From an uncultured Pelagibacteraceae bacterium (GTDB lineage Bacteria; Pseudomonadota; Alphaproteobacteria; Pelagibacterales; Pelagibacteraceae): a stretch of DNA of 64,000 nt. A program made the position numbers and the translations under genes. Shown one piece after another: positions 1-64,000 of this stretch (position 1 is its first letter; each line of letters begins with the position of its first letter). The stretch spans positions 1-64,000 of the forward strand of contig CACILM010000001.1 of the NCBI GenBank assembly GCA_902587515.1. Reading direction: 5' to 3'. Under the pieces are notes generated by a model. It saw only the letters and a list, made by a program, of their open reading frames with translations, was not told where the DNA came from and made no database searches.

Positions 1-2998
1 TCCAGATATAGGTGATTTTAAAGACGTAGAAGTAATAGAAATTTTAGTTAAACCTGGTGATCAAATAAATAAAAACGACCCAGTAGTTACAATTGAAAGT
101 GATAAATCTAGTGTAGAAATTCCATCTCCTTCAGCTGGCCTAATTAAAGATTTAAAAGTAAAAATAGGAGATAAAGTATCTGAGGGAAGCTTATTAGCGA
201 CTATTGAAAATGGTCAAGCAGCTTCTTCTCCAAAACAAGAAATAAAAAAAGAGGCTGTGAATGAAGAGGTGGTTAAAGAACAACCGCAATCTAATGGTAA
301 CTTAAATCCTATAAAACAAGTTAAAAAAGTTTTTGCAGAACCGGCTTCAAAGGATGACATTGATCCAGTTGAAACTAATGAATGGATAGAGTCATTAAAC
401 TCTGTAATCGAGTCCGATGGGGCACCAAGAGCAAGCTATCTATTAAATAAAGTTATTGATCAAGCTTATAAATCTGGTTTGGTTTTACCTGATACTAGAA
501 CAACGCCATATATAAATACTATTCCACCCGAGGCAGAGGCTAAATCCCCGGGTGACCAAAATATTGAAAAGAAATTAAGAGCAATTATTAGATGGAATGC
601 CGCTGCCATGGTTGTAAAAGCCAATAAAAAAAGTTCTGAACTAGGCGGACACATAGGAACTTTTGCGTCAGCAGCAACTTTGTATGACGTTGGTATGAAT
701 CATTTTTGGAGAGCAAAAAATAATAAATTTGGTGGAGACTTAGTATACTTTCAAGGTCACTCGGCTCCAGGTATGTATGCAAGAGCATTCTTAGAGGGAA
801 GACTCTCAGCAAAACAATTAGATGGATTTAGACAAGAGGTAGGTAAAGATGGTCTATCATCTTATCCTCACCCTTGGTTAATGCCTGACTTTTGGCAGTT
901 TCCAACAGTGTCAATGGGTCTTGGTCCCATCATGGCAATTTATCAAGCAAGATTCTTAAAATATCTAATTAATAGAGGTTTAGTCAAAGACGAAGGAAGA
1001 AAGATTTGGGTATTCTTAGGAGATGGAGAAATGGATGAACCCGAGTCAATGGGAGCGATTGGTTTAGCCGCGAGAGAAAAATTAGATAATTTAATCTTTG
1101 TGATAAATTGTAATCTCCAAAGACTTGATGGGCCTGTAAGAGGTAATGGAAAAATTATTCAAGAACTCGAAGGAAGTTTCAGAGGAACTGGCTGGAACGT
1201 AATCAAAGTTATTTGGGGATCGTATTGGGATAAACTTTTGATGAAAGATAAGTCCGGCCTACTGGTAAAAAGAATGAACGAATGTGTAGATGGAGAATAT
1301 CAAGCTTTTAAAGCAAAAGACGGTTTATATGTGAGAGAAAAATTCTTTGGTAAATATCCGGAATTAAAAGAAATGGTATCTACAATGACAGATAAAGATA
1401 TATGGAGATTAAATAGAGGAGGTCATGATCCTCACAAAGTTTACGCCGCTTATCATTCAGCAATGCAACATACTGGTTCTCCAACAGTCATTCTTGCTAA
1501 AACCATAAAAGGTTATGGTATGGGAAAATCTGGTGAAAGTATAAATACAACCCACCAACAAAAAAAATTAGATGAGGAGGATTTACTTTATTATAGAGAT
1601 AGATTTGGTGTGCCTCTTACCGACAAGCAGGTAAAAAATATTGAGTATTACAAACCAGATGAAAATTCTGAAGAAATTAAATATCTTAAAGATCAAAGAA
1701 TAAAGCTTGGTGGTTTTATTCCAGAAAGGTCTTCATTTGCAAAACAAATAAAAGCTCCTCCAAAGGAAATTTTCGATAACTTTATGAAATCTACAGGAGA
1801 TAAAGAGATGTCGACTACAATGGCATTAGTTAGAATGTTAACTGCGTTATTGAGAGATAAAAATATATCACCAAGATTAGTTCCTATTATCCCAGATGAA
1901 GCAAGAACTTTTGGTATGGAGGGATTCTTCCAAAAGATAGGAATATATGCGCATGAAGGTCAAAAATATGAGCCTGTAGATTCAGAGCAGTTAAGCTCTT
2001 ACAGGGAAGATAAAAGCGGTCAAGTATTAGAAGAGGGAATAAATGAGTCAGGAGCAATGTCTTCTTGGATTGCAGCTGGCACTGCTTACACAAATCACGA
2101 TTTAGAAATGATACCGATTTATATTTTTTACTCTATGTTTGGTTTTCAAAGGGTTGGAGATTTAGCGTGGGCCGCTGGAGACTCTCAAGCAAGAGGTTTC
2201 TTGATTGGGGCTACTGCAGGGAGAACTACTTTAGCTGGAGAGGGACTTCAGCACCAAGATGGTCATAGTCATTTATTAGCATCGAATATTCCAAACTGTA
2301 TTAGTTATGATCCTACATTTGCTTACGAAATGGCTGTAATATTAAGAGATGGACTAAAAAGAATGCATGAGAAAAAAGAAAATATTTTCTACTACATAAC
2401 TGCAATGAACGAAAATTATTCCCACCCAGAAAAGCCTATGGGTTCCGATGAAGGAATTCTAAAGGGAATGTATTTATTTAAAGAAAATAACAATAAGAAT
2501 AAAACTAAGGTGCAGCTTTTAGGTTCGGGAACAATTTTAAGAGAAATAATAGCTGCTGCAAAAATTTTATCAAAAGATTATGGTGTAGACTCTGATGTAT
2601 GGAGTGTAACTAGCTTCAATGAATTAAGAAAAGACGGTATGGAAACTGAGAGATGGAACTTATTAAATCCAAATGAAAAAAAGAAAAAATCATATGTTCA
2701 AAAGTGTTTAGAAAAAACAGATGGACCAATTATTGCTGCATCAGATTACACTAGATCATTTTCAGATCAAATAAGACCTTACACGGAAAAACCTTTTTAC
2801 TCTTTAGGGACAGACGGTTATGGAAGAAGTGATACCAGAAAAAATCTAAGAAAATTTTTCGAAGTCGATAAAGAACACATAGTTGCTTATACTTTGAGCG
2901 CCTTAGCAAAAGAACAATTAATTGAGACCAAGAAAGCTGAAAGTGCGATCAAAAAGTTTAAGATTGATAAAGATAGAGATTTTCCGTCTAATTTATAA
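1..2998 (+). CDS. aceE: Pyruvate dehydrogenase E1 (homodimeric type) with N-terminal lipoyl domain, 5'-truncated by window edge
   Basis: Decarboxylates pyruvate with thiamine diphosphate and passes the acetyl group to lipoyl domains of the PDH complex. The frame is open from base 2, so the gene starts before the window; probably fewer than ten residues are missing. The first ~75 visible residues are a complete lipoyl domain (GDFKDVEVIE motif, lipoyl lysine in ESDKSS at 104-106), then a linker rich in Gln, Lys and Glu, then the AceE body with the ThDP motif GDGEMDEPES (~1019-1048) and the full C-terminal part. A GTG at 257 could be mistaken for the start but would cut off the lipoyl domain. 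Two bases separate it from aceF, so the two are co-expressed. Homodimeric AceE proteins normally lack a lipoyl domain, so the fusion is unusual. Identity of the E1 is very secure. Confidence 0.95.
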   Translation, partial: PDIGDFKDVEVIEILVKPGDQINKNDPVVTIESDKSSVEIPSPSAGLIKDLKVKIGDKVSEGSLLATIENGQAASSPKQEIKKEAVNEEVVKEQPQSNGNLNPIKQVKKVFAEPASKDDIDPVETNEWIESLNSVIESDGAPRASYLLNKVIDQAYKSGLVLPDTRTTPYINTIPPEAEAKSPGDQNIEKKLRAIIRWNAAAMVVKANKKSSELGGHIGTFASAATLYDVGMNHFWRAKNNKFGGDLVYFQGHSAPGMYARAFLEGRLSAKQLDGFRQEVGKDGLSSYPHPWLMPDFWQFPTVSMGLGPIMAIYQARFLKYLINRGLVKDEGRKIWVFLGDGEMDEPESMGAIGLAAREKLDNLIFVINCNLQRLDGPVRGNGKIIQELEGSFRGTGWNVIKVIWGSYWDKLLMKDKSGLLVKRMNECVDGEYQAFKAKDGLYVREKFFGKYPELKEMVSTMTDKDIWRLNRGGHDPHKVYAAYHSAMQHTGSPTVILAKTIKGYGMGKSGESINTTHQQKKLDEEDLLYYRDRFGVPLTDKQVKNIEYYKPDENSEEIKYLKDQRIKLGGFIPERSSFAKQIKAPPKEIFDNFMKSTGDKEMSTTMALVRMLTALLRDKNISPRLVPIIPDEARTFGMEGFFQKIGIYAHEGQKYEPVDSEQLSSYREDKSGQVLEEGINESGAMSSWIAAGTAYTNHDLEMIPIYIFYSMFGFQRVGDLAWAAGDSQARGFLIGATAGRTTLAGEGLQHQDGHSHLLASNIPNCISYDPTFAYEMAVILRDGLKRMHEKKENIFYYITAMNENYSHPEKPMGSDEGILKGMYLFKENNNKNKTKVQLLGSGTILREIIAAAKILSKDYGVDSDVWSVTSFNELRKDGMETERWNLLNPNEKKKKSYVQKCLEKTDGPIIAASDYTRSFSDQIRPYTEKPFYSLGTDGYGRSDTRKNLRKFFEVDKEHIVAYTLSALAKEQLIETKKAESAIKKFKIDKDRDFPSNL

Positions 2999-3000
2999 AT

Positions 3001-4260
3001 ATGGCTAGTACAAAAGTTTTAGTTCCAGATATGGGTGACTTCAAGGATGTAGAGATTATTGAAGTTCTGGTTAAAGAAGGTCAACAAATAAAAAAAAATG
3101 ACTCTCTTATTACATTGGAAAGTGACAAATCAAGCGTTGAGGTACCCTCCACTCACGAAGGAGTTATTGAAAAAATAAATATTAAAGTAGGCGATAAAGT
3201 TAACAAGGGAGACTTAATTCTTAGTCTGAATGCAGAGAGTGCTACTGAGGAAAAAAAAGAAGCAGTAAGTGAGCAAAAAAAAGTAGAAAAGACAGAAATA
3301 AAAGAGATCAAACCTCAGAAACCAAAAGAAATTATTCCTATAGCGCCTACATCACAATCAGGCAGTAAGTCAGCTAGTCCAAAAGTTAGAAAATTTGCAA
3401 GAGAGTTAGGTGCCAATGTAGTTGAAATACCTGGTTCTCAAAGAGGTGGTAGAGTTTCCGAGGAAGATGTAAAAAATTTTGTAAGATCTCAGGTTACAGT
3501 CAGCGGTGGGAAAATACAAAAGAAAGTTCATAAAGAAGAATATCCGCATGAAGAGTTTGGTGAAATCGAACTAAAAGATATACCAAGAGTTAAAAGATTA
3601 TCTGGTCCTCACTTAGTAAGATCTTGGACTGAAATTCCCCATGTAACACAGCATGATGAAGTTGATATAACAGAAATGGAGCAATTTAGATCATCATTAT
3701 ATGATTACTATACTGGTGAGAAAATAAAAGTGACACCTCTTGCTTTTATAGCAAAAGCTCTTGTCAGTACTTTGAAGAAATTTCCAAATTTTAATGCTTC
3801 AATTGATAGTGCTAATGATAAAATTATTTATAAAAAATATTTTCATGTTGGTTTTGCAGTAGATACTCCTCACGGTCTAATGGTGCCTAAAATAAGAGAT
3901 GTTGATCAAATGAGTATAAAAGAAATTGGAAGCGCTTTAAGAAAAACAAGTAGACTTTGCAGAGATTTAAAAATTGATAAAAAGGAATTTTTTGGTGGTT
4001 CAATGACGATATCAAGCTTGGGCGGTATTGGAGGAACTTTCTTTACACCAATAATAAATCCTCCTGAAGTAGCGATACTTGGAGTTGGAAGAAGCTTTGA
4101 CAGGTTAGTAAAAGTTAAAGACAAATTTGTTTCAAGAAAAATTTTACCAATTTCACTTTCATACGACCATAGAATAATTGATGGTGCGGAGGGTGCAAGG
4201 TTCTGCGTTTATCTCGGGAAATGTCTTGGCAAAGACTTCGCTTTTAAACTTGCCGTTTAA
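3001..4260 (+). CDS. aceF: Dihydrolipoyllysine acetyltransferase, PDH E2
   Basis: Core of the pyruvate dehydrogenase complex; transfers acetyl from lipoyl-lysine to CoA. The 419-residue protein has one lipoyl domain (1-75, lipoyl Lys43 in ESDKSS), a charged linker, a peripheral-subunit-binding domain (about 127-160, beginning SPKVRKFARELG) and a catalytic domain ending with the SYDHRIIDG box (His ~390, Asp ~394). E. coli-type AceF carries up to three lipoyl domains; here E2 has one and the upstream E1 has another, closely similar one. No E3 gene follows; the lpd at 43.6-45.0 kb may serve both PDH and OGDH. The start is ATG, two bases after the aceE stop. Confidence 0.95.
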   Translation: MASTKVLVPDMGDFKDVEIIEVLVKEGQQIKKNDSLITLESDKSSVEVPSTHEGVIEKINIKVGDKVNKGDLILSLNAESATEEKKEAVSEQKKVEKTEIKEIKPQKPKEIIPIAPTSQSGSKSASPKVRKFARELGANVVEIPGSQRGGRVSEEDVKNFVRSQVTVSGGKIQKKVHKEEYPHEEFGEIELKDIPRVKRLSGPHLVRSWTEIPHVTQHDEVDITEMEQFRSSLYDYYTGEKIKVTPLAFIAKALVSTLKKFPNFNASIDSANDKIIYKKYFHVGFAVDTPHGLMVPKIRDVDQMSIKEIGSALRKTSRLCRDLKIDKKEFFGGSMTISSLGGIGGTFFTPIINPPEVAILGVGRSFDRLVKVKDKFVSRKILPISLSYDHRIIDGAEGARFCVYLGKCLGKDFAFKLAV

Positions 4261-4283
4261 TCAATTATAAAATAGTACAAGGC

Positions 4284-5183
4284 ATGAGTAAAAAAGTTTT
4301 CTCTCTTATTTGTGCTATCAGCTGTTCTTTAATTTGGGGTTCAGCTTTCGTGGCTCAAGATATGGGAATGGATTATAACGGACCTTTTACTTTTACTTTT
4401 GGCAGGTTATTTCTTGGATTTTTAACGCTAGTCCCATTTTTTTATATATTCGAATATAAAAAGGTTAATTCAATAATTTTTAAAAAAGTTAACATTCTAA
4501 ATCTATTGCTTATTGGATTTCTTCTTTCGATGGGAAATGTTTTGCAACAATATGCTCTACTTTATACAGATGTAGCTAATACAGCAGTATTTACAATTTT
4601 TTATGTAGTTTTAGTTCCATTTGTTGCTTACTACTTTTTTTCAAAAAATATTCATAATTCTGTTTGGCTATCTATTATTATTTGTTTATTTGGAGGTATA
4701 CTTTTAACCGAGTTCGATAATATTCAAGTAAGAATAGGAGATAGTATTGCAGTTTTTAATGCATTATTTTGGGCATTCCATATTGTTTTTATTTCAAGAT
4801 TTTTAAAAATATTTAATTATCCAATTACTATTGCATGCCTTCAATGTTTAATTGCATCTATATTTGCATTGATGCCAGCTTTTGTTTTTGAAAGTGTTAA
4901 ATTTTCAAATATGGTTTTAGATGGAAAAGAGATGTTATACGCTGGAATTCTTTCAAGCGGAGTGGCCTTTCTTCTTCAAATTTACGGACAACAAAACCTT
5001 TCTCCAGCGCCTGTAGCTATTATATTTTCACTGGAAGGTGTATTTGCTTCAATTTTTGGATGGATAATTTTAAGTCAGTTTTTAAATGAAATTAAAATTA
5101 TAGGAATAATTCTTATTTTATTTGCAGTTATTTTTTCACAATTAGCTCCGTTATATGATAAAAAAAAGTATGGACGAGTCTAA
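4284..5183 (+). CDS. DMT/EamA-family membrane transporter
   Basis: A 299-residue polytopic inner-membrane protein of the drug/metabolite transporter superfamily. It has about ten hydrophobic segments arranged as two EamA repeats: an N-terminal repeat beginning near SLIWGSAFVAQD and a second with the typical LSPAPVAIIFSLEGVFASIFG near residue 240-260. Members usually export metabolites or amino acids, but the substrate cannot be read from sequence. It lies 23 bases after aceF and overlaps the following thioesterase gene, so it may be read from the PDH operon. No functional link to PDH is implied by the sequence. Confidence 0.85.
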   Translation: MSKKVFSLICAISCSLIWGSAFVAQDMGMDYNGPFTFTFGRLFLGFLTLVPFFYIFEYKKVNSIIFKKVNILNLLLIGFLLSMGNVLQQYALLYTDVANTAVFTIFYVVLVPFVAYYFFSKNIHNSVWLSIIICLFGGILLTEFDNIQVRIGDSIAVFNALFWAFHIVFISRFLKIFNYPITIACLQCLIASIFALMPAFVFESVKFSNMVLDGKEMLYAGILSSGVAFLLQIYGQQNLSPAPVAIIFSLEGVFASIFGWIILSQFLNEIKIIGIILILFAVIFSQLAPLYDKKKYGRV

Positions 5184-5544
5184 TCAAGGATTTATGAAAC
5201 ACCTCGGCGGATTAGAGTTGAAAAAAATTAACGATACTCAATACGAGTTTACAGTAGAGGTTAAAGAAATACATTTGAACACTGGTAAAATTGCACATGG
5301 AGGATTTCTCTCTACTATAGCCGATACTGGAATGGGAACTGCTGCGCATAGAATTGCCGGAGACAAGAGATGTGTAACAATTAATTTAGATATGAAATTT
5401 ATCTCAGTAGGCCAACTTGGCGATAAACTTGTTGGAAAAGTAAAAATATTAAAAAAAACTAAAACGCTAGTGTTTATTAACTGTGAAATATCTAATGTGA
5501 GAGAAATAGTAGCCTCTGCTTCTGGAACATGGAAAATACTTTAA
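5170..5544 (+). CDS. PaaI-like hotdog-fold acyl-CoA thioesterase
   Basis: A 124-residue single-domain hotdog protein of the PaaI/YbgC thioesterase superfamily, expected to hydrolyse small or aromatic acyl-CoA esters in the cytoplasm. The motif HGGFLSTIADTGMGTAA carries the family's catalytic acidic residue on the long helix, followed by the usual NLDMKFI strand. The start is uncertain: ATG at 5170 overlaps the upstream transporter by 14 bases, while ATG at 5155 adds five residues; neither has a clear ribosome site. Its stop overlaps the stop of the convergent TRAP permease gene by a few bases. The substrate is unknown. Confidence 0.8.
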   Translation: MDESNQGFMKHLGGLELKKINDTQYEFTVEVKEIHLNTGKIAHGGFLSTIADTGMGTAAHRIAGDKRCVTINLDMKFISVGQLGDKLVGKVKILKKTKTLVFINCEISNVREIVASASGTWKIL

Positions 5545-7865
5545 ACAACTCTTCTATAATTTAAATATCCAATTACTAATAAAAATAAAAGTGCGAAAGG
5601 ATATACTATTGCTTTATTCGGTCTTTCTGGATTTTCAATTTTAAAATTACTTATGATATCACCCATTTGAATACCAGATTTTTTTGCTTCACCTTTCCAA
5701 TTTAATTTATCAACGGTTAATTGATCATTCTGGTCGACTAATGTTACGCCATATTCTTCAAGGCTATAATTATTTTCAAATTTCCCTTTATCGATAACAA
5801 ATAGTTTATATCTTTCACCATACTCAGTAATTCGTGTGACTTTTATATGAACTTCTTTTGATGGGTCAAAAGATAAATTTTGAATACTTTCTGCCGAAAG
5901 GTTTTGCTCATTAAATTTAGGATAGAATTTACCTAAAACATAATCTGGAGCTAAAAAAGATACAGATATTATTAAAAACGCTATGATCTCATACCATCGT
6001 AATCGATTTATAAACCATTGTTGAGTAGCAGCAGTAAAAACTAAAATTCCAATCAATGAAGTCACTATAACTAATAAAGCTTGCCAAATACTTTCTACCC
6101 CTATTAATAGTAGCTCATGATTAAACAAAAAGACTATTGGTAAAATTCCGGTTCTTAAACTATACCAAATAGCTTGGAGTCCCGTTCTTAAAGGATCGCC
6201 ACCAGAAATTGCAGCTGCTGCATAAGATGCTAAACCAACAGGGGGTGTTACATCTGCCATCAATCCAAAATAAAATACGAATAAGTGAACAGCTATTAAC
6301 GGAAAAATAAAGCCCGAAGCATTTCCAACATCAACTAAAACTGTAGCCATTAGAGAAGCCACTACTACATAGTTTGCAGTTGTAGGAAGACCCATGCCAA
6401 GTAACAAGCAAAGTATAATAGTTAATAAAATTAATATAATTACATTGTCTCTTGCTATCGTTTCAATAACTATAATTAAATTTGTACTTAGACCTGTAGA
6501 ACCCACTGCACCAACAATTATTCCTGCTGTAGCGATTGCGATCCCTACCCCTACCATATTAATTGCGCCTTTTTGTAGACCAACAATAGTTTGATTGTAC
6601 CAGTCAATTAAACCAGTTTTAAAATCTGGATTTTTGATAATACGGCTTACTAAGTTAACTAATATTAAAGATAACGTTGCGTAAAAGATGGAAAAGCCCG
6701 CTGTATATCTCATGTAAACAAGTAAAAAAATCAAAACAAAAATGGGTATTAAAAAATGTAAACCAGACAAAAAAGTTTTCTTTAAGTGAGGTACATCAGC
6801 ATCATCCATTCCTTTTAATCCTAATTTAAGGGCTTCTAAATGAGAGATATAAAATAAAGCGATGTATGAAATGATAGCTGGTAAAAAAGCATGTTTTACG
6901 ACTTCAAAATAAGTAACACCTATAAAACTTGCCATAACAAACGCAGCTGCTCCCATAACCGGAGGCATTATTTGTCCGTTAACAGATGAAGAAACTTCAA
7001 TAGCTCCTGCTTTTTCTTGAGAGAAACCTGTTTTTTTCATTATTGGAATTGTAAAAGTTCCTGTTGTTACAGTATTTGCAATTGAGGAACCTGAAATCAT
7101 ACCAGTCATTCCAGATCCTAATATTGCAGCTTTAGCTGGACCTCCTCTCATTTTGCCAACCATCGCAAAAGCTAAATCTAAAAAATATTTTCCACCGCCA
7201 GCGGTTTCTAATAAAGCTCCAAAGAGTACAAACAAAAATATAAAATCTACTGAAACTCCGATTGGTATTCCAAAAATTGCTTCTTGATCAAACCATTGAA
7301 ATCCTACTAACCTTTTAACAGAAAGTCCGCCGTGAGAAATAATATCAGGAGCATATTTTCCAAAATAAGAAAATAAGAGAAAACAGACTGCAATGATAAC
7401 TAAAGGTAAGCCTATGGCTCGTCTAGTTGCTTCTAATAAAATTACTATACCTATGGCCCCAATTATAAGTTCAACTGGAACTTTTAAACCAAATATTTCT
7501 TTTACTAAAAGAATACCACCTCTATTTACTAAATCGTCATAGAAAAAATAAATATATAAGCAACTCAATGCCCCGGTAATACTAATGATAATATCAATTA
7601 CTGATATCTTTTTACCTCTAACTGCTGGAAAAATTAAAAAAGCTAAAGTTAAAGCGAAACCTAAGTGAATAGCTCTTGCGGGTAAACCTTTGAACATTCC
7701 AAAGTTAAACCAAAAAGGAAATGGAGAGGCATACCAAAGTTGAAAAAATGTCCAAAGAATAGCAATTCCAAAAACTATTTTTAAATGAATGCCTGATAAA
7801 TTTCGAGTTGGAGAAATATCTTCTTGTATTTTATCTTTTATCTTACTTTGAATGTTTTGATTCAT
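5541..7865 (-). CDS. TRAP transporter fused permease, TAXI type (DctQM fusion) with C-terminal DUF3394-like domain
   Basis: Membrane component of a TAXI-type tripartite ATP-independent periplasmic transporter, in which the small (DctQ) and large (DctM) membrane subunits are one 774-residue chain. Many hydrophobic segments are visible, with DctM-type motifs such as GMTGMISGSSIANTVTTG and GQIMPPVMGAAAFVMASF. After the last large-subunit helices, residues ~640-750 form a soluble region ending in GEAKKSGIQMGDII, which resembles a PDZ-like core and fits the DUF3394 domain found in this family, then a final helix. Substrate is unknown; TAXI systems are associated with carboxylates such as glutamate or 2-oxoglutarate. 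The binding-protein gene lies just upstream, separated by a hairpin terminator. Confidence 0.9.
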   Translation of the reverse strand: MNQNIQSKIKDKIQEDISPTRNLSGIHLKIVFGIAILWTFFQLWYASPFPFWFNFGMFKGLPARAIHLGFALTLAFLIFPAVRGKKISVIDIIISITGALSCLYIYFFYDDLVNRGGILLVKEIFGLKVPVELIIGAIGIVILLEATRRAIGLPLVIIAVCFLLFSYFGKYAPDIISHGGLSVKRLVGFQWFDQEAIFGIPIGVSVDFIFLFVLFGALLETAGGGKYFLDLAFAMVGKMRGGPAKAAILGSGMTGMISGSSIANTVTTGTFTIPIMKKTGFSQEKAGAIEVSSSVNGQIMPPVMGAAAFVMASFIGVTYFEVVKHAFLPAIISYIALFYISHLEALKLGLKGMDDADVPHLKKTFLSGLHFLIPIFVLIFLLVYMRYTAGFSIFYATLSLILVNLVSRIIKNPDFKTGLIDWYNQTIVGLQKGAINMVGVGIAIATAGIIVGAVGSTGLSTNLIIVIETIARDNVIILILLTIILCLLLGMGLPTTANYVVVASLMATVLVDVGNASGFIFPLIAVHLFVFYFGLMADVTPPVGLASYAAAAISGGDPLRTGLQAIWYSLRTGILPIVFLFNHELLLIGVESIWQALLVIVTSLIGILVFTAATQQWFINRLRWYEIIAFLIISVSFLAPDYVLGKFYPKFNEQNLSAESIQNLSFDPSKEVHIKVTRITEYGERYKLFVIDKGKFENNYSLEEYGVTLVDQNDQLTVDKLNWKGEAKKSGIQMGDIISNFKIENPERPNKAIVYPFALLFLLVIGYLNYRRVV

Positions 7866-7892
7866 TTTAGCTAAGATACCTTATTCTAAAAA

Positions 7893-7920
7893 AAAAGGCC
7901 CAAAAAATATTGGGCCTTTT
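7893..7920 (-). terminator. Intrinsic terminator/attenuator between TAXI binding protein and permease
   Basis: A perfect stem pairs AAAAGGCCCAA (7893-7903) with TTGGGCCTTTT (7910-7920) around a six-base loop. Read on the minus strand it is followed by a run of nine T (complement of A at 7888-7896), a strong intrinsic terminator. It lies inside the operon, after the binding-protein gene and before the permease gene, so it probably lets only some transcripts continue. On the plus strand the T run is also present, so it may stop read-through both ways. Confidence 0.85.
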
Positions 7921-7942
7921 TTAATTTAACTATAAAGTTGAA

Positions 7943-8947
7943 TTACATTAATCCAGCTTCTTTGTAATACTTAATTGCACCTGGATGTAACGGAGCTGAT
8001 AAACCATCAGCTATCATATTTTTCTTTTCCAGAGGTCCGAAAGCAGGGTGTTGAGCTCTGAAATCATCAAAGTTTTCCATCACTGCTTTTGTTACTAAGT
8101 ATACAAGCTCTTCAGAAACATTAGCACTTGTTACAACAGTAGCTTTTACACCAAATGTTGTAGCGTCTTTTTTCTGATTTGAGTAAGTTCCTTTTGGAAT
8201 TACAGCTTTTGCATAGTAGTCAGCGCCATCAATTAAGCCTTGTACTGGCGCACCAGTTAAATTAATTGGGCTAGCTTTTGCTTTACAAGTAGCTGCTTGT
8301 TCCATAGCACCATTTGGAAATCCTACTGAGTATCCAAATGCATCTATTTTACCGTCGCAAAGAGCTTTTACTTGTTCAGAAGAAGTAAGTTCAGTAGTTG
8401 CTTTGAACATACTCATATCTGCTCCCATAGCTTTCATTAATTCTTCCATAGTTCCTCTTTGACCAGAACCTGGGTTACCGATGTTTACTGTTTTTCCTTT
8501 TAGGCCTTTAAAATTTTTAATTCCAGATTTTTTACTTGCCCAAATTTGGAAAGGTTCATTGTGAACTGAAAATACAGCTCTTAAGTCACTGAACTGTTTT
8601 CCTTCCCATTTGCTTGAACCATTGTAAGCATGGTACTGCCAGTCTGACTGAGCAACACCAAATTGAAACTCACCATCTTTGATTTGTCCAATATTGTAGT
8701 TTGATCCACCTGTTGAAGGTGCAGTACATCTGTAAGCTTTAGCTGTACCTTTTTTTCTACCATGGTCAGCACTTATTGCTGATTTATGTAACATTTTACA
8801 AATAGCGTTACCTGTTTGGAAATAAACTCCAGTAGGTCCGCCTGTTCCTATTGTAAAGAACTCTGCTGATTTAGCGATTGATGTAATGGGGCTTGAAAAA
8901 GCAAACATTACTAGTACCGCTGAAATCAATGACATCATTTTTTTCAT
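7943..8947 (-). CDS. TAXI-family TRAP transporter substrate-binding protein
   Basis: Periplasmic solute receptor of 334 residues that delivers substrate to the fused TRAP permease downstream. The first ~27 residues form a signal peptide (basic KK, hydrophobic core, cleavage near SIAKSA). The mature protein begins with FFTIGTGGPTGVYFQTGNAIC, the hallmark of the TAXI family, and contains GNPGSGQRGTMEELM typical of its second lobe. It is preceded by a GAGGAG ribosome site and by its own promoter-like sequence, and is followed by an attenuating terminator, which fits production in excess over the permease. The substrate cannot be deduced. Confidence 0.93.
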   Translation of the reverse strand: MKKMMSLISAVLVMFAFSSPITSIAKSAEFFTIGTGGPTGVYFQTGNAICKMLHKSAISADHGRKKGTAKAYRCTAPSTGGSNYNIGQIKDGEFQFGVAQSDWQYHAYNGSSKWEGKQFSDLRAVFSVHNEPFQIWASKKSGIKNFKGLKGKTVNIGNPGSGQRGTMEELMKAMGADMSMFKATTELTSSEQVKALCDGKIDAFGYSVGFPNGAMEQAATCKAKASPINLTGAPVQGLIDGADYYAKAVIPKGTYSNQKKDATTFGVKATVVTSANVSEELVYLVTKAVMENFDDFRAQHPAFGPLEKKNMIADGLSAPLHPGAIKYYKEAGLM

Positions 8948-8973
8948 GTGTACTCCTCTTTTATTTATAATTA

Positions 8974-9002
8974 ATTTAACTACGATATTTAATTGAGGTC
9001 AA
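8974..9002 (-). promoter_or_regulatory. Candidate sigma-70 promoter of the TAXI transporter operon
   Basis: On the minus strand TTGACC (8997-9002) and TTAAAT (8974-8979) are separated by 17 bases, about 27 bases upstream of the binding-protein start, with GAGGAG as ribosome site at 8952-8957. It sits in the 63-base gap after the aminotransferase gene, so the transporter can be transcribed separately. The -10 match is weak in this A+T-rich background. Confidence 0.45.
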
Positions 9003-9010
9003 AGAGATTC

Positions 9011-10249
9011 TTATAAATTTTTGGCCCAATTTGAGAGCTTAGTGGTGCCTTCAACTACATTTGGGGCATAGGTCTTGACCATTTCTTCACTAATAGAGTT
9101 ATAGTCTTTTACATTTTTAAAAAAGTTTACACCGTCAAAGTCTGTATAGCTTAATCTAGTAAGCATTTTTTTTGGTTTAAATCCAAAATCTGATCCGGGA
9201 AGCATTGCAACACCAGTCTCTTTTAATATTACATCGCATAATTGAGCTGAAGTTTTAAATTTTTTATTTTTAAATTCAGGCATTAAATAAAAAGCTCCTT
9301 GAGGTGGATTTATTATAACTTTATTTGATTTAAGATTATTATAAACATAGTTTCCAACTGAATTAAGTATAGATCTTACTTTTAGTTTGTACTGCTCATA
9401 GTCACCTTCATAAGCTTCAACCGCAGCAAACTGGGTTGGTGTATTTACAGTTGAATATGATTCACTTGCTAATGATTTTAAACTATTAATAAATTCTTTT
9501 GATCCATTAGGGACTGCTAGAAACCCAAGTCTCCAACCTCCTGCACCACACCATTTGCTTAATCCACCGCTAATGAATGTAGCTTCTGGGTAAAATTCTG
9601 AAATAGAGTTGTAACTATTATCAAATGAAAGATCTGTATATATTTCGTCTGATAAAATTATTAGTTTATATTTTTTAGCTACTTGAGCTAATTCTCTTAA
9701 ATTTTTACAGATTGCTCCAGATGGATTATTAGGTGAGTTTAAAATAAAAATAATATTTTTATTTTTTCCAATTTTCTTTAACTTATTTTCAAGTTCTTTT
9801 GCTGTTGGAAACCAGTTATTTGATCTAGAAGTTTCTAACCAATGAACTTTGTTTAAACCAATTTGTGCTTGTGGTTCATAAGATACCCAGCTTGGGGCTG
9901 GAGTTAAAATTTCTCCATTAAATGTAACGTGCATTAACAACATAGCTTCTTTGGATCCTGGGGTAATTAATATATTGTCTTTTGAATATCTTACGCCTGT
10001 GTTATTAAATAAATGATTTGAAATTTTCTCTCTTAGTTCAGGTAAACCTTGTATGGGTAAGTACTGTTTTTTATGTGCATTAAGTTTTAACGTATCAACA
10101 ACTCTTTCTGGAATTTGAAATGGTGATTGCCCAAAACCAAATCTGTAAATTTTTTTACCAGATTTAATCAATTCTTTTGATTTTTCGTTGATAGCTAATG
10201 TAGAAGACTCTTTTAATTTTAAAATATTTTTTTTAATTTTTGACGTCAT
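9011..10249 (-). CDS. PLP-dependent class I/II aminotransferase (aspartate aminotransferase-like)
   Basis: A 412-residue fold-type I aminotransferase. Visible landmarks are the substrate and cofactor motifs SPNNPSGAICK, the Asp-containing ILSDEIYTDLSF, the PLP-lysine region SGGLSKWCGAGGWRLGFL (Lys ~233) and the C-terminal Arg motif LTRLSYTDFD. The fold supports transamination of an amino acid with 2-oxoglutarate; the exact substrate is not clear. It lies upstream of the TAXI TRAP genes on the same strand with a 63-base gap, so a link between uptake and transamination is possible but unproven. Divergent from the helicase operon. Confidence 0.88.
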   Translation of the reverse strand: MTSKIKKNILKLKESSTLAINEKSKELIKSGKKIYRFGFGQSPFQIPERVVDTLKLNAHKKQYLPIQGLPELREKISNHLFNNTGVRYSKDNILITPGSKEAMLLMHVTFNGEILTPAPSWVSYEPQAQIGLNKVHWLETSRSNNWFPTAKELENKLKKIGKNKNIIFILNSPNNPSGAICKNLRELAQVAKKYKLIILSDEIYTDLSFDNSYNSISEFYPEATFISGGLSKWCGAGGWRLGFLAVPNGSKEFINSLKSLASESYSTVNTPTQFAAVEAYEGDYEQYKLKVRSILNSVGNYVYNNLKSNKVIINPPQGAFYLMPEFKNKKFKTSAQLCDVILKETGVAMLPGSDFGFKPKKMLTRLSYTDFDGVNFFKNVKDYNSISEEMVKTYAPNVVEGTTKLSNWAKNL

Positions 10250-10317
10250 TTAATAAACATTTTACCTATACGGGGACTACCCATTGAAAGTCAAATTAAA
10301 TGTTTAAATAGGAACAT

Positions 10318-10346
10318 TTGACAAATTGATTCGGTCATGTTTTAAT
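10318..10346 (+). promoter_or_regulatory. Candidate promoter of the helicase-fdxA-carD operon, with adjoining inverted repeat
   Basis: TTGACA (10318-10323) and TTTAAT (10341-10346) are spaced by 17 bases, 60 bases before the helicase start. A perfect seven-base inverted repeat, AAATGTT (10298-10304) and AACATTT (10313-10319), overlaps the -35 box and could be an operator. The 156-base divergent gap holds nothing else recognisable; the aminotransferase promoter must also lie here. Confidence 0.45.
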
Positions 10347-10405
10347 CCTACTTTGTTCTCAACTTAGATCTACATATAGTATAAAAAAAATTAGCTTACA
10401 CAAAA

Positions 10406-12871
10406 ATGGAAAAACAATCAGATAGGATCATTGCGCTACTCGGACCCACAAACACAGGTAAAACTTATGTGGCTATACAGAAAATGCTTGAACACGAAAC
10501 TGGTATTTTTGGATTACCTTTAAGGCTTCTAGCCAGAGAAGTTTATGACAAATGTGTTGATAAAATAGGTATTGAAAAAGTAGCGTTAATAACAGGAGAA
10601 GAAAAAATAATACCTAGCACTGCTAATTATTTTATTTGCACAGTTGAATCTATGCCTAAAGATAAAAAAGTAGATTTTGTTGCAATAGATGAAATTCAGA
10701 TGTGCGCGGATAGAGAGAGAGGTCATATATTCACTCAAAGATTATTAGAGTCAAGAGGGAGTAAACTTACAATGTTTTTAGGATCACAAATAATGGAAAA
10801 TATTATCAATGACTTAGTTGGCAATGTGGAATTTGAAAAAAAGGAAAGATATTCTAAACTAAGTTATTCAGGTGTAAAAAAAATTTCAAGATTAGATAGA
10901 AAGGTTGCAATTATAGCTTTTTCAATAGAAGAAGTTTATGCAATTGCAGAATTGGTGAGACGACAAAAAGGTGGGGCAGCCGTAATAATGGGTTCATTAA
11001 GTCCTAAAACAAGAAATTCCCAAGTAGGCTTATATCAGTCTGGAGATGTTGATTACTTAATTGCAACAGATGCAATTGGTATGGGACTAAACATGGATAT
11101 AAATGAAATTTATTTTTCAAATTTAAAAAAATTTGATGGAAAGAAAACTAGAAGACTGAACTTAGTTGAAATGTCTCAAATTGCAGGAAGGGCTGGACGA
11201 TTTAAAAACGATGGTGGATTTGGAACAACTGGTGAGTGTGAAGCATTAAATTCAGATGAAATAGAAAAAATAGAAAAGCATCATTTGCCTGACACTAAAA
11301 CAATTTATTGGAGAAACTCCAACCTAGATTTCAAGAGTCCTGATAACCTTATTAACTCACTGGAGCTTAAACCTAATAAAAAAAATCTTTTAAGAACTAA
11401 TGACTCACTTGATGAAAGTGTATTAAGATTTTTTCTTAAAAAAGGAGTAAATAATATAATTTACCATAAAAATTTAGAAATTCTTTGGGAATGTTGTCAG
11501 ATACCAGATTTTGAAAAGAAAGCATATGGTCAACATATAAATGTAGTTGATAAAGTTTTTCAATTCTTAACAACAAGGAAAAGGAGAATTCCAAGTATAT
11601 TTATGAAAGAGCAGCTTAAAGGTTTAGAAAAAGATCACGGTAATGTAGATTTACTCTCTCACAGACTTTCGAATGTAAGAACCTGGTCTTATGTAGCTAA
11701 TAAAAAAAATTGGGTTGAAAACTCTGATTATTGGGTTCAGCTTACTAAGAATATCGAGGATAAACTCTCAGATAAACTTCACGATGAATTAACAAAAAGT
11801 TTTATTGATAAAAAAATTAGTATTCTATCAAGAAGTCTAAAACAAGATCTTGTATTAAATACTGAAATTAATGACGACAATAAAATCTATATTGATAGTC
11901 AGCTTGTAGGTGAGCTTAAAGGGCTTAAGTTTTTAATTGAAGTTACATCAAAGACACTCGATACAGATATAAAGTCAATCAGAAAAGCTGCAAGAAAAGG
12001 TGTTGAAAAAGAGTTAGTTAAAAGAGTTGAGGAGATACTTGAAAAAGCAGAAATTGATTTAAATAATCATAGTAAAATTATTTGGAGAAATAATCCGATT
12101 GCAAGATTAAAAAAAGGGAGTAATTACCTAAATCCTGAAATAGAAATTATTGCGGATGAGTCTTTAAATGATGAGTCAAAATCCAAATTAATTAAATTTT
12201 TGAATAATTGGCTGGCTAAATATATCAATGAGGTATTGGGTGACCTTGTACTTTTAACGAAACATAAAATTACAAATCAGTATCTTAGAGGCTTAGTTTT
12301 TCAACTTTACGAAAATAATGGTGTAATAAAAAGAAATGATGTTGATAAAATTGTAAGATCTATTCCAGCTGAAGAAAGAAAAAAGCTGTGGGGTATGGGA
12401 ATTAAAATAGGAAGATATCATATTTATTTACCTAAAATGCTTAAACCGAAAGCAGTGGAGTTTAGAATTAATTTGTGGAAAATATTTCATAATTTGTCTG
12501 ATCAAAATACAATACCAAAATCCGGTTTAAATTTTTTATGTGATGTAAAATATGAAAAAAACTTTCTTTTATTATGTGGTTTTGAAAAGTTTAAAGAATT
12601 TTATGTTAGAATAGATATCCTCGAGAAACTATTTTTGAAAATAATAGAAAATACTAAAGACAAAAAATTTAAGATTAATGCAGAAATGATGAATTTATTG
12701 GGCTGTTCTAAAGAAAATTTTTATAAATTGATGAATTATATGGATTATAAAAAGGATAAAACTGAAGATACTTATATTTTTCTAGGGGAAAAGAAGAAGA
12801 AAAAGAAAATAATACGATTTGACAAAAAAGAGAATCCCTTTAAAAAACTACTTTCTTTAAACTTAAAATAA
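10406..12871 (+). CDS. Suv3-like ATP-dependent RNA helicase
   Basis: Superfamily 2 helicase of 821 residues resembling the mitochondrial degradosome helicase Suv3, found widely in alphaproteobacteria; likely unwinds RNA for decay or processing. Walker A GPTNTGKT is at 13-20, the DEXH-like box DEIQ at 95-98, and the C-terminal RecA domain contains ATDAIGMGLNMDI and the arginine-finger motif QIAGRAGRF. The long C-terminal half (~350-821) is Lys-rich and less recognisable. It heads an operon with a TerB-like protein, ferredoxin and CarD; the next gene starts directly after the stop. Confidence 0.88.
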   Translation: MEKQSDRIIALLGPTNTGKTYVAIQKMLEHETGIFGLPLRLLAREVYDKCVDKIGIEKVALITGEEKIIPSTANYFICTVESMPKDKKVDFVAIDEIQMCADRERGHIFTQRLLESRGSKLTMFLGSQIMENIINDLVGNVEFEKKERYSKLSYSGVKKISRLDRKVAIIAFSIEEVYAIAELVRRQKGGAAVIMGSLSPKTRNSQVGLYQSGDVDYLIATDAIGMGLNMDINEIYFSNLKKFDGKKTRRLNLVEMSQIAGRAGRFKNDGGFGTTGECEALNSDEIEKIEKHHLPDTKTIYWRNSNLDFKSPDNLINSLELKPNKKNLLRTNDSLDESVLRFFLKKGVNNIIYHKNLEILWECCQIPDFEKKAYGQHINVVDKVFQFLTTRKRRIPSIFMKEQLKGLEKDHGNVDLLSHRLSNVRTWSYVANKKNWVENSDYWVQLTKNIEDKLSDKLHDELTKSFIDKKISILSRSLKQDLVLNTEINDDNKIYIDSQLVGELKGLKFLIEVTSKTLDTDIKSIRKAARKGVEKELVKRVEEILEKAEIDLNNHSKIIWRNNPIARLKKGSNYLNPEIEIIADESLNDESKSKLIKFLNNWLAKYINEVLGDLVLLTKHKITNQYLRGLVFQLYENNGVIKRNDVDKIVRSIPAEERKKLWGMGIKIGRYHIYLPKMLKPKAVEFRINLWKIFHNLSDQNTIPKSGLNFLCDVKYEKNFLLLCGFEKFKEFYVRIDILEKLFLKIIENTKDKKFKINAEMMNLLGCSKENFYKLMNYMDYKKDKTEDTYIFLGEKKKKKKIIRFDKKENPFKKLLSLNLK

Positions 12872-13261
12872 ATGAGTAAATTAGATAAAGAAAGTGTTAT
12901 TGGAATTTCTGCTTTATTAGTGCACGCAGCAAATATTGATGAAATTTATTCGAACCATGAAAAAGATTTAGTGAAAAATTTTATTAAATCTTATTTAAAA
13001 AATGAAGATTCAAATGAAATTCTAAAAAAGGCTGAAGAAATTGAGCACAATTCAAATCAATTACTAAATTATACGAATATTATTAAACAGAATTCTATGA
13101 ATGTTAAAAAAGATATTATTGAACATCTTTGGAAAGTTATCATTTCAGATAATTCTATTGATCAGTACGAATCTAATCTAATGCGAAGAATTTGTGGTTT
13201 AATTTATTTTCCTGATAAAGAGAGCGCTGAAATAAAAATGAAATTATTAAATTCAAAATGA
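12872..13261 (+). CDS. TerB-like (DjlA N-terminal-like) helical protein
   Basis: A 129-residue cytoplasmic protein with the acidic all-helical pattern of the TerB family: [18 protein letters not shown] near the start and [23 protein letters not shown] near residue 90-110, where the Asp-rich turns match the family's metal-binding-like sites. Function in this family is poorly defined; tellurite resistance should not be assumed. It starts immediately after the helicase stop and overlaps fdxA by four bases, so it is translated with them. In many other alphaproteobacteria an S4-domain gene sits at this operon position. Confidence 0.75.
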
Positions 13262-13599
13262 CGTATATTGTAAAAGACGAATGTATTAAATGTAAACTAA
13301 CTGATTGTGTTGAAGTCTGTCCGGTAGATTGTTTTTATGAGGGCGAAAACATGCTAGTAATTAATCCGGAAGAATGCATAGATTGTGGTGTTTGTGAACC
13401 CGAGTGTCCGATAGATGCAATAAAAGCTGATACGGACGACAGTGTGAAGGATAAAGAAAAATGGTTGTTGCTAAATAAAAAGTTTTCTGCAATATGGCCT
13501 AATATTTCAAAAAAGAAAGAGCCAATGAAAGATCACGAAAAATATAAAAATATGAAAGATAAATTTGGCAAATATTTTTCTGAAAAACCAGGAAATTGA
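13258..13599 (+). CDS. fdxA: Seven-iron ferredoxin FdxA
   Basis: Small electron carrier of 113 residues, Azotobacter FdI-type. Cysteines at 9, 12, 17, 21 and 25 are followed by a second cluster motif [12 protein letters not shown] (about 41-51), giving ligands for one [3Fe-4S] and one [4Fe-4S] cluster. The C-terminal half is the Lys-rich extension usual for alphaproteobacterial FdxA ([18 protein letters not shown]). Its start overlaps the TerB-like gene and carD follows five bases later; helicase-fdxA-carD is a recurrent alphaproteobacterial neighbourhood. Confidence 0.93.
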
Positions 13600-13603
13600 A
13601 ATA

Positions 13604-14266
13604 ATGGCCAGAAAGAAAAAATCAAAAAAAACAAAGAAATCAAAAATCTTGAAAAAAAGCAAAACCAAAGTTGCTACCAAAGTCATTGAGAAAAAAAATT
13701 TATCTCAAAGTTCTGATGAAAAACCTGAAATTAAAAAAATTAAAAAGCAGGCGACAGAAAAGAAAGCTTACAATTTGAAAGATTTTGTTGTTTACCCAAA
13801 ACATGGAGTTGGGAAAATTACTTCAATTGAAAAAGCTACAATAGGAGATATTGATATTCAGTTTTATAAAATATTAGTAGAAAAAGAAAAATTAACTTTG
13901 ACAGTTCCAATAAACCAGCAGTCTAAATTAAGACCGATCGCCTCGATCAATCAAATTAATAAGTGTATTTCGATTTTAAAAACTAAACCTAAAATTAAAA
14001 GAACTATGTGGAGTAGAAGAGCGCAAGAATATGAGCAGAAAATAAATTCAGGAAAAATATATGAGTTGGCCGAAGTTGTTAAAGACTTAAATAAAAATAC
14101 AGATATTATTGCTGATCAGTCTTATTCTGAGAGACAATTGTTTGAAAAAGCTTACGATAGACTTAAGTCTGAGTTTGAGGCTGTTCTTAAAATTAATCCT
14201 GAAGAAGTTCAAAAGAAAATGGATAAAGCTTTAGGCAGAACTAAAATATCTGAGGTAGTGGAATAA
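13604..14266 (+). CDS. carD: CarD/CdnL-family transcription regulator with Lys-rich N-terminal tail
   Basis: Binds the RNA polymerase beta subunit and stabilises open promoter complexes, mainly at rRNA and growth genes, in characterised relatives. The 220-residue protein has the CarD RNAP-interaction domain from about residue 57 (DFVVYPKHGVGKITSIEKA) and a helical C-terminal DNA-binding domain (TMWSRRAQEYEQKI to the end). The first ~55 residues are a strongly basic tail (KKKSKKTKKSKILKKS and onward) not seen in the compact CdnL proteins. An in-frame ATG at 13565 would overlap fdxA by 35 bases; ATG 13604 is preferred because it starts just after the fdxA stop and gives the usual MARKK start. 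Confidence 0.9.
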   Translation: MARKKKSKKTKKSKILKKSKTKVATKVIEKKNLSQSSDEKPEIKKIKKQATEKKAYNLKDFVVYPKHGVGKITSIEKATIGDIDIQFYKILVEKEKLTLTVPINQQSKLRPIASINQINKCISILKTKPKIKRTMWSRRAQEYEQKINSGKIYELAEVVKDLNKNTDIIADQSYSERQLFEKAYDRLKSEFEAVLKINPEEVQKKMDKALGRTKISEVVE

Positions 14267-14268
14267 AA

Positions 14269-14302
14269 AAACGCCCTCTTTAAAAAAATAAAAAGGGCGT
14301 TT
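14269..14302. terminator. Bidirectional intrinsic terminator between carD and the basic micropeptide gene
   Basis: ACGCCCT (14271-14277) pairs with AGGGCGT (14294-14300), with A/T pairs extending both ends. On the minus strand it is followed by TTTTTTT, so it is a good end for the micropeptide transcript, whose stop codon lies only 15 bases upstream. On the plus strand the U-tract is short, so it stops the carD operon less well. Confidence 0.8.
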
Positions 14303-14316
14303 AGTTAAAGAGAAAA

Positions 14317-14391
14317 CTATCTTCTTTTTCTTCTTCTTTTTTTAGCTTTCTTTTTAGTTTTCTTTTTAGCTTTTTTTCTTCTTTTAGCCAT
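14317..14391 (-). CDS. 24-residue Lys/Arg-only micropeptide
   Basis: An ATG at 14391-14389 opens a 24-codon frame ending in TAG (14319-14317). The product begins MAKRRKKAKKK and ends KKRRRKRR: apart from Met, three Ala and one Thr, every residue is Lys or Arg. A strong ribosome site, AAGGGAG, lies seven bases upstream; a TTGACA-containing promoter and a leader hairpin lie further up, and an intrinsic terminator lies just downstream in the same direction. These signals together argue for a real gene. No family is recognised; charge suggests nucleic acid or ribosome binding, but this is inference. It points toward carD, which itself has a Lys-rich tail. Confidence 0.72.
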   Translation of the reverse strand: MAKRRKKAKKKTKKKAKKRRRKRR

Positions 14392-14409
14392 CTTTTCTCC
14401 CTTGTTAGT

Positions 14410-14432
14410 AAACAAATCTTAATGATTCGTTT
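14410..14432 (-). other. Leader hairpin upstream of the micropeptide
   Basis: In minus-strand RNA, AAACGAAUC (14432-14424) pairs with GAUUUGUUU (14418-14410) over nine pairs including one G-U, around an AUUAA loop. It lies between the candidate promoter and the ribosome site of the micropeptide gene, so it could stabilise or regulate the message. No riboswitch or ribosomal-protein target motif is recognised. Confidence 0.5.
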
Positions 14433-14442
14433 GTTATTAATT

Positions 14443-14470
14443 ACATTAATTAATTAAAAATTCATGTCAA
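14443..14470 (-). promoter_or_regulatory. Candidate promoter of the micropeptide gene
   Basis: A perfect TTGACA (14470-14465 on the minus strand) is followed after 16 bases by TAATGT (14448-14443), about 50 bases upstream of the micropeptide ATG. The rest of 14471-14601 is nearly pure A+T and holds only an A/T hairpin near 14519-14547 that may end the acyl-CoA synthetase transcript. Confidence 0.5.
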
Positions 14471-14601
14471 ACATAAATTAATTTGTAAATTTGATTCAAA
14501 ATTTAATTTTTTTAATTATTTTTTTAATTTTTAATAAAATTAAAAAAAGTTAGTAATATCAATGTTTTTTTGAGCAAATTATATAAGTTTTAATTTAATT
14601 T

Positions 14602-16278
14602 TTAATAAAGATTTTCTAGTTGTTGTTTATAATTTTTTATTATTTCTTTTCTTTTTAACTTTAAAGTTGGTGTTAGCATTCCGTTTTCAATTGTAAATTC
14701 CTCATAAATTAAGATAAATTTTTTAATTTTTTCTATTAATGTTAAATTTTTATTTATATTTTCAATTATAAGTTTAATTTTTTCTTTATTAAATCCTTTT
14801 TCACTAACAATTAACGCAACTAAATAATTTTTTTTATCTCCGTAAACAAAAGATTGTTTAATATTTTCATTTAAACACAAAATATTTTCTACTTTGCTCG
14901 GAGAAATATTGTCTCCACCAAGATTTACAATAATATCTTTTTTTCTATCTGTAATTTTTAAATAATTATTATTATCAAATTCTCCTATATCCCCAGTATG
15001 AAGCCATCCATCTTTAATTACTTTTTCTGTTTCTTCTTTTAAATTCCAATACCCCAACATAACGTTTTCACCCTTAATAAGTATTTCTCCATCTTCAGCT
15101 ATTTTGACTTCATTGGTTCTAAACGGAGGTCCTACTGATTCGACCTTGACTAAATTTGGTAAATTACAGCTTACGACCGGAGAAGCCTCGGTTAGGCCGT
15201 ATCCTTGCAGCGTGGGTAAACCAACTGCATTTAAAAATTCTCCAATATTTTGATCCAAAGCCCCTCCCCCAGATACGAAGGCTTGAAGATTTCCTCCAAA
15301 CTGATTTCTAATTTTTTTTCTAACTAATTTTTCACACAAAAAATTAGTGATTTTTTCGCTTAATTTTAATTCTTCTTTTTTGAGTATTTTTTTACCTAAG
15401 TTTAAAGTTTGATTTATAAGTTTTCTTTTAAATCCAGATTGCTTCTCAAAATTCATATTTATTTTTGTAAAAAGATTTTGATAGAATCTAGGAACGGCTG
15501 TCATAATTGTAGGTTTTGCCACTCCCATATTGGAGATCAGTTTTTCTAAACTTTCGGCATAAAAAACTTTTGCCCCAACAATGATTTGTATGAATTGAAC
15601 TGTGTGCTCGTAAGAATGCGATAAAGGTAACCAAGTCAAAAATATTGGATCTTTTTTTTTAGTTAAAATTTCTAGTAACTCAACTGCCCCTTCACAGTTT
15701 GACAGAATACCGCCATGACTTAAAACAACTCCTTTAGGATTTCCTGATGTACCTGAGGTGTAAATTATACAAGCAGGCAAACTTCTTTTTAAATCTTTAT
15801 TTACTATTTTTTCATTTATTTCTTCATTTAGAATTTCTTTGATTAACAAACTATCAGTATCTATTTTTTCAAAAGATATTATTTTCTTTACATCGCTATT
15901 TATAAAGTTTTTAATTTTATTGAATTGATCTTGATTTGATACAAATATTAATGAAGGCTTACAATCATTTAAAATATATTCATAATCGTTTGCAGAATAA
16001 GTTGTAAAAATAGGAACTGAAATACCGCCTGCATTCATAATAGCAATATCAGTCATTAACCAATATGGTCTATTCTCGGAAAGTATTAAACATCTATCAC
16101 CTTGTTTTATTAACGATTTAATTTTTGAAGTAAGTTTATAAATTCTTTCAGTTACATCTTCCCAATTATATGTTCGTTTGTCAGGTTTAAGCCATTTTAA
16201 AAATGGTCTTTTGCCCTCAACTTCTTCTGTCTTTTTAAAGTAAAGTTCAACTAAACTATTTAATTTACTTATATCCAT
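14602..16278 (-). CDS. AMP-forming acyl-CoA synthetase (long-chain, FAA1-like)
   Basis: Activates a fatty acid to acyl-AMP and then acyl-CoA. The 558-residue protein has the adenylate-forming P-loop YTSGTSGNPKG (173-183), the GYGLTEASPVVS motif, the hinge LHTGDIGEFDNNNYLKITDRKKDIIV and a C-terminal lysine region. Closest in layout to the long-chain (FAA1/FadD15) group. Its ATG lies only four bases after the CCA end of tRNA-Leu, on the same strand, with no ribosome site between, so it is presumably expressed from a tRNA-mRNA precursor. No fatty acid beta-oxidation genes are nearby. Confidence 0.88.
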   Translation of the reverse strand: MDISKLNSLVELYFKKTEEVEGKRPFLKWLKPDKRTYNWEDVTERIYKLTSKIKSLIKQGDRCLILSENRPYWLMTDIAIMNAGGISVPIFTTYSANDYEYILNDCKPSLIFVSNQDQFNKIKNFINSDVKKIISFEKIDTDSLLIKEILNEEINEKIVNKDLKRSLPACIIYTSGTSGNPKGVVLSHGGILSNCEGAVELLEILTKKKDPIFLTWLPLSHSYEHTVQFIQIIVGAKVFYAESLEKLISNMGVAKPTIMTAVPRFYQNLFTKINMNFEKQSGFKRKLINQTLNLGKKILKKEELKLSEKITNFLCEKLVRKKIRNQFGGNLQAFVSGGGALDQNIGEFLNAVGLPTLQGYGLTEASPVVSCNLPNLVKVESVGPPFRTNEVKIAEDGEILIKGENVMLGYWNLKEETEKVIKDGWLHTGDIGEFDNNNYLKITDRKKDIIVNLGGDNISPSKVENILCLNENIKQSFVYGDKKNYLVALIVSEKGFNKEKIKLIIENINKNLTLIEKIKKFILIYEEFTIENGMLTPTLKLKRKEIIKNYKQQLENLY

Positions 16279-16282
16279 AACT

Positions 16283-16369
16283 TGGTGGGCGAAGAGAGAC
16301 TCGAACTCTCAAGGTATTGCTACCACCGGATTTTGAGTCCGGCGCGTCTACCAGTTCCACCATTCGCCC
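16283..16369 (-). tRNA. tRNA-Leu (anticodon CAA)
   Basis: The minus-strand sequence folds as a class II tRNA: acceptor GGGCGAA/TTCGCCC, anticodon stem CCGGA/TCCGG with loop CTCAAAA giving anticodon CAA (16335-16333), a long variable arm closed by GGTA/TACC, T arm GAGAG-TTCGAGT-CTCTC, discriminator A and an encoded CCA (16285-16283). It reads UUG codons. The gene is squeezed between a BASS transporter gene (17 bases upstream) and the acyl-CoA synthetase (four bases downstream). Confidence 0.96.
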
Positions 16370-16385
16370 TTTTTTTTCTAACAAT

Positions 16386-17231
16386 CTAATTGATTTTTCT
16401 TACTATGAGAACAAAAATAATAGAGGTACAAAACATTATTAATGCATAGGCTGCTGTTGGCACCATGAATACAATTTCATCAAATAACTGTGTTGTTACA
16501 AACACTGCTAAAGTTCCGTTTTGTAAGCCACATTCCAATGAAATGCATTTTCTTTGCGCAATTCCTGAAGTCCAGAATTTTGCAACATAATATCCAACAA
16601 AAATCATAGTCATATTTAAAATGAAAGCTATTAAACCTGCTCTAGCAATGTAAGAAACAATTCTGTCCCATTCCTCTACCCAAATTGCAATAAATACTAT
16701 TAAGAATAAAATTACTGATAATCTTTGGATAATAAGTGTTTTGGAAATAATAAAATTAGTCATTAAACTTCTAACAATCATTCCAAAAATAACAGGAACA
16801 GTTACTACAAAAAACATTTTCAATGCTATATTAAGCATTGATATATTTTTTGCTGTTTCAATCCCTAAAAATTCTGCAGAATTAAAGACTATCAAAGGAA
16901 CGATGAAAATACTTAATAAACTGACAATCGCTGTCAAACTGACTGATAAAGCTACATCTCCATCTGCAAACTTAGTAAGGATATTTGAAGTAACACCACC
17001 TGGAGCAGCGGCTATTACCATAACTCCTAAAGCTATTTCTGGTGGTAGTGAAATAATACTAATTAAAATAAAAGCAATTATTGGAAGCAAAATAACCTGA
17101 CATAAAAAACCTACTAGGAAATCTCTTGGGTTTTTAAGCACTCTTGTAAAATCCCCAATTGTTAAGCCAAGACCTAAACCGAACATTATTATGGCAAGAC
17201 ATACGGGTGCTATCGTAGTTACGATTTCCAT
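16386..17231 (-). CDS. Bile acid:sodium symporter (BASS)-family transporter
   Basis: A 281-residue polytopic inner-membrane protein with about nine to ten hydrophobic segments. The segments MVIAAAPGGVTSNILTKFA and ISLECGLQNGTLAVFV match the two crossover motifs of the SBF/BASS family, including the Asn and Gln residues of the sodium sites. Bacterial members take up organic anions with sodium; the substrate is unknown and bile acids are unlikely in seawater. It follows the winged-helix protein gene by 14 bases and precedes tRNA-Leu by 16, suggesting one transcript. Confidence 0.88.
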   Translation of the reverse strand: MEIVTTIAPVCLAIIMFGLGLGLTIGDFTRVLKNPRDFLVGFLCQVILLPIIAFILISIISLPPEIALGVMVIAAAPGGVTSNILTKFADGDVALSVSLTAIVSLLSIFIVPLIVFNSAEFLGIETAKNISMLNIALKMFFVVTVPVIFGMIVRSLMTNFIISKTLIIQRLSVILFLIVFIAIWVEEWDRIVSYIARAGLIAFILNMTMIFVGYYVAKFWTSGIAQRKCISLECGLQNGTLAVFVTTQLFDEIVFMVPTAAYALIMFCTSIIFVLIVRKIN

Positions 17232-17245
17232 AATTTGATAAGCTC

Positions 17246-18295
17246 CTATTCTACTCTAAAGGAAGAGTTTTTCATGAGGTCGAAAATTGTAGTTACGAAA
17301 CCAGATTTATGCTTTTGGTTATGCATGTAGTTTTCTTCAAAGGATTTGATATTTTTAGGAGATGGTAAAAGCATATATTCAAGCTTTTTATTTTTTGTAA
17401 CTAATTTTTGCTTAACAAGATATTTTAATTTTCTAATTACTGTAGCTCTTGGAATATTTGAAATTTCAGATATAGAAGATGCATTTATTCCATTTTTAGG
17501 AGTATGTCTTAAAAGATGCAAATATAAGTCTGCATAAGTTCTGGGATCCTCTACAACTCTATTTTTTACTTGTTTTGAATAATCGGTAAATTGAGAAATA
17601 CCTATTGCGCCCCATACATTCCACGTTTCTAAATCACCATAAAAAGATCTATGCCTGACTAAAAATGGAATTTGGAGCCTAAACCAATGTTGCCAGCATA
17701 TTGTAAAATATTTATCAATAAATGCTTCTATTTCTTCTTTTGAAAATGCTCTACCAAACCAAGATTCTTTTGAGAGAATTTGACTAGTCTTTTCTAAAAA
17801 ACTAGCCATGAATCTTTTTGAATTAGCTGGTCTTTGAAGTTCTGTTATCTTTCTATTGAAGAAAATTGATTTTCCTTTTCTATATATAATATTTTGATTT
17901 TGTAAAAAATTTACTTTTCTTCTTATAGTTTCCTTCGGAATATTTAATTCTTTTGAAATTTCAATTAAGTTAATTTTATCAATCAAAAGTTCATTTTTTT
18001 CATAAAATTCTATATAGGACAAATACTGAAAACGATCTGAATATTTTTGAAATACAGTGTTAATTAGATAAACTAAAATTAAGTAACTATCATAATCTTT
18101 AAAGGTATTATAAGCATTGTTGCACCATGCTTGCTGCAATTTAAACCACAAAGTTACCGTTTTATTAGAATGACTGGATAAAACATCGTAAACCTCATCT
18201 GCATTTATTGTATTAAAAATTTTGTTTTCAAAAGATGGTTTCTTCTTTAAAGGCTCGAAAATGTTTACAGTTTTTAAATCTATTGGTTTAGACAT
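17246..18295 (-). CDS. Uncharacterised protein with two related winged-helix halves
   Basis: Not a family I recognise. The 349-residue protein consists of two similar units. Each has a Trp-Phe-x-Leu-Gln helix (WFKLQ at 50-54, WFRLQ at 204-208) followed about 60 residues later by a MarR-like winged helix: SKELNIPKETIRRKVNFLQ (114-132) and ISEISNIPRATVIRKLKYL (275-293), both followed by a basic beta wing. This suggests an internal duplication and DNA binding as a pseudo-dimer. It abuts an upstream small membrane protein gene (the start follows the stop directly) and precedes a BASS transporter gene, which it might regulate. Transcription factor is an inference from the helix-turn-helix pattern. 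Confidence 0.7.
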   Translation of the reverse strand: MSKPIDLKTVNIFEPLKKKPSFENKIFNTINADEVYDVLSSHSNKTVTLWFKLQQAWCNNAYNTFKDYDSYLILVYLINTVFQKYSDRFQYLSYIEFYEKNELLIDKINLIEISKELNIPKETIRRKVNFLQNQNIIYRKGKSIFFNRKITELQRPANSKRFMASFLEKTSQILSKESWFGRAFSKEEIEAFIDKYFTICWQHWFRLQIPFLVRHRSFYGDLETWNVWGAIGISQFTDYSKQVKNRVVEDPRTYADLYLHLLRHTPKNGINASSISEISNIPRATVIRKLKYLVKQKLVTKNKKLEYMLLPSPKNIKSFEENYMHNQKHKSGFVTTIFDLMKNSSFRVE

Positions 18296-18481
18296 TTATT
18301 TTTTCCACGTTACACTTTGATTAATTAAAATAGCCATCAAAATCCAAATAATAAATGTTCCTTCCGGTGAAAACCCGTAATCAGCACCAAACATTCCTGC
18401 AACTATAACGATTGAATAAATGGCAACTGTAGATAATAATAAACTTGCCAGATACCTTAGGATTGTGCATTTTAAATTCAT
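18296..18481 (-). CDS. Small two-helix membrane protein, uncharacterised
   Basis: A 61-residue protein with two hydrophobic stretches (about 10-30 and 42-56) separated by a short loop containing GADYGFSPEGTF. Its stop is directly followed by the start of the winged-helix protein gene, which suggests co-translation. Its ATG (18481-18479) overlaps the ATG of the divergent YqaA-like gene inside one CATG. No family is recognised; it is judged real from its membrane-protein character and tight packing. An alternative is that it is a shadow, which conservation would settle. Confidence 0.6.
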   Translation of the reverse strand: MNLKCTILRYLASLLLSTVAIYSIVIVAGMFGADYGFSPEGTFIIWILMAILINQSVTWKK

Positions 18482-19079
18482 GATTTTAAAAAAATTATAC
18501 GATAGATGCGTTGAGCTTGCTAGACATAAATTTTCAAAGCCTTTATTAGGTTTTGTAGCATTTATCGAAAGTTTCTTTTTTCCAGTTCCACCTGACTTAA
18601 TGATTGTTCCAATGGTAGTGGCAAAGAGAGAGGATTATTTTAGGATATTTCTTATCGCTACGACTGGCTCTGTTTTAGGTGGGTTGTTTGGATATATGCT
18701 TGGAGTTTTCTTTTTAGATGCCTCAATGGTCATTATTGAATTTTATGGTTACGAGGAAAAAGTTTTTGAGATGCAAGATAAGATGTCTACAAAAGGTGGT
18801 TTTTTGGCATGGCTTGGAATTATGTTTTTAGCTGGCTTTACCCCGCTTCCTTTTAAAGTTTTTACCATTACGAGTGGGGTGATCGCCTATAATCTTCCAG
18901 TATTTTTCTTTATATGTTTATTTACTAGAGGGCTAAGATTTTTCTTAGTTTCATATTTAACATTTATTTTTGGTAAAAAATTTGGTGATTTCATCGAGAA
19001 AAGAGGTGCACTATGGTTTACATTAACTGGAATTTTTATTGTGGTTTTAGCCATCGTCCTTTATATAATTTTCACCTAA
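18480..19079 (+). CDS. YqaA-family (SNARE-associated/DedA-like) membrane protein
   Basis: A 199-residue inner-membrane protein of the YqaA branch of the DedA/VTT superfamily, whose members are implicated in lipid flipping and envelope homeostasis. Motifs are FVAFIESFFFPVPPDLMIVP near the N-terminus and FTPLPFKVFTITSGV in the middle, the two re-entrant helix regions of VTT domains. ATG 18480 is chosen because MILKKLYDRCVELA aligns with the usual family N-terminus; an ATG at 18420 would add 20 residues encoded opposite the small membrane protein. Followed by dsbB with a TAATG overlap. Confidence 0.85.
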   Translation: MILKKLYDRCVELARHKFSKPLLGFVAFIESFFFPVPPDLMIVPMVVAKREDYFRIFLIATTGSVLGGLFGYMLGVFFLDASMVIIEFYGYEEKVFEMQDKMSTKGGFLAWLGIMFLAGFTPLPFKVFTITSGVIAYNLPVFFFICLFTRGLRFFLVSYLTFIFGKKFGDFIEKRGALWFTLTGIFIVVLAIVLYIIFT

Positions 19080-19561
19080 TGTTGAGTAACAATAAGTTAG
19101 TTTTAAACAGTATATTAGCCTTTAGTTTTTTATCTTTGGCTATAGCTTATTTCATTCAATACATATTAGGACATGAACCTTGTAATTTGTGTCTAATTGA
19201 GAGAATTCCTTATTTAGCGTCTCTAATACTTATTTCGTTAATATTTATAATAAATAAATTTGAAAAATTAATTGCTAGTATTGTGCTATTGTTTTTTATT
19301 TTTGGTTCCGTAGTTTCTTTTTACCATGTAGGGATCGAACAAGGATTTTTTAGTGAGTCTTTGGTGTGCGATTTGGGTTCGTCTAATGTAAACATGTCTA
19401 AAGAAGATTTATTAAAACAACTTCAGAATAAAACTCCAATAAGCTGTAAAGACGTGACTTTTAGGTTTTTTGGACTTTCTCTTGCTACAATAAATACAGT
19501 TATATCGATACTGCTAAGTGGTATTATGATTAAAGTAATTAAAAATTATGGAAAAAACTAA
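19079..19561 (+). CDS. dsbB: DsbB-family disulfide bond formation protein
   Basis: Inner-membrane oxidase that passes electrons from periplasmic DsbA to ubiquinone. The 160-residue protein has four hydrophobic segments, the first periplasmic cysteine pair in HEPCNLCLIERIPY (Cys35, Cys38) and a second pair at Cys97 and Cys123 in the second periplasmic loop. ATG 19079 overlaps the upstream stop (TAATG); an earlier in-frame ATG at 19013 lies within the YqaA-like gene and would add an unrelated, non-hydrophobic segment. It overlaps coq7 by 14 bases. No dsbA is in the window. Confidence 0.88.
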   Translation: MLSNNKLVLNSILAFSFLSLAIAYFIQYILGHEPCNLCLIERIPYLASLILISLIFIINKFEKLIASIVLLFFIFGSVVSFYHVGIEQGFFSESLVCDLGSSNVNMSKEDLLKQLQNKTPISCKDVTFRFFGLSLATINTVISILLSGIMIKVIKNYGKN

Positions 19562-20081
19562 TAAAAAAACTTTAGAAGAAATTATAAGAGTAGACCATGC
19601 TGGAGAACGTGGTGCTATTAAAATTTACGAAGGTCAGCTACTTGCTCTAAAAACTTTCAAACAAAACGCTTCTTTAAAAAGAAAAATTGAAGAAATGAAG
19701 GAGCACGAAAGAGAGCATTACGAATACTTTGATAACGAAATTAAAAAGAGAAATATACAGCCAACTAAACTTTTACCTCTTTGGGATTTAATGGGAGTTA
19801 CTTTAGGTTTTGGAACCGCGATGCTCGGTGAGAAAGCGGCTATGTTATGTACTGCCTCTGTAGAAGAAGTAATAGATGGTCATTACAAAGATCAGACTTA
19901 CAAGCTTGGAAAAGATGAAGAAGAGTTAAAAAAAAAAATTATAAAGTTTAGACAAGATGAACTTGATCATAAAGATATAGCTTATGACAATGGTGCAACA
20001 AAAAAAGGTTTATTTGGGGTGCTAGATAAAGTTATCAAAACCTCATCAAGAATTGCTATTACAATTTCTGAAAAAATTTAA
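19548..20081 (+). CDS. coq7: Demethoxyubiquinone hydroxylase Coq7
   Basis: Di-iron oxygenase catalysing the late hydroxylation in ubiquinone biosynthesis. The 177-residue protein carries the two ferritin-like iron motifs: RVDHAGERGAIKIYEGQ with a following EHEREH, and EEVIDGHY with QDELDHKD. It is translationally coupled to dsbB, which donates electrons to quinone, a sensible pairing. Its stop abuts that of the convergent HNH gene with no bases between. Confidence 0.93.
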   Translation: MEKTNKKTLEEIIRVDHAGERGAIKIYEGQLLALKTFKQNASLKRKIEEMKEHEREHYEYFDNEIKKRNIQPTKLLPLWDLMGVTLGFGTAMLGEKAAMLCTASVEEVIDGHYKDQTYKLGKDEEELKKKIIKFRQDELDHKDIAYDNGATKKGLFGVLDKVIKTSSRIAITISEKI

Positions 20082-20651
20082 TTACGGTTCTAATTCGATA
20101 TCCCAATAAAGGTAATCCATCCAGCTTTCGTGTAAAAAGTTTGGTGGGAAGTTTCTTCCATTTCTGTGTAGATCTTCCACAGTTGGGGCGTAAGGTTTAT
20201 TAGTTAATTTTAAGTCACAGTCCTTATAAAGTTTTCCACCTTTTTTAACATTACAACTTGAGCAGGCCGTAACTACATTGTTCCAATCAGTTAGACCACC
20301 TTTAGATTTTGGAAGAAGATGATCAAAAGTTAAATCTTTTTTATCTCCACAATATTGACAAGTAAACTTATCCCTTAAAAAAACATTAAATCTTGTGAAG
20401 TTTGGATTTTTCGATGGTTGAATAAAATTTTTTAAAGCTATTACACTCGGTAGATTCATCTCAAAAGATGGACTTCGAATTTTTCGTTTGTAATTTGAAA
20501 CGATGCTTACTCTATCTAAAAAAACTGATTTAACTGCATCTTGCCAACACCAAATAGAAAGCGGATAATAACTCAAAGGTCTAAAATCAGCATTGAGAAC
20601 TAATGCTGGACATTTTTCTAAAGGAACTTTGTCTGCAGAAGAAATAATCAT
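20082..20651 (-). CDS. HNH endonuclease-domain protein
   Basis: A 189-residue protein with a central HNH (McrA-like) nuclease domain: zinc-knuckle cysteines in FTCQYCGDKKDLTFDHLLP and ACSSCNVKKGG, catalytic His in FDHLLPKSKGG. The N-terminal VLNADFRPLSYYPLSIWCW is typical of a stand-alone HNH family that is widespread in alphaproteobacteria and other bacteria. Its role is unclear; there is no methylase or phage context, so restriction or homing is unlikely. Confidence 0.85.
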   Translation of the reverse strand: MIISSADKVPLEKCPALVLNADFRPLSYYPLSIWCWQDAVKSVFLDRVSIVSNYKRKIRSPSFEMNLPSVIALKNFIQPSKNPNFTRFNVFLRDKFTCQYCGDKKDLTFDHLLPKSKGGLTDWNNVVTACSSCNVKKGGKLYKDCDLKLTNKPYAPTVEDLHRNGRNFPPNFLHESWMDYLYWDIELEP

Positions 20652-20712
20652 ACTTAAAGCTAACTGATAAGAAAAATTTTATCAAGTTATAATTATGTAA
20701 CAGTCAAAATAG

Positions 20713-21369
20713 TTATAAATCAAAATGTTTTTTAATGAATTGTAGACCCAAACTTGACCCTTCGGTAGGTATACGATGTTCACAGTGTTTAAATATTTTT
20801 GTTTCAATTTCGTAATTATTTTTTCCAAAAAATTCTTTAGCTTCAAGCAGTGATTCTATAGGAACAACTTGATCAAGATCTCCATGCATTAAGATAATAT
20901 TGGGTCGGGATACTATATTTTTAGACAGATGTTCTGTACTTATAATTCTCCCAGAATATCCAACAATAGAATTTACAGTGTCTTTTCTCTTTATTCCAGT
21001 TTGTAAAGTTATCATACAACCCTGGCTAAAACCTCCAATAATAATATCATTAGCTTTCAAATCATATTTTTCCTTAACTTCATCTATTAATTTATTAAGT
21101 TTGTTCTCAGCTACCAAAGATTTTGATAAAATTTGTTCTGGGCTTTGATCCATTAAGTCAAACCATTGAAATCCCGTTGGGCTTGCTGCACATTTTTCAG
21201 GAGCGTCTGGACAAATTATAATAGTGTCTGGCAGGTGTGCTCTCCAATAACTGGCTAAAATTGAAATATCTTTTCCATCTCCACCATAACCGTGGCAAAG
21301 AATTACTGCATTCTTTGGTTTTTCTTTAGAAAGTGGCTCTAAAATAATTGTATTTAATGAAAAGGTCAT
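20713..21369 (-). CDS. Alpha/beta-hydrolase, phospholipase/carboxylesterase family
   Basis: A cytoplasmic serine hydrolase of 218 residues in the YpfH/acyl-protein-thioesterase-like family. The oxyanion region is ILCHGYGGDGKD, the nucleophile elbow GGFSQGC (Ser115), and the acid and His follow in MHGDLDQVVP and KHCEHRIP. Substrates are probably small carboxyl esters; physiological role unknown. It is transcribed away from the HIG1 gene, with only 15 bases between the two starts. Confidence 0.85.
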   Translation of the reverse strand: MTFSLNTIILEPLSKEKPKNAVILCHGYGGDGKDISILASYWRAHLPDTIIICPDAPEKCAASPTGFQWFDLMDQSPEQILSKSLVAENKLNKLIDEVKEKYDLKANDIIIGGFSQGCMITLQTGIKRKDTVNSIVGYSGRIISTEHLSKNIVSRPNIILMHGDLDQVVPIESLLEAKEFFGKNNYEIETKIFKHCEHRIPTEGSSLGLQFIKKHFDL

Positions 21370-21384
21370 ATAGATAAAATACCA

Positions 21385-21585
21385 ATGTCAGAATTTTTAT
21401 TTAACTTTATAGGTTTCACTTTATTAGGTGCAGTTGCAATAGTTTTAATAATGGGTATTTATACTTTATTTAAAGGTGGAAGTACTAGTAAAAAATATTC
21501 AAATAAACTTATGCAGTTAAGAGTATTGTTGCAATTTATTGCAATAATAGTTTTAGTTTTGCTTGCTTATTTTTTTAAAGACTAA
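21385..21585 (+). CDS. HIG1-domain twin transmembrane protein
   Basis: A 66-residue protein with two transmembrane helices (about 8-28 and 45-63) joined by a basic loop, with the family pattern NKLMQLRVLLQFIAI at the second helix. This matches the HIG1 (hypoxia-induced gene 1) domain common in alphaproteobacteria; in mitochondria such proteins associate with respiratory supercomplexes. Bacterial function is not established. Its stop overlaps that of the convergent TlpA gene by four bases. Confidence 0.82.
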   Translation: MSEFLFNFIGFTLLGAVAIVLIMGIYTLFKGGSTSKKYSNKLMQLRVLLQFIAIIVLVLLAYFFKD

Positions 21586-22109
21586 ATATATTTTCTTAAA
21601 AAGTTAATAAATTCATCACTGGCAAAATCAATTTCTCCAATCACTTTACCGAATTCTTTACCTTCTTTATTAATTAATATGCTTGTAGGTAAGCCTCTTA
21701 ATTTAAACCCTTTGACTAATCTCAATTCAGGATCGTAGTAAGTTTTTAGATCTTTTACTCCTATATCTCTAAAAAATTTATCTACTTTTATATTATTTGG
21801 TTTTTCCATATTTACAGCAAAGATATCAATTTCTGGTAATTTGACACCTAGTTTTTCTAAAGATGGCATTTCCTTTCGACACGGTGCACACCATGTGGCC
21901 CAAAAATTAATTATCATGATCTTGCCTCTTTTGTTCATTAAATCAACGTCTTGAAGATTTGAGTCTTTAAATTTTAGTTCGCTAATAGTTTGAGGTTTTT
22001 CGTAAATAATAACGTTTTTTGAAAAATCTTCTGCTCCAATAAGATTTTGGCTAATAAGAGATAGAACTATTATGTGAATATAGATTTTAAAAGATTTACT
22101 AATTTTCAT
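21582..22109 (-). CDS. TlpA-like periplasmic thiol-disulfide reductase
   Basis: A secreted or membrane-anchored thioredoxin-fold protein of 175 residues. An N-terminal hydrophobic segment (~8-25, ending near GAED) serves as signal. The active site is INFWATWCAPCRKEMP (Cys74, Cys77) and the cis-proline motif is RGLPTSIL. TlpA/ResA proteins reduce periplasmic disulfides, often for cytochrome c or oxidase assembly; no such genes are adjacent. The gene diverges from argH, with 30 bases between the starts. Confidence 0.87.
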   Translation of the reverse strand: MKISKSFKIYIHIIVLSLISQNLIGAEDFSKNVIIYEKPQTISELKFKDSNLQDVDLMNKRGKIMIINFWATWCAPCRKEMPSLEKLGVKLPEIDIFAVNMEKPNNIKVDKFFRDIGVKDLKTYYDPELRLVKGFKLRGLPTSILINKEGKEFGKVIGEIDFASDEFINFLRKYI

Positions 22110-22139
22110 ATTAATTTAAATTGTAAATAACATAGTAAA

Positions 22140-23522
22140 ATGAAAAATAAAACTGTTTGGGCGAATAGACTGAAGGGAAAGACGTCATTTTCTTTTCAAA
22201 AAATAGGCTCATCTATAGATATAGATAAAAGACTATATGAGCAAGATATAGCTGCGTCTATTGTACATGCCAAAATGCTCGTTAAACAAAAGATTATTAC
22301 TGGCAAAGAAGGATCTAAAATTATCAATGGACTTAAAAAGATTAAGTCACAAATTGATAAAGGAAAGTTTAAATTCCAAGAAAAATTTGAAGATATACAT
22401 TTGAATATAGAAAAAAAATTATTTGAATTAATTGGCCCTTCAGCGGGCTTTTTGCACACAGCGAGATCGAGAAATGATCAAGTTGTTACAGATTTTAAAT
22501 TATGGATTAAAAAATCATCAAAAGAGACTATAGGTAACATTAGTTCTTTAATGAAGGCTTTGATCAAAAAAGCAGAGAAAAATATTGATACTGTAATGCC
22601 TGGTTTAACGCATCTTAAAAATGCTCAACCTATTTCATTTGCGCATTATCTTCTCTCTTATTTTGAAATGTTAAAAAGAGACATAAAAAGATTTGAAAAT
22701 AATATAGAACTTTTAGATGAGTGCCCGTTAGGTTCAGCTGCACTTGCGGGCACATCTTACAATATAGACAGAAATTATACCTCAAGAAAACTCGGTTTTA
22801 AGAAACCAACCGATAATTCAATAGACTCTGTTGCTGACAGAGATTTTGCAGTAGATTTTTTATATGCTTCTGCTTTAAGTGCAATGCATCTATCTAGATT
22901 AGCTGAAGATTTAATAATTTTTAATTCAAATGCATTTAATTTGATTTCATTTGATGACAGTATGTTAACTGGCTCATCAATTATGCCACAAAAGAAAAAT
23001 CCTGACCCTGCTGAACTAATCAGAGGTAGAGTTGGTTTGAACTATGGAAATTTAAATTCAATGCTTACTATAATGAAAGGGCTTCCAATGTCATATTTCA
23101 AGGATCTTCAAGATGATAAAAAACTTGTCTTTGATGGATTTGATGCGTTGAATGATTCATTGGTTTTGAGTCTTGAGTTAGTGAATTCAATAAAACCGAA
23201 TAAAAAAAATATGCTAGAAATGGCTAATGAAGGTTTTACAACAGCTACTGATTTTGCTGATTATTTAGTTAAAGAAAAAAAGCTTACTTTTAGAGAGTCT
23301 TATGCGGTTGCAACAAAATTAGTGAATTACGCCGAAAAGAAAAATAAATTGTTATCTGAATTATCTTTACAAGAAATAATGAAAATTTACAAAAATTTAG
23401 ATAAAAGTGTATTAAAAATATTTAATGTTAATAATTCTATGAACTCAAAAAGATCCCATGGAGGAACTTCTACTGCAAATGTTAAAGCAATGATTAAAAA
23501 ATATAAAAAGGAAGTAAAATGA
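22140..23522 (+). CDS. argH: Argininosuccinate lyase
   Basis: Last step of arginine biosynthesis: splits argininosuccinate into arginine and fumarate. The 460-residue length is normal and the fumarase/ASL signature GSSIMPQKKNPDPAELIRG is intact, as are HTARSRNDQVVTD and the catalytic His in LTHLKNAQP. Its TGA overlaps the ATG of the small lipoprotein gene lptM (ATGA at 23519-23522), and lysA and plsC follow, forming one transcription unit. Confidence 0.96.
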   Translation: MKNKTVWANRLKGKTSFSFQKIGSSIDIDKRLYEQDIAASIVHAKMLVKQKIITGKEGSKIINGLKKIKSQIDKGKFKFQEKFEDIHLNIEKKLFELIGPSAGFLHTARSRNDQVVTDFKLWIKKSSKETIGNISSLMKALIKKAEKNIDTVMPGLTHLKNAQPISFAHYLLSYFEMLKRDIKRFENNIELLDECPLGSAALAGTSYNIDRNYTSRKLGFKKPTDNSIDSVADRDFAVDFLYASALSAMHLSRLAEDLIIFNSNAFNLISFDDSMLTGSSIMPQKKNPDPAELIRGRVGLNYGNLNSMLTIMKGLPMSYFKDLQDDKKLVFDGFDALNDSLVLSLELVNSIKPNKKNMLEMANEGFTTATDFADYLVKEKKLTFRESYAVATKLVNYAEKKNKLLSELSLQEIMKIYKNLDKSVLKIFNVNNSMNSKRSHGGTSTANVKAMIKKYKKEVK

Positions 23523-23629
23523 AAATATTGGTATTTATTTGTATAATAATTTTAACTCTACCTGGATGTGGAAAGAAATCTGAGCCAAAATATCAAGGAA
23601 AATTTAATCATATACAAATAATTTTATAA
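23519..23629 (+). CDS. lptM: LptM-like small lipoprotein
   Basis: A 36-codon gene between argH and lysA. The product starts MKILVFICIIILTLPGCG: a basic N-end, hydrophobic core and lipobox LPGC with lipidated Cys17, then a short Lys/Pro-containing tail ending at TAA 23627-23629. In many proteobacteria a tiny lipoprotein (LptM, formerly YifL) precedes lysA or dapF; E. coli LptM helps maturation of the LPS translocon LptD. Position, size and lipobox all fit. The start is fused to the argH stop as ATGA, so it is translationally coupled. Pro at the -2 lipobox position is slightly unusual. Confidence 0.8.
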   Translation: MKILVFICIIILTLPGCGKKSEPKYQGKFNHIQIIL

Positions 23630-23633
23630 TCTT

Positions 23634-24863
23634 ATGCAAAATTTAAGATATGTAGGTAAAAATTTATTTCTGGAGCGAGTATCTATCCAAAATTTTTTAA
23701 AGAAACATAAAACTCCTTTTTATATTTATTCTGAAAATCAAATAATTTCTAATTATTTAAATTTTGTGAAAACATTTAAAAGAACTAATCCTTTGATATG
23801 TTTTGCTGCAAAATCTAATAGCAACACAAATATTTTAAGAATTTTGGGTAAACTTGGTGCTGGAACTGATGTTGTATCTGGCGGGGAATTATTAAAAGCT
23901 CTTAAAGCAGGTATTAAACCAAAAAAAATTGTTTTTTCAGGGGTTGGTAAGTCTGAGGATGAGTTGAAAATTGCGATTAATAAAAAAATTTTACTGATCA
24001 ACTGCGAGTCTGAGAGTGAAGCAAAGTTAGTCAACTCACTGGCAAAAAAATTAAGAAAAAAAGTTTCTATTGGCTTTAGGCTAAACCCAAATGTTGATGC
24101 AAAAACACATAAAAATATATCTACCGGTAAAGCAGATAACAAGTTCGGTTTATCAATAAAAAATTTTAAGTCTTTTCTCAAAGAAATAAATAAATTTAAA
24201 AATATTAGGCTCGAAGCGCTAAGTGTTCATATAGGAAGCCAAATTTTAAACGATGGACCCTTCAAAAAGACGCTTAATGTAATGAATAAGTTAATTAAAG
24301 AATTAAAGTTAAATTTAAAATATGTTGATTTAGGTGGAGGTTTTGGAATTAATTATAGTGATAGTGAAAAGCCGTTAAATCTTAACAACTATGCAAAATT
24401 AGTAAACAATTTTGCATCAAAACTTAAATGTAAAATTATTTTTGAGCCGGGTCGATCCATAATTGGAAACACGGGCTTGCTTGTCAGCAAAGTTCAATTT
24501 GTAAAAAAAGGGCTCAATAAAAACTTTATAATTTTAGATGCGGGCATGAACGATTTTATGCGACCGGCTTTATATGACGCTTTCCACAAAATTATTCCTA
24601 TAACTAAAAATTCATCTAAAATGAAAAGTACAATAGAATTTGTAGGGCCAATATGTGAAAGCACTTGTAAATTTGGAGTTTATAGAAAATATCAAAAATT
24701 GATTGAGAATGACTTTGTGGCAATTACAAATGTTGGTGCGTATGGCTCTTCATTATCATCAAATTATAATACAAGACCTTTAATCGCTGAAATTTTAATC
24801 AATAAAAATAAATTTAAATACATTAGAAAAAAACAAAATTTACAAAAATTGATTAATTCTTAA
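23634..24863 (+). CDS. lysA: Diaminopimelate decarboxylase
   Basis: PLP enzyme of the alanine racemase fold that converts meso-diaminopimelate to lysine. The 409-residue protein shows the PLP lysine in ICFAAKSNSN, the HIGSQI motif, the glycine loop DLGGGFGI, the phosphate site EPGRSIIGN and the active-site Cys in GPICESTC. Length is normal. It begins four bases after the lptM stop and its TAA shares a base with the plsC ATG. Confidence 0.95.
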   Translation: MQNLRYVGKNLFLERVSIQNFLKKHKTPFYIYSENQIISNYLNFVKTFKRTNPLICFAAKSNSNTNILRILGKLGAGTDVVSGGELLKALKAGIKPKKIVFSGVGKSEDELKIAINKKILLINCESESEAKLVNSLAKKLRKKVSIGFRLNPNVDAKTHKNISTGKADNKFGLSIKNFKSFLKEINKFKNIRLEALSVHIGSQILNDGPFKKTLNVMNKLIKELKLNLKYVDLGGGFGINYSDSEKPLNLNNYAKLVNNFASKLKCKIIFEPGRSIIGNTGLLVSKVQFVKKGLNKNFIILDAGMNDFMRPALYDAFHKIIPITKNSSKMKSTIEFVGPICESTCKFGVYRKYQKLIENDFVAITNVGAYGSSLSSNYNTRPLIAEILINKNKFKYIRKKQNLQKLINS

Positions 24864-25570
24864 TGCAATTTATTAAATCCTTAATTTTTAATATCTTCCT
24901 ATATATGGGACTTATTTTAATTTTCATATTAGCAATACCAACATTAGTTCTTCCAGAAAAATTTACCATTTTTTTTGGAAGGTTATCAGCAAAATATATT
25001 GTTTTAATTTTAAAACTTGTAATGAATACTAAAGTAATTTTTCATGGTGAAGAAAATTTAAAAAAAGTTGATCAATTTTTTGTTGCCTCCGCCCATCAAT
25101 CAATGTTTGAAACTTTTGCATTACAAATTCCGTTAGATGGTCCAATTTTTATTTTAAAAAAAGAACTTTTGAATATCCCTTTGTTTGGTTGGTATTTAAG
25201 AAAAATTGGTTCTATAGCAATCATTAGAGAGACTACCACTAAAGAAAATTTAAATTTTTTTGATAAAATAAAAGAAAGATTAGAGAAAAATAAAAGACCA
25301 CTTTTAATATTTCCTCAGGGGACAAGAGTAAAATTAGACGAACAGCCTCCTTTTAAAAAAGGAGTTGGTCGGATATATAAAGCATTGAATTTACCCTGTA
25401 TTCCAGTTGCATTGAATACAGGACAGGTTTGGCCGAAAAATAGTTTTATGAAATTTTCAGGTGATATTCATATTTCATTTCTAGACCCTATTATGCCTGG
25501 TAAAGACAATGATGAATTTATAAAAGAAATTGAAAACAAAATTTATTCTGAAATAAAAAAATATTATTAA
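24863..25570 (+). CDS. plsC: 1-acyl-sn-glycerol-3-phosphate acyltransferase
   Basis: Makes phosphatidic acid by acylating lysophosphatidic acid at the membrane. The 235-residue protein has one N-terminal transmembrane segment (~5-28), the catalytic box in the HX4E form (HQSMFE, seen in alphaproteobacterial PlsC in place of HX4D), and the glycerol-phosphate motif IFPQGTRVK. The start shares a base with the lysA stop. Its TAA directly abuts the convergent tyrA stop. Confidence 0.9.
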   Translation: MQFIKSLIFNIFLYMGLILIFILAIPTLVLPEKFTIFFGRLSAKYIVLILKLVMNTKVIFHGEENLKKVDQFFVASAHQSMFETFALQIPLDGPIFILKKELLNIPLFGWYLRKIGSIAIIRETTTKENLNFFDKIKERLEKNKRPLLIFPQGTRVKLDEQPPFKKGVGRIYKALNLPCIPVALNTGQVWPKNSFMKFSGDIHISFLDPIMPGKDNDEFIKEIENKIYSEIKKYY

Positions 25571-26467
25571 TTATTTTCTTCCAAAGTCTGGTTTCTCTGT
25601 ATCCTGCCCTGCTTCAATAATTTCTTTTCTTACTTTTTTAGTTGATGAAAATATTTCTAGAAGCTTTTCACTATCTTTTTTTTTAATAGCACTTTTAATA
25701 TCATCGAGATTTTTTGAATAATTATCTAAAACTTTCAATATATTTTCACTGTTATCAATAAAAATATCTTTCCACATCAAAGGATCGGAAGCAGCAATTC
25801 TAGTAAAATCTCTTAATCCTCCAGCACTATATTGAATAACATCATTTTTAAATTTGTCCTCATTATTAATTGCAGTTCTAACAATGCTGTATGCAACCGC
25901 ATGTGGGAGATGACTTGTTAAAGACAAAACATAATCATGGTCTTCAAATGACATGGCTTTAACTTTACTTCCTAATTTGGACCAAAATTTTTCTAGATTT
26001 TCTATTTTATCTTTAGAAACTTGGTTGTCAGCTGAAAGAATACACCATCTATTTTTAAATAAACTTGAAAATCCTGCAGCAGGTCCGCTATATTCTGTTC
26101 CAGCTATTGGATGTGAAGCTATCCAACTAATATTTTTAAGGCCTAAATTGTTTACAATTTTGTTTACTTCTTTTTTAGTGGAACCGGTATCAGTAAGAAT
26201 AGATCCTTCCTTTACGTTTGATTTTATAGAAAACAAAATTTCTTTGTAACTGCTTAATGGTGCAGAAATTATTATCAGGTCTGCATCTTTTACTGACTCC
26301 GTTACATTAGAACAAATATCAGCTTTAAAATTTTTTTTTAAATATTCTATGACTTTGTTTGACTTATCGTAAACACTTATTTTTGTAGCTAATTTTTGTT
26401 CCTGCGTTGCTCTCAGAATTGAGGAGCCAATCAATCCGCAGCCTATGATACTTATTTTACCGAACAT
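25571..26467 (-). CDS. tyrA: Prephenate/arogenate (cyclohexadienyl) dehydrogenase
   Basis: Oxidative decarboxylation step toward tyrosine. The 298-residue protein opens with a Rossmann fingerprint (IIGCGLIGSSILRA), has the catalytic His in SHPIAGTEYSGP and the second motif SLTSHLPHAVAYSIV. The substrate choice between prephenate and arogenate cannot be read directly. Its start overlaps the end of hisC by 11 bases; hisC-tyrA pairing is common in alphaproteobacteria, where HisC also transaminates aromatic precursors. Confidence 0.92.
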   Translation of the reverse strand: MFGKISIIGCGLIGSSILRATQEQKLATKISVYDKSNKVIEYLKKNFKADICSNVTESVKDADLIIISAPLSSYKEILFSIKSNVKEGSILTDTGSTKKEVNKIVNNLGLKNISWIASHPIAGTEYSGPAAGFSSLFKNRWCILSADNQVSKDKIENLEKFWSKLGSKVKAMSFEDHDYVLSLTSHLPHAVAYSIVRTAINNEDKFKNDVIQYSAGGLRDFTRIAASDPLMWKDIFIDNSENILKVLDNYSKNLDDIKSAIKKKDSEKLLEIFSSTKKVRKEIIEAGQDTEKPDFGRK

Positions 26468-27542
26468 TTAAAATTTTTCTCATTTTTTTCATTAATGCAA
26501 TATTTTCTGATTTTGTCCCAATGGTTACACGTAAAGAATTTTTTATTCCATAAACATCCATTTTACGGACCAATATTCCGGATTTTGCGAGTAATCCAAA
26601 TACTTTAGAAGAATTTATTTTAGTTTTATCAAATTTTACCAGTAAGAAATTAGTAAAACTTTTATTTGTTTCTATTCCCATTTTTTTGAACTCAGAATAC
26701 ATTTTTTTAGTCCATTTATTTACGTGTTTAATTTCTTTATTCAACCATGTACTATCTTTTACGGCAGCAGAAGCTGCAAACAAAGCTGGTCTGCTTACAT
26801 TAAATGGTGGCTTAACCTTATTTAATGCAGAAATAATTTCTTTTGATCCATATCCCCAGCCTACTCTGAGACCTGCTAAACCATATATTTTTGAAAAAGT
26901 TCTTGTCATAACTACATTTTTAAAATTTGTAAAAGTTTTTAAACCAGATAAATAATCTTTATTTTTTACATACTCAAAATAAGCATCATCTACTACTAAC
27001 AAGATATCACTTCTTAGTTTTTTTCTTAAAAAGAGTAATTCTTTCTTTGGAATATATGTTCCAGTTGGATTATTTGGGTTAGCTAGGAAAACTATTTTAG
27101 TTCTTCTAGTAACTTTTTTTAGGATATCTTTGACTGAAACGGTAAAATTATCCTCTTTCGAATAAATAACTTTTGCTCCATTCATTCTACTGTAAATTCG
27201 GTAAATTATAAAGCTAAACTTAGGGACTATAACTTCATCTCCTTTCTTTAGGAACGATTTACATATAAGTTCAAAAATTTGATCAGAACCTGATCCTAAG
27301 ATTATTCTATTTTTATCAATCTTAAACTTCTTAGCTAGCGTATTTCTTAAAAAGTTTCCATCGGAGTCAGGGTATCTTGCAAAGTTTTTTGAAACTTCTA
27401 AGTATTGTTTTCTTGCTTTCGGGCTAGGGCCAAGAGCAGACTCATTAGCAGATAATTTAATCTTTGCTATTTTACTCTTGAATAAGCTCATTCCAGCTAC
27501 ATATTTCTCTGCAACAATGTTATTTGGTTTCGGAAATCTCAT
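26457..27542 (-). CDS. hisC: Histidinol-phosphate aminotransferase
   Basis: PLP enzyme for histidine biosynthesis, probably also active on aromatic amino acid precursors given its coupling to tyrA. The 361-residue chain has NPNNPTGTYIP, the Asp/Tyr motif VDDAYFEYV, the PLP-lysine region TRTFSKIYGLAGLRVGWG and the C-terminal LRVTIGTKSEN. Starts at ATG 27542; the gap upstream is shared with the divergent metX leader. Confidence 0.93.
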   Translation of the reverse strand: MRFPKPNNIVAEKYVAGMSLFKSKIAKIKLSANESALGPSPKARKQYLEVSKNFARYPDSDGNFLRNTLAKKFKIDKNRIILGSGSDQIFELICKSFLKKGDEVIVPKFSFIIYRIYSRMNGAKVIYSKEDNFTVSVKDILKKVTRRTKIVFLANPNNPTGTYIPKKELLFLRKKLRSDILLVVDDAYFEYVKNKDYLSGLKTFTNFKNVVMTRTFSKIYGLAGLRVGWGYGSKEIISALNKVKPPFNVSRPALFAASAAVKDSTWLNKEIKHVNKWTKKMYSEFKKMGIETNKSFTNFLLVKFDKTKINSSKVFGLLAKSGILVRKMDVYGIKNSLRVTIGTKSENIALMKKMRKILNVR

Positions 27543-27581
27543 TTAATTAATGTAATATCTAAATTGTTTAAGTTTTTCTAT

Positions 27582-27619
27582 AGCCCTTTATCGTATATAA
27601 AGCCCTTTATCGTATATAA
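27582..27619. repeat. Exact tandem duplication of a 19-base unit upstream of the metX promoter
   Basis: The unit AGCCCTTTATCGTATATAA occurs at 27582-27600 and again, exactly, at 27601-27619, three bases before the metX -35 box. Two adjacent copies next to a promoter could be operators or a recent slippage duplication. They lie between hisC (minus) and metX (plus) and could act on either. Confidence 0.85.
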
Positions 27620-27621
27620 AA

Positions 27622-27650
27622 TTGACAAGTTTGTGATGATTTAGTAAATA
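27622..27650 (+). promoter_or_regulatory. Promoter of the metX riboswitch transcript
   Basis: Consensus TTGACA (27622-27627) and TAAATA (27645-27650) are separated by 17 bases. Transcription would start around 27656, at the first bases of the SAM-II aptamer, so the aptamer is essentially the 5' end of the mRNA. Confidence 0.7.
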
Positions 27651-27654
27651 TTAA

Positions 27655-27705
27655 TCGCGCTGATTTAACCATATTGCAAGCGCATAATAAATGTAGCTAA
27701 AAAGG
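27655..27705 (+). promoter_or_regulatory. SAM-II riboswitch aptamer
   Basis: This 51-base element matches the SAM-II consensus nearly throughout: GCGCTGATTTAACC, ATTGCAAGCGC, ATAATAAATG and GTAGCTAAAAAGG in order. Stem P1 pairs GCGC at 27657-27660 with GCGC at 27680-27683, and the 3' strand GCTAAAAAGG closes the pseudoknot. It differs at only a few positions from the marine metX aptamer known from crystallography. It binds S-adenosylmethionine and lies directly upstream of metX, as expected for feedback repression of methionine synthesis. Confidence 0.95.
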
Positions 27706-27709
27706 GGAT

Positions 27710-27735
27710 GCCCAGTTTAGCTGGGCTTTTTTTTT
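27710..27735 (+). terminator. Intrinsic terminator between SAM-II aptamer and metX start
   Basis: GCCCAG (27710-27715) pairs with CTGGGC (27721-27726) around TTTAG, followed by nine T (27727-27735). It ends two bases before the metX ATG. The segment TTTAGCT (27716-27722) is exactly complementary to AGCTAAA (27695-27701) in the aptamer's 3' strand, so terminator and an alternative pairing exclude each other. This looks like a transcription-terminating expression platform. Confidence 0.8.
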
Positions 27736-27737
27736 GG

Positions 27738-28877
27738 ATGAATATAAAACTTGAGAATATAAAGAAATTAAACGTAACTAAACCGCTTAAACTAGACTGC
27801 GGAAAAACTATAAAAAATTTTCCTCTCGCATACGAGACTTACGGGAAATTGAATGATAGTAAAGACAACGCGATACTTGTGTTCCATGCATTAACAGGAG
27901 ATCAGTTCGTAACTGGAACTAATCCTATTACTAATAAAGAAGGTTGGTGGGTAACTGCAGTAGGTCCCGGAAAAGCAATAGATACAAATAAATATTTTGT
28001 TATTTGTGCGAATGTGATCGGAGGATGTATGGGTTCTTTAGGTCCTAAAAATATTAATCCAGAAACAAAAAAACCTTACGGATTGGATTTTCCAGTTATA
28101 ACAATTAAAGATATGGTTAGAGCTCAGGAGTCATTACTTGAACATCTTGGAATTGATAAACTTTTATGCGCGACTGGGGGTTCAATGGGAGGAATGCAAC
28201 TATTACAATTTTGTGCAACATTTCCAGATAAAGCTTTTTCAGCTGTTCCGATAGCTTGTAGTTCAAGTCATAGTGCTCAAAATATTGCTCTTAATGAATT
28301 AGCTCGTCAAGCAATTATGGCAGATCCTGTATGGGATAATGGAAAATATGTATTAAAAAATGTTCAACCCAAAAATGGGTTAGCAGTTGCAAGAATGGTG
28401 GGGCATATAAGTTATTTATCAGAAAAAGGTATGCAGGAAAAATTTGGAAGAAAATTACAAGAAAAGGCAGATTATGAATTTAGTTTTAATGCTGACTTCC
28501 AAGTTGAAAGTTATTTAAGACATCAAGGTTATGCATTTGTGGAAAGGTTTGATGCAAACTCAGTACTATATATAACCAGAGCAATGGATTATTTTGATCT
28601 TTCGAAGCAATTTAAAGGAGGTTTAGTAAAAGCGTTTAAAAATCAAAAAACAAAATTCTTAATAATATCATTTTCCTCTGACTGGCTTTACACAACAAAA
28701 GATAACAAAGATATAGTAATAGCATTAAATGCATCAGGTGCAGATGTTTCATATTCTGAGATAATTACAGACAAAGGACATGACTCTTTTTTACTTGATG
28801 AACCTGAATTTTTAAAAACTCTTAAGGGTTTTATAGACTCCATGTATGAAAAATTTAAAAATGAAAAAAGAATTTAA
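27738..28877 (+). CDS. metX: Homoserine O-acyltransferase (acetyltransferase type)
   Basis: Acylates homoserine, the committed step to methionine. The 379-residue alpha/beta-hydrolase-fold enzyme has the nucleophile elbow GGSMGGMQ, with the Asp in SSDWLYTT and the His in KGHDSFLLD completing the triad. ATG 27738 (MNIKLENIKK) is chosen: the in-frame ATG at 27708 lies right after the aptamer and would encode the terminator hairpin. Upstream of 27738 there is no good ribosome site; the GGGG at 27704-27707 could reach it only if the hairpin is folded out. MetW is encoded directly downstream with a 17-base overlap. Acetyl rather than succinyl specificity is inferred from family. Confidence 0.93.
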   Translation: MNIKLENIKKLNVTKPLKLDCGKTIKNFPLAYETYGKLNDSKDNAILVFHALTGDQFVTGTNPITNKEGWWVTAVGPGKAIDTNKYFVICANVIGGCMGSLGPKNINPETKKPYGLDFPVITIKDMVRAQESLLEHLGIDKLLCATGGSMGGMQLLQFCATFPDKAFSAVPIACSSSHSAQNIALNELARQAIMADPVWDNGKYVLKNVQPKNGLAVARMVGHISYLSEKGMQEKFGRKLQEKADYEFSFNADFQVESYLRHQGYAFVERFDANSVLYITRAMDYFDLSKQFKGGLVKAFKNQKTKFLIISFSSDWLYTTKDNKDIVIALNASGADVSYSEIITDKGHDSFLLDEPEFLKTLKGFIDSMYEKFKNEKRI

Positions 28878-29454
28878 AGTAATTGCAGATTTATTACCTG
28901 ATAACTCGAGGGTTCTTGATATAGGGTGTGGGGACGGATCTTTAATGCATCTTCTTAAAATAGAAAAAAATATAGAGGTACGTGGACTAGAGCTTAGTCA
29001 AGATAATGTTCAAGAATGTATTTACAAAGGCTTACCAGTTATACAGGGTAATGCAGAAACTGAATTACATCAATTTCCTGATAAATCATTTGACTATGTT
29101 GTGTTGAGTCAAACCTTACAAGCATTTTATGAGCCAGAAAAAGTTTTAAAAAATCTTTTAAGAATTGGAAAATCAGTTATTATTTCTATTCCTAATTTTG
29201 GCTATTGGAAAGTAAGAACAAAGCTTTTACTTTTTGGTGAAATGCCGGTTACAAAAACACTGCCAAATACTTGGTATAATACTCCTAATTTACACATGTG
29301 CACAATAAAAGATTTATTTAATTTTTGTGATGAGAAAAATATTATTATTAAGAAAGTTGTTGGGGTTAATGAGAATAAAACTTCATTGATAAAAAAAAGT
29401 AATTTAGAAATTAAAAATCTTTTTTCAAAAGTTGGTATTTTTTTAATCAGTTAA
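28861..29454 (+). CDS. metW: Methionine biosynthesis protein MetW
   Basis: A 197-residue methyltransferase-fold protein that works with MetX in bacteria using this pair; the exact reaction of MetW is debated. Motif I is VLDIGCGDGSLM, and the C-terminal part has SIPNFGYWKVR and WYNTPNLHMCTIKDL, both typical of MetW. ATG 28861 is chosen because KEFKVIADLLPDNSRVLDIG aligns with the usual family start; ATG 28846 adds five residues. It overlaps metX and is followed one base later by gloB. Confidence 0.93.
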   Translation: MKKEFKVIADLLPDNSRVLDIGCGDGSLMHLLKIEKNIEVRGLELSQDNVQECIYKGLPVIQGNAETELHQFPDKSFDYVVLSQTLQAFYEPEKVLKNLLRIGKSVIISIPNFGYWKVRTKLLLFGEMPVTKTLPNTWYNTPNLHMCTIKDLFNFCDEKNIIIKKVVGVNENKTSLIKKSNLEIKNLFSKVGIFLIS

Positions 29455-29455
29455 T

Positions 29456-30214
29456 ATGAAAGTAGAAATTATTCCATGTTTAAGTGATAACTTTAGTTAC
29501 TTAATTCACGATAAAGTATCTAATAAGGTTTCAATAGTCGATCCTGCAGAGTATAAGGCATGTGATGATGTAATTAAAAAGTATAAGAAATTGGATTTTA
29601 TTCTAAATACACATCACCATGCCGATCATGTTGATGGTAATTTAGAGTTAAAAAAAAAATATAACTCTAAAATTTTAGGGTTTGAATTAGATAAAGATCG
29701 AATTCCTGGCATAGATGTGCTACTTAAAGAAAACCAAAAGTATAAGATTGGAAATTTTGAATTTGAGGTAATTTTTGTTCCTGGTCATACTAAGGGTCAT
29801 GTCGCTTTTTTCTTTTTTAAAGAAAAAGTAGTTTTTACAGGTGATACTTTATTTTCATTAGGGTGTGGAAGAGTTTTTGAGGGTACTCATGAAGAGATGT
29901 TCAATTCTTTAAATAAAATTAAAAAACTTCCATCAGATACAAAAATATATTGTGGACACGAATATACTAAATCAAATTTAAATTTCTGTTTAGCATATGA
30001 CCCTAAAAATACTTTTTTAAAAGAGAAAGAAATCGATATTCAAAAAAAATTAAGTTCTTATCAGCCAACTATTCCAACTATTTTAGGTCAAGAAATTAAA
30101 ACAAATATTTTTTTAAGATGTAATGATCCTGAAATTAAGCATACTTTAGGGTTAAAAGATTCATCAGAAGTTGAAGTTTTTTCAAAATTAAGAGATTTAA
30201 AGGACTCTTTTTAA
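29456..30214 (+). CDS. gloB: Hydroxyacylglutathione hydrolase (glyoxalase II)
   Basis: Binuclear metallo-beta-lactamase-fold enzyme that hydrolyses S-lactoylglutathione, completing methylglyoxal detoxification. The 252-residue protein has the metal motif THHHADHVDG, the second-site His in VPGHTKGH, the bridging Asp in FTGDTLFSLGCGR and the glutathione-binding CGHEYTKSN. Adjacent to metW in many alphaproteobacteria. It ends in a 65-base gap holding the rplU promoter. Confidence 0.93.
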   Translation: MKVEIIPCLSDNFSYLIHDKVSNKVSIVDPAEYKACDDVIKKYKKLDFILNTHHHADHVDGNLELKKKYNSKILGFELDKDRIPGIDVLLKENQKYKIGNFEFEVIFVPGHTKGHVAFFFFKEKVVFTGDTLFSLGCGRVFEGTHEEMFNSLNKIKKLPSDTKIYCGHEYTKSNLNFCLAYDPKNTFLKEKEIDIQKKLSSYQPTIPTILGQEIKTNIFLRCNDPEIKHTLGLKDSSEVEVFSKLRDLKDSF

Positions 30215-30225
30215 CCTCAATAATC

Positions 30226-30253
30226 TTGACTTGCTAGCGCTTAAGGCTATATT
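30226..30253 (+). promoter_or_regulatory. Promoter of the rplU-rpmA-obgE operon
   Basis: TTGACT (30226-30231) and TATATT (30248-30253) are spaced by 16 bases, placing the start about 20 bases before the rplU ATG. An AAAAAAAGA stretch precedes the ATG instead of a strong ribosome site. This is the clearest promoter between gloB and rppH, so it may serve nine genes. Confidence 0.65.
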
Positions 30254-30279
30254 GCGTGGAAATTAAAAAAAGATAATTT

Positions 30280-30687
30280 ATGTCATTTGCTATAATAGAA
30301 ACAGGTGGAAAGCAGTATAAAGTATCTGCGAGTAAAATATTAGAAATTGAAAAACTTGATATCAAAGTTGGTGAAACAATAAAATTTGACAATGTTTTAC
30401 TTTTAAACGATGACAAAATAACTGAAGTTGGAAGTCCTAAAGTTGAAGGAGCTACAGTTGAAGCTAAACTTTTAGATAATGTTAAAGACCGAACTGTGCT
30501 GGTCTTTCATAAAAGAAGAAGAAAACACTCAAGAAAAAAAAATGGTCATAGACAACGTCATTCAAAGATACAAATTACAAAAATTTTAGCAAAAGGTGGT
30601 AAAGTTATAAGTGAAGCTAAAATTGTTGAAAAAAAGAAAACTGTTAAAGAAGATAAAAAAATTTTAAAAAAAGAGTCAAAAAAATAG
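30280..30687 (+). CDS. rplU: 50S ribosomal protein L21 (bL21) with basic C-terminal extension
   Basis: Large-subunit ribosomal protein. Residues 1-103 are a standard bL21 (FAIIETGGKQYKVSASKILEIEKL, then VFHKRRRKHSRKKNGHRQ and QITKILAKGG). A further ~30 residues are mostly Lys, Glu and Ile/Val (ending in KILKKESKK), longer than the usual ~103. It heads the classical rplU-rpmA-obgE cluster, with nine bases to rpmA. Confidence 0.96.
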   Translation: MSFAIIETGGKQYKVSASKILEIEKLDIKVGETIKFDNVLLLNDDKITEVGSPKVEGATVEAKLLDNVKDRTVLVFHKRRRKHSRKKNGHRQRHSKIQITKILAKGGKVISEAKIVEKKKTVKEDKKILKKESKK

Positions 30688-30695
30688 GAAGTTAA

Positions 30696-30950
30696 ATGGC
30701 AACAAAAAAAGCAGGTGGATCATCGAAGAACGGCCGAGATAGTAAAGGCAGACGTCTTGGTGTCAAAAGGTATGGTGATCAATTAGTTATTCCTGGAAAT
30801 ATAATTGTAAGACAAAGAGGAACAAAAATTCATCCTGGTGAAAACGTAGGTATGGGTAAAGATCACTCAATTTTCTCCTTAATAAAAGGAAAAGTAAAAT
30901 TTAAAAAATCTAAATTAAACAGAACTTTTGTTTCTGTAATCCCCAATTAA
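30696..30950 (+). CDS. rpmA: 50S ribosomal protein L27 (bL27)
   Basis: 84-residue ribosomal protein whose N-terminus reaches the peptidyl transferase centre. It starts [20 protein letters not shown], the mature-type N-terminus without the cleavable leader known in Firmicutes. GGAAG precedes the ATG as ribosome site. An A/T-rich hairpin separates it from obgE. Confidence 0.97.
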
Positions 30951-30954
30951 ATAT

Positions 30955-33049
<2,095 letters not shown>

Positions 33050-34291
33050 ATGAATTATCTAGAAAAAATAGGAAGAAATGCAAAAATAGCTTTTGAAGAT
33101 TTGAAATCTATAAAACATAATAAAATAGTAAAGGTTTTAAATAGTTACAATACGTCTCTTCTTAAAAATAAAAAAAAAATAATTAGAGAAAATTTAAAAG
33201 ATGTGAAAAATGTGAAACGTAAAAATCTTGTAGATAGACTTATTTTAAATGAAAAAAGAATAGAGGGTATAAGATATTCAATAAATGAGATAGCAAAATT
33301 CAAGAACCCTTCTGGGCGTGTTTTAGAGAAATGGTCAAGACCAAATAAATTAACTATTAAAAAGGTTTCAACACCAATTGGTGTAATTGGAGTTATTTAT
33401 GAAAGCAGACCAAATGTAACTGCTGACGTAGCTTGTTTAAGTTTAAAATCAGGAAATTGTTCTATTTTAAGGGGTGGGTCTGAAGCTTTTAATTCTAATA
33501 AATTATTGGCAAATTTGTTTAGAGATGTTCTGCAAAAAAATAATATCAACAAAAATTGTATTCAATTTATAGATAAAAAAGATAGAAAAGTTGTTGATTA
33601 TCTACTTTCAAAGATGGGCAAATACATTGATGTTATTGTGCCAAGAGGAGGTAAAGGATTAGTTTCAAAAGTTCAAAAATTTTCAAATGTACATGTAATA
33701 GGACATTTAGAGGGATTATGTCATATTTTTGTAGATAAAAGTGTAAATTTAAACATGGCAAAAAAAATTATTGTGAATGCAAAAATGAGAAGAACGAGCA
33801 TATGTGGAGCAGTTGAAACGCTTTTAATACAGGAGAAAGCTTTAAAAACACACGCCATTAAAATAATTAATTCACTTAGAGAAAGCGGTTGCGAAGTAAG
33901 GGTTGATAATAAAATTAATAAATTGTTTAGTAACCAGTTGAAACTTGCAAAAGAGAAAGACTGGAAAACTGAGTACCTCGATGCAATAATCTCAGTCAAA
34001 ACAGTAAAAAATGTTTATGAAGCTGTAAATCATATTTTAAAATATGGAACTATGCATACTGACAGTATACTCACAAATAATGCTAAAACTGCGAAAGTTT
34101 TTTTACAAGGAGTAAATAGTTCAATAGCGATGCATAATGTTTCAACACAGTTTGCAGATGGCGGCGAATTTGGTTTTGGTGGTGAAATTGGGATATCAAC
34201 AAATAAATTACCACCTAGAGGTCCAGTTGGAATTAATCAATTAACTTCTTATAAATATGTTGTTTCAGGAAAGGGAGTTATTAGACCTTAG
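33050..34291 (+). CDS. proA: Gamma-glutamyl phosphate reductase
   Basis: Second step of proline synthesis, NADPH-dependent reduction of glutamyl-5-phosphate. The 413-residue aldehyde-dehydrogenase-like protein has GVIGVIYESRPNVTADVA, VPRGGKGLV, the active-site Cys in RRTSICGAVETLL and the C-terminal FGFGGEIGISTNKLPPRGPVG. It starts on the base after the proB stop, so both are made together. Confidence 0.96.
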   Translation: MNYLEKIGRNAKIAFEDLKSIKHNKIVKVLNSYNTSLLKNKKKIIRENLKDVKNVKRKNLVDRLILNEKRIEGIRYSINEIAKFKNPSGRVLEKWSRPNKLTIKKVSTPIGVIGVIYESRPNVTADVACLSLKSGNCSILRGGSEAFNSNKLLANLFRDVLQKNNINKNCIQFIDKKDRKVVDYLLSKMGKYIDVIVPRGGKGLVSKVQKFSNVHVIGHLEGLCHIFVDKSVNLNMAKKIIVNAKMRRTSICGAVETLLIQEKALKTHAIKIINSLRESGCEVRVDNKINKLFSNQLKLAKEKDWKTEYLDAIISVKTVKNVYEAVNHILKYGTMHTDSILTNNAKTAKVFLQGVNSSIAMHNVSTQFADGGEFGFGGEIGISTNKLPPRGPVGINQLTSYKYVVSGKGVIRP

Positions 34292-34294
34292 TTA

Positions 34295-34831
34295 ATGTTT
34301 AAACTTAAAAGTACGAAAATAGGTATTTTAGGTGGAAGTTTTGATCCAGCACATAAGGGTCATTTAAAAATTTCAAAAATTGCGTTAAAAAAAATTAAGT
34401 TAAAAAAAATTTATTGGATTGTTACAAAAAAAAATCCTTTTAAAGAGAAAACTTTTTTTTCCTTGAAAGATAGAATTGATAAAGCAAAAAAAATTTCAAG
34501 TAAATTTAAGAATATAGAGGTTCTTTATATAGATGATGTGATAAAATCTTCGAAATCAATTAAAGTAATTCAATACATTTTAAAAAAGAAAAAACCTAAA
34601 GAACTTTATTTTATAGTAGGTTCGGATATTTTATTAAAGTTTCACAGGTGGCACAGTTGGAAAAGAATAGTAAAATTAACGAAATTAATTGTTTTTTCTC
34701 GCAAAGGATATGATAGAAAGAGTAAAAAAACTATTGTGGTTAAATATTTAAATAAAAATAATATTACATTTATTAAAAACAAGCCTATAGAAGTTTCCTC
34801 TACCTTATTGAGAAAAAGAGTTAAAATATAG
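34295..34831 (+). CDS. nadD: Nicotinate-nucleotide adenylyltransferase
   Basis: Adenylates nicotinate mononucleotide in NAD synthesis. The 178-residue protein begins with the nucleotidyltransferase motif GILGGSFDPAHKGHL and ends with SSTLLRKRVK, the ISSTxxR-type signature; FIVGSDILLKFHRWHSW lies between. Shorter than E. coli NadD (~213) but usual for this clade's Lys-rich, compact proteins. It sits between proA and rsfS, a normal alphaproteobacterial order. Confidence 0.93.
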   Translation: MFKLKSTKIGILGGSFDPAHKGHLKISKIALKKIKLKKIYWIVTKKNPFKEKTFFSLKDRIDKAKKISSKFKNIEVLYIDDVIKSSKSIKVIQYILKKKKPKELYFIVGSDILLKFHRWHSWKRIVKLTKLIVFSRKGYDRKSKKTIVVKYLNKNNITFIKNKPIEVSSTLLRKRVKI

Positions 34832-34836
34832 AATTA

Positions 34837-35184
34837 ATGGAAATACCAGATATAAAAGATAATATTGAGAAAATTTTAGACGATAATAAAGCTCTTAATA
34901 TCAAATCTATTAATCTTAAAAATAAATCTTACATTGCTGATTATATGATAATTGCTTCTGGGACATCGTCAAGACATCTTCAGGCATTATCAGAAATTCT
35001 TGTCACTGAATTGAAAAAAATTGGATTAAATAATTGTCGTATAGAAGGAAAAGATAGTAATGATTGGAAATTAGTAGATACTCAAGATGTAATTGTTCAT
35101 ATATTTCATCCTGAAAAAAGAGAATTTTACGATTTAGAAAAAATGTGGTCCGAAGAAATTCCAAAAGAGAAGGCTATGATATGA
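34837..35184 (+). CDS. rsfS: Ribosome silencing factor RsfS
   Basis: Binds uL14 on the large subunit and prevents subunit joining when nutrients are scarce. The 115-residue protein shows the family core ADYMIIASGTSSRHLQALSE and WKLVDTQDVIVHIFHPEKREFYDLEKMW. Its stop overlaps the ATG of ctpA (ATGA at 35181-35184). Confidence 0.94.
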   Translation: MEIPDIKDNIEKILDDNKALNIKSINLKNKSYIADYMIIASGTSSRHLQALSEILVTELKKIGLNNCRIEGKDSNDWKLVDTQDVIVHIFHPEKREFYDLEKMWSEEIPKEKAMI

Positions 35185-36317
35185 AAAAAATCTTTTTAAT
35201 ACTAATTTTATTTTTTCATTTTTCAAACACTTCTGTTTTCTCAAAAAATAATCTTTACGAAAAAATAGATCTGTTTGGTGAGGTACTGGAAAATATTCAA
35301 AAAGATTACGTAGATGATGTTGATCAATCAGATATGATGGACTCTGCAATAAATGGTGTTTTACAATCACTAGATCCATATTCTGCCTATATGAGTCCTG
35401 AACTCTTTAAAGAAATGCAGACTGACACTAGGGGTGAGTTCGGTGGACTCGGTATAGAAATAGGGATGGAAGCTGGAGTAGTAAAAGTTATTTCCCCAAT
35501 AGATGATACCCCTGCAGCAAAAGCTGGGATCAAAGCTGGTGATTACATCGTTAAGATTGGGAATGAGCAAGTTCAAGGTAAATCTTTGCTAGAGGCTGTA
35601 AAATTAATGAGAGGTCCAGTAGGTACATCAATTGAACTAACAGTGAGAAGAAAGAAAGTCAAAAAGCCTTTAGAATTTAAAATAGAACGAAAAATAATAG
35701 AAGTTCAATCTGTAAGCTCTAAAATAATTGGAGAAGAAAAAAACTTAGGATATATAAGATTAAAATCATTTAACGAAAATAGTGACAAGCAGTTTTTAAA
35801 ATCTGTGAAAGAATTTGAAAAAAAATCTAACATCAAAGGCTACGTGTTTGATTTAAGGAATAATCCTGGTGGATTATTAACTCAAGCAATCAATATTACT
35901 GACTTTTTTTTAGAAGATGGAGAAATAGTTTCTACTAAAGGAAGAAAGGTGTCAGAAACTAGAAAATTTTTTGCTAGAAGAGGTGATGAGATTAAAGGGA
36001 AACCAATTGTAGTTTTAATTAATAACGGATCTGCATCTGCATCAGAAATATTTGCTGGGGCATTAAAAGATCATAAAAGAGCGATAATTCTTGGTGAAAG
36101 TTCTTACGGAAAAGGTTCCGTGCAATCTATTATACCTTTAAGAAATGGTGGAGGAATAAGATTAACAATATCAAAGTACTACTTGCCTTCTGGTAAATCA
36201 ATCTCAGAAGTTGGGGTTACGCCTGACATAGTTATCGAAGAAGAGGGTGATGACTTCACAATTAATACTGATAAAGATAATCAACTTAATTACGCGATAA
36301 AACTTTTCAACTCTTAA
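35181..36317 (+). CDS. ctpA: C-terminal processing protease (S41A family)
   Basis: Periplasmic Ser/Lys protease that trims or degrades envelope proteins. The 378-residue protein starts with a signal peptide (MKKIFLILILFFHFSNTSVF, cleavage near residue 21), has a PDZ domain (~85-165) and the S41 core with the catalytic Ser in NNGSASASEIFAGAL (~282-296) and Lys311 in GKGSVQ. ATG 35181 is chosen over 35145 because it begins the signal peptide and overlaps the rsfS stop as ATGA. The frequent alphaproteobacterial neighbour EnvC-like peptidase gene is absent here. Confidence 0.93.
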   Translation: MKKIFLILILFFHFSNTSVFSKNNLYEKIDLFGEVLENIQKDYVDDVDQSDMMDSAINGVLQSLDPYSAYMSPELFKEMQTDTRGEFGGLGIEIGMEAGVVKVISPIDDTPAAKAGIKAGDYIVKIGNEQVQGKSLLEAVKLMRGPVGTSIELTVRRKKVKKPLEFKIERKIIEVQSVSSKIIGEEKNLGYIRLKSFNENSDKQFLKSVKEFEKKSNIKGYVFDLRNNPGGLLTQAINITDFFLEDGEIVSTKGRKVSETRKFFARRGDEIKGKPIVVLINNGSASASEIFAGALKDHKRAIILGESSYGKGSVQSIIPLRNGGGIRLTISKYYLPSGKSISEVGVTPDIVIEEEGDDFTINTDKDNQLNYAIKLFNS

Positions 36318-36321
36318 TTTT

Positions 36322-36792
36322 ATGAATATGCAAAAACTTCCTATGCGTAACGGAGTAGGAGTAATAGTTTTAAATAATGAAAATAAAGTTTTTGTTGGCA
36401 AGAGGAAAGATAACCCTGTAGATAGATGGCAAATGCCTCAAGGAGGCGTTGATATAGGAGAGAGCTATCTTTCAGCAATGAAAAGAGAACTTTATGAAGA
36501 AACTAGTATTAAAAGTATTGAAATCTTAAAAGAAATTAATGGTTTTTTTGAGTATGAGCTTCCAAAAAATTTAGTTGGTATCATTTGGAAAGGTAAATTT
36601 AGAGGTCAAAAACAAAAATGGTTTATTACAAGATTTATTGGTAATGAAAATGAAATAAATTTGCAAACTGAAAATCAAGAGTTTATTGAGTGGAAGTGGA
36701 TTATACCTGATGAATTACCTAGAACTATTGTTGATTTTAAGAAGAAAATGTATGTCGAGTTATTGGAGATTCTTAAAGATTTTATTGATTAA
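36322..36792 (+). CDS. rppH: RNA pyrophosphohydrolase (Nudix)
   Basis: Removes pyrophosphate from 5'-triphosphate mRNA ends to start decay. The 156-residue protein carries the Nudix box as GGVDIGESYLSAMKRELYEETSI, preceded by DRWQMPQGG, and ends with the WKWIIPDELPRTIVDFKKK region typical of RppH. Last gene of the rplU directon; its end overlaps that of the convergent atpC by 11 bases. Confidence 0.93.
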   Translation: MNMQKLPMRNGVGVIVLNNENKVFVGKRKDNPVDRWQMPQGGVDIGESYLSAMKRELYEETSIKSIEILKEINGFFEYELPKNLVGIIWKGKFRGQKQKWFITRFIGNENEINLQTENQEFIEWKWIIPDELPRTIVDFKKKMYVELLEILKDFID

Positions 36793-37170
36793 TGTTTCTC
36801 AAAGTTTCTAATTTATATGATAACAAATATCTCTCTTTATCAGTTATTTCATTTTTATCTAATTTTTTTTCAGATTCACTTATAAGAGTATCAATAAATT
36901 TTTTGTTCATTTTTGTAACTTCTTTAGCAGTTGAGGTTAAAATAAGAAGATTATTATTTGAAAATTCTACTGTACCCTCTTCTACAAAAAACTTTTGATC
37001 AGTGTTAGTTTTAATATTTATAAGCCCAGGCCTTAGAAAAGTAATTAATGGGATATGATCTTTTAAGATACCCATCTCACCTTCAAATGAGGGAATAACT
37101 ACCTCGGAAGTCTCAGTTTTTATAATAGATCTGTCAGGTGAGATTATTTCAATTGTAAATTTTTCAGACA

Positions 37171-37171
<1 letters not shown>
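36782..37171 (-). CDS. atpC: ATP synthase F1 epsilon subunit
   Basis: Central-stalk subunit of F1. The 129-residue protein has the N-terminal beta-sandwich (FTIEIISPDRSIIKTE, FEGEMGILKDHIPLITFLRPG) and a short helical C-terminus. Last gene of atpHAGDC; its start shares a base with the atpD stop, and its end overlaps rppH on the other strand. Confidence 0.95.
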
Positions 37172-39466
<2,295 letters not shown>

Positions 39467-39467
<1 letters not shown>

Positions 39468-40996
39468 TATTTGTTACCTTTTTTGTATTCCTCTATAACT
39501 TGAATAACAAGTTTTTCAGTTTCTTCTTCTAATTTTCCTGAAGATTGAATTGACTCAATTATTTCGGGTTTTTCTGATTTAATTTTTTCAATAATATCGT
39601 TTTCAAATTTCTTGATCTTGCTAATTTCAACATCATCTAAATAACCTTTGACACCTGTGAACACTGAAATAACTTGCTCTGCAACGGTCATTGGAGAGTA
39701 TTGATCTTGTTTTAAGAGTTCCGTAAGTTTTGCGCCTCTATTCAGTAATTGTTGTGTAGATGCATCTAAATCTGAGCCAAATTGTGCAAAAGCAGCCATT
39801 TCCCTGTATTGAGCTAGTTCTAGTTTAATTGAGCCAGCAACCTTTTTCATTGCTTTAGTTTGAGCAGCAGAGCCAACTCTAGACACGGATAATCCTACAT
39901 TAACAGCGGGACGAATTCCTTGATTGAATAGTTCAGTTTCTAAGAATATCTGCCCATCTGTAATAGAAATAACGTTTGTTGGTATATATGCGGAAACATC
40001 TCCTGCTTGGGTTTCAATAATTGGTAAAGCAGTTAAAGAGCCACCCCCACTTTTATCATTTAACTTGGCAGCACGTTCTAATAATCTGCTGTGTAAATAA
40101 AATACATCACCAGGATAAGCCTCTCTACCTGGAGGTCTTCTCAACAATAACGACATTTGCCTATAAGCGACAGCTTGTTTTGATAAATCGTCGTAAACGA
40201 TTAAAGCATGCATGCCATTATCTCTAAAATATTCTCCAATTGTACACCCAGTATAAGGAGCTAAAAATTGTAACGGAGCAGAATCAGATGCGGTTGCTGC
40301 AACGATAGTCGTATATTTTAATGCTCCAGCTTCTTCTAAAGTCTTTGTAATCTGAGCCACAGTGGAACGTTTTTGTCCTATGGCAACATATACACAGTAT
40401 AATTTTTTCTTTTCATCAGAAGACTCGTTTATTTTTTTTTGATTTATAATCGCATCGATGGCTACAGCTGTCTTGCCGGTTTGTCTATCACCAATAATAA
40501 GTTCTCGTTGACCACGTCCTATAGGTATCAGAGAGTCAATTGATTTTAATCCTGTCTGCATTGGTTCATTAACAGATTGTCTTGGAATAATTCCTGGAGC
40601 TTTTACCTCAACTCTCTTTCTACTTTTTACAGATAATTTTCCTTTCCCATCAATTGGATTTCCTAATCCATCAACGACTCTTCCAAGTAATTCTTTCCCT
40701 ACAGGAACATCTACGATTGCATTTGTTCTTTTAATTGTATCTCCCTCTTTAATGCTTCTGTCATCACCAAAAATAACCACTCCGACGTTATCGTTTTCTA
40801 AGTTTAACGCCATTCCTTTTGATCCATCTTCAAATTCAACCATTTCTCCGGCTTGAACATTATCAAGACCATAAACTCGAGCAATACCATCTCCAACTGA
40901 CAAAACTTTTCCTATTTCAGAAACTTCAGCCTTCTCACCAAAGTTTTTAATCTGATCTTTTAATAATTTTGTTATTTCTGATGGATTAACAGTCAT
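39467..40996 (-). CDS. atpA: ATP synthase F1 alpha subunit
   Basis: Non-catalytic nucleotide-binding subunit. The 509-residue protein has Walker [14 protein letters not shown], the loop [20 protein letters not shown] and the [20 protein letters not shown] motif. Normal length. It starts one base after the atpH stop. Confidence 0.98.
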
Positions 40997-40997
40997 A

Positions 40998-41555
40998 TTA
41001 ATTTTCTAACATTGCCTGTTCATATTTTTTTAATTTATTTCTAATAGAGGTGTCAATCATGATGCTGCCTAGTTGAAGTTTTAAACCTCCAATTAATTCT
41101 TTATCCACTTTGTAATCAAATTTCAAAGTTGATCCCATTGATTTTGATAAATCCGTACTTATATCGTTAAGTTCAGTTTGAGATAATTCTTTTGATGAAA
41201 TTAATGATGCTTTAATTTCTCCCCTTTTTTGCGAGCAAAGTCTTAAAAAACTTTCAATAATTTTATTTACAAAAAAAATTCTTCTTTTTTCAATTAATAA
41301 TAATAAAAATTTTTGAACATTTTTTGAAAAATTTAGTTTATCACTAATTAAATTTACTAACTTATTTTGCTCAGTAATTATTTGGGATGGATCTTTTATA
41401 AAATTCCTTACTTCCAAGTTTTTATCATAAATTAACTTAAAATTTTTAATATCACTCTCTACTTTATCTAAATCATCTGAGTCTCGGGAAATTTCAAATA
41501 AAGCGCGCGAGTACCTTTCTGAAGTTTCAGTAGAGAAAGATTTATTTGTACTCAT
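40998..41555 (-). CDS. atpH: ATP synthase F1 delta subunit (OSCP-like)
   Basis: Peripheral-stalk subunit joining F1 to F0. The 185-residue protein has [12 protein letters not shown] near its start, a middle [15 protein letters not shown] segment and the conserved end [26 protein letters not shown]. First gene of atpHAGDC. The 80-base gap to priA holds the palindrome AACTTGATCAAGTT (41609-41622) but no clear consensus promoter. Confidence 0.95.
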
Positions 41556-41635
41556 TTTATGTTGTAAGAATTATTGTGAAATATGATGAGGTCGTATCAT
41601 AAGAAAATAACTTGATCAAGTTGCCAATTTTGATT

Positions 41636-43579
41636 TTAAGCAAAATTGATAGGATCAACATCAACTGTAAGTTTAATTTTAGATGAGATTTTAAGCCTAT
41701 TTAATACTTTACTGATTTTTTTTTGCATCAAATTTTGTTTTTTTAGCTTTATTAATAATCTTGATCTAAAATTTTTTTTGATTTTAAGCAAAGGGGAATC
41801 CACGGGTCCCAGAACTTCTATATTATCTATTTGATTTAATCTTAATTTAATCTCTCTAGCGCCTTGTAAACTTAAAGATCGATCCTTTGAAGATATAATG
41901 ATTGATATCAACCTTTGATATGGAGGTAACATATTTTTTTTTCTAAGTAAAAGCTCGTTTATTAATAACTCTTCTGACTTATTTTTTATCAATTCATTAA
42001 GGGTATTGTTATATGGAGTTAGTGTTTGATATATAATTAAAGACTCAGAACTAAATCTACCAGCTCTTCCACTCAATTGGTGATATAATTGAATATTCTT
42101 TTCAGTTGTCCTTAGATCGTATCCTCTTCCAGAAAAATCAGCATCAATAACTACTATGCAATTTAATTTTGGAAAATTAAAACCTTTCGATATCATTTGC
42201 GTACCAATTAAAATGTCAACTTTATTTTCTTTAATATTATTAAACAATTCATTAGACATTTTTTTTGTTTTTAAATAATCGCTTGAAAATATATTAATTT
42301 TTTTACCAGGAAATATTTTCTTTGTTTCATCAAATATTTTTTCAACGCCGGGACCGTACATTATCATTTCACAATTTCCTTTAATTTTACATTTTTCTTT
42401 AATTCTTTTTTCAAAACCACAGTGATGACATATTGCTTTATTTTTGAGTTTGTGAAACGTAAGATATAAAGAACAATTAGAGCATGTTTGTTTGTTACCA
42501 CATTTCTTACAAATTAAATAAGGAGCGAAACCTCGTCTGTTAATAAAGAAAAGGACTTGTTCACCTTTTTTAAGAAATTTTTCAACTAAAGTTATTGTCT
42601 CATTTGCAATAAATTTGTGTTTAATCTTATTTATATTTAAATTAATTATTTGCGCTTTTGGTAATGGATAATTTTCATATCTTTTTAAGATTTTTATGTG
42701 TCTATATTTTTTTGTTTGAATATTGTTAAAAGTTTCAATTGACGGAACAGAAGTAACAAGGTGTATAGGAATATTCTCAAATTGTGCTCTAGAAATTGCC
42801 ATATCTCTCGCATTATATATTACGCCTTCATCTTGCTTATATGAATTGTCGTGTTCCTCATCAACTATGATTAAACCAAGTTTTTTAAAAGGTAAGAGTA
42901 ATGCGGATCTAGCACCTACTAATATTTTAATTTTATTTTTTATTAATCCTTTCCAAATTATTCTTTTTTGTTTCGGAGTTATTTTTGAATGCCAAATTGA
43001 AGGTTCAAAACCAAAAAATTCTTCAAATCTTGATTTAAATTCATTTGTTAGAAAAATTTCTGGGAGTAAAACTAATACTTGATGATTCTTTTTAATTATT
43101 TTTTTTATTCGTTCAAAATAAACCAATGTCTTTCCGGATCCAGTGGTTCCTTGTAGAACTGACACACTGAATTTATTATTTACTTTCTCAAGAAACTTGA
43201 GTGCAGAAATCTGCTCGTCGTTTAATCTAAATTCTCTTGTTTTAGTTTTCTTAATTTCTAAAAATCTGTCTTTATTTTTGATGAATTTGTCTGAACCACC
43301 TATAACCATTTTTAATACTAGTCCGATAGGAACCATGTTATAAGTCGAAAACCACTCTATAAAATCAATTAATTTTCTATCTATGGAGTATTCAGTCTTT
43401 TTATTTATATATTTAATTTTTATATTTTCTGGCTCAGAGTAATTATTTTTCCAAATCACTCCAATTTCTTTTTTTGATCCAAATGGAACCTCTACTAAAT
43501 TACCTATTTTGCTCTCAATTCTGGAATTATAAGTAAACGGAAAATTGAAAATTTTTGGCAACAATACTTGCGATTTCAT
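41636..43579 (-). CDS. priA: Primosomal replication-restart helicase PriA
   Basis: 3'-5' DNA helicase that reloads the replisome at stalled forks. The 647-residue protein (shorter than E. coli's ~730) has a reduced N-terminal DNA-binding part, Walker A GTTGSGKT, DEEH, and the later helicase motifs GTQMISKGFNFP and QLSGRAGRF. The zinc region reads CKKCGNKQTCSNC, CHHCG and CKIKGNC: in the last knuckle the second Cys of the usual CxxC is Lys and a Cys lies three residues later. It sits between lpd and the atp operon, a conserved alphaproteobacterial neighbourhood. Confidence 0.94.
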   Translation of the reverse strand: MKSQVLLPKIFNFPFTYNSRIESKIGNLVEVPFGSKKEIGVIWKNNYSEPENIKIKYINKKTEYSIDRKLIDFIEWFSTYNMVPIGLVLKMVIGGSDKFIKNKDRFLEIKKTKTREFRLNDEQISALKFLEKVNNKFSVSVLQGTTGSGKTLVYFERIKKIIKKNHQVLVLLPEIFLTNEFKSRFEEFFGFEPSIWHSKITPKQKRIIWKGLIKNKIKILVGARSALLLPFKKLGLIIVDEEHDNSYKQDEGVIYNARDMAISRAQFENIPIHLVTSVPSIETFNNIQTKKYRHIKILKRYENYPLPKAQIINLNINKIKHKFIANETITLVEKFLKKGEQVLFFINRRGFAPYLICKKCGNKQTCSNCSLYLTFHKLKNKAICHHCGFEKRIKEKCKIKGNCEMIMYGPGVEKIFDETKKIFPGKKINIFSSDYLKTKKMSNELFNNIKENKVDILIGTQMISKGFNFPKLNCIVVIDADFSGRGYDLRTTEKNIQLYHQLSGRAGRFSSESLIIYQTLTPYNNTLNELIKNKSEELLINELLLRKKNMLPPYQRLISIIISSKDRSLSLQGAREIKLRLNQIDNIEVLGPVDSPLLKIKKNFRSRLLIKLKKQNLMQKKISKVLNRLKISSKIKLTVDVDPINFA

Positions 43580-43607
43580 CTTATAATAGTATTAGAAATA
43601 TTATTAA

Positions 43608-45008
43608 TTAAAAATGAATTGGTCTTTTATCAACAGCTAATGCTGCCTCTTTTATTGCCTCAGTGTGCGTTGGATGAGCATGACAAGTTCTTGCGATATC
43701 CTCTGCGCTAGCTCCGAATTCCATGGCTAATGCCATTTCAGCAATCATATCTCCACAGTGAGGGCCAATGATATGCACTCCTAAAACTTTATCAGTTTTA
43801 CTATCAGCTAAAATTTTTACAAAACCCTCAGTTTCATTATTTACCTTCGCTCGTGAGTTTGCCAAGAATGGAAATTTTCCAACTTTGTAAGACTTCTTTT
43901 CTTCTTTAAGTTGCTCCTCTGTTTTTCCCACAGTCGCTACCTCGGGAGAAGTATAAATTACTCCGGGAATCACATCATAATTTACATGTCCTGCCTGACC
44001 AGCTAATATTTCTGCGACCGCTATACCTTCCTCTTCAGCTTTGTGAGCTAACATTGGGCCTTTGATAACATCACCTATGGCATAAATATTTTTAATTGAG
44101 GTTTGTAATTTAGCATTAACTTCTATTCTTCCTTTTTTATCTTTTTTAACCCCAATTTTTGTAAGGTTAAGACCTTCTGTGTAGGGTTTTCGACCAACTG
44201 ATACGAGTACTTTATCAAACTCCAAGGTTTCATCTTTTGAGTTTTTTAAATCAGTGTAATTAATTGCAACAGTTGATCCGGCAGAGTTTACTTTATTAAC
44301 TTTTGAACCCATCTTAAAAATAATTCCTTGTTTAGATAATATCTTTTTAAATTCATTTGAAATTTCTCTATCCATACCTGGAGTTATATAATCAAGATAT
44401 TCTATAACTGTAACTTCTGAACCTAATCTTGACCAAACAGAACCCATTTCTAAACCAATATAACCTCCACCAATTACAGCTAGTTTTTTTGGAACACTTT
44501 TCAAAGACAATGCTCCGGTTGATGATATAACATTTTTTTCATCTATTTCTATACCTGGCAACGAAGCTACGGACGACCCGGTAGCTATGACTATATTTTT
44601 AGCTTTATAGTTAGTTTTTTTATTATTATCATAAACTACTATGTCGTTTTTTGAGAAAAGTACCCCTTTTCCTTTTATATAGGTAACTTTATTTTTTTTG
44701 AATAAAAACTCGACTCCTTTTGTCAAAACTTGGACTGATTTATTTTTATTAGACATCATTTTTTCAATATTCAATTTAATACCTTCAATTTCTATTCCTT
44801 GATGGTTAAAATCTTTTTTAGCTTTGTGAAAATTTTCAGATAAATTTAATAGACTTTTAGATGGGATGCACCCAACATTGAGACATGTTCCTCCTAAGGT
44901 CCCCCTTGATTCTACACATGCAGTTTTCAATCCTAGTTGAGCTGCCCTTATTGCACAAACGTACCCGCCAGGTCCTCCTCCTATTACAACTAAATCAAAA
45001 TTATCCAT
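43608..45008 (-). CDS. lpd: Dihydrolipoyl dehydrogenase (E3)
   Basis: FAD enzyme that re-oxidises lipoyl groups in 2-oxo acid dehydrogenase complexes. The 466-residue protein has the FAD motif VVIGGGPGGYVCAI, redox pair Cys42/Cys47 in GGTCLNVGCIPSK, the NAD motif GGGYIGLEMGSV and the catalytic His in CHAHPTHTEA. Encoded right after sucB (one base apart), so it is the OGDH E3; no other E3 is seen in the window, and PDH may share it. It has no lipoyl domain. Confidence 0.96.
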   Translation of the reverse strand: MDNFDLVVIGGGPGGYVCAIRAAQLGLKTACVESRGTLGGTCLNVGCIPSKSLLNLSENFHKAKKDFNHQGIEIEGIKLNIEKMMSNKNKSVQVLTKGVEFLFKKNKVTYIKGKGVLFSKNDIVVYDNNKKTNYKAKNIVIATGSSVASLPGIEIDEKNVISSTGALSLKSVPKKLAVIGGGYIGLEMGSVWSRLGSEVTVIEYLDYITPGMDREISNEFKKILSKQGIIFKMGSKVNKVNSAGSTVAINYTDLKNSKDETLEFDKVLVSVGRKPYTEGLNLTKIGVKKDKKGRIEVNAKLQTSIKNIYAIGDVIKGPMLAHKAEEEGIAVAEILAGQAGHVNYDVIPGVIYTSPEVATVGKTEEQLKEEKKSYKVGKFPFLANSRAKVNNETEGFVKILADSKTDKVLGVHIIGPHCGDMIAEMALAMEFGASAEDIARTCHAHPTHTEAIKEAALAVDKRPIHF

Positions 45009-45009
45009 A

Positions 45010-46338
45010 CTATATATTTAAAAATAATCTTTTGGGTTGTTCTAATGACTCTTTTACAATTTTCAAAAATGACACAGCTTCTTTGCCATCCACTATTCTG
45101 TGATCATAAGACAAAGCTAGATACATAACTGGTCTTGGTTCTACATTTCCATTTATAACGACTGGTCTTTCTACAATATTATGCATTCCTAGCACTGCAG
45201 ATTGTGGTGGATTTAAAATTGGTGTGGATAGCATCGATCCATAAATTCCACCATTAGTTATAGTAAATGTTCCTCCTTGAAGATCTTCTATGGTAATTTT
45301 CCCATCTCTAGCTTTTTGACCAAGGCTAGCAATATTTTTCTCAATATCAGCAAAGGACATTTCGTCTGTTCCTCTTAAAACTGGTACCACTAAGCCTCTA
45401 TCTGTTCCAACAGCAATACTAATATTATAATAATTTTTATAAACTATCTCCTCTGCTTGAATTTCTGAATTAATAGCTGGGAAGTTTTTCAAACCAATCA
45501 CGCATGCTTTTACAAAAAAAGACATAAAACCTAATTTTACTCCATAATTATTTTGAAACTCGTCTTTATATTGATTTCTCATAGCTATTACCTCGCTCAT
45601 GTCTACCTCGTTAAATGTTGTAAGCATCGCCGCGTTCTCTTGGGCCTCTTTAAGCCTTTTAGCTATAGTTAGTCTAAGCCTAGTCATTTTTACTCTTTCT
45701 TCCGGACCGTGTTTAATTTTTCTTTCTGATGGGGCAGGTTTTGAGCCCATAAGAGCCATTATATCCTCTTTTAAAATTATTCCATTTTTTCCAGTGCCTT
45801 TAACTTGGTCTAAATTGATTTTTGCTTCGCTAGCCATCTTTCTTGCAGCTGGAGAAACTTGGGCCTCTTCTTTTGTTAATAAAGGTTTTCTTGAAATTTT
45901 CTTCTCTTCATGAACTTGCTCTAAAATTAATGGTTTATCCTCTATTTTTTCATCTTCCAATTTTAAAACGGGTTCATCTATTAATGGTTTAGGTGTTTTT
46001 TTCTTTTTTATATTATTCTTTTTATCTTCAGGAGTTTTGGATTGTTTTTTTGGAGGATTATACGACTTAACTTCTTTAGTCTGTACACTATCATCGCTCA
46101 CACTATCGTTAATTGTTCCCAACAATGACCCAACATTAACGGTTTCACCCTCTTTTACCTTAATATTACCCAGAACTCCATTTGATGGAGCTGGCACCTC
46201 GACATTTACTTTATCAGTTTCTAATTCTACTATTGGTTCATCAGCAACTACTTCTTCGCCTTGGGACTTTAGCCATTTAGAAACGGTTGCCTCGGTGACT
46301 GACTCGCCTAAAGTAGGAACTGTGATTTTTTCTGACAT
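45010..46338 (-). CDS. sucB: Dihydrolipoyllysine succinyltransferase, OGDH E2
   Basis: Core of 2-oxoglutarate dehydrogenase. The 442-residue protein has one lipoyl domain (Lys43 in [14 protein letters not shown]), a long Lys/Glu/Pro linker (~95-155), a peripheral-subunit-binding domain ([20 protein letters not shown]) and the catalytic domain ending [15 protein letters not shown] (His ~413, Asp ~417). Its start shares a base with the sucA stop. Confidence 0.96.
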
Positions 46339-49226
46339 TACTGTTTAAGTATCTTTTCTAATATTTCTTTTTGTTGTGCAAGATGTTTGTTAGCATTTCC
46401 AGTCGCAGTCGTTGAAGATGCTGATCTACCTACATATTTGATGTTAATATCCTTAAAATTTATCATTTCTAAAGTTCTTTCGATATAATTTCTTACAGTA
46501 TTCCAGGCTCCCATATTTTTAGGTTCCTCTTGACACCATATAAATTTAGCTTTTTTATATTTTTTTAAAACTTTAGCTAAAGTTTTTGCCGGGAAAGGAT
46601 AGAGCTGCTCTATTCGAACAAATACAATATCATTATTTTTTGTTCTTTCTCTTTCCTCAATCAAGTCGTAGTATATTTTACCAGAACACATTACTACTTT
46701 TTTTATTTTGTTATCTTTTTTTAAAGAGATTAAGTTTTCTTCTTTTTTATATGCATCATCCTCCAAGACCCTATGAAATGAACTTTTAGAAATAAATTCA
46801 GAAATGTTTGATATACATCGCTTGTGTCTTAATAAAGATTTTGGTGTCATTATAATAAGTGGTTTCCTAAATTCTCTATGCATTTGTCTTCTTAGTACAT
46901 GAAAATAATTGGAAGGTGTTGTGCAATTTACAACTTGAATATTTTCCCCCGCACATAGTTGTAAAAATCTTTCAAGTCTTGCAGAAGAATGTTCGGGGCC
47001 TTGTCCTTCATAACCGTGCGGCAATAATAGTACGAGTCCGCTAGCTCTTCCCCATTTAGACTCTGAGGAAGAAATAAATTGATCTATAATAACTTGTGCT
47101 CCATTAGCAAAATCTCCAAATTGAGCCTCCCATAAAACCAAAGTTTCTGGCTCAGATAGGGAGTAACCATATTCAAATCCAAGTACTGCAAGTTCAGATA
47201 GCAAACTATCTATAATTTCAAATTTTTTTTGGTCTACTCGAATGTTATTTAAAGGTATGTAACGATCATGATTATCTTGATGTCTTAAAACTGCGTGTCT
47301 TTGACTAAATGTACCTCTTCCAGAGTCTTGCCCGGATAGCCTAACTGAAAATCCCTCAGTTAGTAACGTTCCAAATGCTAAAGTCTCTGATGATGACCAA
47401 TCTATTTGACCGCTAGCAAACATTTTACTTTTTAATTCAAAGACTCTTTTAAGAGTTTTATGGGCATTGAAGTCGTTTGGAATCTTAAATATTTTTCTCC
47501 CAACTTGGTTTAAAATATTTTTTTCAACACCACTTTTACCTCTTTTATCTTTTCCTAGGCCTGGTTTAAATCTAGACCAAACACCATCAAACCATTTTAA
47601 TTCTGATTTATAGTTCTTAGAAGATAAGAACTCATTCTCTAAAAAATTTTTGAATTTTACTTTATCTTTTTGTAGTTGATTAATATTAGTCAAACCTTCT
47701 TCGGAAAGTTTCTTGCCATAAATAGTTAATGTAGTTGGATGATTTTTAATTTTTTTATACATAATTGGTTGTGTAAATGAAGGTTCATCTCCTTCATTGT
47801 GTCCAAACCGTCTGTAACAAACCATATCGATAACAACATCACGATTAAATTTTTGTCTATATTCAGTAGCAATTTTTGCACAATGTGTAACCGCTTCAGG
47901 ATCATCTCCATTTACATGAAAAATCGGAGCTTGAGCAGTTTTGGCCACATCTGAGGGATAAGGTGAGGATCTTGCAAATCTAGGGGCAGTAGTGAATCCA
48001 ATTTGATTGTTTACAATTATATGAATAGTTCCACCAATATTATGGCCCGGTAATCCTGACATTGCAAAACACTCTGCAACTATTCCTTGCCCTGCAAAAG
48101 CTGCGTCTCCATGTATTAATACTGGGATTACTTTTTTTCTCTCTTTATCTTTGTGAAAAAATTGTTTTGCTCTTACTTGTCCTAATACAACAGGGTTTAC
48201 CGCTTCGAGGTGAGATGGGTTATCAGTTAAGCTTATATGAACGACATTTCCATCAAACTCTCTGTTTGAAGATGCACCAAGATGATACTTTACATCTCCC
48301 TCAAAATCTTTGCTTACATTTGCCGATTTCCCAAAAAATTCACTAAAAATCGCTCTAAATGGCTTTCCCATTACATTTGCTAAAACATTCAATCTTCCTC
48401 TGTGTGGCATTCCAATTTTTATTTCCTTAGCACCTAGATTGCCCCCTCTTTTTATAATCTGCTCCAAAGCAGGAATTAATGACTCACCACCATCTAAACC
48501 AAATCTTTTGGTTCCTACAAATTTCACATGTAAATATTTTTCAAAGCCCTCTGCTTGAATCATCTTATTTAGAATTGCTTTTTTACCGTTTTCTGTAAAA
48601 GTGATATCTTTTTCCAATCCTTCTATTCTATTCCTAATCCAAGCTTTTTCCTCTGGATCACTCATATGCATGAATTCATAACCAATCTTGGAACAATAAG
48701 TTTTTTTTAAAATCTCTAATATCTGACGCAAGTCAGCATATTGAAGTCCTAAAACCCCATCTAGAAATATTTTTCTGTTGTAATCTTTTTTAGTAAAACC
48801 GTATGTCTCAGGTTTAAGTTCCGAATGCTCTTTTTTTTCTTGGATAGCAAGAGGATCTAGGTTTGATATTAAGTGACCCCTAATCCTGTAAGCTCTGATT
48901 AACATTATTGCTCGAACAGAGTCTTGTGAGGCTTGCTTGACTGAATCTATACTTAAATCTATAGACTCATTTTCTTTATCCTCGATTTTAATATGACTGA
49001 AGTCTATTTTCTTAATTTTTTTTTCTGGAGACCAACTGGGACCGTTTATATCATTTAAAATTAATTTTTCGTCCTCACTTAAACCATCAAAGAATTTTTT
49101 CCAGCTTTCAGGAAGCGATTTTGGATCTGTAAGATAATCAGAATAAAATTTGTTGATAAATTCTGAATTTATTCCTGATAAAAAAGATGTTTTTTTAAAT
49201 GTTGTATTGTTATCTGAAGAAGACAT
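46338..49226 (-). CDS. sucA: 2-Oxoglutarate dehydrogenase E1
   Basis: ThDP enzyme decarboxylating 2-oxoglutarate in the TCA cycle. The 962-residue chain has the N-terminal E2-binding segment ([22 protein letters not shown]), [18 protein letters not shown], the ThDP region [19 protein letters not shown] with [14 protein letters not shown], and the C-terminal [22 protein letters not shown]. Full length. It lies 31 bases after sucD and is coupled to sucB. Confidence 0.97.
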
Positions 49227-49257
49227 TAATATTTATTTTACCATATATTAATAAAAA

Positions 49258-50133
49258 TCAACCATTAAGTTTTTCAAGAAGAGTTTTGCCAATATCTGCC
49301 GGAGATTTTGATATCGTAATTCCGGCAGATTTCATTATTTCTATTTTATCCTCAGCTCCACCTTTACCCCCATCAATAATTGCTCCAGCGTGACCCATTC
49401 TTCTACCGGGCGGAGCGGTCAAACCTGCAATAAAACCGACCATCGGTTTCTTATTTTTTTCTCTTTTAAGAAACTCTGCAGCTTCTTCCTCTGCTGATCC
49501 ACCAATTTCTCCAATCATTACAATAGATTTTGTCTCCTCATCTTTTAAAAATAGTTTAAGGCAATCAATAAAATTTGTTCCATTTATAGGATCTCCTCCA
49601 ATTCCTATACAAGTAGACTGACCCATTCCGTTATACGAAGTTTGAGCAACTGCTTCATAGGTTAAAGTTCCAGATCTTGAAACAATCCCAACAGAACCTT
49701 TTTTATGAATGTTTCCTGGCATAATTCCAATTTTACATTCATTTGGTGTAATAATACCTGGACAATTTGGTCCAATTAATCTTGACGTGCTTTTAGTTAA
49801 AATTTTTTTTACTTTTAACATATCAATTACTGGGATTCCTTCAGTGATACAAACTATCAATTCTATTTTTGCCTCTATAGCCTCTATTATGGCAGACCCT
49901 GCAAATTTAGGTGGGACATAAATCATAGAGGCGTTCGCAGATGTTTGATCTTTAGCTTCTTGAACGGTATTAAATACAGGAAGACCTAAATGTTTTTGAC
50001 CTCCTTTTTTCGGTGTGACACCTCCAACTAATTGTGTTCCATAATTTTTAGCTTGCTCAGAATGAAATGTACCGTGGGTTCCAGTGAAACCTTGACAAAT
50101 TACTTTTGTATTTTTATTTACTAATACAGACAT
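49258..50133 (-). CDS. sucD: Succinyl-CoA synthetase alpha subunit
   Basis: Makes succinate and a nucleoside triphosphate from succinyl-CoA together with SucC. The 291-residue protein has the CoA-binding [27 protein letters not shown] and the phosphohistidine motif [22 protein letters not shown]. Directly follows sucC (no bases between stop and start). Confidence 0.97.
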
Positions 50134-51297
50134 CTAATTTATTGCATCAACAATTTTTTTTGCTGCATCATTTAAATCTGATGCAGATAAAATTTTAAGC
50201 TTTGACTCCTCTAAAATTTTTTTCCCCTCTTTAAAATTAGTGCCTGCTAATCTAACAACAAGAGGCACTGATAAATTCACTTGTTTCGCAGCCTCTACAA
50301 CACCTTGTGCTAGAACATCACATCTCATAATACCACCAAATATATTAATCAAAATTCCTTTTACATTTTTATCAGCCAAAATTAATTTGAATGCCGCTGT
50401 TACTTTTTCTTTTGTTGCGCCTCCTCCTACATCTAAAAAGTTTGCAGGCTCTTGACCATATAATTTTATGATATCCATAGTAGCCATTGCTAGTCCAGCG
50501 CCGTTGACCATGCATCCAATTGATCCATTTAATTTTATATATGCTAACTCGTGATTACTTGCTTCTATTTCTGCTGGCTCTTCCTCATTTAAATCTCTTA
50601 ATTTAAAAATTTCTGGTCTTCTAAACATTGCATTATCATCAAAATTCATTTTTGCATCTAGGCAAATCAAATTTTTTTCTTTTGTGATTATTAAGGGGTT
50701 GATTTCAATAAGACTAGCATCTTTATCTATCAAAATATTATACAGGATTCTAATAAGTTTTTTTCCTTCTTTGATTTGCTCGCCTTTTAAATCAAATATT
50801 GAAATTATTTCTGTTATTTCATCATTAGAAGGTCCCTCTTTTTTGTAATCAATTTTTTTTGTAATTATTTTTTCAGGAGACTCGTCAGCGACTTTTTCAA
50901 TATCAACTCCCCCTTGAGTGCTACTTATAAAAGCAATTTGAGAGGACGCTCTATCGACCAAACACGATAAATAAAATTCTTTAGAGATATTTGAAGCCTC
51001 CTCGATATAAAGTCTTTTTACCTCTTTGCCATCAGGACCTGTTTGATGAGTTACCAAAACTTTTCCAAACATTTTCTCTGCCTCTGTAACTAAATTATTT
51101 TTTTCTTTAATAAGTTTGACTCCACCTGCCTTACCTCGCCCTCCAGCATGAATTTGCGCTTTTAAAACATATGAACCATCTTTTAATTTAGCTATCTTAT
51201 CTTTAATATCATTTTTTGTTTCAATAACTATTCCATTAGAAACGGGAGCACCATATTCCCTCAATATTTCTTTAGCCTGATGTTCATGAATATTCAT
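50134..51297 (-). CDS. sucC: Succinyl-CoA synthetase beta subunit
   Basis: ATP-grasp subunit of succinyl-CoA synthetase. The 387-residue protein starts MNIHEHQAKEILREYGAPV, shows the grasp motif QIHAGGRGKAGGVKL, LIEINPLIIT and the C-terminal INGAGLAMATMD-like and NIFGGIMRCDVLAQGV motifs. First gene of sucCDAB-lpd, transcribed from the 98-base divergent gap. Confidence 0.97.
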   Translation of the reverse strand: MNIHEHQAKEILREYGAPVSNGIVIETKNDIKDKIAKLKDGSYVLKAQIHAGGRGKAGGVKLIKEKNNLVTEAEKMFGKVLVTHQTGPDGKEVKRLYIEEASNISKEFYLSCLVDRASSQIAFISSTQGGVDIEKVADESPEKIITKKIDYKKEGPSNDEITEIISIFDLKGEQIKEGKKLIRILYNILIDKDASLIEINPLIITKEKNLICLDAKMNFDDNAMFRRPEIFKLRDLNEEEPAEIEASNHELAYIKLNGSIGCMVNGAGLAMATMDIIKLYGQEPANFLDVGGGATKEKVTAAFKLILADKNVKGILINIFGGIMRCDVLAQGVVEAAKQVNLSVPLVVRLAGTNFKEGKKILEESKLKILSASDLNDAAKKIVDAIN

Positions 51298-51354
51298 AAT
51301 AATTTAATATTTTTATCTATAAGGTAAAATTTAATTTATATTTTGAACTATCTA

Positions 51355-51384
51355 ATTATAATGAAAAAAAAACTAAATAAACAA
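51355..51384 (-). promoter_or_regulatory. Candidate promoter of the sucCDAB-lpd operon
   Basis: A perfect TATAAT (51360-51355 on the minus strand) lies about 60 bases before sucC, with only a weak -35 (TTGTTT at 51384-51379) 18 bases further up. The ATTATAAT core also reads as TATAAT on the plus strand (51357-51362), 34 bases before the glycosyltransferase start, so the gap may drive both genes. Confidence 0.4.
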
Positions 51385-51395
51385 AAAAATTAAAA

Positions 51396-52265
51396 TTGAG
51401 TAAAAAAAGACATATAATTCTAATACCTGTTTATAATGATGAAAAGTCATTAAAGAAACTACTACAAAATATAGACAATCATCTTGAATTGTTAGTAGGT
51501 TTTGAAACTGAAATTTTGATTTTGGATGATAGATCCTCAGAAGAGATAAATCTGGAAAACAATAAATTTAAAAATTTTAAAAAAATCGCCATTCTTAGAG
51601 TTAAGACAAATATTGGTAGTCAAAAAGTAATAGCAGTTGGACTTAATTATTTAAAAAATATTAAAGAAAATTTTTTTATAACTGTTATGGACAGCGATGG
51701 TGAGGATAATCCTACAGAGATATCAAGAATGGTAGAATTAGCTGAAAAAAATAGTGATAGCGTTATAACATCAAACAGAAAAAGTAGGAGTGAGCCACTT
51801 ATAATAAAAGTCCTTTATAGAATACACTTGATTATAACTTTTTTATTTTCCTTTAAATGGATTACATTTGGAAACTTCACAACTTTTAATTCAATAAATT
51901 TAAAAAATATTCTAAACGATGATAGCTCCTGGCTTGCATTTTCTAGCTCAATAATTAAAAATTGTAAAATTAAGAGGCTTTACGCAAAAAGGGAGAGAAG
52001 GTACTTTGATAAATCTAAATTAGGTTTGTTCAAATTAATAGAGCACTCAATAAGAATAAACTCTGTATTTTCAAATAGAGCGACGATAATTTCAATCTTA
52101 TATGTAGCTATTACTTACCTGATTTTTGCTCTCAAAAGTTTTACTTTTTTAATAATTATAAATATTATTTTATTTAATATATTAATCTATCTTGTAAAAT
52201 TTATACACTCCATAAAAAGTTTTGAGGATTACTCAAATTTAATTGATAGTTATCAAATAGTTTGA
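51396..52265 (+). CDS. Family 2 glycosyltransferase with C-terminal membrane helices
   Basis: A 289-residue GT-A fold transferase with membrane anchor. The N-terminal domain has HIILIPVYNDEKSLKKLL, ILDDRSS, the NIGSQKVIAVGLNYL loop and the DxD-like metal site MDSDGEDNP (99-101). Two or three hydrophobic segments follow (about 135-160 and 228-268), as in polyisoprenyl-phosphate sugar transferases of the GtrB/DPM1 type, which is a plausible but unproven role. The only good start is TTG at 51396. Base composition is even richer in A+T than its neighbours. It is transcribed against the GT-C-like gene at 52.3-53.9 kb. Confidence 0.75.
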   Translation: MSKKRHIILIPVYNDEKSLKKLLQNIDNHLELLVGFETEILILDDRSSEEINLENNKFKNFKKIAILRVKTNIGSQKVIAVGLNYLKNIKENFFITVMDSDGEDNPTEISRMVELAEKNSDSVITSNRKSRSEPLIIKVLYRIHLIITFLFSFKWITFGNFTTFNSINLKNILNDDSSWLAFSSSIIKNCKIKRLYAKRERRYFDKSKLGLFKLIEHSIRINSVFSNRATIISILYVAITYLIFALKSFTFLIIINIILFNILIYLVKFIHSIKSFEDYSNLIDSYQIV

Positions 52266-52304
52266 ATATCAAATTGAAACTTAGTTGTTTTCAAAAAGAT
52301 TAGA

Positions 52305-53891
52305 TCAATCTAAAGCAAAATTTTTACAATTTTTATCAATATCAAATTTTATAATTTTGTAATCTAATTCTTTTTTAATAAGACAATTTGAATTTATATA
52401 ATCAGTTAGGTTTTTTTCATCAACATCCGGGAGTAAATATATTGAGTCAATATTTCTATTTATAAATGTAGATGAGATAAAATTTGAAAATTTGTTAAAG
52501 AAAATATTTCCTTTTATAGGAAAAGCTGAATTATCGCCTGGAAACCATCTAGAATAAGAACTTACATTTTCATTAAGCAAAACTGAAAATAAAGAATAAT
52601 TAGTAATTATAATTTTTTTGCTTTTATCCTTTAGCAGAATAGTCTTATAGGCATTTAATTCATTAACTTCTAATAATGTTTCGTATTTTGTATTTTTTCT
52701 TGGTGATATCCATTTTAAACCAGACAATTTTTTACTTAATTTTGAAGAACTCACTGCATTCGAAAATTGTACTCCATTAAGTTCGTGAAATTTTCTATCT
52801 ACATTAAATCTCAAATGGTATTTTAATGTTGCTAAAACGCAAAATATAATTAGTAAATAATTGAAAAATTTTTTTAAATTATCATTATTTTTAATTTGTA
52901 AATGAGCGAGTCCTAAAAAAAGCGGAATTAAAAAAAATATAAAAATTTGATTTTTTGTTACTATTATATGCTGAGCAAATGAAATAAATATTAAAATACA
53001 AATTAATGAGATTTTAAAGTCAATACCTCTATAAAAAAATTCTTTTTTAAAGTTTTTAAAAGTAAAATATAATAAAAAAAATAAAGCTAAATAAATAAAT
53101 TTAAAATTATAAAAAACATTTTTGAGGTCATAATTTATAGCGTTGTATCTCTCATTTCCGATTGTGCTTGGGTATAAAATGTACTGAATTATAAAATCTT
53201 TATAATCTATTGAAACTATCTTAAAAAAGATGATTAGAAAAATTATTGAAAATAAAGAAGAGAAGAATAAAATTGAAATAATTTTAAAAGACTCTTTTCT
53301 AGTTTGATGTAATAAATGAAAACTTATAATTAAAATAACACTTAAAAAAATATAAGTAGCAGGTACTTGTTTGCTTAAAAAACTTAAAAATAAAAAAAAA
53401 GGTATTAAAAACCAAAAATATAATTTTTTAGTTTTAATTGCTAATATCAGAAATATTACTGAAATTAATGACAAAAATGTTGAGTGGTGATCGACAAAAG
53501 GGGTTCCGCTGGATGGATATGCTAATAACGCAAAACAAATTGAATAAAAAAAACTCGATTTTAGGCCTAAACCTAATCTAGTAAAAAGATAATAAACTAA
53601 TGTTGAAATAAATCCATTCAATATGGAAGCATTTAAAATATAACTTTGCCAACTTACCCCAAAAAATAAAAAAATAAGACTTTGAAAGTAATCAACAAAA
53701 AATCCTGAAACAATCCAGTAATCTTTAAATGGATGTTCTCCATTTAAAATTCTAAATCCTGAGTCAAAATGACTGAAACTATCTATTGGGTAAACACCTC
53801 TATTACCGGTAATATGACAAAATAATAATCCTGAAAAGAATATAATAGCAGGAATAAATTTACCCTTAGAAAAATTTTTTAATGATGTCAT
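52305..53891 (-). CDS. GT-C-like (GT39/ArnT-type) polytopic membrane protein
   Basis: A 528-residue membrane protein with roughly eleven hydrophobic segments and a soluble C-terminal domain (~360-528). The first external loop after helix 1 reads YPIDSFSHFDSGFRILNGEHPFKDYW, with acidic residues placed like the catalytic Asp of GT-C enzymes that use lipid-linked sugars; GTPFVDHHSTF follows. I infer a glycosyltransferase acting on the outer face, perhaps using a lipid-sugar made by the facing GT2 gene product. It starts 15 bases after mdh's neighbourhood boundary only in the sense of position; expression probably comes from its own upstream side or from read-through, since mdh lies downstream on the same strand order (mdh is upstream in transcription). 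Confidence 0.6.
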   Translation of the reverse strand: MTSLKNFSKGKFIPAIIFFSGLLFCHITGNRGVYPIDSFSHFDSGFRILNGEHPFKDYWIVSGFFVDYFQSLIFLFFGVSWQSYILNASILNGFISTLVYYLFTRLGLGLKSSFFYSICFALLAYPSSGTPFVDHHSTFLSLISVIFLILAIKTKKLYFWFLIPFFLFLSFLSKQVPATYIFLSVILIISFHLLHQTRKESFKIISILFFSSLFSIIFLIIFFKIVSIDYKDFIIQYILYPSTIGNERYNAINYDLKNVFYNFKFIYLALFFLLYFTFKNFKKEFFYRGIDFKISLICILIFISFAQHIIVTKNQIFIFFLIPLFLGLAHLQIKNNDNLKKFFNYLLIIFCVLATLKYHLRFNVDRKFHELNGVQFSNAVSSSKLSKKLSGLKWISPRKNTKYETLLEVNELNAYKTILLKDKSKKIIITNYSLFSVLLNENVSSYSRWFPGDNSAFPIKGNIFFNKFSNFISSTFINRNIDSIYLLPDVDEKNLTDYINSNCLIKKELDYKIIKFDIDKNCKNFALD

Positions 53892-53906
53892 TTATGTTAT
53901 CTAAAA

Positions 53907-54866
53907 TTACAATAATGATTTATCTATTTTTTTTGCAGCATCAAATAATTCTTGTACCGCTTTTATAGATTTATCAAAATTTTGTTTCTCTTGATCTGAT
54001 AATTTTAGCTCAATAATCTTTTCTACACCATTAGATCCTATAATAACAGGAACACCTGCATAAAGATCTTTGGTGCCGTATTCCCCATTTAAAAAAGCTG
54101 CGCATGGCAATTGTTTTTTTAAATTCTTTAAAAAACTTTCGGCCATTTCAACACCGGACGCGGCTGGTGCATAAAAGGCAGAGCCTTTTTCCAAATATTT
54201 AACGATCTCAGCTCCACCCTTTTTGGTTCTATCAACAATTTCGTCTAATCTCTGCTTGGATATTTTTCCATCTTTGACTAACTCGTTGATGGACTTACCT
54301 TCAATTGTTGTAGAGCCTAACATCGCGACCATGGTGTCTCCGTGGCCACCTAATACAAAAGATTTTATTTTACCTACTGGAACATTAAACTCTTGAGATA
54401 AAAAATATATAAACCGTGAGGAGTCCAATATACCGGCCATACCTACTACTTTATTTTTAGGAAGACCTGAATATTTTTGTAATGCCATTACAATCACATC
54501 TAGAGGATTTGTTATACAAATCACAAATGCATTTGGAGATGTTTGTTTTATTCCTTCCGCAACTTCTTTAATTATTTTTAGATTAATGCCTAGCAAATCA
54601 TCTCTAGTCATTCCAGGTTTTCTAGGTACTCCTGCTGTTATAATTATAACGTCTGAATTTTTTGTATCCTCATAATTATTTGTTCCGATTAAATTTATGC
54701 CAAATTTACTTACAGGTGATGACTGAGCTATATCTAACGCTTTTCCTTTTGCTATACCTTCTGCCACATCAAATAGAACGATATCTCCTAATTCTTTTAA
54801 AGCAATAAGATGCGCTAAAGTTCCGCCAATTTGTCCCGCACCTATTAAAGTAATTTTTTTTTTCAT
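53907..54866 (-). CDS. mdh: Malate dehydrogenase
   Basis: NAD-dependent oxidation of malate to oxaloacetate. The 319-residue LDH-like MDH has the Rossmann motif [33 protein letters not shown], the [11 protein letters not shown]-type segment ([14 protein letters not shown]) and the catalytic His in GGHGDTMV. Arg at the RKPGMTR loop supports malate over lactate. Upstream in transcription are mmsA and sdhCDAB; the GT-C-like gene follows 15 bases downstream. Confidence 0.97.
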
Positions 54867-54873
54867 TCAAATT

Positions 54874-56367
54874 TTACTTCATTGTTGGCATAACAAATTC
54901 TGGATCAGATCTTAGGCCTGAAGGCCATCTTGATGTAATTGTCTTTAGCTTAGTATAAAATCTAACACCTTCTGGTCCGTGCATATGCTGATCACCAAAT
55001 AAAGATCTTTTCCAACCACCAAAACTATGAAAAGCCATTGGGACTGGTATTGGAATATTGATACCAACCATTCCAATTTTTGCTTTAGATGAAAATGTTC
55101 TCCCTGAGTCACCATCTCTAGTAAATATGCTTACACCGTTTCCAAATTCGTGATCGTTCACTAGTTGTAAGGCCTCATTAAAATCTTTAGCCCTTACTAC
55201 TGACAACACTGGGCCAAAAATTTCTTCTTTATAAATTCTCATATCTTTTGTGACTTTGTCAAATAAGCATCCTCCAATATAGTAGCCGTCTTCATAACCT
55301 TGTATTTTAAAATTTCTTCCATCAACAATTAATTTTGCACCTTCTTCAACACCAACGTCCACGTATCCTTTAACTTTAGCTAAATGTTCCTTTGTAACTA
55401 GAGGCCCCATCTCTGATTGTTTATCCATGCCTGGTCCAACTTTAAGAGCTTCAACTTTTTTAGCTAAAGAGCTTACTAGCTTATCTCCTATTCCTCCTAC
55501 AGCTACAGCAACAGATTGAGCCATACATCTCTCACCTGCTGAACCGTATGCAGCGCCCATAAGTCCGTTAACAGCTTGGTCTAAATCACAATCTGGCATA
55601 ACTACACAATGATTTTTGGCACCCCCTAAAGCTTGCACTCTTTTTTCATTTTTTGCACATTCTTCATAAATGTACTTTGCGATTGGTGTAGATCCAACAA
55701 AACTCATTGCTACAACATCTTTATTATTTATAAGTGCATCAACTGCTTCTTTATCCCCGTTTACCACATTAAAAACACCATCAGGTAATCCAGCCTCTTT
55801 TAATAGTTCTGCTAATCTAATTGAGCACGATGGATCTTTTTCTGATGGTTTTAAAACAAATGTATTTCCACAAGCTATAGCCATTGGAAACATCCACATT
55901 GGAACCATTGCGGGAAAATTAAATGGTGTTACCCCAGCGCAAACTCCTAAAGGTTGTCTTATTGACCAACTATCAACATTAGAACCTACATTTTCTGTAA
56001 ATTCTCCTTTTAACATTTGTGGTATGCCGCATGCATATTCAACAACTTCCAAGCCTCTTGTAAGTGATCCTTTCGCATCTTCATAAACTTTTCCGTGTTC
56101 GGAAACAATTATTTTAGTTAATTCATCAGAATTTTTCTCTATTAATTCTTTAAATTTAAACATTACTCTTGCTCTCTGAAGCGGAGGCTTATTAGACCAT
56201 GACTCGAAAGCTATTTTTGCGCTCTCAACAGCTTCATTAACATCTTTCGTAGATGCTAAATTCACTTCAGCACTTTGTTCGCCTGTTGCTGGATTATAAA
56301 CTTTACCGACTCTCTTAGATTCACCTGAGAACTTATTTCCATTCACAAAATGCTGTATTGTGTTCAT
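54874..56367 (-). CDS. mmsA: Methylmalonate/malonate-semialdehyde dehydrogenase (CoA-acylating)
   Basis: Aldehyde dehydrogenase of 497 residues that converts methylmalonate semialdehyde to propionyl-CoA (or malonate semialdehyde to acetyl-CoA) with CoA and NAD. It has PFNFPAMVPMWMFPMAIACGN, the cofactor motif FVGSTPIAKYIYE, the catalytic Cys in GSAGERCMAQ and the MmsA C-terminus FGGWKRSLFGDQHMHGPEGVRF. It is placed between sdhB and mdh, an arrangement linking valine or beta-alanine/DMSP breakdown products to the TCA genes; that link is inference. Confidence 0.92.
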   Translation of the reverse strand: MNTIQHFVNGNKFSGESKRVGKVYNPATGEQSAEVNLASTKDVNEAVESAKIAFESWSNKPPLQRARVMFKFKELIEKNSDELTKIIVSEHGKVYEDAKGSLTRGLEVVEYACGIPQMLKGEFTENVGSNVDSWSIRQPLGVCAGVTPFNFPAMVPMWMFPMAIACGNTFVLKPSEKDPSCSIRLAELLKEAGLPDGVFNVVNGDKEAVDALINNKDVVAMSFVGSTPIAKYIYEECAKNEKRVQALGGAKNHCVVMPDCDLDQAVNGLMGAAYGSAGERCMAQSVAVAVGGIGDKLVSSLAKKVEALKVGPGMDKQSEMGPLVTKEHLAKVKGYVDVGVEEGAKLIVDGRNFKIQGYEDGYYIGGCLFDKVTKDMRIYKEEIFGPVLSVVRAKDFNEALQLVNDHEFGNGVSIFTRDGDSGRTFSSKAKIGMVGINIPIPVPMAFHSFGGWKRSLFGDQHMHGPEGVRFYTKLKTITSRWPSGLRSDPEFVMPTMK

Positions 56368-56390
56368 GGTTTTATTGAATAAATAAGCTT

Positions 56391-57167
56391 TTAGCTTGTT
56401 GCAAGCATTTTTTTAATAGAGCCTATGGCTTTTGCGGGATTAAGCCCTTTCGGACATGAATTGGTACAATTCATTATAGTATGACATCTATAAAGCTTTA
56501 ATTCGTCAGCTACTTTCTTTAACCTCTCTTTTTTATCACCATCTCTGCTATCATTTATCCAACGATATGCTTGCAATAAAACTGCTGGCCCTAAATACTT
56601 ATCACCATTCCACCAGTAGCTTGGGCACGACGTAGAGCAACAAGCGCATAAAATACATTCGTAGTATCCATCTAATTTTTCTCTGTCTTTCTGTGATTGT
56701 TTAAGCTCAGTTTTCTCTTGACCAGTTTGATCTACTTTTAGCCACGGTTGAATAGACTCATATTGTTTATATAAAGTTGAAAGATCGCCAATTAAATCTT
56801 TTACTACTTTTAAGTGAGGTAAAGGGTAAATATTAAGATCTCCATTAATATCCGAATGAGATTTAATGCATGCAAGACCATTTACTCCATCGATGTTCAT
56901 TGCACATGATCCACAAACACCGTGAGCGCAGGATCTTCTAAATGTTAAAGATGGATCTATTTCATTTTTAATTTTAAATAAAATATCCAAAACTTTTGGA
57001 CCACAATTATCCATGTCAACTTCAAATGTATCCACCCTTGGATTTTTACCTGTTGAGGGATCCCATCTATAAACGTTTATTTTTCTTAAATTTTTTGAGT
57101 TAGTTTTATCTTTAAAATATTTTCCTACCTCAATTTTAGAGTTTTGTGGTAGGCTAAATTGAGCCAT
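56391..57167 (-). CDS. sdhB: Succinate dehydrogenase iron-sulfur subunit
   Basis: Carries electrons from FAD to quinone via three Fe-S clusters. The 258-residue protein has the [2Fe-2S] ligands in [18 protein letters not shown] plus a following Cys, the [4Fe-4S] motif [16 protein letters not shown] and the [3Fe-4S] region [18 protein letters not shown]. The quinone-site Trp (in SYWW) and His (in RCHTIMNC) are kept. It starts two bases after sdhA. Confidence 0.97.
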
Positions 57168-57169
57168 TA

Positions 57170-58945
57170 TTAATATACTCTCTCCTTAGGAGGAAAATAC
57201 TGCACATCATTTGTTAAAGTTCTTGAATGGACATCCCTATATTTTATTTCCACTTTTTTTCCTTTTTGCCAAGCTAAAGTATGTTTCATAAAATTTTTGT
57301 CATCTCTTTTTGTAAAATCTTCTCTAGCGTGAGCACCTCTACTTTCTTTTCTATTATAAGCTGAGTCCATAGTGGTGAGAGCCTGGCTTATTAAATTATC
57401 GAATTCTAAAGTTTCAACTAAATCAGTGTTAAATAATAATGATTTATCTTTAACTGAAAGATCACTCATACCTTCATAAGGCTTACGAATTTGATCTACA
57501 CCTTCCTTAAGAGTTTTTTCTGTTCTAAACACCGCACACTTGGATTGCATAGTTTTTTGCATCTTTAACCTAAGTTCTGATGTTTTTGTAGAACCATTCG
57601 AATTTCGGATTTTATCGAATCTATCAAGGCACTTATTAGTTTCAGAGTTTGAAACGTCCTCGTGAGGACTTCCAGGTTTCACTAGCTCTGCTGCTCTTTT
57701 TGCAGCTGCTCTACCAAAAACTACTAGATCAATTAAAGAATTTGATCCTAATCTATTAGCTCCGTGAACTGAAACACAAGCTGCTTCTCCTATAGCCATT
57801 AATCCAGGCACAGTTTTTTCTGAACCGTTTAAAGTTAGCACCTCCGCTTTATAATTAGTAGGAATTCCTCCCATATTGTAATGAACTGTTGGAACAACTG
57901 GAATAGGCTCCTTACTTACGTCGACATTTGCAAAAGTTTTTGCTGCCTCTGAAATACCTGGTAATCTCTCATCAATAACTTTTTTATCTATGTGATCTAA
58001 ATGCAGTTTTATATGATCCTTATCTTTTCCTGCACCTCTACCTTCATTAATTTCCATTTCCATTGATCTGCTTACCACGTCTCTAGAAGCCAAGTCTTTC
58101 GCGTTAGGTGCGTATCTTTCCATAAATCTTTCACCTTTACCATTTACTAAAAATCCACCTTCTCCCCTGACTCCCTCAGTTATCAAACAACCAACTCCAT
58201 AAATTCCGGTTGGATGAAATTGTACAAATTCCATATCTTGTAAAGGTAAACCTGCTCTGAGCACCATCGCATTTCCGTCTCCAGTACATGTATGAGCTGA
58301 GGTTGCAGAGTAATAAACTTTGCCGTACCCACCAGTTGCAATAATTGTAATATGTGATCTAAATCTATGTATTGTGCCGTCGGTCAAATTCCAAGCTATC
58401 ACACCTTTGCATTCACCATTCTTCATAATTAAATCTAATGCAAAATATTCAATAAAAAATTCTGTTTGTTGCTTCAAAGCTTGCCCATAAAGAGTATGCA
58501 AGATAGCGTGGCCAGTTCTATCAGCAGCTGCACAAGTTCTTTGAGCCGTTCCATTACCATAATTTTTTGTCATACCTCCAAAAGGCCTTTGGTATATTTT
58601 TCCATCATCTGTTCTGCTGAAAGGAACTCCATATCTTTCTAGTTCCACGACTGCTCTTGGGGCTTCTTTGCAAAGGTATTCTATAGCATCTTGGTCACCT
58701 AACCAATCAGATCCTTTGACAGTATCATACATGTGCCATCGCCAATCATCTTCGCCCATATTACCTAAAGCCGCTGAAATACCTCCTTGAGCTGCTGATG
58801 TATGACTTCTTGTTGGAAAGACTTTAGATATGCAAGCAGTTTTTAATCCTGCTTCCGACAAACCAACTGCTGCTCTTAAACCAGAACCTCCTGCTCCGAG
58901 AACAACAACATCGTATTCATGATCAATTATTTTATATGCGCTCAT
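57170..58945 (-). CDS. sdhA: Succinate dehydrogenase flavoprotein subunit
   Basis: Oxidises succinate to fumarate with covalent FAD. The 591-residue protein has [16 protein letters not shown], the FAD-linking His in [19 protein letters not shown], the active-site segment [21 protein letters not shown] and [11 protein letters not shown]. Normal length. Its ATG shares a base with the sdhD stop (TAATG). Confidence 0.98.
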
Positions 58946-59271
58946 TAGTTAAAATTGTATATAGTTATTAAAGTTAAAATTGAAACTACTATAGCAAATA
59001 AATTTAACACTTTATTTGCGACATTTTTGGTTTTCTCATCATGTAAATAATCCTCAAAAATCTCACTAATAGTCAATGTATAAAAAAAGAATGCAATAAC
59101 GACTAGTAATGAGAATAATACTTTAGATAATCTACTTGAAAAAAAATCAATTATTTCTAAATAACCTTTATCGTAAATGGATACAAAACTCACCAAAAAC
59201 CAAATCATTAAAGGAATAAGAATTATTGAACTAATTTTGGTAAAAATCCATTTTTTTGTAGAGTGATGCAT
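58945..59271 (-). CDS. sdhD: Succinate dehydrogenase membrane anchor SdhD, lacking the heme-ligand His
   Basis: Small anchor of complex II: 108 residues, three hydrophobic helices. ATG 59271 is chosen over an upstream TTG (59292), giving [18 protein letters not shown] and a one-base gap after the sdhC stop. The quinone-site Tyr is kept in EDYLHDE (third helix start). Ten residues before the EDY Glu, where SdhD proteins have the axial heme b His, this protein has Phe (codon 59085-59083, in [16 protein letters not shown]). The family call rests on position, size and the EDYLH motif. Confidence 0.88.
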
Positions 59272-59272
59272 T

Positions 59273-59656
59273 TTAAAAAAAATTTCTCCCAACCAAGTAA
59301 AATAAAATTGTTAATATAAACGATCCAATTAAAGTAATAACTCCAGTTATTTTTGCAATTTTTAAATCAAAGCCAAAACCAGCGTCCCATGCCAAGTGTC
59401 TTATTTCATTTAAAATTTGGAAACTAAAAGTCCAACAAAGTGAAATAATCAAAAACTTTCCAAAGAAAGTATTTAATATTTTTTCAAAGGACTGATAGAA
59501 ATTTTCACCAAAAAATAATGAAATAGCCCAAAAACAAATTACTATTAATGCAAAAAAATTTATTACACCTACTACTCTGTGCGTTATTGATAATAAAGAT
59601 GATATATGCCATTTATAAATTTGAAGATGTGGACTTAGTGGATTATTGTTTTGCAT
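59273..59656 (-). CDS. sdhC: Succinate dehydrogenase membrane anchor SdhC, heme-ligand His replaced by Gln
   Basis: Membrane anchor of complex II: 127 residues, three transmembrane helices. ATG 59656 gives MQNNNPLSPHLQIYKWHISS, the standard SdhC start; an upstream GTG at 59698 would run into asd. The quinone-site motif SITHRVVGVINF is intact. In the second helix the family pattern (axial heme His, seven residues before the His of GIRH) reads FQILNEIRHLAWDAG: the axial His is Gln (codon 59419-59417) and the Gly of GIRH is Glu. First gene of sdhCDAB, 20 bases after asd. Confidence 0.93.
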   Translation of the reverse strand: MQNNNPLSPHLQIYKWHISSLLSITHRVVGVINFFALIVICFWAISLFFGENFYQSFEKILNTFFGKFLIISLCWTFSFQILNEIRHLAWDAGFGFDLKIAKITGVITLIGSFILTILFYLVGRNFF

Positions 59657-59676
59657 AATAAACTTATAAACTATAG

Positions 59677-60669
59677 TTATAATTTTTTCATTAAACACTC
59701 AGCAATTTGCACAGTATTTAACGCCGCTCCTTTTAATAAGTTATCTGATACTACCCATAAATTGATCGCTTTAATATTTGAATTATCTTTTCTAATTCTT
59801 GATATATAGGTCGTGTAACTTCCCTCAGCTTCTAACGGAGTCATATATCCTCCATCACTACGCTCATCAATAACTTTACAACCTGGGGCATTTTTTAAAA
59901 TTTTTATTATATTCTCAAAATCATAAAGATTATCAAACTCAATATTAATGGACTCTGAATGACCAGTTCTAACTGGAACTCTTACACATGTCGCGGAGAT
60001 ATCGATCTCGTTATTCAAGATTTTTTTTGTTTCATTCGTCATTTTTAATTCTTCTTTAGTGTATCCATCTTGATCAAAGGAATCGATATGTGGAATTAAG
60101 TTAAAAGCAATTTGTTTAGTAAAATTTGTTAACTTAATTTTTTTTCCATCTAAATAATCTCTTGATTGATCAATAAGCTCATCCATAGAATCTTTACCGG
60201 CACCAGAAACTGCTTGGTAAGTCGAAACAATAACTCTTTTGATCTTATATTCATCATGCAATGGTTTTAAAGGAAGAACCATTTGTATAGTTGAACAATT
60301 CGGATTTGCAATAATATTCTTATGATTATTGAGTGCTTCTGAATTTACTTCTGGTACGACAAGTGGAACATCTTTTTGCATTCTAAAATAACTAGAGTTA
60401 TCTATTACAATAGTTTCTTTTGCTGCTTTAGGGACCAATTCTTTAGCTACCTTACTTCCTGCTGCAAAAAAAGTAATCTGAGCTCTAGAAAAATTGTAAT
60501 TTTCTAGATCTTCGATTTCAATTTCTTTATTCTTAAATTTAATCTTATTTCCCGCACTTTTTGAAGATGCTACTAAAAAAAGATTATCGATAGCTAATTT
60601 AGATTTCTCTAAAATTTCTATTGTTTTTCTTCCAACATTTCCTGAGGCACCAATAATTGCAAAATTCAT
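59677..60669 (-). CDS. asd: Aspartate-semialdehyde dehydrogenase
   Basis: Branch-point enzyme toward Lys, Met and Thr. The 330-residue protein has the NADP motif IIGASGNVGRKTIEIL, the catalytic Cys in NPNCSTIQMVLPLKPL, VSTYQAVSGAGKDSMDEL and the His in VRTGHSESINIEF. It lies 11 bases after leuB and 20 before sdhC, as in other alphaproteobacteria with leuCDB-asd. Confidence 0.96.
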   Translation of the reverse strand: MNFAIIGASGNVGRKTIEILEKSKLAIDNLFLVASSKSAGNKIKFKNKEIEIEDLENYNFSRAQITFFAAGSKVAKELVPKAAKETIVIDNSSYFRMQKDVPLVVPEVNSEALNNHKNIIANPNCSTIQMVLPLKPLHDEYKIKRVIVSTYQAVSGAGKDSMDELIDQSRDYLDGKKIKLTNFTKQIAFNLIPHIDSFDQDGYTKEELKMTNETKKILNNEIDISATCVRVPVRTGHSESINIEFDNLYDFENIIKILKNAPGCKVIDERSDGGYMTPLEAEGSYTTYISRIRKDNSNIKAINLWVVSDNLLKGAALNTVQIAECLMKKL

Positions 60670-60680
60670 AATTTCGTACT

Positions 60681-61784
60681 TTATTTCAATTTTGCGATGA
60701 TTGCATCACCCATCTCTGTTGTGGAAACCTCTTTCATATTTTTAGACATGATATCTTTTGTTCTTAAACCATCGTCTAAAACACTTTGAACGGCTTTATC
60801 AAGTAGATCTGCCTCTTTTCCAAGGTCTAAAGAATACCTTAATGCCATAGATAAACTTAAAATAGTAGCTATCGGGTTAGCAATATTTTTTCCCTCAATG
60901 TCTGGGGCAGACCCATGAACTGGTTCGTATAACGATCTAACTCTACCATTTTTATCTTTCGCGCCTAATGATGCAGAGGGTAAAAGACCTAGAGAGCCTG
61001 TAAGCATTGCTGCTTCATCTGATAACATATCACCAAATAAGTTGTCTGCTAAAATAACATCAAATTGTTTTGGATATCTTAAAAGCTGCATTGCACAGTT
61101 ATCAGCTAACATGTGATTTAACTCGACCTTTTTAAATTCTTTATCCTTAATTGCTTGTACTTCTTCTCTCCATAAAATACCTGCTTCCATGACATTAGAT
61201 TTTTCGCAAGAAGTAACCTTATTTTTTCTTTTTTTTGCCAAATCAAAAGCAACACGTGCAATCCGGTGAATTTCTGAAGTAGTGTATGAGTGAGTATTAA
61301 TTCCTTTTCTTTGGTTATTTTCCATTGGTTCAATCCCACGCGGTTCACCGAAATAAATACCACCAGTTAACTCTCTTACAATCATAATATCTAACCCTGA
61401 AACTATTTCCGGTTTAAGAGTTGAAGAATCAACCAGTTGTTTGAAGCAAATAGCTGGCCTTAAGTTAGCAAATAACTTTAACTCTTTTCTAAGTTTTAAA
61501 AGAGCTCTTTCAGGTTTTTTTGAAAATTCCAAATTATCCCATTTAGGTCCGCCACAAGCACCTAATATTACTGCGTCGGACTCCAAAGACTTATAAAAAA
61601 CTTCATCAGTAATTGGAACTTTATTTGCGTCAATAGATGCACCGCCAATTAATTCTTGGCTTAAAACAAAATCTAAAGACTTTGTCTTATTCATCCATTC
61701 AAGTATTTTTCTAACTTCTGCAACCACCTCAGGGCCAATTCCATCACCAGGTAAAAGCAAAATTTTCCTAGTTTTATCAGCCAT
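60681..61784 (-). CDS. leuB: 3-Isopropylmalate dehydrogenase
   Basis: Oxidative decarboxylation in leucine synthesis. The 367-residue beta-decarboxylating dehydrogenase begins [19 protein letters not shown], has the substrate loop [31 protein letters not shown] and the metal/NAD motif [20 protein letters not shown]. Overlaps the end of leuD by eight bases. Confidence 0.97.
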
Positions 61785-62385
61785 TATTAAGAATCCAAGG
61801 TTTTGTGGCTTGTAATTTTTTTTCGTAATTGTCTATGCTGGAAATTTTTTCCATAGAAAGTGCTATGTCATCTAGTCCTTCCATTAAACATTTCTTTTTA
61901 AAGGGATCTAGCTCAAAATTTGCAACTTTATTTCCATATTTTATTTCTTGCTTCTCTAAACTAATTTCGATTTCCTCTTTCCTGTTAGAATATTCAGCTA
62001 GTTCAATCACGATTTTGTCATCAATCTTAATTGGAAGAATTCCATTTTTAAAACAGTTATTGTAAAAAATATCTGCAAAGCTAGCACTTATTACACACTT
62101 TATGCCAAAATCTGATAAAGCCCATGGAGCGTGTTCTCTAGATGAACCACATCCAAAATTTTTTCCTGTTAAAAGAATTTTTGATTTATTATAGGGTTCT
62201 CTATTAAGAATGAATTCAACATTTTCTTTACCATTTTCATCATAACGCATTTCATAAAATAAACTTTTTCCTAAGCCTGTTCTTTTAATGGTTTTTAAAA
62301 ATTGCTTTGGAATAATCATGTCTGTATCAATGTTTTGTAATGATAGATATGATGGTATTGATCTTAAATTGTTAAACTTTTCCAT
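61777..62385 (-). CDS. leuD: 3-Isopropylmalate dehydratase small subunit
   Basis: Pairs with LeuC to isomerise isopropylmalate. The 202-residue swivel-domain protein has [22 protein letters not shown] near the N-terminus and the conserved [17 protein letters not shown]. Starts one base after the leuC stop. Confidence 0.96.
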
Positions 62386-62386
62386 A

Positions 62387-63784
62387 TTATATTTCTCTTA
62401 CATCAGTTAGATGTCCTTTGATTGCTGCTGCGATAGCCATCCCTGGACTGACTAAATGTGTTCTACCTCCACGACCTTGCCTACCTTCAAAGTTTCTATT
62501 TGATGTTGAAGCACATCTTTCTCTAGGTTTTAATTGATCTGGATTCATACCCAAACACATTGAACAGCCAGGCTCTCTCCATTCAAAGCCTGCTTCTTTA
62601 AATATCCTGTCAATTCCCTCTTTTTCGGCTTGCTCTTTAACTAATCCAGATCCTGGAACGACCATTGCGCTTACATTTTTGGCAATTTTTTTGCCTTTTA
62701 AAAGATCTGCAGCTAATCTTAAATCCTCTATTCTTCCATTTGTACAGCTTCCTATGAAAATTTTATCAATTTTTATGTCTGAGATTTTAGTGTTTGCTTT
62801 TAACCCCATATAATCAAGAGATCTTTTCATGGCCATTTTTCTATCTTCGTTCTTTTCATTTTCTGGATCTGGCACAACACCAGTAACTGGTGATACATCT
62901 TGAGGTGAAGTCCCCCAAGTAACAAGTGGTTCTATATTTTTGCCATCAATATTTACCTCTTTATCAAATTTGCAGTCTTTATCTGAATACAAAGTCTTCC
63001 AAAATTCTACAGCTTTAGTCCAATTTTCACCTTTTGGTGACATAGTTTTACCTTTTAAATAACTAAATGTTTTCTCATCTGGTGCGATTAACCCTGCTCT
63101 CGCACCTGCTTCAATGGTCATATTACAAACAGTCATTCTTTCTTCCATGCTTAAACTTTTAATTACATCGCCGGCAAATTCAACTACGTATCCGGTTCCG
63201 CCTGCAGTTCCAATCGTGCCAATAATTTTTAAAATTACGTCTTTTGCAGTAACTCCCTTGGGCAAATTGCCATTAACGTTTATTCTTAAATTTTTTGATT
63301 TCTTTTGCATTAAAGTTTGTGTAGCAAGAACGTGTTCAACTTCAGATGTTCCTATTCCAAAAGCTAATGCACCAAATGCTCCGTGTGTAGCAGTATGGCT
63401 GTCGCCGCATACAATCACTGTACCTGGCTGAGTGAAACCTTGTTCAGGTCCTATAATATGGACTATGCCTTGACGCTTATCATTAACATCAAAAAGTTCT
63501 ACTCCAAAATCTTTACAGTTTTTTCTTAATGTTTCGACTTGAATTCTAGAGTCCTCATCATTTATACCTTTTGACCTGTCAGTTGTAGGAACATTGTGAT
63601 CAGGCACTGCAAGAGTTAATTCTGGTCTTCTGACTTTTCTTTTTTGTAATCTAAGTCCTTCAAAAGCTTGGGGACTCGTAACTTCATGGACTAAATGTCT
63701 ATCGACATAAATTAACGACGTTCCATCGCTTTGTTCATGAACAAGATGGTTTTCCCATATCTTATCGTATAGAGTTTTAGACAT
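62387..63784 (-). CDS. leuC: 3-Isopropylmalate dehydratase large subunit
   Basis: Aconitase-family [4Fe-4S] isomerase of leucine synthesis. The 465-residue protein has [20 protein letters not shown], the cluster ligands in [13 protein letters not shown] and [13 protein letters not shown], and ends with [19 protein letters not shown]. Starts six bases after rplS, so the ribosomal-protein and leucine genes share a transcript. Confidence 0.97.
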
Positions 63785-63790
63785 TTAATT

Positions 63791-64000
63791 TTATTTTTTT
63801 TTGCTAATCGACTTTTCAGCTTTAGCTTTGACTTCTGGAGCCTCTTTTTTAACCTCTTCAACTTTAGTCTCTTGCGTAGCAGGCTCGATCGGTTTTACTT
63901 TTGGCTCCTCAGGCTTCACTGAAATATCGACACCAATTTTCTTTTTAATTTTTTCAGCAATTCTTGCAGATTTACCTTTTCTATCTCTCAAATAATAAAG
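63791..64000 (-). CDS. rplS: 50S ribosomal protein L19 (bL19), C-terminal part, cut by window edge, with extended tail
   Basis: Reading in from the right edge, the minus strand encodes LYYLRDRKGKSARIAEKIKKK, the standard end of bL19, followed by about 45 extra residues rich in Lys, Glu, Pro, Val and Ala (KPEEPKVKPIEPATQE and on to KSISKKK). Usual L19 stops at or near the AEK motif. A TTG within the L19 body could be mistaken for a start of a small hypothetical protein. L19 upstream of leuC is a common alphaproteobacterial order. Confidence 0.9.
   Translation of the reverse strand, partial: LYYLRDRKGKSARIAEKIKKKIGVDISVKPEEPKVKPIEPATQETKVEEVKKEAPEVKAKAEKSISKKK

Follow-up and report, generated by a model that had tools for sequence, protein, structure and literature searches.

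Downstream of carD, the minus strand of the analysed DNA carries a 24-codon gene for a micropeptide rich in lysine and arginine, whose frame is, with near certainty from comparison across genomes, that of a protein-coding gene conserved in Pelagibacterales. The analysed DNA is a stretch of 64,000 bp from an uncultured Pelagibacteraceae bacterium, hereafter called the window. The most likely role of the product, to which we give about an even chance, is that of a polycation resembling a histone H1 tail and acting on the nucleoid.

Identification of the Micropeptide Gene

The frame runs on the minus strand from an ATG at 14391 to a TAG at 14317, and its translation, MAKRRKKAKKKTKKKAKKRRRKRR, contains 12 lysine, 7 arginine, 3 alanine, and 1 threonine residues and no proline. 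The first-pass annotation of this DNA had proposed such a frame together with a full set of expression signals, and the count of 19 basic residues out of 24 agreed with it. On the minus strand the elements follow each other in the order TTGACA, TAATGT, hairpin, AAGGGAG, the 24-codon frame and an intrinsic terminator. The ribosome binding site AAGGGAG was found where it had been placed (14403-14397), as were a leader hairpin of nine pairs, one of them G-U, at 14432-14410, and, beginning 14 bases past the stop, a terminator with a 14-pair stem (14302-14269) and a tail of seven T, which lies between the stops of the two convergent genes. The proposed promoter stood in part: TTGACA (14470-14465) is a perfect -35 element, but the presumed -10, TAATGT (14448-14443, with a 16-base spacer from TTGACA), is a weak match, and the micropeptide promoter was absent from the list of a consensus promoter scan.

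A frame of 24 codons lies below the usual gene-calling limits. Among ATG frames of 20-60 amino acids in the window, this was the sole one with at least 60% lysine plus arginine, and 60 first-order Markov sequences as long as the window contained none of that kind. The coding stretch is 87% A+G, with runs of A; the G+C content is 31% in the window and 14% in the region upstream of the gene (14392-14560). Among CC-licensed PMC papers, searched by titles and the starts of abstracts, no paper about the micropeptide was found.

Conservation of the Gene in Pelagibacterales

The convergent neighbour carD (13604-14266, plus strand; CarD_TRCF_RID and CarD_C domains) was used as an independent anchor for locating micropeptide loci. 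A carD match was present in 81 of 99 genomes of the window's family, all of which contributed to a set of 82 loci (L002-L083, the window's own included), and in 32 of 41 genomes of a sister family in the same order, 30 of which came as loci. For the third set, which probably overlaps with that of the window's family, the 80 best were taken from 188 relatives found in genome_contigs under titles naming Pelagibacteraceae or SAR11. Twelve of the 192 loci reached the contig end before the gene was complete (with at most 129 bases past the carD stop in 11, and with carD itself cut in the other), leaving 180 testable loci. A gene was accepted when it encoded 14-110 amino acids, more than half of them lysine or arginine, with a start resembling MAK, MPK or MEE and a purine-rich ribosome site ahead of it.

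These analyses revealed an intact small basic frame at 179 of the 180 testable loci, the window's included, of which 153 belong to Pelagibacteraceae and 26 to the sister family. The sole broken copy (L067) has a frameshift in an A run within the same gene; among the intact copies, that of L063 has GTG as its start codon and that of L082 contains unread bases. A purine-rich ribosome site of the AAGGGAG type preceded all 179 intact frames; it was part of the finding rule, yet it cost no testable locus. A motif search placed carD at 175 loci, in all of which the two genes converge, their stops being 34-70 bases apart. The first-pass annotation had expected the same tiny frame and ribosome site beside carD in other SAR11 genomes and had named frequent frameshifts or stops in relatives as the result that would count against it. 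The expectation was borne out and a single frameshift was seen, and the comparison thus supports the view that the micropeptide gene is real and carries signals of its own.

A seven-codon motif encoding MAKRRKK was detected once each in 22 of 97 genomes of the order and never with the reversed control; the match in one of these genomes (G018), where the encoded sequence is MAKSRKK, may be due to chance. The motif was found in none of the sister-family genomes, where the protein starts differently. Outside Pelagibacterales, where a further 166 genomes had carD, 47 carD loci (28 and 19) were examined, one of which (L085) offered just 136 bases after carD. Small frames with more than 40% lysine plus arginine occurred in 13 of 48 non-Pelagibacterales loci scanned, and values of at least 50% in two only, namely a frame of 18 amino acids (L252) and one of 24 amino acids with 62% lysine plus arginine (L258), which lies on the carD strand and is therefore not convergent. 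None of these small frames had a MAKRRKK-type start or the promoter box described below. A search for the longer protein across the class gave 0 of 143 but was uninformative, since it also missed the short members in the window's genome and in G009, and a narrow search of viral_contigs with one exact pattern gave no phage copy.

Selection on the Encoded Protein

Among the 153 loci of the family there were 98 different coding sequences encoding 83 different proteins, with a composition of 52% lysine, 25% arginine, and 17% alanine, followed by threonine, proline, glycine, and serine. Past the initial methionine all residues belong to these seven, save 0.1% valine and 0.1% unread. Codon changes were counted on minimum-spanning trees built for each length class, in which edges of up to four differences were kept, giving 32 short branches; three codons differing at more than one base were left out of the count. 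Of the 58 single-base codon changes, 30 were synonymous, 22 exchanged lysine and arginine, and 6 were other changes within the set K/R/A/T/G/S/P, while no change led to any other residue or to a stop. Random changes of the window's coding sequence would place 45% in this last class under equal weights and 37% when transitions are counted threefold. The codon-level test proposed by the first-pass annotation thus returned no acidic, hydrophobic or stop substitution, and selection acts at the level of the protein. On the other side stands a pN/pS ratio over all pairs of only 0.62 (175 pairs of near relatives), which is of little help because the exchange of lysine and arginine dominates it. Taken with the Markov null, the conservation of the frame and the classes of substitution indicate that the gene is not an accident of A-rich DNA.

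The Promoter Region and Its GANTC Site

Promoter counts were made in the 171 of 179 intact loci with at least 100 upstream bases. The sequence CGAATC, which contains the methylation site GANTC, was present in all 171, and the full box CGAATCA (14429-14423 in the window, minus strand) in 170. The first-pass annotation, which had described the leader hairpin, made no mention of this invariant box within it. In 170 of 171 loci TTGAC stands 37-42 bases ahead of CGAATC, the exception being L142, where it stands merely 10 bases before, and the promoter is supported by this fixed spacing in relatives. Many near relatives also have a TAAWGT-like sequence at the place of the -10, as judged by eye. As a single pattern, TTGAC-N34-40-CGAATC was found in 169 of the 192 Pelagibacterales loci, losses at contig ends being counted. 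In other Alphaproteobacteria, TTGAC-N34-40-CGAATCA did not occur at any of 47 usable carD loci. The hairpin pattern ACGAATC-N3-14-GATTYGT had one occurrence in the window's genome. Placed from the position of the -35, the transcript would start near 14436, and the GANTC of the box would therefore lie at about +8, inside the predicted transcript.

GANTC is depleted in the window, with 121 sites observed against 187 (sd 14) expected, and its density was 1.9 per kb in coding and 2.5 per kb in intergenic DNA, with 8 intergenic sites too small a sample for comparison. Nine GANTC sites around the micropeptide gene were tested in 56 long named loci. The site of the box was kept in 39 of 39 comparable loci, at a mean context identity of 0.78. 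Six other sites, in contexts of 0.80-0.87, were kept in 4/39, 3/37, 35/49, 31/46, 34/51, and 8/56, and the two remaining ones, present at every locus compared, lie within a tRNA gene (identity 0.97-0.99). The second GANTC of the promoter region, upstream of the -35 (14493-14497), is partly conserved (31 of 46 comparable relatives). By eye, a third GANTC, as TGAATC, was seen right after TTGACA in many near relatives.

The site CcrM methylates is GANTC. SAR11 has a CcrM homologue, and the distribution of GcrA follows that of CcrM (PMC3973325). Pelagibacter DNA is methylated at GANTC, and 42 of these sites were free of methylation in every sample (PMC9516812). The window's genome contains gcrA (GcrA match, E 8.7e-39) and one match to N6_N4_Mtase (E 1e-68). 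The latter Pfam family is broad, since a control search with it gave matches in 11 of 14 reference genomes, and the identity of this adenine methylase as CcrM is putative; the control search with GcrA matched Sulfolobus as well as Caulobacter. A survey of 2010 that found no ctrA in Pelagibacter can be read as grouping it without CcrM and GcrA (PMC2877005), a grouping that is not borne out by the GcrA and methylase matches of this genome and by PMC3973325.

Criteria applied to GcrA targets are YGAKTCK, an extended form of GANTC, and a GcrA peak no more than 40 bp away from the start site (PMC7987155). The reverse complement of the box, TGATTCG, fits YGAKTCK; this is modest support, because the same paper found no preference beyond GANTC apart from a weak bias toward a preceding C in Brevundimonas (PMC7987155). 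The region resembles the GcrA/CcrM promoters of Caulobacter and Brevundimonas in having a GANTC, conserved in relatives, in the promoter/start region, and in the presence of gcrA and an adenine methylase gene in the genome. It differs from them in that CGAATC is invariant, is part of a leader hairpin, and lies downstream of the predicted start. GcrA sites are often nearer the -10 and -35. We infer that GANTC and GcrA may time the synthesis of the micropeptide as a form of cell-cycle control. The box may also be kept as RNA, because the A at the N of GANTC is invariant and the box has a pairing partner, and methylation therefore need not be the reason for its conservation, which fits a role as DNA, as RNA or as both.

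Structure of the Leader RNA and Terminator

The 5' leader hairpin of the window is AAACGAATC-ATTAA-GATTTGTTT. A stretch of 168 nt, from just before this hairpin to the terminator, folded better than 200 of 200 shuffles (z -4.75), and both the terminator and the leader hairpin were among the helices of the fold. In minimum free energy predictions, a local hairpin pairing the T and C of the box was found in 111 of 112 distinct leaders; the exception (L029) could form it and folds otherwise. In 91 leaders (type A) CGAATC faces GATTC/T, and in 21 (type B) the pairing is shifted to ATCAC.../...GTGAT. Type B showed two-sided, compensatory changes at several pairs (e.g., T-A and A-T), and its pairing of 91.5% exceeded the maximum of 87.2% in 500 shuffles of 13 distinct arm pairs, the outer pairs being partly fixed by the anchors. 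The paired fraction of type A, 0.865, equalled that of its shuffles (mean 0.866), and covariation in this type is unusable, because the partner GATTY served in sorting the leaders.

The motif CTCC or CCTC occurred in 28 of the 112 distinct leaders, namely in 15 of 21 of type B and 13 of 91 of type A, the sister family being among the latter; it is absent from the window's own leader. As an anti-Shine-Dalgarno sequence it is a possible block on the ribosome site. In some genera (L047, L056, and L076) the sequence GCTCCAAACTTTAAAGGGAGGAACGGAG before the start codon is unchanged, and it is possibly a conserved hairpin of anti-Shine-Dalgarno and Shine-Dalgarno sequences. A terminator satisfying the search rule followed the gene at 178 of the 179 intact loci, and the last one (L210) has, by eye, a terminator with a longer loop. 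At gathering thresholds, the known RNA families detected in the window were tRNA only, and the main text of a study on structured RNAs of SAR11 does not mention carD (PMC2704228).

Longer Homologues and Resemblance to H1-like Proteins

The gene at the same place in the sister family encodes 40-99 amino acids (26 loci, with 85 amino acids in 16), as in MEELKVIFAKARKKAKKKAAPKKK..., whereas lengths in the window's family are 19-58 amino acids. The sister-family proteins consist of Lys-Ala-Pro repeats (50% lysine, 25% alanine, 10% arginine, and 7% proline). The two forms were taken as homologous because they share place, promoter, box, and hairpin. The micropeptide had no Pfam or NCBIfam match at E up to 1, a weak test with 24 low-complexity residues, and a PDB sequence search with it gave none. 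Six longer homologues, likewise of low complexity, matched no H1-like family in Pfam or NCBIfam at E up to 10, the hits being unrelated and at E 0.76 or worse; the best PDB sequence match of the long form, a viral histone doublet, was not convincing (E 0.15). The likeness to H1 is thus one of composition, there being neither a family in these databases nor a convincing solved structure behind it, and the micropeptide appears to stand at the short extreme of a basic, H1-like family that neither Pfam nor NCBIfam covers.

Histone H1-like proteins of bacteria include Hc1 and Hc2 of Chlamydia and BpH1 of Bordetella. With the C-terminal domains of AlgP and PhaF the family, most plainly its longer members, shares a low-complexity chain rich in lysine and alanine, in part also proline, with a variable number of repeats, and the sister-family homologues share the repeat style KAAPKKK/KPAKKK; in composition these homologues resemble the tail of histone H1 and the C-terminus of AlgP as described in PMC9239181. 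The window's member differs from these proteins in its 24 amino acids with 3 alanines and no proline and in having no separate folded domain, and the sister-family forms differ in opening with a short mixed segment (MEELKVIF...).

Protamines are very short proteins of sperm, dominated by arginine and lysine. The micropeptide is alike in these respects, but it is bacterial, dominated by lysine, free of cysteine and found in no sperm-like context, and no homology is claimed. The tiny ribosomal proteins bTHX, bL36, bS22, and bL37 are comparable in size, charge, and the character of a micro-gene; unlike them, the micropeptide varies freely in length and has no family match, by the weak test mentioned above. 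It contains neither cysteine nor histidine, and therefore has no zinc site of the bL36 type.

Possible Function of the Micropeptide

The function, which the first-pass annotation had left open, is tilted by the longer H1-like homologues toward binding of nucleic acid or the nucleoid. On balance, there is roughly a one-in-two prospect that the product is a minimal H1-tail-like polycation acting on the nucleoid, whose synthesis may be tied to the cell cycle through GANTC. In the mechanism proposed here, the mRNA would have its 5' end a few bases ahead of the leader hairpin, extend for about 165 nt and stop at the terminator that separates the gene from carD. The box would form the opening of a 5' RNA hairpin which, with CTCC/CCTC in some genera, may tune the life or translation of the mRNA, and methylation by CcrM together with GcrA at GANTC may tie synthesis to chromosome replication. 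The polycation made, of 19-58 amino acids in the window's family and 40-99 in the sister family, would bind DNA, or nucleic acid generally, by its charge and would help to compact or buffer an AT-rich nucleoid. A bolder form of this proposal, put forward tentatively and on the doubtful side, holds that it is perhaps the smallest known chromatin-like protein, a Lys/Arg 'protamine' of 19-25 residues, kin to a longer H1-like form, that would package the Pelagibacterales chromosome and whose synthesis would keep pace with replication by way of the GANTC/GcrA promoter, the box doubling as the 5' arm of an mRNA hairpin.

Polycations could just as well have rRNA, mRNA, polyphosphate or acidic proteins as their target. 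A basic micro-component of the ribosome sitting in rRNA, with the leader hairpin as the site of autogenous control, would agree with the size and charge of the micropeptide, which are typical of tiny ribosomal proteins, and the structured leader with anti-Shine-Dalgarno CTCC/CCTC in a quarter of distinct leaders (28/112) suggests translational control; but a span of 19-99 amino acids with free insertion of Lys/Ala repeats is unlike a ribosomal protein fitted residue by residue, no ribosomal gene was present among the neighbours scanned, and the weak family search at E up to 1 also gave nothing, which makes this role unlikely. It is somewhat less probable still that the target of the chain is mRNA, sRNA or polyphosphate granules and not the chromosome. 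Composition alone cannot tell phosphate polymers apart, and AlgP, an H1-like protein, provides a precedent by associating with polyphosphate granules (PMC9239181), but the five neighbours, which encode CarD, a ferredoxin, a TerB-like protein, a helicase, and an acyl-CoA ligase, include no granule gene.

The two readings that deny the product a function of this kind are both very improbable. Classical attenuators have a stretch of one or two kinds of amino acid ahead of a terminator, and a leader peptide with Lys/Arg codons could sense charged tRNA-Lys or tRNA-Arg and control a downstream gene; but at each of the 175 loci measured the transcript meets the 3' end of carD, in the window about 4 kb separate the gene from the next long frame on the minus strand, and homologues reach 99 amino acids. 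The attenuator peptide was ruled out by the convergent carD and by the want of a co-directional gene directly after the terminator. That the frame is a purine-rich spacer open by chance, or that the locus makes just a small RNA, would accord with the A+G bias and A runs of the coding stretch and with a transcript that is a structured RNA of about 165 nt. This is countered by the frame kept in 179 of 180 loci, by the lack of any acidic, hydrophobic or stop change among 58, and by the empty Markov control, and a chance or purine-rich artefact was ruled out by frame conservation and substitution classes. Part of the micropeptide, a piece of ten residues, occurs in a paper on an antimicrobial peptide (PMC10847306); an antimicrobial role was set aside because 24 residues leave no space for an export signal.

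SAR11 bacteria rank with the commonest cell types of the sea and have few known regulators. A conserved, unnamed basic micropeptide with a fixed promoter of the cell-cycle type would be a core part missing from the SAR11 parts list, its promoter is a clean candidate for a SAR11 GcrA/CcrM regulon, and through the micropeptide the compaction of a streamlined genome (31% G+C in the window) can be tested directly. Tryptic proteomics tends to destroy a peptide rich in lysine and arginine.

Further Observations at the carD Locus

Contig ends pile up at the micropeptide gene: in 19 of 78 named loci (among L165-L244) the contig ended within about 500 bases past the carD match, as compared to 3 in the next 2 kb beyond. 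Assemblies may break in the strongly AT-rich DNA upstream of the gene, which may be hidden as a result. Four of the 16 genomes of the window's genus (G018, G058, G079, and G098), which are 90-98% complete, had no carD match at E <= 0.001. In one 9.6-kb contig (G030:C6), two inverted carD matches of equal score were found, at 5245-5871 (minus strand) and 7674-8300 (plus strand), which is likely an assembly palindrome; one of the two entered the set of loci. The CarD of the window has a lysine-rich N-terminal extension of about 50 residues, MARKKKSKKTKKSK... (13604-13760), and many other alphaproteobacterial CarD matches start only near residue 36-58 of the query; judging from these alignments, CarD itself may have gained a polybasic tail beside the gene of a polybasic micropeptide.
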